This document shows, piece by piece, positions 1 to 32,924 of a stretch of DNA of 32,924 nt (position 1 is its first letter; each line of letters opens with the position of its first letter). The notes beneath the pieces were generated by a model. That model had not been told where the DNA came from. It did not search any database and saw only the letters and a program-made list of their open reading frames with translations. The DNA comes from Nitrospinales bacterium (GTDB lineage Bacteria > Nitrospinota_A > UBA7883 > JACRGQ01): positions 1-32,924 of the forward strand of contig JAHFEJ010000027.1 of the NCBI GenBank assembly GCA_023248535.1. Direction: 5' to 3'. The translations under genes were made by a program, and so were the position numbers.

Positions 1-2
1 AT

Positions 3-311
3 CTGGACGAAAAATCGCTGACCGACATCCTGCTGGTGCCGAAGAACGCCATTATCAAACAGTACAAGAAGCTTTTCGGTTTGGACAACGTCAATCTGAA
101 GTTTACCGATGGCGCGATCAAGGCCATCGCACTGGAAGCGATCACCCGAAAGCTTGGCGCGCGCGGGCTGCGTTCCATCCTGGAACGGGCAATGCTGAAT
201 ATCATGTACGAGGTGCCGGGCAATCCGGAAATCGAGGAAGTGGTGGTCAACGAAGAGGCGATCCGCCACTCGGCGCAACCTATCATCACCCTGAAGAAAA
301 AGGCCGGTTAA
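3..311 (+). CDS. clpX: ATP-dependent Clp protease ATP-binding subunit ClpX, C-terminal part (gene begins upstream of the window)
   Basis: Reading frame is open from base 3 (LDEKSLTDILLVPKNAIIKQYKKLF...); the GARGLRSILERAMLNIMYEVP segment is the ClpX C-terminal sensor-2 region. Confidence 0.93.
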   Translation: MDEKSLTDILLVPKNAIIKQYKKLFGLDNVNLKFTDGAIKAIALEAITRKLGARGLRSILERAMLNIMYEVPGNPEIEEVVVNEEAIRHSAQPIITLKKKAG

Positions 312-326
312 GGCCTAAGGAGCACC

Positions 327-2750
<2,424 letters not shown>

Positions 2751-2810
2751 CGCGCGTCTTTGCGGCCGTCCGGCGGGCGGCCGCGATGAACAACAGGGGA
2801 ACAGTGACGC

Positions 2811-4433
2811 ATGGTTCAAAAAGCCGTCCCGCGCGAGGCGGTTGAAAAAATCGCCCAGGAATACGGCTGCAGCTATGAGACGGCGCTTAACGCGTGGCTA
2901 AAGGCTGACAACGCCTTTAACGGCGCCATCAAGGACTTGCTGGGTGTTCGCGGCGCGGAGCAGGATAAGCAAAAGCTCGGCGTGGTTTACATTCCCCGCC
3001 AGATTAAGGAACACCTCGACAAGTACGTCATCGGCCAGGACGATTATAAAAAACGGCTGGCCATCGCCGCCGCCTATCATTTCGCCATCGTGAAAGCCCG
3101 CTTCAGTAATGAAGGGGTGCTGGGCAAGTTCGACGTAAAGCGTTTCCGCAAGAAGAACACCCTTATCGCCGGTCCCAGCGGCAGCGGCAAGACATACTGC
3201 GCCGAAGTGCTGGGCGATCTGCTGAACGTGCCAGTGCATATCGTCGACGCCACGGATTATACCGAAGCGGGGTACGTGGGCAAGGATGCCGAAGATATGG
3301 TGCGGGAACTCATCGCCATGGCTCCCGGCGAGAACAAGCAGGAAAAGGCGGAGTTCATCAACCGCTATGGCGGCCTTATCTTCATCGATGAAATAGACAA
3401 GAAAGCGAAGGAAGGGCATGGCATCGGCATCGATGTCTCCCGCGAGGGGTTTCAGCGGGCTGTGCTGAAGCTGGTGGAACGCAAGCTGGTCTCCATCGAA
3501 GACCCCAACAGCCCGGCCCAGCAGATACAGGAACTCGTAAATCAGCAGCGGGGCGGCGCGTCCAGCGGTAAAAAAACGATGATCAATACCGAGAACATAC
3601 TTTTCATCCTCGGCGGCTCGTTCCAGCGGGTGAACGAAGGCATGGAGCAGATCGTGAAAAAACGGCTCGACAGCAAGTCCGGCCGCCTGAAGGAAGACGG
3701 TTCCCTCACCATTGCCGGTTTTGGCATGGAAGAGGCGGATACCAAGAAGGATAAATACCGCAATTATTATAAGGACGCTTCGGAAGAGGACTACATACGC
3801 TTTGGCATCATCCCGGAACTTGTGGGGCGCGCTCCGATCCGCGCGTATGTGAACCAGCTTTCCAAGAACGACCTCATCCGGATCATGACGAAGACCGAGG
3901 ACAGCATCCTGAACCAGTACAAGCTCGAGTTCAAGCTGTTCGGGGTCGATCTCGATTTCACCGATGATGCGGTTGAGGAGATCGCCCATCGCGCCGAAAA
4001 GAAAAAGACCGGCGCGCGCGCACTGGTGGGGGAGTGGGAGAATGTACTCACCGATTTTCAGTTTGAGCTGCCGGGAACGAATTTCACGCAGTTCACCGTG
4101 ACCGGCGAAATCTGCCGCGCGCCGCAGGATGCCCTGCTGCAACTGATGCAGCGGTCGCCGTTCGCCGATTTCGCCCAGCGTTTCAAGAGTGATTACGGCA
4201 TCATGCTCCGTTTTGCCGACGCCGCCATAAAATATGTGGAGGATTATGCCAAAGAGCGCGGCATGCAGGTGGCTGACGTGCTGAAAAAGCTTCTGGCTTC
4301 GGCCGCGGCGCTTAATTATATGCACGAAAGCGGGGAATTCACCATCGAGCGGAATATGCTTGAGGATGAGAAGTATTTTGATAAGCTTTATGTGGAATGG
4401 CACAAGAAGCAGATGGCCGAAAATGGCCGATAA
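2811..4433 (+). CDS. Divergent ClpX-like AAA+ unfoldase with UBA-like N-terminus and no zinc-binding domain
   Basis: 540 aa; Walker A GPSGSGKT, ClpX pore-loop-like GYVGKDAED, Walker [23 protein letters not shown] and TGARAL sensor-2 motif. N-terminus [38 protein letters not shown] resembles a UBA/EF-Ts fold; no CxxC zinc motif. Confidence 0.88.
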
Positions 4434-4459
4434 CGGAAAACGTGGGGGAATAACCGGTC

Positions 4460-5800
4460 ATGGCTGAGGGAAAGTATCACGCGTGGTTTGAATGTTTCGC
4501 TGGATGCGGTGAGCGCTATCCGCTGAACGAGGTGGTCTACAACTGCCGCAAATGCGGTTCGCTGCTTCAGGTGGAACATGATATGGAGCAGCTCAAAAAG
4601 AAAACGGCGCGGCAGTGGATCGATCTTTTCCACAAGCGCAAGCACGGCAACCAGTGGCCTTACGGCGGCGGCGTTTGGAGCAAAAAGGAGTGGGTGCTCC
4701 CCACGGTGGAGAATGACAACATCGTATCCATGTATGAAGGGGAGAGCAACCTTTTCTGGGCCGACCGCCTGGGGCGCGAACTCGGCATTTCCGATCTCTG
4801 GATAAAACTCTGCGGCAACAGCCACACCGGTTCGTTCAAGGATTTGGGAATGACCGTGCTGGTTTCCGCCGTGAAGCAGATGATCGCCGAAGGAAAAAAC
4901 ATACGGGCCGTCGCCTGCGCCAGCACCGGCGATACCTCCGCCGCGCTGGCCGCCTATTGCGCCGCCGCCGGGATCACCCCTGTCGTGTTCCTTCCCAAGA
5001 ATAAGGTTTCGGTGGAGCAGCTCATCCAGCCCATCGCCAATGGCGCGCTGGTGATATCCCTCAAAACGGATTTCGACGGCTGCATGAAACTGGTGCGCGA
5101 AATAACCAAAAACGAGGAGATATACCTCGCCAACTCGATGAACTCGCTCCGCATAGAAGGGCAGAAAACGGTCGGCATCGAGATCGTTCAGCAGTTTGAT
5201 TGGATCCCACCGGATGTGGTGGTCATTCCGGGCGGCAATTTGGGAAACGTTTCGGCTTTGGGCAAAGGCTTCTTGATGATGGAAGAGCTTGGCCTCATCA
5301 AGAAGCGGCCCATGCTGGTGGTTGCCCAGGCGCGGAATGCCAACCCGCTTTACCTTGCTTACAGGAAAGGGTGGAAGAACTACCGCCCCGTGAAGGCAAA
5401 GACCACTCTTGCTTCCGCCATACAGATAGGCGATCCGGTGAGCGTGCAAAAGGCGGTAAAAACGCTGGAACAGTTCAACGGCATTGTGGAAGAGGCGAGC
5501 GAGAAAGAACTGGTGGAAGCGGCCGTGGCGGCTGACCGAACCGGCATGTACACCTGCCCGCATACCGGGGTGGCTTTAGCCGCCATGTTCAAGCTGGCGA
5601 AACGGGGCGTGATAAAGAAAGCAGACCGCGTGGTGGTTATTTCCACCGCCCATGGCCTCAAATTCTCCGATTTCAAATATAAATACCATCTCAACAAACT
5701 GCCGTTCAAGAGCGACAACCCCAACATGCCGGTGGAGACCGAGCCTAAACTCCCCGCCATCATGCGCGCAATCGACCGCCATTTGAAAAAGAAGCGCTAA
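4460..5800 (+). CDS. thrC: Threonine synthase (PLP-dependent, N-terminal zinc-ribbon-like Cys pairs)
   Basis: 446 aa; PLP-lysine motif SHTGSFKDLGM, ACASTGDTSAALAAYCAAAG, IPGGNLGNVSALGKGF, and CPHTGVALAA near the C-terminus. Confidence 0.88.
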   Translation: MAEGKYHAWFECFAGCGERYPLNEVVYNCRKCGSLLQVEHDMEQLKKKTARQWIDLFHKRKHGNQWPYGGGVWSKKEWVLPTVENDNIVSMYEGESNLFWADRLGRELGISDLWIKLCGNSHTGSFKDLGMTVLVSAVKQMIAEGKNIRAVACASTGDTSAALAAYCAAAGITPVVFLPKNKVSVEQLIQPIANGALVISLKTDFDGCMKLVREITKNEEIYLANSMNSLRIEGQKTVGIEIVQQFDWIPPDVVVIPGGNLGNVSALGKGFLMMEELGLIKKRPMLVVAQARNANPLYLAYRKGWKNYRPVKAKTTLASAIQIGDPVSVQKAVKTLEQFNGIVEEASEKELVEAAVAADRTGMYTCPHTGVALAAMFKLAKRGVIKKADRVVVISTAHGLKFSDFKYKYHLNKLPFKSDNPNMPVETEPKLPAIMRAIDRHLKKKR

Positions 5801-5813
5801 GCGTTTTTCGCGT

Positions 5814-5843
5814 CCTCCCCTTTTCAAGGGGAGGTGGGTTTTT
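5814..5843 (+). terminator. Rho-independent terminator after thrC
   Basis: CCTCCCCTT-TTC-AAGGGGAGG 9-bp perfect stem followed by TGGGTTTTTA. Confidence 0.7.
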
Positions 5844-5949
5844 AATCAACCGCCCTTGGCATGCGGCCTTTTGGGGGCACGACTGAAGAAAGTCGCGGCG
5901 TGCCGGGTATGCCCTTTCACCCCTGGAATGTGGTAAAAGTTATAACAGC

Positions 5950-7677
5950 ATGAATGGCATTCAGGAGATTGCGGCCCGGTTTAATTTCCCGCTGGTTAAT
6001 TCATTTACCGGCATCGCCGTCGGTGGGGGAAGCCTCTGTCTGGCCGATTTGAAACGTGACGGCGACGGCGGATTCCGCCTCAACTATGCCGCCGATTTGC
6101 CGCTTGAAGGGCAAAATCCGTTTTCCCCCGACGTGGTGCCGATGCTGACACGGCTTGCCCGCGAAAATAATTTACGGGGGCGCACTGCCGCCATTTTGGC
6201 AACCGGCCGGGGCCTGCGGGTCAAAATTCTTGAAATGCCCCGTATGGAGCGCGATGAACTGGTGGCATCGCTCAGGTTCACCGAGGCCGAGGCATCGCCG
6301 TATTCCATGGATGACGCGGGGCTGGATGGTTTTATCCTGCCGGGCGGAGCCGATGGCCGGATGCCGGTGTTGATGGCGGCGCTGGAGCGTGGCGAGGCGG
6401 CCCGTTACTATCAGTCGATTTCGCTTTCGCCGTTCCGCCCAATAGCTCTCACGGTGGTTCCCGCGGCGCTTGATGCCCTGCTGGCGCATTCCCGCGTTAT
6501 TGATGCCAGTATCCCGGTAACTTTTGTCAACATTTCGAATTCGAGCACCGGCATTTATATTTTCGAGGGGGGCGGCATCAGGTTTACCCGTGACATAGGT
6601 TTTGGCGGCGACAGCTTCATAGACGCCTTGATGGGCGAGTACGATGTGGCGGGGGTCAAGATAACCGTTTCGCGCGGGGAAGCGCAAGCCCTTGCCGCCT
6701 TTTTTGGAATGGGGCGCGGCGAAAATCACGGCATACCCGGACCACTCGGGATTAATGGGGAAATGGCGCTGGCGCGCATGCAACCGGCGTTGGACAGGCT
6801 GGTGACAGAGTTGGGCCGTTCCCTTGACTATTATCGCAATGAGTTCCAACGCGATTCCGCGACATCGGTTTATCTTGTTGGTTCTGCCGCCCGGATAAAG
6901 AATCTTGTCGCATACCTTGCCGATGCGCTCGGCTGCCGGTTGACGGTATACAACCCGTTTGACGACTTCATCGCGGTGGATGGCTCGTTGCATGACGCGG
7001 CGAAGGAGAGCGGCGCGGCGTATGCCGTGGCGGTGGGAGTGGCGCTGGATCAGGGGAGGCGGATCAACCTCCTGCCGGAAAAGTTGCGTTGGTCGCCGGG
7101 GAATTGGCTGCGGGCACGGCTGCCGTCCGCGGCGGCGGCCCTGTACATCATGCTGGTGGCGGCGCTCGGTCTGGCGGGAGCCGCATACCGCAAAGACTTG
7201 AATATGCAAATTGCCGCTGTCGAGAAAAAGATCGCCGGTTTCAAACAGGCGCATGAAGCCAATTTCGTTATCGAGTCAAGCATGAACGATATTCGCGAAG
7301 AGATCGGAAGGATTGATGCCCGCAAGGCGGCATACCCGGAGTTGAAAGGGCGCGGTATAGAATGGCAGGGGCTGTATGGGGAAGTTGGGAAGCTGATACC
7401 GGATGATATGGCGCTTGACCGTCTTGTCTTCCACTTCGGCGACCAAAAAGAGTATGCGGCCGATGGTGCGATGTACGGCAGGCAGGCCCTGTTTGAAGGG
7501 CGCATCCGCGGCGGGCCGGACGAGCAGGTGAAAACACTGGAACGGTTCCTGGCAATGATCCGTGAATCCACATTTTTCACCCACGCCACACTTATCAGCA
7601 CCCGCAGGGTGGAGGATGGAGGCAATTCATATTTAAAATTCACGCTGGGAGCGGACATCAGGGGAGGGGCGAAATGA
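5950..7677 (+). CDS. PilM-PilN fusion protein (GspL/MshI-like type IV pilus / T2SS inner-membrane platform)
   Basis: 575 aa; N-terminal ~360 aa actin-like PilM domain (VTFVNISNSSTGIYIFEGGGIRFTRDI, VYLVGSAARIKNLVAYLADALG), then the PilN motif RINLLPEKLR, a TM helix and a periplasmic coiled-coil/ferredoxin-like region in one ORF. Confidence 0.8.
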   Translation: MNGIQEIAARFNFPLVNSFTGIAVGGGSLCLADLKRDGDGGFRLNYAADLPLEGQNPFSPDVVPMLTRLARENNLRGRTAAILATGRGLRVKILEMPRMERDELVASLRFTEAEASPYSMDDAGLDGFILPGGADGRMPVLMAALERGEAARYYQSISLSPFRPIALTVVPAALDALLAHSRVIDASIPVTFVNISNSSTGIYIFEGGGIRFTRDIGFGGDSFIDALMGEYDVAGVKITVSRGEAQALAAFFGMGRGENHGIPGPLGINGEMALARMQPALDRLVTELGRSLDYYRNEFQRDSATSVYLVGSAARIKNLVAYLADALGCRLTVYNPFDDFIAVDGSLHDAAKESGAAYAVAVGVALDQGRRINLLPEKLRWSPGNWLRARLPSAAAALYIMLVAALGLAGAAYRKDLNMQIAAVEKKIAGFKQAHEANFVIESSMNDIREEIGRIDARKAAYPELKGRGIEWQGLYGEVGKLIPDDMALDRLVFHFGDQKEYAADGAMYGRQALFEGRIRGGPDEQVKTLERFLAMIRESTFFTHATLISTRRVEDGGNSYLKFTLGADIRGGAK

Positions 7678-8351
7678 GAGATGCCCTTCTTGATAAGTGG
7701 AATCGGTTTTCGAGGCGTGAAAAGTATTTTTGTGTGGCTGCGGGATGTGTCTTTATGTTGTATGCGGCTTATGCGTTCGGGTTGGAAGGCCTGATCCAGG
7801 ATATTCTGGATAAAAAGGCACGTCTTGCGCATCTCAATACCGAATATAACGACCTACAGGCTGGCAACCGGCGCCAGGATGAGTTGAAGAAAAAGCTGGC
7901 GATGCTCAGGCTGGAGCTTTTGAGGAAAAAGAATGAAAAGCATGAACTATTTGAGGGCTCTCAATCGCGGCTTCCCGTCGAGACGCTTCTGCATGAATTG
8001 CGTCAAACGGCCGGTACCATGTCCCTACAACTGGCGGATATGGACATAACAACCGGTGTGGTTTCCGGAACCGGTGGGTTCCCCACCGGTGCGGCTGTGC
8101 CTGAAAGGGTAAGCTTCACGGTAAGTAAAATTGCCCTTACCTATCGATCCGGCTACCGCGATTCCGTTAACTACTTACTGAAGGTGATGGATTTGCCGTA
8201 TGGCATTTCTGTAAAAACCGTGGAAATGACGCGGAACAATAAGGGGGTAAGTGCAATAGATGGCTCGAAAAAGAAAAATGACGAAGGCGGCATTCCCAAT
8301 GGGGAGAGGCCGCTGAATACCAGGCTGGGGCTGGAGATTTTTTACAGGTAG
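7674..8351 (+). CDS. PilO/GspM-like inner-membrane protein
   Basis: 225 aa; N-terminal cytoplasmic tail (WNRFSRREKYFCVAA), one TM, coiled coil, periplasmic domain; ATGA overlap with the preceding gene. Confidence 0.65.
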   Translation: MRDALLDKWNRFSRREKYFCVAAGCVFMLYAAYAFGLEGLIQDILDKKARLAHLNTEYNDLQAGNRRQDELKKKLAMLRLELLRKKNEKHELFEGSQSRLPVETLLHELRQTAGTMSLQLADMDITTGVVSGTGGFPTGAAVPERVSFTVSKIALTYRSGYRDSVNYLLKVMDLPYGISVKTVEMTRNNKGVSAIDGSKKKNDEGGIPNGERPLNTRLGLEIFYR

Positions 8352-8354
8352 GGT

Positions 8355-8687
8355 ATGAAAAAGACGATCTTAGGACTTTTATTACTTTCACTCCTGTCGG
8401 GAGCGGGTTTTGGTACGGAACTTGAAATGTCCAAGTTTCGCAACCCCTTTGATTTTGGAGGGGGAAGCGTTGATCAAGGAACTGTTAAGCGCAAATCGGC
8501 CTCACGTTTAGGCATGGTTGTGAATATGGGCGGCAATCTAGTTGCCTACATAGATTCTGTCCCTCACCGGGTGGGGGATGTTATTGATGGTGCACGGGTT
8601 ACAGATATTACGCTGAAGTACGTAGTGCTGGTTTCCCCGAAAAAGACATGGAGAATATATGTTGAACCGAACAAGGAGGAAGAGTAG
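8355..8687 (+). CDS. PilP/GspC-like periplasmic protein
   Basis: 110 aa; signal peptide, FRNPFDF segment, then HR-like GNLVAYIDSVPHRVGDVIDGARVTDITLKYVVL; position between pilO-like and secretin genes. Confidence 0.6.
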   Translation: MKKTILGLLLLSLLSGAGFGTELEMSKFRNPFDFGGGSVDQGTVKRKSASRLGMVVNMGGNLVAYIDSVPHRVGDVIDGARVTDITLKYVVLVSPKKTWRIYVEPNKEEE

Positions 8688-10398
8688 CCCGGCGCACGGT
8701 GCGCTACTATTGATATTGCTCCTGTCCGTTTCATCCTGTGCCACCTCCCCAGCCAAAAATATTGTAGCTAATCCCGCAAAAAGTGACGCCAATCCTCCCC
8801 AGATACAATCGCAAACGGAAAATCTGCCGCCACTTGTAGCTTCGGCAGCCCCGACTTCCGCCAAAGATGAATCGGCCAAACCATATCTGCTAAAAATGAG
8901 TGACGGGGAGAGCCGGTCTGCGGAGAACCGCCAGCGGCGTGAAAACCTTTTTTCGTTCCATTTCAAGGAAATCAGCCTTGATGCGGTGGTTAAGATGTTG
9001 AGCGACCGGGGGCGCAATTTTCGCTATGTCATACATCCCGATGTTGGCTCACGCAAAGTGCTGGGGCTTTATCTTGAGGACATCACATGGCGCGAAGCGC
9101 TTGATACCATCGCCCGTTTGCACAATCTGATTATTACCGAGGAACACAATCTGGTGGTGATTAATACCGCCGAAAACTATATGGCCGCTCAGGAGCAGGA
9201 TGCCAAGCGTGTCCGGCTGTCGCGGGAACGGGCCGAGGCCGAACGTTCCATGCTGACGGCATCGTTCAAATCAAAGCAGATGCAGGCCGATGAACAGCGC
9301 ACGTTCCGCTCTTTTAAGCTGAAATATGCCGAACCGAATGAGGCGAGAGCTTATCTGGAACGGATTTTTAGCGGTTCCGGTGAAGCGCCTCCCGGCGACC
9401 TCCCCCCCATCAGCGGCGCTCCGGCTGCGGCGAGGGAGCAAGAGGGCGCCCGGATAATATTCAGCACGTTCAGCAAGGCGTCGATTTTAACTGCTTATGG
9501 AACGCCGGCCGATATAAATGACGTGGCGCGCCGCATTGATGAAATCGACGTGCCCCAGCAGCAGATATTTATTGAATCCCGTATTGTGGAAGTCAGCCGC
9601 AACCATAGCCGTTCGCTGGGCGTTCAATGGGGCGGCATTGGGGCGCGCTCATCGGGTTCTCCATTTCCTGCCACTATCGGTGTTGCCGGAAGCGCTCAGG
9701 TGGGAAGCGCGGCGTTGGTGCCGACCGGGCTTACAGGCAACACAGGCGGCGGAACGTTATCAAACGGATATGCCATGGGCACTGCGAACGGCGTAGTGGA
9801 TCTGCCGGCGGTGGATCCCTCGAATGCCGGAGCGCTGCCCGCCGCTGTAAGCATTGCGTTGAGCGATTCGGCGGGCACATCGGCGCTCAATCTACGCTTC
9901 AGCGCGTTGGAGCGCGATGGTAAGGGGAAAATCCTGAGCAACCCGAAAATAATAACCATCAACGGCGTGAAGGCAAAAATCGCCAGTGGCCGCGAAATCC
10001 CGTATCAGCAATCGGCCGGCGGCGCATCGGGAGCGACCACCGTGGCGTTTAGGAACGCGGTTATCTCGCTTGAGGTAACCCCCTTCGTCACGCCGGACAA
10101 CAGGATTTCCCTAAAAATACTTGCCCATAAGGATGACGCTGATTTTACCAACCCTGTTCAAAGCGTTCCTTCGATTCTTACCCGGTCGGTTGAGACCAGT
10201 GTAGTGGTCACCGATGGGGGGACTGCCGTTCTGGGGGGCGTATTCGAGAACCTTCAGACGGGCACCGACCGTGGAGTGCCATATCTTTCAAAAATACCCA
10301 TTATTGGCTGGCTTTTCAAGGGAAGCGAGGATGTGGATAACGAGAAGGAACTGCTGATATTCATCACGCCGCGTATTGTAAGGGGAAATTTCACATGA
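8659..10398 (+). CDS. Secretin (PilQ/GspD/MshL family) with predicted lipoprotein signal peptide
   Basis: 579 aa; lipobox LSVSSC; N-domain FHFKEISLDAVVKMLSDRGRNFRYVIHPDV; secretin domain IFIESRIVEVSRNHSRSLGVQWGG...TVAFRNAVISLEVTPFVTPDNRISLKI...TDGGTAVLGGVFEN...VPYLSKIPIIGWLFKGSE...ELLIFITPRIV. Confidence 0.93.
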   Translation: MLNRTRRKSSPAHGALLLILLLSVSSCATSPAKNIVANPAKSDANPPQIQSQTENLPPLVASAAPTSAKDESAKPYLLKMSDGESRSAENRQRRENLFSFHFKEISLDAVVKMLSDRGRNFRYVIHPDVGSRKVLGLYLEDITWREALDTIARLHNLIITEEHNLVVINTAENYMAAQEQDAKRVRLSRERAEAERSMLTASFKSKQMQADEQRTFRSFKLKYAEPNEARAYLERIFSGSGEAPPGDLPPISGAPAAAREQEGARIIFSTFSKASILTAYGTPADINDVARRIDEIDVPQQQIFIESRIVEVSRNHSRSLGVQWGGIGARSSGSPFPATIGVAGSAQVGSAALVPTGLTGNTGGGTLSNGYAMGTANGVVDLPAVDPSNAGALPAAVSIALSDSAGTSALNLRFSALERDGKGKILSNPKIITINGVKAKIASGREIPYQQSAGGASGATTVAFRNAVISLEVTPFVTPDNRISLKILAHKDDADFTNPVQSVPSILTRSVETSVVVTDGGTAVLGGVFENLQTGTDRGVPYLSKIPIIGWLFKGSEDVDNEKELLIFITPRIVRGNFT

Positions 10399-10562
10399 TC
10401 GGGCAAAGCAACGTTAAACTGATGGTGCGTTTGGTTCTGGGGGCGGCATTATTGGTATTGATCCTGTGGGGAAGCGGCACGGATACCGCCGCTTCAAAAG
10501 AACCAAAAAATAATTCTGTGCGGCCGTTTCACAGAACCGCCGCAAATATATCCCAACGATGA
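10395..10562 (+). CDS. Small (55 aa) predicted membrane/secreted protein, translationally coupled on both sides; absent from the ORF track
   Basis: Manual translation: MIGQSNVKLMVRLVLGAALLVLILWGSGTDTAASKEPKNNSVRPFHRTAANISQR*. ATGA overlap with the secretin stop (10395-10398) and ATGA overlap with the next start (10559-10562); one hydrophobic segment. Confidence 0.65.
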   Translation: MIGQSNVKLMVRLVLGAALLVLILWGSGTDTAASKEPKNNSVRPFHRTAANISQR

Positions 10563-11920
10563 AACAGGACACTCTTAACCCCATAATGATCCGTTTGATC
10601 CTCGCTACGGGGATATTGTTACTATTTACCTGGGGGGCAAACGCCGCCGAGCCGGGGGGGATGAAAAGCCTGGGTCAAATGCAGGGCGTCATAGAAGCGG
10701 GGGAAAAAAATATTGTCCTTTTCTCCCCGGGTGACCGGGTGAAGCTGAAGTTGAAAAACCCCGAAGCGGTGATGCTGGGGGACCGGATGGATATTTACGA
10801 GCCGGTCAATACCGGCATGGTGGATGGCCGTGGTGATGAATTGCTTGGCTGGATCGGACGTTTGGTCATCATCAGTGTTGATGGTGAAATGATTTTTGGT
10901 TCGTTGGAGGCGGCTAAGCGGGAGGTTACCGCCGGAAGCCATTTGGCTTCCACGGCGGAGGACGCAACGCGGCAGGGACGATATTTTGGACTCATGCGGA
11001 TGATGACCGCTTCGATGGCTGATCCCACACACGGTTTAATAACCGTGGCCCTGCCCGATGTTACCGACGGCGCGGGAAACGTAACGCGCCTTTCGGAAGA
11101 GGCCTATTTTCTGTTGCGTCACGCACTCTGTGGAAGACCGCAATTCCATTGCGTAGAGCGGGGCGCGTTGCGCGCCTTGCTTGGTGAATATGATGTCGCC
11201 ACCGGTATCTCCGCCGGGGTGTTGGTGCGCGGCAAGGCGGCCTCGCGGTTCGGGGCGGATTGGTTCGTCACCGGGCGGCTTGTTCCAGCGGATGCCTTGA
11301 GCAACACTTCGCATGACGGGGCGTTTCCCTTTCTTTTGACGGTTACGGCGTATGATTTGAACAACGCCAGAGTAGTTCTCACTTCCACCTACCCGGTTTC
11401 CGGGGCTGAATTCCATTCTGTTAACGGTGCTCCGGATGAGGTGTTGGCGGCATACCGCCCCACCCGTCATGCCTATCTTAGAATAGCGGTTGATGAGGGA
11501 ATGACGCTTTCGGGTCGGAGGGTAGATCATCTTTTTCTCGCGCCTTTGGACGAGTATGTGGACATGGAATACCGCCGCCACATCGGGGGTGTTTCGGGTG
11601 GCCGGGTAGTCATGGGAAACATTGAGATGGCTCTTGATGGCAAACAGCTTCGGCGTGGAGCCGATGGGGTGTATTATGATGACGTAATCAGCGCGGGAAG
11701 CCATATTCTGTGTGTTTCAGCCGTTCCCAGCCTTGTGGGACGGGGACAACCGGCCATAGGCAGGCGGCTCGATAAAAGCGTTGAATTGGATATCGCCCCG
11801 GATGCTGTATTTAACAGTCAAGTGGTGGTGGGCATTGTTGGAAGACAGGGGTTGATAGCGGTAGATACCCGGTTCATGAAAGAGCATCCATTCGAGGGAG
11901 TTTTGGCTGATGGCAGATAA
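10559..11920 (+). CDS. Periplasmic protein with CsgG/FlgT-like features, secretin-operon associated
   Basis: 453 aa; signal peptide ending ANAA; FlgT-C/LysM-like N-part (GVIEAGEKNIVLFSPGDRVKLKLKNPEAVMLGDRMDIYEP); CsgG-like ...FHCVERGALRALLGEYDV...AASRFGADWFVTGRLVP. Confidence 0.5.
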   Translation: MKQDTLNPIMIRLILATGILLLFTWGANAAEPGGMKSLGQMQGVIEAGEKNIVLFSPGDRVKLKLKNPEAVMLGDRMDIYEPVNTGMVDGRGDELLGWIGRLVIISVDGEMIFGSLEAAKREVTAGSHLASTAEDATRQGRYFGLMRMMTASMADPTHGLITVALPDVTDGAGNVTRLSEEAYFLLRHALCGRPQFHCVERGALRALLGEYDVATGISAGVLVRGKAASRFGADWFVTGRLVPADALSNTSHDGAFPFLLTVTAYDLNNARVVLTSTYPVSGAEFHSVNGAPDEVLAAYRPTRHAYLRIAVDEGMTLSGRRVDHLFLAPLDEYVDMEYRRHIGGVSGGRVVMGNIEMALDGKQLRRGADGVYYDDVISAGSHILCVSAVPSLVGRGQPAIGRRLDKSVELDIAPDAVFNSQVVVGIVGRQGLIAVDTRFMKEHPFEGVLADGR

Positions 11921-12656
11921 GAACGAAGCCCCGCGTCGCCCGGCCCCGGAAGTCTCGCGGGGTGCCGGGGACAATTCGCCATTTTCCATACCATTGGAAA
12001 AAGGGATGGACATCTTGACCGAATCCACCGCAAAAAAGGAAACGGCTCCTTCCAAAACTCCTGAAGAGCCGAAACGGGATGGAGCCGCGCAAGAATCAGC
12101 GCTGCCGGAAAAAACAAAGCCAGTGGCGGCGGCTTCCTGCCACGGTATTCGTATGTGGAAATTGTTGTTGGCCATGTTCCTCTTTCCCTTCTTCTTCAAT
12201 CTCGGTTCGGAATTATATCTGTTGGCCCGCACCGCTTTAATGGCGCAAATGGGAGGTTTACAGGCCGCTCACCAACCTCCGGCCCAGCAGCCAACGGGAA
12301 AAAGCGAATCCGACAAGGTGATCGATAGTCTCGCGCTGGTAATCGCCAATCAGGAAAAACTGTTGCGCGATACCGGTCAAAGGGTGGTAATTATCCATCC
12401 CGATTATGCTGGCACTTTTTCGTATGATGATGAAAAAGGGAAGGTGAAGGAGTTGGCCGGTATCGATCTTGATGACCCGATTACCGGTTCTGACAAGATA
12501 GGTAAAATAAAGTCTTCCGAGTTGTTAAGCGCCATCATAAGATCGTTTGACAGGATTTTGCTTAACGCCGCCCAGAATAACCTTTCCGAATTTAGGCTGA
12601 AAAACACTCTGGAAGCCAAAAAACAAGCCCTCAAACGCCTGCAGGAACTCCGCTAG
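11910..12656 (+). CDS. Single-TM protein of unknown function, last gene of the secretin operon
   Basis: 248 aa; charged/Pro-rich N-terminal cytoplasmic segment, TM MWKLLLAMFLFPFFFNLGSELYLL, periplasmic part; start overlaps the upstream stop. Confidence 0.6.
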   Translation: MADKNEAPRRPAPEVSRGAGDNSPFSIPLEKGMDILTESTAKKETAPSKTPEEPKRDGAAQESALPEKTKPVAAASCHGIRMWKLLLAMFLFPFFFNLGSELYLLARTALMAQMGGLQAAHQPPAQQPTGKSESDKVIDSLALVIANQEKLLRDTGQRVVIIHPDYAGTFSYDDEKGKVKELAGIDLDDPITGSDKIGKIKSSELLSAIIRSFDRILLNAAQNNLSEFRLKNTLEAKKQALKRLQELR

Positions 12657-12791
12657 AATTAGTAAGTTGCGTATAAACAATTAGATGGGCGTTCATGGAT
12701 TCAAAGATACCTTGCCGATGTAACCTTTTTATGATCCGTTCGTCTAGTTGTCAACGGTCTGAACTGTAAACAATTTAGGAGGATATTGCAC

Positions 12792-12998
12792 ATGAACACT
12801 TTCTCGAAGTCTCTCGTAGCCCTGATGGTTGTTTCGATGGTTATTGCCAGCGGCTCCGCGTTCGCCGGCGAAAAGAAACACAAAAAGCACGAAGCCAAAG
12901 CTGAAGAAAAGAAAGCCGAAGAGAAAAAGGCTGAAGAAGCGAAGCCCGCAGCCCCGGCAGCAGCTCCGGCAGCAGCTCCGGCAGCCAAAGGCAAATAA
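12792..12998 (+). CDS. Small secreted Lys/Glu/Ala-rich protein with Pro-Ala repeat tail
   Basis: MNTFSKSLVALMVVSMVIASGSAFA signal peptide, then GEKKHKKHEAKAEEKKAEEKKAEEAKPAAPAAAPAAAPAAKGK; RBS-like TTAGGAGGAT 8 nt upstream of ATG at 12792. The track start at 12786 is probably two codons too early. Confidence 0.65.
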   Translation: MNTFSKSLVALMVVSMVIASGSAFAGEKKHKKHEAKAEEKKAEEKKAEEAKPAAPAAAPAAAPAAKGK

Positions 12999-13020
12999 GC
13001 ACCCGCTTATTTCGTAATCA

Positions 13021-13081
13021 AAAGCGGATGTCCTTTCACGTATCCTGACGGGTACGGCGGAGGTATCCGCTTTCTTTTTTT
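13021..13081 (+). terminator. Rho-independent terminator with nested hairpin
   Basis: AAAGCGGAT...ATCCGCTTT outer stem enclosing CGTATCC-TGAC-GGGTACG inner stem, followed by CTTTTTTTCC. Confidence 0.7.
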
Positions 13082-13116
13082 CCAAATAATTTCTTATTTG
13101 ATATTTCTTCAAGCGT

Positions 13117-13140
13117 AACCTTTAATATCAGCAATACGTC
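13117..13140 (+). promoter_or_regulatory. Candidate ECF-sigma promoter (-35 AACC, 16-bp spacer, -10 CGTC)
   Basis: GTAACC at 13115-13120, CGTC at 13137-13140, start codon of the next gene at 13164; fits the general ECF AAC...CGTC pattern. Confidence 0.4.
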
Positions 13141-13163
13141 TTGTTTGAAAGGGACATTGCATT

Positions 13164-13649
13164 ATGCGGCTTATTGTTTTTGTTTTGATGTCCGTTCTGG
13201 CCTTGACTGCAATGGGTGGCTGGGGGCAGCGTAGCGCATGGGCTCAAGAAGGAATCGGCAGGGTGAAGCCGTCAATGGCGGCAGGCCGTCAAAAAGAGCC
13301 TACGGCAACTCTGTTTTTTAGCGGCCGCTTGGCGCGTGTCGGTCTGGGCAAGGAGCAAAAGGAGAAGATACGGGCCATTTTTGTTGCGCACGAAGCCGTA
13401 TTGGCTGGCGCCAGCGCCCGGTATATAGAAAAGCGCCGCCAGTTACGGATGCTGATTGACGATCCCGGCGCTGTCGAAGATGCCATCAGCGGACTGGCGG
13501 AGGAGATCGGCCAGATTGAGGCGGAACTTGCTATTGAAAGGAATAGGGTATTAAAGGAAGTGTCGGGCTTGCTGACACCTGAGCAGGCGGCGAAATTTCA
13601 AAAAGGCCGTTCGGCGGCCTATAAAAAAGAAAGCGGGCAACCCCGGTAG
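13164..13649 (+). CDS. Spy/CpxP/ZraP-like periplasmic protein
   Basis: 161 aa; signal peptide (GQRSAWAQ), helical body (GKEQKEKIRAIFVAHEAVL...RRQLRMLI), LTPEQAAKFQK signature. Confidence 0.65.
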   Translation: MRLIVFVLMSVLALTAMGGWGQRSAWAQEGIGRVKPSMAAGRQKEPTATLFFSGRLARVGLGKEQKEKIRAIFVAHEAVLAGASARYIEKRRQLRMLIDDPGAVEDAISGLAEEIGQIEAELAIERNRVLKEVSGLLTPEQAAKFQKGRSAAYKKESGQPR

Positions 13650-13675
13650 TGCGGCGGATGGCGGGGATTTAGGAA

Positions 13676-14239
13676 ATGGATTCCGCCGAGGCGGGCGTCC
13701 CGGATGAACGGCTTGTAGAGCAGGTTCGCGCGGGAAATGGCGCGGCGTATGAAGAATTGATCCGACGCCATAAACAAAAGATTTTTTGCATGGCGGCACG
13801 GATTGCGCGGGATTCTTTGGAGCTTGAAGAGATCGCTCAAGAGGTCTTTGTAAAGGCCTATGAGAAGCTGGCAAGCTATCGGGGCGATGCGCCGTTTGGG
13901 CACTGGTTGGCGCGAATCGCCACCAATACCTGTTACGATTATTTGAGGAAGAGGAAACAGCGGAGGGTGGAAGTCTCCGTCGATTTGCATGAATGGAAGC
14001 TGGAGGCGCCAGCGGAAACGCAGGGAACCGAGCCGAAAGAACTGGCGGCATTGGCCCGCGCCTTGGAGGGGTTGCGTCCCGATGAACGCATGGTTCTGAC
14101 CCTTTTGGAATTGGAAGAAAAAAGCGTTAAGGAAACGGCTTATATCATGGATATAAGCGAGGGGAATGTAAAAGTGCGCGCCCATCGCGCGCGCAAGGCC
14201 CTTAAAGTACTGCTGGAGAAGGAACTGAATCATGGATGA
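13676..14239 (+). CDS. RNA polymerase sigma factor, ECF subfamily
   Basis: 187 aa; region 2 (YEELIRRHKQKIFCMAARIARDSLELEEIAQEVFVKAYEKLASYRGDAPFGHWLARIATNTCYDYLRKRKQ) and region 4 (LRPDERMVLTLLELEEKSVKETAYIMDISEGNVKVRAHRARKALK). Confidence 0.95.
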   Translation: MDSAEAGVPDERLVEQVRAGNGAAYEELIRRHKQKIFCMAARIARDSLELEEIAQEVFVKAYEKLASYRGDAPFGHWLARIATNTCYDYLRKRKQRRVEVSVDLHEWKLEAPAETQGTEPKELAALARALEGLRPDERMVLTLLELEEKSVKETAYIMDISEGNVKVRAHRARKALKVLLEKELNHG

Positions 14240-14528
14240 CGCGAAGTTGGATCGGCTGTTACAGGCGTTGCGCGGACGGCCGGTGAATACCGCGCGCATC
14301 GAGTATGGTTTTGAAGCGAGGATGATGGCGGTTTTGCGCCAGCGGCGGGCCGAGGAGCCGGCGGTTTTTTTCATGGCGTGGAAGCTTGCGCCAATGTTCC
14401 TTGCCTTGCTTCTGGCGGTGGGGGGATGGGTGTATGCCGTAGCCAGTCCGCAGGGAGGCGCTCACATCACAGCAATCGGCGCCGGGCACGAAGAGGTTCA
14501 AATGGTTCGTTATATAACGGGCGACTGA
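14232..14528 (+). CDS. Small membrane protein, putative anti-sigma factor (CnrY-like position)
   Basis: 98 aa; overlaps the sigma gene end, soluble N-terminus followed by one TM (APMFLALLLAVGGWVYAVA). Confidence 0.6.
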   Translation: MDDAKLDRLLQALRGRPVNTARIEYGFEARMMAVLRQRRAEEPAVFFMAWKLAPMFLALLLAVGGWVYAVASPQGGAHITAIGAGHEEVQMVRYITGD

Positions 14529-14530
14529 AC

Positions 14531-14938
14531 GTGAATTCAAAACTGAAGGGGATTGCCGGAGTTCTGGTGATTTTTCTGGTCGGTGCCGCCGCCGGATGGA
14601 TCGGCGCGCGTCATTGGTATAAAGAGCGGCTGGAAGGCCTGATGCGGGGAAACCCGGAGGCGTTTCATGAAGTGATCGTGAGGCGGCTGAACAAGAATCT
14701 AAGCCTCGATGCCGAACAGTTGAACAAGCTGCGGGACATATTAAATCAGTCGCACGAAGAAGTCGCCGCCGTTCGGGAAGACCTTTCCCCGGAAATACAG
14801 GAAATCCTTGAAGAGACCAAAAGCCGCGTGGAATCGATCTTGACGCCAGCGCAAATCGAGGCGTTCAGGCATTTGACCGAAAAGGATCACGCCGGTAACC
14901 AGATGGCAACCGGTTCACCAGCTGCGTCAGGCCGGTAG
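14531..14938 (+). CDS. Membrane-anchored Spy/CpxP-like periplasmic protein (CnrX-like position), GTG start
   Basis: Frame of track ORF 14378..14938; GTG at 14531 gives MNSKLKGIAGVLVIFLVGAAAGWIGARHWYKERL...LSLDAEQLNKLRDILNQSHEEV...ILTPAQIEAFRHL, a TM anchor plus Spy-like helices with LTPAQ. Confidence 0.6.
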   Translation: MNSKLKGIAGVLVIFLVGAAAGWIGARHWYKERLEGLMRGNPEAFHEVIVRRLNKNLSLDAEQLNKLRDILNQSHEEVAAVREDLSPEIQEILEETKSRVESILTPAQIEAFRHLTEKDHAGNQMATGSPAASGR

Positions 14939-14980
14939 GCGGCATATTCTTCTGCGGGTTTGGTCAGCGGACTCCCAAAT

Positions 14981-14998
14981 CCTTGGAAAATTCCAAGG
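14981..14998. repeat. 18-bp palindrome upstream of the hox operon
   Basis: CCTTGGAAAATTCCAAGG: arms CCTTGGAA/TTCCAAGG with a 2-nt centre. Confidence 0.6.
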
Positions 14999-15027
14999 TA
15001 TAACTTCAATTTGCCCATTCAGCATTA

Positions 15028-15045
15028 AGAAATCCGCGGATTTCT
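15028..15045. repeat. 18-bp perfect palindrome upstream of the hox operon
   Basis: AGAAATCCGCGGATTTCT is its own reverse complement. Confidence 0.65.
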
Positions 15046-15181
15046 GATTGAAATCCCGTCAAGCCGCTGGATTATTAATTTGACTAAATTTGTCAAGGAA
15101 CGTATCATATTTCTGTAGGGGCAGGTTGCTATACGGCTGGCGTCTGAGATTGATCAGATTTGTGAACCGATAGGTGGCCAT

Positions 15182-17023
15182 ATGAAATCAGATCAAGATT
15201 TGCTGATAACCCGATCATGCAGTAAGTATGGAAACGATCCTGGACGGGTTATCGATATTCTGTGGGAAATCCAAAAATCTCTGGGATGCGTAAGCTACGA
15301 GGCGATGGAAAAAATCGCCGCTACGATCAATACCAGCCGTGTGCAAATCGAGGGGATCGTCTCTTTCTACTCATTTTTTTCTGAAACGCCAAAAGGCAAA
15401 ATCATTATCCGCCTTTGCGACGATATAGTCGACCGCCATGCAGGGGTTGAACAGATCGCCGTGGTATTCTCGGAAGAATTGGGCATCGGTATCGGCCAGA
15501 CCTCCCCTGACCGGGAGTTTTCGCTGGAGTACACCCCTTGTATTGGAATGAGCGACCAGGCGCCCGCCGCGCTTGTTAACGATGTTGTAGTAACCTCCTT
15601 AACGCCGGATTCCGCCAGGGAAACCGCCCGGCGGTTAAAGGCAAATCCAGATACATCAAAGCTGGTGGCGGCGAAAGGCGACGGTAACAACGGCCATCGT
15701 CTCATAAACACCATGGTCAAAAATAATATCCGGTTAAAAGGCGAGGTGATACTGGCCGATGGGATTCAAGCCGAGGCCGGTTTGAAGAAAGCCCTGTCCA
15801 AAACGCCGCTTGAAGTCATTCAGGAAGTCGTTGAATCCGGCCTGCGGGGACGGGGTGGCGCCGGTTTTTCCACCGGTGAAAAATGGCGGCTTGCCCAAAA
15901 GGCCCTGGCAAGCAAGCGGTTCGTCATATGCAATGCCGATGAGGGGGAGCCGGGAACTTTCAAAGATCGCGTACTTCTGACCGAACGCGCAGACCTTATA
16001 TTCGAAGGAATGGCCATCGCCGCTTACGCGATCGGAAGCGATAGCGGCATTTTATATTTACGCGCGGAATACGCCTATCTCCGTCCTTTTCTTGAAGCTG
16101 TTTTGGAGGAAAGGCGGAAATCCGGTTTATTGGGATCCGCGATCTGCGGGAAGAAGGATTTTAGCTTCGACATCAGGATACAACTGGGCGCAGGGGCTTA
16201 TATTTGCGGTGAGGAGAGCGCTCTCATTAGTTCCTGCGAAGGGTTGCGGGGCGAGCCGAAAAACCGTCCTCCCTTCCCGGTCGAAAAAGGGTATCTCTCC
16301 AAACCGACGGCGGTCAATAACGTTGAAACGTTCTGTTGCGCGGCCCGAATCATGGATCGCGGTTCTTCGTGGTTTGCCGGTATCGGCACGAAGGCCAGCC
16401 ACGGGACGAAACTGCTGAGCGTCAGCGGCGATTGCGCAAAGCCGGGCGTGTATGAGGTGCCGTATGGAGTGGAAGTCGCCGCGTTGCTGGAGATGGCGGG
16501 GGCGGAAGACACAGCCATTGTACAGGTGGGGGGCGCCAGCGGTGACATGATAGGCCGGAGGAGTTTCAACCGGAAAATATGTTTTTCAGATTTAGCCACG
16601 GGCGGGGCAATTACACTGTTCAACTCCAGCCGGAATGTATTGGCCATCGTTGATTATTATCTGGAATTCTTCGCCCACGAGAGCTGCGGTTATTGCACGC
16701 CATGCAGGGTGGGAACCGTGTTTTTACGGGAGAGAATCCAGAAAGTGATGCATGGATTCGCGGACAAAGCGGATCTGGAATATCTGCAAGAACTTGGCAA
16801 GACAATTATGATCACCAGCCGGTGTGGATTGGGGAGTTCGGCTCCGAAATGCGTATTACATTCAATTGCGCAGTTTCCGCTCGTGTATTCCTCGCATTTG
16901 AAGGAAAGCCTCGACGGCCTGCAACCAGGATTCAATATTCAGAAAGCGCTTGAAGAATCCCGCAGGATCGCCAAACGGAAGTCGATGATTTACGATCCGG
17001 TGTTCGGCAATGAAGGTGAATAA
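15182..17023 (+). CDS. hoxF: NAD-reducing [NiFe]-hydrogenase diaphorase subunit HoxF (NuoE-NuoF fusion)
   Basis: 613 aa; N-terminal NuoE-like domain; NuoF domain with RGRGGAGFSTGEKW, CNADEGEPGTFKDR, GAGAYICGEESALI, ESCGYCTPCRVGT and a later SRCGLG cysteine. Confidence 0.92.
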   Translation: MKSDQDLLITRSCSKYGNDPGRVIDILWEIQKSLGCVSYEAMEKIAATINTSRVQIEGIVSFYSFFSETPKGKIIIRLCDDIVDRHAGVEQIAVVFSEELGIGIGQTSPDREFSLEYTPCIGMSDQAPAALVNDVVVTSLTPDSARETARRLKANPDTSKLVAAKGDGNNGHRLINTMVKNNIRLKGEVILADGIQAEAGLKKALSKTPLEVIQEVVESGLRGRGGAGFSTGEKWRLAQKALASKRFVICNADEGEPGTFKDRVLLTERADLIFEGMAIAAYAIGSDSGILYLRAEYAYLRPFLEAVLEERRKSGLLGSAICGKKDFSFDIRIQLGAGAYICGEESALISSCEGLRGEPKNRPPFPVEKGYLSKPTAVNNVETFCCAARIMDRGSSWFAGIGTKASHGTKLLSVSGDCAKPGVYEVPYGVEVAALLEMAGAEDTAIVQVGGASGDMIGRRSFNRKICFSDLATGGAITLFNSSRNVLAIVDYYLEFFAHESCGYCTPCRVGTVFLRERIQKVMHGFADKADLEYLQELGKTIMITSRCGLGSSAPKCVLHSIAQFPLVYSSHLKESLDGLQPGFNIQKALEESRRIAKRKSMIYDPVFGNEGE

Positions 17024-17047
17024 TAGCAAGTACCGGGAGAAAATGCT

Positions 17048-17779
17048 GTGAGTGATGTCATTATCTTCAAAATAGACGGCGTTGAAGTCAGTGCCAAACC
17101 CGGACAGACAATTATGAACGCCGCCGACGAGGCGGGCATTTACATCCCCCGCCTGTGCGATGTTGAAGGGCTGGAACCGCAGGGGAGTTGCCGCGTATGC
17201 ACGGTGAAAGTCAACGGCAGAACCGCGGCCGCGTGCACACAACCCGCGGCCCCCGGAATGGTAGTGGAAAACGACACGCTGGAAATCCGGAACTGCCGCC
17301 GGGATATTGTCCGGATGCTGTTTCATGAAGGGAACCACCTCTGCCCGTGCTGCGAGGCAAGCGGAAGGTGCGAGCTTCAAGCCTTGGGGTACCGGCTTGG
17401 GATTTTACAGCCCGACAAGTACCCCTATTTGCAGCCGGTGCGGCCCGTGGATGCTTCCCACCCGGACATTATGCTGGATACCAACCGGTGCATCCGGTGT
17501 GGCCGCTGCATCAGGGCATCGCGGCATCTGGATCACAAAAATGTATTCGGCTATATCGGGCGGGGTATATACAAACAGGTCGGGGTGAACGGAAAAAATC
17601 TGGCCCAGACCGATGTTCATGTTGACGATCATGCCGTGGCGCCGGGCATCTGCCCGGTCGGCTGCATTATCCAGAAACGGCGCGGGTTTTACGATCCGGT
17701 CGGCCAGCGCAAGTTCGATGTGAACCCCATCGGAACGGAAATAGAAAAGCACCTGAAAGATGCGGGAGGCAAAAAATGA
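17048..17779 (+). CDS. hoxU: NAD-reducing hydrogenase diaphorase subunit HoxU (NuoG-like), GTG start
   Basis: 243 aa; 2Fe-2S motif CDVEGLEPQGSCRVC...C, HEGNHLCPCCEASGRCELQ, CIRCGRCIRASRH...GICPVGC. Confidence 0.9.
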   Translation: MSDVIIFKIDGVEVSAKPGQTIMNAADEAGIYIPRLCDVEGLEPQGSCRVCTVKVNGRTAAACTQPAAPGMVVENDTLEIRNCRRDIVRMLFHEGNHLCPCCEASGRCELQALGYRLGILQPDKYPYLQPVRPVDASHPDIMLDTNRCIRCGRCIRASRHLDHKNVFGYIGRGIYKQVGVNGKNLAQTDVHVDDHAVAPGICPVGCIIQKRRGFYDPVGQRKFDVNPIGTEIEKHLKDAGGKK

Positions 17780-18336
17780 AGAAAAAGAGGATATCCACCA
17801 TATCCCTTGCCGGCTGTTTTGGCTGCCACATGTCGTTACTTGATATTGACGAGAGGATTTTGGAACTTGTCAAGCTGGTGGAGTTCGACCGTAGTCCTGT
17901 TAACGACCTAAAGAGATTTAAGGCGCGGTGCGATATCGGGTTTATTGAGGGTGGTTGCTGCAACGAGGAAAACGTGCACACGTTGCGGAAATTCCGGAGG
18001 AATTGCGATGTGCTGGTCGCCGTCGGTCAATGCGCCGTGATGGGCGGATTGCCGGTGATGCGGAACGCCATTATGCATTCTGATGATCCGTTGCGGGAAT
18101 GCCTGGAGACCGCCTACCTGAACAGTCCGTACGTGTATAATCCGACAAACGATATCCCCAATGACCCCGCGTTGCCGTTGATCCTCGACAAAGTGTACAC
18201 CTGCGCCGAAGTGGTGAAAATGGATTACCAGATTCCGGGATGTCCGCCGTCGGGCGACATATTGTGGCAGGCGATCGTCGCTCTTTTGAACGGAAGGCCT
18301 TCGGATTTGCCAAGCGAGGTAATCAAGTTTGATTAA
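17776..18336 (+). CDS. hoxY: NAD-reducing hydrogenase small subunit HoxY
   Basis: 186 aa; LAGCFGCHMSLLDID, IEGGCCNEENVHTLRKFR, VGQCAVMGGLP, IPGCPPSGDILW. Confidence 0.93.
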   Translation: MKKKRISTISLAGCFGCHMSLLDIDERILELVKLVEFDRSPVNDLKRFKARCDIGFIEGGCCNEENVHTLRKFRRNCDVLVAVGQCAVMGGLPVMRNAIMHSDDPLRECLETAYLNSPYVYNPTNDIPNDPALPLILDKVYTCAEVVKMDYQIPGCPPSGDILWQAIVALLNGRPSDLPSEVIKFD

Positions 18337-18359
18337 ATATATGTATCGGGGATTGCACA

Positions 18360-19799
18360 ATGGCTAAGACAAGGGTCATCGAGATAGAGCCGATAACGCG
18401 CGTGGAGGGACATGGGAAAGTCACCATCCACCTTGACGACCACAATAATGTGCGTGAAGCGCGGCTGCATGTTGTCGAATTCCGCGGGTTCGAGCGATTT
18501 ATTTGCGGCCGCCCGTATTGGGAAGTCCCGGTAATCGTCCAGCGGCTATGCGGCATATGCCCGGTAAGCCACCATCTGGCCGCCTCAAAAGCGATGGATA
18601 TGATTGTCGGGGCGAAAAAACTAACGCCAACCGCTGAAAAGATGCGCCGGTTGATGCATTACGGCCAAATCATGCAAAGCCACGTGTTGCACTTTTTCCA
18701 TCTGGCCTCGCCGGATCTGTTGTTCGGCTTTGATTCCGATCCTGAATCGCGCAATGTCATCGGCGTTATAGACAAAATGCCTGAGTTGGCCGTTCAGGGC
18801 GTTATGATGCGCAAATTCGGCCAGGAGATCATCAAGGCTACCGCCGGAAAGAAGATACATGGAACCGGCGCGGTGCCCGGTGGTGTGAACAAAAACCTTT
18901 CCATCGCGGAACGGGACGGTTTTTTACGCGATATCGGAAAGATGAAAAAATGGGCGCATGGCGCACTGGACATCGCACGGAAATATTCCCTCGATAACCT
19001 CATGGCTGTACAGGCATTCGCGGTATTCAACTCCAGCCACCTTTCACTCGTGCGCGAAGATGGCGCTTTGGACCTTTATCATGGGAACTTGCGGGCTTTG
19101 GATGCCGGGGGCAACATTATTTTCGATCAGGTCGATTACCGCCGTTTTAATGATTACCTTATGGAAGAGGTAAAGCCTTGGTCGTACATGAAGTTCCCGT
19201 TTATTAAATCCCGCGGGCACATTGACGGATGGTACCGCGTGGGGCCGTTGTCGCGCATGAACACCATCGGGTTTATCGATACCCCGGAGGCCGGCAAAGC
19301 GTTGGCCGAATTCAAGAACCTTACCCGTGGGATGCCAAACCATATGTCGCTGGCCTATCATTGGGCACGGATGATAGAGACCTTGCACTGTGTGGAAAAA
19401 ATCGAAGAATTACTTAATGATCCCGACCTTCAGGGAACCGATCTGATGGTCAAAGGGGAGCGCGCGGGGGAGGGGATAGGCGTGATTGAAGCGCCACGCG
19501 GGACATTATTCCATCATTATAAAGTTGATGAAAACGACTTGGTGACATTCTGCAACCTGATAGTTTCCACCACCCACAATAATGAGGCAATGAACCGCGC
19601 CGTCAAAAAAGTGGCTCAGGATCACATTTCAGGAAAACCAAAAATAACGGAAGGAATGCTGAACCACGTTGAAGTCGCGGTACGGGCATATGATCCTTGC
19701 CTTTCGTGCGCAACGCATGCGATCGGGAAAATGCCGCTGGCAATCGAACTGTATGACGCTGATGGCAATCTTATCGACCGGAACAGCCAATATCTTTGA
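18360..19799 (+). CDS. hoxH: NAD-reducing hydrogenase large subunit HoxH ([NiFe])
   Basis: 479 aa; L1 motif RLCGICPVSHH, L2 motif DPCLSCATH followed by a 26-aa C-terminal extension. Confidence 0.95.
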   Translation: MAKTRVIEIEPITRVEGHGKVTIHLDDHNNVREARLHVVEFRGFERFICGRPYWEVPVIVQRLCGICPVSHHLAASKAMDMIVGAKKLTPTAEKMRRLMHYGQIMQSHVLHFFHLASPDLLFGFDSDPESRNVIGVIDKMPELAVQGVMMRKFGQEIIKATAGKKIHGTGAVPGGVNKNLSIAERDGFLRDIGKMKKWAHGALDIARKYSLDNLMAVQAFAVFNSSHLSLVREDGALDLYHGNLRALDAGGNIIFDQVDYRRFNDYLMEEVKPWSYMKFPFIKSRGHIDGWYRVGPLSRMNTIGFIDTPEAGKALAEFKNLTRGMPNHMSLAYHWARMIETLHCVEKIEELLNDPDLQGTDLMVKGERAGEGIGVIEAPRGTLFHHYKVDENDLVTFCNLIVSTTHNNEAMNRAVKKVAQDHISGKPKITEGMLNHVEVAVRAYDPCLSCATHAIGKMPLAIELYDADGNLIDRNSQYL

Positions 19800-20247
19800 T
19801 CTGAGATCCGGGACCGTGCTCGTGATCGGGTACGGCAATCCGGGCCGCATGGATGATGGCCTTGGTCCGGCTTTGTCTGCCCGGCTTGAAGCGTGCGCCC
19901 TCAAAGGCGTGTCTGTTGAAACGGATTACCAGCTGGTAGTGGAGCACGCCCACGAAATTGCCCAGCATGATCATGTGGTTTTTGCCGATGCGGCCATTAA
20001 AGGTGAGGCCCCGTTCTCGTTCACTGAAATCACCGTGCCGGATCATCAGCCGCCTTTCAACAGCCATAGCCTTTCGCCGGAGGCGGGGATGTTTTTTGCA
20101 AGGACGATGTTCGGCGCCACAACAAAGGGGTATATGCTTGGCATCCGTGGTTACGAGTTTGACGGGTTCGATGAACGCTTATCGGAGCGGGCAAAGGAAA
20201 ATCTTGAAGCCGCTTTCTCGTTTATTGTGAAACTTCTTGGGCGGTAA
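19762..20247 (+). CDS. hoxW: Hydrogenase maturation protease HoxW (start codon uncertain; overlaps hoxH)
   Basis: VLVIGYGNPGRMDDGLGPALSARLE motif of [NiFe]-hydrogenase endopeptidases; in-frame ATG 19762 or GTG 19816 are more plausible starts than the track start 19669. Confidence 0.85.
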   Translation: MAILSTGTANIFDLRSGTVLVIGYGNPGRMDDGLGPALSARLEACALKGVSVETDYQLVVEHAHEIAQHDHVVFADAAIKGEAPFSFTEITVPDHQPPFNSHSLSPEAGMFFARTMFGATTKGYMLGIRGYEFDGFDERLSERAKENLEAAFSFIVKLLGR

Positions 20248-20263
20248 AAGCGGCTCGGCTGAT

Positions 20264-20281
20264 CTCCATGTTTGAATGGAG
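20264..20281. terminator. Candidate hairpin between convergent hoxW and holA
   Basis: CTCCAT-GTTTGA-ATGGAG in the 41-bp convergent intergenic gap; no long T-tract. Confidence 0.3.
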
Positions 20282-20288
20282 TTGGTGT

Positions 20289-21416
20289 TTAGCGGAGGGA
20301 CAAGGCTTTGGACTGGGGCGTTATGATGCCGACCAACTCCTGTTCAAGAATATGCCATTCGTTCAGGCTGGCGCTTTTCATTAAGTGGTCGGCGCGCGCG
20401 AGCCGGAAGATGATTTTCTTGAACTGATCGGCGGTCATCTTCCGGGCCTGATCCGTGAGCTTGTTAAGGTGCCACGGCGATTTGACACCGGCTCGCGCCA
20501 TGATTTCATCGTCACGCAGGCGCTGATCCCTTCCACTGCGAACCACCAATAGTTTCCGGAAATGCGATGCGAGCATTCCCATGACCGGCAGGTAGTGTAT
20601 CCCCTGCATTTTGAGCGATAAAAGTGCGTTGAGTGCGCCTTCCATGTTGCGGGTGGCCAGCGCATCGGTCAGTTTGAAAATATTATCCTGGCTGGGAGCG
20701 GACATGCACTCTTCCACATCCGTCATCGTCACCCGTGTATTTTCGCCCATGTAAAGTGCCAGCTTGTTCATTTCGCTGTCGAAAAAGGGAAAGTTTCCCA
20801 CTACCCGTTCTTTGCCGGTATCTTTTCCCACAAAGCGCTCTTCCATCCATGCGCGGGCATCGGGCGCGAAGGTGAGGCCGCTTAATTTGAGTTTCTCATC
20901 GAAGATGGCTTTGCGATCCCCCTCGGCGAGGTTGAAAGAGAGGGTAAAAGCGGCTGCCGCGATCTCCTTCCAGAGCTTCTGCCGCATATCGATTTTGCCG
21001 GGTACAATGACCAAAACCACGTCGGGAGAAGGTTCATGCAAGTATTTCAAAAACGCCAGCAGCTCCTTTTCCTCCAAGCGGACGTTTTTGGCCCCTATTG
21101 CGTCATCCGCTTCATCTTCGTCATCCGCTCCACGTCCTTTTTTCAAAAGACCCTGCAGCAGAACCCCCCGTTTTTCCGAAAAAAACGAAACGGTGAGCAC
21201 GTCAGAAATAAAATCGCCGAACGGATTTTCCGTAAGGTCGTATGTGCGCCACGCGGTGCTGGGATCACCAGTTTTCAGTAGATGATCGCGGATGGAGCGA
21301 ACGGCGGATGCAATGCCGCTTTCCTGCTCGCCGTGGAAAAAATAGATGGGGTCAGTCTTGCCGGAGGCAAGCGATTGCTGAAGGTCTTTGAGCGAGCGGG
21401 TTTCCTTAGCGGCCAA
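20289..21416 (-). CDS. holA: DNA polymerase III subunit delta (HolA), probable TTG start
   Basis: Minus ORF with IYFFHGEQESGIASAVRSIRDHLL, LTVSFFSEKRGVLLQGLL, NIFKLTDALATRNMEGALNALLSLKMQGIHYLPVMGMLASHFRKLLVV. The first 41 aa of the track ORF overlap the next gene; TTG at 21416 gives LAAKETRSLKDLQQSL. Confidence 0.85.
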   Translation of the reverse strand: MAAKETRSLKDLQQSLASGKTDPIYFFHGEQESGIASAVRSIRDHLLKTGDPSTAWRTYDLTENPFGDFISDVLTVSFFSEKRGVLLQGLLKKGRGADDEDEADDAIGAKNVRLEEKELLAFLKYLHEPSPDVVLVIVPGKIDMRQKLWKEIAAAAFTLSFNLAEGDRKAIFDEKLKLSGLTFAPDARAWMEERFVGKDTGKERVVGNFPFFDSEMNKLALYMGENTRVTMTDVEECMSAPSQDNIFKLTDALATRNMEGALNALLSLKMQGIHYLPVMGMLASHFRKLLVVRSGRDQRLRDDEIMARAGVKSPWHLNKLTDQARKMTADQFKKIIFRLARADHLMKSASLNEWHILEQELVGIITPQSKALSLR

Positions 21417-22134
21417 GCGCCAGCCTGTCGATAAGGTAGCGGGGCAGATTGTTTTTTTCCATTTTTTTCTGTACACGGGCGACATCGTATTCCACGCGGC
21501 GGTATTCGATGTTCCGTTCTTTGGAATCGTACACCACATAGCAGGATTCGGGATTGGAATCGCGCGATTGTCCCACGCTGCCGACGTTGATGATATATTT
21601 GCGGTTTTTGTCCAGCGTTTTGTAGATGTCGCGTATCGGCATGACGTTCACTTCGTCGATATACTCGATGATGATCGGCTGGTGGCTGTGCCCCACAAAG
21701 CAGATGTCGGAAGCCAGCGCGCGGTAGTTATCCATGGCATCCTGCATGGTAAGGACATAGTGCCACGCCTCCGGCTCCAGCGGGGTGGCGTGGGCGAAGA
21801 GCAGGCCGTCCATCTGGGTGGATGGCTGGAGCGATTTGAGCCACTCCTTGTTCGGTTCGGTGAGCGCGTCGATGGTCCAGAAGAGCGATTCTTTGGCATA
21901 GGGGTTGAAGTACGAGTGATCGGTAAGGCCGACGGCCGCCCAGTCGTGGTTGCCAGCGAGAATGAGATCGGCATTTTTTTTGACCAGTTCAATGCACTCG
22001 TTCGGCTCCGGGCCGTAGCCGACGATGTCACCCAGAAAGACCTTCTTGTCGACATTCTCACGCTTGATGTCCTTCAGCACGGCTTCAAAGGCTTCCATGT
22101 TGCCGTGGATGTCGGAGTATATGGCGATTCTCAT
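21406..22134 (-). CDS. Metallophosphoesterase (calcineurin-like, YfcE/diadenosine tetraphosphatase type)
   Basis: 242 aa; MRIAIYSDIHGNMEAFEAVL, FLGDIVGYGPEPNECIELV, LAGNHDW, FVGHSHQP, INVGSVGQSRD. Confidence 0.93.
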   Translation of the reverse strand: MRIAIYSDIHGNMEAFEAVLKDIKRENVDKKVFLGDIVGYGPEPNECIELVKKNADLILAGNHDWAAVGLTDHSYFNPYAKESLFWTIDALTEPNKEWLKSLQPSTQMDGLLFAHATPLEPEAWHYVLTMQDAMDNYRALASDICFVGHSHQPIIIEYIDEVNVMPIRDIYKTLDKNRKYIINVGSVGQSRDSNPESCYVVYDSKERNIEYRRVEYDVARVQKKMEKNNLPRYLIDRLALGR

Positions 22135-22557
22135 TCAATTCCCTTCTCGGCCGTTTCGTACGTCTTTCTGGATTCTACCCAAAATGCCGTTGATAAAGGA
22201 AGAAGAATCGGGGGCGGCATATTGCTTGGCCATCTCCACTGCCTCGTCGATAACGACGGCGGTCGGGATTTCCGAATGTTCTTTCAACTCCCATGTCGCG
22301 ATGCGGAGGATGTTCTTGTCGATGTCGGCCATACGCGCCACCGGCCAGTTGTCGCTGGCGGCGGAGATGATGGCGTCCAGCTCGGCGCGTGCGTCATTCA
22401 CCCCGTTGACCATGGTCATGGTGAAGTCTTTCAGTTGATCCGATACTTTGTGCTCCAGCCAGTAGTCGGCCGCGGCCAGATCGGCGGATTGCGCCGAAAA
22501 TTCCATCGAATAGAGTATACGCATTGCGGCTTCGCGCCCGGCCCTTCGTGATCCCAT
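22135..22557 (-). CDS. nusB: Transcription antitermination factor NusB
   Basis: 140 aa; SRRAGREAAMRILYSMEF, WPVARMADIDKNILRIATWEL, PTAVVIDEAVEMAKQYAAPDSSSFINGILGRI. Confidence 0.95.
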   Translation of the reverse strand: MGSRRAGREAAMRILYSMEFSAQSADLAAADYWLEHKVSDQLKDFTMTMVNGVNDARAELDAIISAASDNWPVARMADIDKNILRIATWELKEHSEIPTAVVIDEAVEMAKQYAAPDSSSFINGILGRIQKDVRNGREGN

Positions 22558-22674
22558 GTTATTTCCTTGCCCGTAAATGTTAAATGCAAATGATGCCGTA
22601 CCATTATGCCTCTTTATTATCCAATAGGGAATGCCGGGAAAATGGCGGATTTTCGCGCGTCCGGGGGAGGGGAA

Positions 22675-23133
22675 TTACATGCTGGAGAACTGGTCGCGCT
22701 CCCTGCGTATGATATCGTTGGCGCGCTGGCTGACGATGCGGGCAAGGTTTTTGTATATTTTCGCCAGCAGCCCGAGGCTCATGTTGCCGTCGAATATCTT
22801 TTCCGAGATGTTGAAAACCTGGGTATCATCCACCGCGCGGACGGATGCGTTGCGGGTTTGCCCGTAGAGCATCCCCATCTCGCCAAAGATGTGGCCGTCG
22901 GCCAACCTGACTATCACCTTGTCCGGTTCGCGGGGCATGAAAATCTCGACAGCCCCGGAGATCACAATGTAAAGGCTGTCCGCCGGATCGTTTTTATGGA
23001 AGATTACCTGTCCTTTTTTAAATATCTGTGGCTTGACCAGCCTGAAGAGGTTCACCATGTCCTGATCGTTGAATTCGCGGAAGAGGGCGCAGTTGGCCCG
23101 CAGTTTGTCGAGCATCTCTTTTTGTGTGGCCAT
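22675..23133 (-). CDS. Cyclic nucleotide-binding (CRP/CAP-like sensor) domain protein
   Basis: 152 aa; FKKGQVIFHKNDPADSLYIVISGAVEIF, GHIFGEMGMLYGQTRNASVRAVDDTQVFNI; no HTH domain. Confidence 0.9.
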   Translation of the reverse strand: MATQKEMLDKLRANCALFREFNDQDMVNLFRLVKPQIFKKGQVIFHKNDPADSLYIVISGAVEIFMPREPDKVIVRLADGHIFGEMGMLYGQTRNASVRAVDDTQVFNISEKIFDGNMSLGLLAKIYKNLARIVSQRANDIIRRERDQFSSM

Positions 23134-23145
23134 CTTCGTTACCTG

Positions 23146-23280
23146 TTAATTTGAAAGAAAAAGAATGAGAAGATAAAGAAGAAACAAGGGAAGGGGAACC
23201 AATGCAAGGAAAATGAATATCCCTTTTTCATTTTTGGCTTTGGCTGCCTTTTCCGATAAAAATTCAGGTTTTTCGCTCAA
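23146..23280 (-). CDS. Possible 44-aa small membrane protein (TTG start), absent from the ORF track
   Basis: Manual translation: (M)SEKPEFLSEKAAKAKNEKGIFIFLALVPLPLFLLYLLILFLSN*; AGGAG 8 nt upstream of the TTG; one TM helix. Confidence 0.4.
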   Translation of the reverse strand: MSEKPEFLSEKAAKAKNEKGIFIFLALVPLPLFLLYLLILFLSN

Positions 23281-23300
23281 GTAATGGACTCCTAATAAGC

Positions 23301-23377
23301 CGTTTGTTTTTCCCGCACCGGCCCGTGCCGACGCCGGATTACATCATTGCATACCTTGGGGCTTTCTGTCACCGGGG
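23301..23377. repeat. Copy 1 of a ~77-nt diverged direct repeat flanking the toxin-antitoxin pair
   Basis: Aligns without gaps to 24109..24185, about 53/77 identical by eye, including CGGCCCGYGCCGA, ATCAT, CATA, CTTTYTGTCACYGGGG. Confidence 0.55.
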
Positions 23378-23445
23378 TGGTGGCGGGATCGGCGGTTGGC
23401 GTTAAGGACTATTTATGGTACGTTATTCGGGTAGGAGGTGTATGC

Positions 23446-23718
23446 ATGAAAATTATCGAAGATATACGGCCGGTTACATTCCTGAAGACGAAAACCGCCG
23501 AGGTTCTGGCGCAAATCAATGAAACTCACCGGCCGCTCATCATCACCCAAAACGGGGAACCAAGAGCGGTAATACAGGACCCGGAATCCTACGAGCGCAT
23601 GAAATCCGCCATCGGCCTTATGAAATTGCTGATGCAGGGGGAAGAAGACATCCGCCGGGGCCGCACCAACCGGCAGGAAGAGGTCTTCGCCAGCATAAAA
23701 AAGAAACTGGGATCGTGA
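23446..23718 (+). CDS. Phd/YefM-family antitoxin
   Basis: MKIIEDIRPVTFLKTKTAEVLAQINETHRPLIITQNGEPRAVIQDPESYERM, preceded by GTAGGAGGTG; 90 aa. The track start 23347 is too early. Confidence 0.88.
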   Translation: MKIIEDIRPVTFLKTKTAEVLAQINETHRPLIITQNGEPRAVIQDPESYERMKSAIGLMKLLMQGEEDIRRGRTNRQEEVFASIKKKLGS

Positions 23719-23731
23719 TCCGCCGTTCCGC

Positions 23732-24061
23732 ATGACGCGAAAATATGACGTCCAATGGGCGGATACCGCCGAAAAGGATTTGGAATCGATCATCAGTTAC
23801 ATCGCCAACGACAGCGTGGAGCAAGCGCTGAGGGTGTTGGAGATAATCCGGGTAAAGGCGGAGGCCTTGAACCGTTTTCCGGATAGGGGGCGCGTTGTTC
23901 CCGATCTGACGGAACAGGGGATTACCCTTTACCGTGAGCTGATCATTGCGCCGTGGCGGCTTTTATACAGAATATCAGGAACCACCGTTTACGTTCTGGC
24001 CGTTTTTGATTCACGGCGCAACCCGGAAGATATTTTGCTCAACCGGTTTTTAGCACGATAA
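23732..24061 (+). CDS. RelE/ParE-family toxin
   Basis: 109 aa; YDVQWADTAEKDLESIISYIANDS...LNRFPDRGRVVPDL...YRELIIAPWRLLYRISGTTVYVLAVFDSRRN; directly downstream of the antitoxin. Confidence 0.9.
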   Translation: MTRKYDVQWADTAEKDLESIISYIANDSVEQALRVLEIIRVKAEALNRFPDRGRVVPDLTEQGITLYRELIIAPWRLLYRISGTTVYVLAVFDSRRNPEDILLNRFLAR

Positions 24062-24066
24062 AAAGC

Positions 24067-24082
24067 CGGCTCTCAAGAGCCG
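24067..24082. terminator. Hairpin directly after the toxin gene, T-rich on the minus-strand side
   Basis: CGGCTC-TCAA-GAGCCG; read on the minus strand it is followed by GCTTTTTATC. Confidence 0.35.
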
Positions 24083-24108
24083 CCCCTTCCCTGTCATCTC
24101 TGAAGGCG

Positions 24109-24185
24109 CGTCTATTGTTACCGCATCGGCCCGCGCCGATGTTGCTGCTTATCATCCCATATCTTCCCTCTTTTTGTCACTGGGG
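24109..24185. repeat. Copy 2 of the ~77-nt diverged direct repeat flanking the toxin-antitoxin pair
   Basis: See copy 1; this copy contains the fuller 7-bp hairpin CATCGGC-CCGC-GCCGATG. Confidence 0.55.
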
Positions 24186-24562
24186 GGCAGGGAAGTTTTC
24201 CGTCTGCTGCTGAGTCCAGATGCAGCCTCGGCATTCCCCGCGGAAGAGGTTGTCAATGATTCCTTGCGGAAAATATTCGAGAGATAGATGGGTTCACTGA
24301 ATTGAGATAGAGCCAGAAAACGGTGAAACAGGCGAATTAAAGCGAAAAAAATATATTTTGTAATATTTCGTAATTTATGACCTCTGCTCTGCTGGAGGCA
24401 TCTTTAAACTATTCAGCTGGTTGCGTTTCGGTGCGGCATTCCATTATTCATGAATATTCATGGCGCTGCCAATTTTTGGGTTATTGCGTAAATTTAGAAA
24501 CAGTGTAAACTGCTTGCTGAGGAGTAGTAGTTTTCTCTTTATTCAGCACTTGAGGAGTTGCT

Positions 24563-24889
24563 ATGAAGATAGAGGAATTACAGGAATATGCGATGACGCT
24601 TGGTATTTTAAGCGCCGAAAAATTCACTGACACCAAGGAATTAATCCACACAATCCAGCTTGCCGATGGACGGGAAGACTGTTTTTGTTCAACGGCAGGT
24701 TGCCATTCCACGAAGTATCGTTGCGAGTGGGAGAGCGAATGCTGCAATAGAGATGGCAATGCAATAGAATCACATTCAGAAAATATATTCATGGAAGGCT
24801 TTGTTGGCAATGAGTCAGACTTCCTTGAAGCCATTCGCAAGGTCTACCGCATCCTGAGATCAAGTCCAGTTGATGAAAAACCAAAATGA
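24563..24889 (+). CDS. Small SAP-like, Cys-rich protein of unknown function
   Basis: 108 aa; MKIEELQEYAMTLGILSAEKFTDTKELIHTIQLADGREDCFCSTAGCHSTKYRCEWESECCNRDG resembles a SAP-like helix pair followed by a DCF...C...C-W...C cluster. Confidence 0.5.
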   Translation: MKIEELQEYAMTLGILSAEKFTDTKELIHTIQLADGREDCFCSTAGCHSTKYRCEWESECCNRDGNAIESHSENIFMEGFVGNESDFLEAIRKVYRILRSSPVDEKPK

Positions 24890-24920
24890 CTGCAAGTAGT
24901 TTATTCCAGTTTGAGCCTCC

Positions 24921-24950
24921 CAACAGCCGCGTCAGATTTTGCGGCTGTTG
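24921..24950. terminator. 10-bp stem inverted repeat overlapping the ribH stop codon
   Basis: CAACAGCCGC-GTCAGATTTT-GCGGCTGTTG; sits between convergent genes. Confidence 0.4.
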
Positions 24951-25396
24951 AGATCCATCATTTCCAGCGCGGTCATGGCGGCATCCCACCCGCGGTTGCC
25001 CGCTTTGCTGCCGGCCCGTTCAATAGCCTGTTCCAGATTTTCGGTGGTGACCAGACCATAGACCACCGGAATGGTGGCCCGCATCGCCAGCGCCGCGACC
25101 CCTTTGGTCACTTCGGCTGAGAGAAATTCGTAGTGGCTGGTATCGCCGCGGATAACGGTGCCGATGCAGATCACAGCATCGAACTTCTTTGCGTCGACCG
25201 CTTTGGCGGCGGCGAAGGGGATCTCGAACGCGCCCGGCACGCGGATGAGGGTGATGTCGTTATCTGAGGCGCCGTGGCGTACCAAACAGTCCCGTGCGCC
25301 ATCTATCAGCTTTGTGTTGATGAATTCGTTAAAACGGCTGGCAACGATGGCGACTTTTTTCCCCGCGCCGTTGATGTTTCCTTCTATCAGGTTCAT
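24932..25396 (-). CDS. ribH: 6,7-dimethyl-8-ribityllumazine synthase
   Basis: 154 aa; [83 protein letters not shown]. Confidence 0.97.
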
Positions 25397-26613
25397 TTTT
25401 TCTCTCCTTCGGTTTTCAGTTCCAGCATGTGGCCGAGTTTTGATTGTTTGGTGGTGAGGTAACGCAGGTTGTCACTTTTGGGGACGATCTGGATAGGCAC
25501 CCGGTCTTCGATGTGCAGGCCGTAACCTTCCAGGCCGACTATCTTCTTTGGATTGTTGGTGAGCAGTCGGATACGGCCCAGCCCCAGGCTTCTGAGTATC
25601 TGCGCGCCGATGCCGTAGTCGCGCAGGTCGGGCAGGAAGCCGAGCTTTTCGTTGGCTTCCACAGTGTCGTGGCCTTTGTCTTGCAGGGCATAGGCCATCA
25701 GCTTGCTCATCAGGCCGATGCCGCGCCCCTCCTGAAAGAGGTAGACCAGCACGCCGTTCCCTTCGGCGGCGATCATCCGCAGGGCGGTGTCGAGCTGTTC
25801 GCCGCAATCGCAGCGGTGGCTGTGGAATACGTCGCCGGTGAGGCACTGGCTGTGCATCCGCACCAGTGTGCTGTTTTCGCGGGAGATATCGCCCATCACC
25901 AGCGCCACATGGTTTTCGCCGTTGATGACGTTTTCAAACCCGACGATGCGGAAGGTGCCGTATTCGGTCGGCAGGTTCGCCTCGGCGATCTGTTTCACCA
26001 GCAACTCGCCTTTCAGCCGGTAGTTGATGATCTCTTTCACCGTGACCATCTTGATGCCGTGAATGGCGGCGAATTTTTCCAGATCGGGGAGGCGGGCCAT
26101 GGTGCCGTCGTCATTCATGATCTCGCAGATGACGCCGGCGGGGGAAAGTCCCGCGATGCGGGCCAAGTCGACCGAGCCTTCGGTCTGCCCGGCGCGCACC
26201 AGCACGCCGCCTTCGCGGGCGCGGAGCGGGAATACATGGCCCGGCTGGACCAGGTCTTCCGGTTTGGCGTCCGGGTTCATCGCCGCCAGGATGGTGGTGG
26301 CGCGGTCGGCGGCGGAGATGCCGGTGGAAACGCCGTGGCGCGCCTCTATGGAGACGGTAAACGCCGTGGAAAAGCGCGCGCGGTTCTTTTTGGTCATAAG
26401 GGGAAGGGCCAGCGAATCGACCTTCTCGGGGGTCATGGCGAGGCATATCAGCCCTCGGCCATACTTCGCCATGAAGTTGATTATCTCAGGGGTGGTTTTT
26501 TCGGCGGCGCAAACGAGGTCGCCTTCGTTTTCGCGGTCTTCGTCATCCATCAGGATGACCATCCGCCCGGCGGCAAGTTCTTTGGCCGCCTCTTCCACAT
26601 TGCAAAAAGCCAT
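25393..26613 (-). CDS. ribBA: Bifunctional 3,4-dihydroxy-2-butanone-4-phosphate synthase / GTP cyclohydrolase II
   Basis: 406 aa; [51 protein letters not shown], and [29 protein letters not shown]. Confidence 0.97.
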
Positions 26614-26636
26614 TTACAACCTCGATGTGCTACGGC

Positions 26637-27278
26637 TCAGATGAACCCTTTTTCTTTTAAGTACTTCTCGTCGATCCGGCTTTGCGGCCGGCCCGATAAA
26701 AGCAGTTTTTCCGTATATTTAGCTATAATATCACATTCCATGTTCACAGCCGAACCGGGGGCGAGGGTGTGCAGATTGGTGACCTCAAGAGTGTGGGGAA
26801 TAACAGCGATGGTAATGCGGCGGTTTGAAATGCGGGCGACCGTCAGGGATATTCCATTTATCGCAATAGAGCCTTTTTCAACGGTATACCTATCTATATC
26901 TTCAGGAATTTCGAAGTCCAGCTCCACGTTATCGCCAATAACCTTTTTGCCAAGGTAGCTGCCCAAGCCATCGACGTGCCCCTGCATGATGTGACCGCCG
27001 AGGCGGTCGGAGAGGCGGAGCGCCTTTTCCAAGTTTACCATCGTTTTGGGTTTATAGCCGCCGATGACGGTGCGGTCGAGCGATTCCTTCGATACGTCGA
27101 AAACGGCGCTGTTGCCCGAAAACTCCTTGGCGGTAAGGCAGACGCCGTCGATGGCGATGGAATCGCCGATGGCCGTATCGGCCCAGAATCCGGGGGCATC
27201 GATGACCAGGCGCGCGGCTTTCCCCGCGAGTGAGAGCGAGCCGACCTGGCCGGTGGCCTGTACAATGCCGGTAAACAT
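26637..27278 (-). CDS. ribE: Riboflavin synthase, alpha chain
   Basis: 213 aa; MFTGIVQATGQV, SIAIDGVCLTAKEF, GGHIMQGHVDGLG, KGSIAINGISLTV. Confidence 0.96.
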   Translation of the reverse strand: MFTGIVQATGQVGSLSLAGKAARLVIDAPGFWADTAIGDSIAIDGVCLTAKEFSGNSAVFDVSKESLDRTVIGGYKPKTMVNLEKALRLSDRLGGHIMQGHVDGLGSYLGKKVIGDNVELDFEIPEDIDRYTVEKGSIAINGISLTVARISNRRITIAVIPHTLEVTNLHTLAPGSAVNMECDIIAKYTEKLLLSGRPQSRIDEKYLKEKGFI

Positions 27279-28393
27279 CAGCGGTTAATATACCCCTCTA
27301 TCAGGAAATTCGTTTTGTGTTTCGATAGCCGCTCATCGCCTATCGGCGTGACGGTCATGCTGTCTATTTTAATCGCCCCGGCGATGCCCTTGACCCCCGC
27401 GCCGCCAAAGATGGAAAAACGTCCGCTGCCGCCCAGCAGTACCGGGGCGTAGAAGAGGGCGAGCTTGTCGACGATCCCTTCGTTCAGGGCGGCGGTGTAG
27501 AGTTCGGCGCCCCCTTCCAGCAAGAGGTTCACCACGCCGCGTTTGCCCAGTTCCGCCATCAGTTCCTTGAGGTTCACCCGCTGGTTTTTCTCCGGCAGAC
27601 GGAGCACGGTAGCCCCTTCCTCCTCCAGCGCTTTCGTGCGGCGGCTGTTGTCGCTTGCGGTGGCGATGATAACGTTCCCACCAACGGAATGGAGCGCCGC
27701 GGCGGACGGAGGGGTATCCAGTCCGGTATCAACAATCACGCGCATGGGATGCCTGACACCATCCTTTTTTTTAAGGCGGACGTTCAGGCGCGGGTCATCT
27801 TTGATCAGGGTGTTCACCCCCACCATGACGGCATCGCTGGCGGCGCGCATTTCGTGAACCTTCAGGCGTGACAGTTCGTTGCTGATCCATTTGCTGGCGC
27901 CGTCTTCGGCGGCGATTTTGCCATCGAGGCTGCATGCCGCTTTCAGCGTGACGAAGGGGATGTTCTGGGTGATGAATTTGTTCCACCCTTCGTTAAGCTG
28001 TTGGGCCTCTTTTTGATGCAAGCCAACCATCACGGTGAGACCCGCTTTTTTAAGGCGGGCGATTCCCTTGCCGGCCACCAGCGGATTGGGATCGGGCGTG
28101 GCGATAACCACCTTGACAATCCCGGCTTCGATGACGGCATCGGCGCAGGGGGGCGTTTTGCCGTGGTGGGAGCACGGCTCCAGGGTGACATAGAGCGTGG
28201 CTCCTTTGGCGTTGGCCTTGGCTTTTTTTATGGCAACGATCTCGGCGTGATCTCCGCCCGCTTTTTCGTGGAAACCTTCGGCGACAATCTTGCCGTTCTT
28301 AATGAGTACGGCGCCGACAAGCGGGTTGGGGCTCGTGCGCCCGCGGGCCTTTTCGGCCAACGCGAGCGCACGGAGCATGAATTCCGGTTTCAT
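27278..28393 (-). CDS. ribD: Bifunctional pyrimidine deaminase/reductase RibD
   Basis: 371 aa; GRTSPNPLVGAVLIKNGKIVAEGFHEKAGGDHAE, TLYVTLEPCSHHGKTPPCADA, and reductase domain VTLKAACSLDGKIA, NLLLEGGAELYTAAL. Confidence 0.96.
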   Translation of the reverse strand: MKPEFMLRALALAEKARGRTSPNPLVGAVLIKNGKIVAEGFHEKAGGDHAEIVAIKKAKANAKGATLYVTLEPCSHHGKTPPCADAVIEAGIVKVVIATPDPNPLVAGKGIARLKKAGLTVMVGLHQKEAQQLNEGWNKFITQNIPFVTLKAACSLDGKIAAEDGASKWISNELSRLKVHEMRAASDAVMVGVNTLIKDDPRLNVRLKKKDGVRHPMRVIVDTGLDTPPSAAALHSVGGNVIIATASDNSRRTKALEEEGATVLRLPEKNQRVNLKELMAELGKRGVVNLLLEGGAELYTAALNEGIVDKLALFYAPVLLGGSGRFSIFGGAGVKGIAGAIKIDSMTVTPIGDERLSKHKTNFLIEGYINR

Positions 28394-28404
28394 CGGGTAA
28401 AGCG

Positions 28405-31053
28405 TCAGGCGGTGCCGCTGCTGGCCTCGCCGATGGCGGCGTGCGCGGCGGCAAGCCGGGCGATCGGGATGCGGTATGGCGAACAGCTCACATAATCCAG
28501 CCCCAGGCGGTGGCAGAGCGCGACCGATCTCGGATCGCCGCCATGCTCGCCGCAGATGCCGACTTTCAGTTTCGGGTTCACGCTGCGTCCTTTTTCCACG
28601 CCGATGCGCATCAGTTGGCCCACCCCCTCCTCGTCTATGCTGACGAACGGATCCTCGGGGAAAATCCCTTTCTCGACATACGCGGGGAGGAAGGTGCCGG
28701 CGTCATCGCGGCTGAGACCGAGGGTTGTTTGGGTGAGGTCGTTCGTGCCGAAGCTGAAGAAGGCGGCTTCCTTTGCGATGCCGTCGGCGCAGAGCGCGGC
28801 GCGGGGAAGCTCTATCATGGTGCCCACAATGATCGGCAACTTGATGCCCCTTTGTTTCTGCACCTCTTTGCTCACGCGGACAACCATCTCTTTGCACAGT
28901 TCCAGCTCCTTCAGCGTACCGACGAGCGGAATCATCACTTCGGGCATCGCTTTTACCTTTCTCTTCAGAAGGTCGGCGGTCGCCTCAAAGATGGCGCGGG
29001 CCTGCATTTCGTAAATTTCCATGTAGGTGATGCCGAGGCGGCAGCCGCGGTGCCCCAGCATCGGGTTTGCTTCGTGCAACTGCTCGGCGCGGCTTTCCAC
29101 GTCGCGCGCCGGAATGCCCATTTCATGCGCCACCTTGTCAATCTGTTCATGCGTCTTGGGCAGGAATTCGTGGAGCGGCGGATCCAGAAGCCGGATGGTG
29201 ACAGGGAAGCCTTCCATCGCCTTGAGGATGCCCTTGAAATCGCTCCGCTGCATCGGCAGCAGCTTGCGCAGGGCTTTCATGCGGGCTTCCTTGCTATTGG
29301 CGATTATCATCTCGCGCACGGCGAGGATGCGGTCTTTGGCGAAGAACATATGCTCGGTACGGCAGAGGCCGATTCCGGCCGCGCCGAAACCGCGGGCTAT
29401 CGCCGCGTCTTCCGGGGTGTCGGCGTTGGCCCGTACGCCCAGCTTACGCATGCCATCGGCCCAGCCCATAAGGGTGTCGAAATAACCGGAGAGGGTGGGG
29501 GATACCAGCGGGGTTTTTCCCAAAATGACCTGGCCGGTGCTTCCATCGAGGGTTATCCAGTCGCCCGCGGCTACCACCGTTTTACCCACGTGGAAAACGC
29601 GGTGCACTTCATCTATCTTGACTTCACCCGCGCCGGAAATGCAGCACTTGCCCATGCCGCGCGCCACCACCGCGGCGTGGGAGGTCATGCCGCCGTGCAC
29701 GGTGAGGATGCCTTGAGACACGCTCATGCCGGAGAGGTCTTCGGGGGACGTTTCATAGCGCACCAAAATCGGGTGCCGCCCCTGCTCCGCCAACAGGCGC
29801 GCCTCGCCGGAACTGAAGACCACCTGGCCCACCGCCGCGCCGGGGGACGCGGGAAGCCCCTTCGCCAGCACCTGCAGTTTCGCTTTCGGGTCGATCATCG
29901 GGTGCAGCAACTGGTCGAGCTGCGATGGCTCGATCCGCTTGACGGCTTCTTTTTTCGATATCATTTTTTCCTTCACCATGTCCACGGCGATGCGCACGGC
30001 GGAGGCGGCGGTGCGCTTGCCCACGCGGGCCTGGAGCATGTAAAGCTTTTTGTTCTGGATGGTGAATTCGAGGTCGAGCATATCGCGGTAATGTTTTTCC
30101 AGCTTTGCCGCGATCCTGAGAAGGTCTTTGGCGGCTTCCGGAAAAACCTTCGCCATGCCGTCCACATGCATGGGGGTGCGGATACCGGCCACTACGTCTT
30201 CTCCTTGCGCGTTCACCAAAAATTCGCCGTAGAAGTGATGTTCGCCGGTGCTGGGGTTGCGGGTGAAGGCGACGCCGGTGCCGCTGTCGTTACCCATGTT
30301 GCCGAAGACCATCGACTGCACGTTAACGGCGGTGCCCCAGGTGACGGGGATGTTGTAAAGTTTGCGGTAGTCCTTGGCACGTTGGTTGTTCCAGCTGCCG
30401 AAAACGGCGTTGATGGCCATGGTGAGCTGAATCTGGGGGTCTTGCGGGAACGGCTTGCCGGTTTTGTGTTTGACCGCTTCCTTGAATTCTTCAACGATTT
30501 CGGCCAGCGATTCGGCGGTGAGGTCGGCATCGAATTTCGCGCCGCTCTTATGCTTCTTCTGTTCGAGAATGTGGTCAAAGATACTTTTCTTCACCCCCAG
30601 CACCACGTCGCCGAACATGGCGATGAAGCGGCGGTAACTGTCGTACGCGAAGCGGGCGTTGCCCGTCATCTTGATGAGCGCGGGGAGCGTTTGGTCGTTC
30701 AGGCCGAGGTTGAGTACGGTATCCATCATGCCGGGCATCGAGGCGCGCGCGCCGGAGCGGACGGAGCAGAGCAGGGGATTGGCGGGGTTGCCGAACTGGC
30801 GGCCCATCATTTTTTCCAGGCGGGCCATCTGTTTGGCCACTTCCTCTTTCAGCCCTTTGGGCCATTTTTCGCCGTTCTCGAAGTAGTAGACGCACGCCTC
30901 GGTGGTGATGGTGAAACCGGCCGGCACGGGGCAGCCGAGGTTGCACATTTCGGCGAGGTTCGCCCCCTTGCCACCGAGAAGATTCTTCATTTTCGCGGTT
31001 CCATCAGCTTTGCCGGGACCAAAGAAATAAACGTATTTTTTTGCCGTAACCAT
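28405..31053 (-). CDS. ppdK: Pyruvate, phosphate dikinase
   Basis: 882 aa; GGKGANLAEMCNLGCPVPAGFTITTEAC, catalytic GGMTSHAAVVARGMGKCCISGAGE, FGTNDLTQTTLGLSRDDAG, GICGEHGGDP. Confidence 0.97.
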   Translation of the reverse strand: MVTAKKYVYFFGPGKADGTAKMKNLLGGKGANLAEMCNLGCPVPAGFTITTEACVYYFENGEKWPKGLKEEVAKQMARLEKMMGRQFGNPANPLLCSVRSGARASMPGMMDTVLNLGLNDQTLPALIKMTGNARFAYDSYRRFIAMFGDVVLGVKKSIFDHILEQKKHKSGAKFDADLTAESLAEIVEEFKEAVKHKTGKPFPQDPQIQLTMAINAVFGSWNNQRAKDYRKLYNIPVTWGTAVNVQSMVFGNMGNDSGTGVAFTRNPSTGEHHFYGEFLVNAQGEDVVAGIRTPMHVDGMAKVFPEAAKDLLRIAAKLEKHYRDMLDLEFTIQNKKLYMLQARVGKRTAASAVRIAVDMVKEKMISKKEAVKRIEPSQLDQLLHPMIDPKAKLQVLAKGLPASPGAAVGQVVFSSGEARLLAEQGRHPILVRYETSPEDLSGMSVSQGILTVHGGMTSHAAVVARGMGKCCISGAGEVKIDEVHRVFHVGKTVVAAGDWITLDGSTGQVILGKTPLVSPTLSGYFDTLMGWADGMRKLGVRANADTPEDAAIARGFGAAGIGLCRTEHMFFAKDRILAVREMIIANSKEARMKALRKLLPMQRSDFKGILKAMEGFPVTIRLLDPPLHEFLPKTHEQIDKVAHEMGIPARDVESRAEQLHEANPMLGHRGCRLGITYMEIYEMQARAIFEATADLLKRKVKAMPEVMIPLVGTLKELELCKEMVVRVSKEVQKQRGIKLPIIVGTMIELPRAALCADGIAKEAAFFSFGTNDLTQTTLGLSRDDAGTFLPAYVEKGIFPEDPFVSIDEEGVGQLMRIGVEKGRSVNPKLKVGICGEHGGDPRSVALCHRLGLDYVSCSPYRIPIARLAAAHAAIGEASSGTA

Positions 31054-31073
31054 GGCGCTCTCCCTTTAGAAAT

Positions 31074-32924
31074 TTATTCTTTAAAAACCAATTTTGAAAA
31101 GTCCGCGACATCACCGAACAGGTTAGCCGCTTGGCGCAAAAGCCCCAGCCTGTTGCGCTTTTTTATTTCATCGCTGTCGTTCACCATCACGCCGTCGAAA
31201 AACGCATCCACCGCCCCGCGTATGCCCGCGATCTCGCGCAGCACTCCGGCGTAATCTTTCGCCGTTTTCAGGGGGAGCGCTTTCGCCGCGCACTGTTTCA
31301 GGGCGGCGAGCAACGCCTGTTCCACCGGTTCGGCCAGCGCCGCTTCGTCCACCGAGGCATCGAGGTGGTCTTTCGAGATGTTGGCGGCGCGCCGGAAGGT
31401 GGTGGAAAGCGCCTCGGCGTACGGTTCCGATTTCATCGCCTGCAAGGCCTCGCAGCGCTTAAGCGCATCGGGCAGCGCGTCGAAGCCTGCCGCCAGCACG
31501 GAATCTATAACGTCGTAGGTGAGGTCGCGTTGCTGAAATTCGCCTTTGATGCGTCCGGCGAAAAATTCGGTCAAATCCGCTTTTGCCTTGGCGGCATTGG
31601 CCTTGAGGCCGTTCGGCAACGCTCCGATGCCGGCGATTATGATCTGTTTCAGCCCGATATTGGTTCCCGCGAGAAGGATGCGTATGATCCCCAGCGCGTG
31701 GCGGCGCAGGGAAAACGGGTCTTCGCTGCCGGAAGGAACCATGCCAAGCGCGAAGCAGCCGGCCAGCGTTTCAATCTTGTCGGCCAGCGCCACGCATGAG
31801 GCGGCAGGTGTGGAGGGAAGATCATCCCCGGAAAAGCGGGGGCGGTAATGCTGGTCTATCGCCTGTGCGACGGTTGCGGTGATTCCTTCCGCCTTCGCGT
31901 ATTCCCGTCCCATGATCCCTTGCAGTTCGGGGAATTCAAAGACCGCTTGCGTGGCGAGATCGGCTTTGCATAGCTCGGCGGCGGCGATGACCTGCGTTAC
32001 CTCGGACGGGCAGATGGTTTTGGCGATTTCGGCGGCGATGACCGCCATGCGGTCGACTTTGTTGGCAACCGTGCCGAGGCCCTTCATATAGTTGATGCCG
32101 GAGAGTTTTTTCTTGAAGTGTGTTATCGGGTGTTTGCGGTCTTCATCGAAGAAGAAGCGGGCGTCCGACAGGCGGGCTTCCAGCACCCGTTCGTAACCGG
32201 CCCTTACAGGGGCCATGTCGGCGCAACGGATGTTGCTGAAAGCGACGAATTTATTGGTCAATGCGCCATCCTTGCCTTCCACGGGGAAGTAACGCTGGTG
32301 GTGCATCATCACGGTTATGAGCAGCTCGCGCGGGAGTTCAAGGTATTTTTCCTTGAAAGAGCCGACCACGGCCACCGGGTTTTCGGTGAGGTAGCAGACC
32401 TCCTCCATCAGTTCGGCGTGGTGGATGGGGTTCAGCCCCTGCGCGGCGAGTTCGGCGAACTGTTTTTTAATCGAGGCGCGGCGTTTATCGGGATCGGCGA
32501 GAACGCCGGCTTTTTCCAGCATCTGTTCGTAAGCGGCGGCCGAGGTGATCGTCACCGGTCCGGCGGAGGTAAAGCGATGCCCCAGTGTGGTATTTCCGGA
32601 ATGGAGATTCTCTATGTTGAACGATAGCCGCTGTTCGCCAAGCAGTGCGACAATGCCGCGCAACGGGCGGGCGAAGCGGGTTTCGCCATTCCCCCAGCGC
32701 ATCGTCTTGGGGAACGGAAGAGAGGTGATCGCCTGTGGCAGCAAAGAGGTAAAGAGGTCGGCGGTGTTTTGGCCCCCCTCTTGCACTTCCACGTAGAGGT
32801 ATTCCCCTTTGGGGGTGGATTCCGTTTTCAGGGCATCGGGGCCGAGGCCATGTTTCTTCGCGAAGCCGAGCGCCACGTTGGTGAAGCTGCCATCGGCCGC
32901 CACCCCCGCTTTTTTGGGCGGGCC
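31074..32924 (-). CDS. glyS: Glycyl-tRNA synthetase beta subunit (5' end of gene beyond the window)
   Basis: Frame remains open to the window edge (GPPKKAGVAADGSFTNVALGFAKKHGL...); LLPQAITSLPFPKTMRWG, RFARPLRGIVALL, GHRFTSAGPVTI, DPFSLRRHALGIIRIL. Confidence 0.95.
   Translation of the reverse strand, partial: GPPKKAGVAADGSFTNVALGFAKKHGLGPDALKTESTPKGEYLYVEVQEGGQNTADLFTSLLPQAITSLPFPKTMRWGNGETRFARPLRGIVALLGEQRLSFNIENLHSGNTTLGHRFTSAGPVTITSAAAYEQMLEKAGVLADPDKRRASIKKQFAELAAQGLNPIHHAELMEEVCYLTENPVAVVGSFKEKYLELPRELLITVMMHHQRYFPVEGKDGALTNKFVAFSNIRCADMAPVRAGYERVLEARLSDARFFFDEDRKHPITHFKKKLSGINYMKGLGTVANKVDRMAVIAAEIAKTICPSEVTQVIAAAELCKADLATQAVFEFPELQGIMGREYAKAEGITATVAQAIDQHYRPRFSGDDLPSTPAASCVALADKIETLAGCFALGMVPSGSEDPFSLRRHALGIIRILLAGTNIGLKQIIIAGIGALPNGLKANAAKAKADLTEFFAGRIKGEFQQRDLTYDVIDSVLAAGFDALPDALKRCEALQAMKSEPYAEALSTTFRRAANISKDHLDASVDEAALAEPVEQALLAALKQCAAKALPLKTAKDYAGVLREIAGIRGAVDAFFDGVMVNDSDEIKKRNRLGLLRQAANLFGDVADFSKLVFKE

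Follow-up and report, generated by a model that had tools for sequence, protein, structure and literature searches.

MSH systems are almost always encoded in one locus, and mshA, mshE, mshG, mshL and mshM are mandatory in their published model (PMC6668835). In V. cholerae, the extension of the MSHA pilus is driven by MshE and controlled by c-di-GMP (PMC9815625). Here, a secretin operon is compared with this type of pilus and with the type IVa pilus and type II secretion systems (T2SS). The operon lies in a window of 32,924 nucleotides (the whole stretch of DNA analysed, contig JAHFEJ010000027.1) from the metagenome-assembled genome (MAG) of a Nitrospinales bacterium (2.87 Mb, 132 contigs, 98% complete). 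Judged from its sequence, the operon quite probably provides the envelope-spanning components of a second type IV pilus, similar to MSHA, and the motor and pilins of this pilus would be encoded at scattered loci.

Organization of the operon

The operon is a run of seven open reading frames (Table 1), all of them at the positions given in the preliminary description. Neighbouring genes overlap at all junctions but one, five of the six, and a 3-base gap separates the genes at the remaining one. The compactness of this run and the two terminators described around it were both borne out, the upstream hairpin by a terminator scan and the downstream one by reading the sequence (AAAGCGGAT...ATCCGCTTT with a run of T after it), the scan giving its inner part. 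Between the operon end and the second terminator there is a gene for a 66-aa protein, also present in the relative G001, which is probably not an operon member. The gene order is preserved in a dozen relatives, again without adjoining motor or pilin genes, and therefore it is not due to chance. The window had been described as devoid of pilin, motor ATPase and PilC/GspF genes; in fact, the Pfam scan detected none among the window genes that it covered, and genome-wide searches for secretins, ATPases, PilC proteins and prepilins located only the secretin in the window.

Table 1. Features of the operon and its surroundings (positions in the window).
Feature	Position	Strand	Remarks
PLP-dependent, threonine-synthase-like enzyme (upstream gene)	4460-5800		the intrinsic terminator at 5814-5834 belongs to it
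Terminator hairpin	5814-5834	+	9-pair stem, 3-base loop, T-rich tail; terminator scan
PilM-PilN fusion, 575 aa	5950-7677	+	
PilO/GspM-like inner-membrane protein, 225 aa	7674-8351	+	
PilP/MshK/GspC-type periplasmic linker, 110 aa	8355-8687	+	by position and profile match to MSH-type loci
Secretin, 579 aa	8659-10398	+	
Single-pass membrane protein, 55 aa	10395-10562	+	
FlgT/CsgG/TsaP-type periplasmic protein, 453 aa	10559-11920	+	
Bitopic inner-membrane accessory protein, 248 aa	11910-12656	+	
Small secreted Lys/Ala/Glu-rich protein, 66 aa	12793-12998	+	own Shine-Dalgarno; 136 bases past the operon
Downstream terminator hairpin, T tail	~13021-13073	+	read from sequence; scan gives inner part 13049-13071

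Beyond the second terminator, positions 13164-14938 hold genes for an LTXXQ/CpxP-like metal-resistance protein, an ECF sigma factor and downstream membrane proteins, which are kept behind the operon in the genus, and positions 15182-19799 hold a four-gene NiFe-hydrogenase-like cluster (HoxF/U/Y/H-type).

Pfam and NCBIfam recognised PilM and the secretin among the operon products, with weak matches to PilN and GspM. The proposed fusion of PilM and PilN was confirmed: the PilM domain matched PilM_2 (1.1e-17) and the PilM structures of the PDB (best 7.6e-44), and residues 371-573 correspond to the canonical PilN family of the class (hhalign 97%). This layout, with a cytoplasmic actin-like PilM domain, one transmembrane (TM) segment and a periplasmic PilN domain, is GspL/MshI-like. 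Similarly, the label of the PilO-like protein holds, since it aligned with the canonical PilO family of the class (hhalign 96%) and matched T2SSM (8.7e-4). The PilP/GspC-like label of the 110-aa protein stands in part. It is backed by the gene position and by the profile of this protein, which matches the PilP-position genes of MSH-type loci in the genomes G011, G028 and G315 (2e-10, 3e-11 and 4e-09), but there was no match to canonical PilP (hhalign 2.6%); a PDB sequence search with the profile gave nothing significant.

The secretin was correctly named, with Pfam matches to Secretin (3.9e-49) and Secretin_N (1.1e-5). It barely passes the cut-off of the NCBIfam PilQ model TIGR02515 (288.4 versus 284.35 bits) and fails those of GspD (184.4 versus 351.35 bits) and MshL (TIGR02519, 119 versus 250.2 bits). 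No AMIN domain was found in it, and its best PDB chains by sequence search were PilQ structures (9x0w and 6ve2). The secretin is a predicted lipoprotein (lipobox VSSC, Cys27), and its orthologs carry a cysteine in a lipobox-like N-terminal context.

Proteins encoded behind the secretin

The 55-aa reading frame has the same length in three species of the genus (55, 55 and 55 aa), with both overlaps retained, and its nucleotide changes cluster at third codon positions; it is therefore a real gene in the genus. The protein was seen in this genus only, and the operon of the relative G008 leaves no space for it. Its TM stretch is similar to the N-terminus of the 453-aa protein.

The 453-aa protein comprises a signal segment, a beta domain (residues ~43-131), a CsgG-like alpha/beta domain (~135-285) and a C-terminal beta domain. 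The CsgG/FlgT-like character first suggested for it is backed by transitive Pfam evidence, residues ~150-250 matching proteins of the CsgG/FlgO family, and by a fold search with its AlphaFold2 model (pLDDT 83). The top Foldseek matches were the LPHT ring chain 8z5n and FlgT (3w1e), followed by LpoB, CsgG and the TsaP chain 6ve2_O (Foldseek probability 1.00); whole-chain TM-scores are low (~0.2), so that the likeness is at domain level only. A PDB sequence search with the profile of this protein gave nothing significant. Among 336 genomes, full-length orthologs were found in the class only, and a scan of public genome contigs returned a single match, with 69% identity, from the nearest relative, whose MAG bears the label Nitrospinales bacterium.

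The structure 6ve2 is a PilQ-TsaP complex in which TsaP sits on PilQ. Since this PilQ is one of the top two PDB matches of the window secretin, a periplasmic collar can be predicted: by analogy with TsaP on PilQ, and relying on the modelled fold, the 453-aa protein probably encircles the secretin as a periplasmic ring. The likeness to TsaP and to FlgT of the flagellar H-ring lies in the domain folds (6ve2_O, 3w1e and 8z5n). On the other hand, TsaP binds the secretin and has a LysM domain next to its FlgT-like domain, whereas Pfam found no LysM domain in the 453-aa protein, which also differs from TsaP and FlgT in its extra C-terminal beta domain and in the position of its gene directly behind the secretin. 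A literature search found no paper on a FlgT/CsgG-type gene within a PilMN-secretin operon. Should the 453-aa protein act as a collar of the secretin, it would link the FlgT (flagellar H-ring), TsaP and CsgG-like folds in the stabilisation of outer-membrane pores.

Orthologs of the 248-aa protein are present in G001-G004, G008 and G010 and none was recognised in other families, so it was seen in the host family only. Its model is poor (pLDDT 58). It is a lineage-specific membrane accessory protein.

Motor and pilin genes elsewhere in the genome and their co-inheritance

Genome-wide searches of the host MAG revealed four secretins and, among the motor ATPases, five of the GspE/PilB type and two of the PilT type. 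They also gave eight domain matches in four PilC/GspF proteins and some fourteen prepilin motifs above the family cut-off. These genes were assigned to systems by NCBIfam and by their neighbourhood. The canonical type IVa pilus is distributed among contigs C95 (PilM), C13 (PilN-O-P-Q), C69 (PilB), C35 (PilT), C2 (a second PilT and PilC) and C44 (PilA), and the canonical T2SS is on C108 and C122. The PilB on C69 (L068:3515-5713) carries a C-terminal CRP-like (cNMP-binding) domain at residues 608-725. A second T2SS-like set seems scattered: C8 encodes GspC/E/F, C9 an orphan GspD and C89 pilins of the GspH/I/K type (L064, L071 and L147).

The preliminary description had left room for this being simply the normal pilus secretin operon, as would be expected with exactly one pilBC/pilin set and no other secretin. 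The genome instead holds several sets of pilB, pilC and pilin genes outside the window, and four secretins. Its canonical pilMNOPQ set is a different one, split between C95 and C13, which makes the window operon a second set.

Apart from the window operon, what stayed unassigned was an ATPase with a PilC protein (C84), a TfpB-like ATPase standing alone (C92), a group of four pilins (C113) and a single isolated pilin (C29). The C84 ATPase has an MshEN domain (6.2e-19), exceeds the cut-off of the c-di-GMP motif model NF053729 (57.5 versus 38 bits) and falls below the GspE cut-off (525.8 versus 630.25); its partner is of the GspF type. The C113 minor-pilin cluster, whose pilin 1 shows a weak GspH match, has no dedicated major pilin alongside. 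The C29 pilin (G000:C29:7414-7788) is MshA-like, with no family model match confirming MshA; among the matches listed, pilins of this type were those of the genus, G004 and G008; two similar pilins exist in G005, from which the other parts are missing.

Co-inheritance was assessed in 24 genomes from the class and the phylum, 14 of which encode the PilMN fusion. A C84-type motor is present in all 14 and in G006, and missing from nine of the ten genomes without the operon. These 15 motors form one clade (support 100/99), with the best matches of all other genomes falling outside. The C113 pilin 1 follows the same distribution, being found in 13 of the 14 operon genomes and in G006 and absent elsewhere in the class (nine of the ten genomes without the operon), and its neighbours are recognisable at most of its places; the operon genome with no match to this pilin, G002, is 78% complete. 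Fisher tests, uncorrected for relatedness, gave 7.6e-6 for operon with motor and 7.2e-5 for operon with pilin. The family and genus taxonomy labels suggest joint losses in about five independent lineages.

Two genomes deserve attention here. The canonical pil contig of G006 ends within pilQ. In G004, pilQ-aroB is followed closely by the window-type operon; hence, the operon of G006 is probably in an assembly gap. G010 has lost the motor, the pilins, PilMN and most of PilO, the PilO remnant is fused to PilP, and about 50 residues are missing from the C-domain of the secretin, with the 453-aa and 248-aa genes intact (G010:C75, L078:8712-12835). This is a joint decay of operon, motor and pilins. 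Canonical PilM is present in genomes without the operon (G010, G012, G015, G016, G022 and others), with the full canonical set in G012.

The operon, the C84-type and the C113-type loci are physically linked in no genome of the class. Outside the phylum, G028 and the single-contig genome G315 (family f12) carry the order four pilins-PilMN-PilO-PilP-secretin-MshM-TPR protein. The first three of these pilins match the class profiles p1-p3 (8e-31, 5e-9 and 2e-22 in G028; 4e-34, 5e-14 and 3e-32 in G315), and the fourth matches the p4 profile in G315 only. As these pilins stand directly before PilMN-PilO-PilP-secretin, they provide an independent tie of the C113-type pilins to the window-type operon.

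Other candidate partners were rejected. The type of the C92 TfpB-like ATPase is widespread among the matches listed, and the GspE-like pair on C8 belongs to another clade. MshM is not co-inherited with the operon, mshM-like genes being absent from G001, G004, G013 and G017-G020 and present in G005 and G010.

Comparison with known systems and alternative readings

In composition, the machine comes closest to the MSH (MSHA) pilus. Both share an MshE-like ATPase with a c-di-GMP motif and a PilC-type platform, which are the mandatory mshE and mshG components, a PilM/N/O/P-like set with a short PilP, a secretin without AMIN and four minor pilins. The C29 pilin could be the lone MshA-like major pilin, its co-inheritance being partly seen. 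Nevertheless, although it would work in the manner of an MSH/T4a pilus, the system is not classed as an MSH member because its secretin fails the MshL cut-off, the mandatory MshM is not co-inherited and there is no single locus, the parts being spread over three or four loci, with contiguous pilins in family f12 only. In addition, there is no mshN-type TPR gene beside the operon within the class, and the operon carries the FlgT/CsgG/TsaP-type gene, unlike MSH systems. With the type IVa pilMNOPQ set it has in common the PilM, PilN and PilO domains, the PilQ-level secretin score and the gene order, but PilM and PilN are fused, PilP is not recognisable as canonical, AMIN was not found, there are extra 3' genes and the canonical set exists separately in the host genome. 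The GspL-like fusion layout, the GspM match and the GspH-like pilin recall type II GspL/M/C/D, although the secretin and the ATPase are under the GspD and GspE cut-offs and the canonical T2SS is separate.

In the proposed machine, PilMN, PilO and the PilP-like protein would constitute the inner-membrane alignment complex and the secretin would be the outer-membrane pore. The C84 pair would provide the c-di-GMP-type, MshE-like extension ATPase and the PilC platform, C113 four minor pilins of the GspH/I/J/K or MshC/D/O/P type, and C29 a candidate MshA-like major pilin. The 453-aa protein would form the periplasmic ring round the secretin, and the 248-aa protein would act as the membrane accessory. 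Control by c-di-GMP, as for MshE in V. cholerae, is to be expected because the C84 ATPase carries an MshEN domain.

Of the two possibilities contemplated in the preliminary description, the co-inheritance of the C84 pair and the C113 pilins, together with the pilins adjoining the homologous operon in family f12, supports that the missing parts are encoded elsewhere. The other one, a stripped-down trans-envelope machine with no motor or pilins, would agree with the lack of such genes in the window and with G010, which retains the secretin, 453-aa and 248-aa genes. However, the tight co-inheritance with motor and pilins speaks against it and the truncated G010 secretin looks decayed, which makes this reading extremely improbable. 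It is also very unlikely that the operon is an alternative outlet for the canonical type IVa filament and uses the motor and pilins of that pilus (PilB on C69, PilC on C2 and PilA on C44): these parts are in the same genome and both secretin operons are neighbours in G004, yet genomes that lack the operon have canonical sets too, whereas C84 and C113 track it.

The operon could also be a type II-like secretion core, with a short pseudopilus exporting proteins instead of a surface pilus. PilMN would then be GspL, PilO would be GspM, the PilP-like protein would be GspC-like and the C113 pilins would be GspH/I/J/K, in agreement with the GspL/M/C/D-like layout, the T2SSM match of the PilO-like protein, the weak GspH match of pilin 1 and the absence of a dedicated major pilin beside the minor pilins. 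We consider this unlikely, as the secretin passes the PilQ cut-off and fails that of GspD, the motor is MshE-like and under the GspE cut-off, and the canonical T2SS is separately present on C108/C122.

Regarding the proposed MSHA-like pilus, its scattering over several loci and its own FlgT/TsaP-type pore partner are unusual, and the machine is otherwise fairly ordinary. These data suggest that this uncultured lineage has a surface pilus under c-di-GMP control. More tentatively, it may be a type IV filament of the class's own that arose from an MSH-like ancestor, in which MshM and MshN were lost, the operon-encoded ring protein took over the assembly or anchoring of the secretin, and the loci became permanently scattered; we regard this origin as possible, with less than even confidence. 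Scattered filament systems are easily overlooked by locus-based annotation: alone, the window operon resembles an incomplete machine and the motor and pilins resemble orphans, and co-inheritance rejoins them.

Some other arrangements were observed in these genomes. At G004:C6 (L076), the canonical pilMNOPQ-aroB run and the adjoining window-type operon face each other. In several families, a short secretin-like protein (~280-320 aa) is encoded next to the four-pilin cluster, in divergent orientation (L185-L189); genomes without C113-type pilins also have short matches to the secretin domain. Finally, G011:C4 (1653-1665 kb, L154) and G021:C303 (L136) each hold a separate MSH-type locus that includes a secretin and an ATPase of its own. 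The G021 locus was discarded as a linked copy of the window-type system, its ATPase grouping with that of the G011 locus. The G011 locus also includes MshM and a TPR-type gene, and G011 has both systems.
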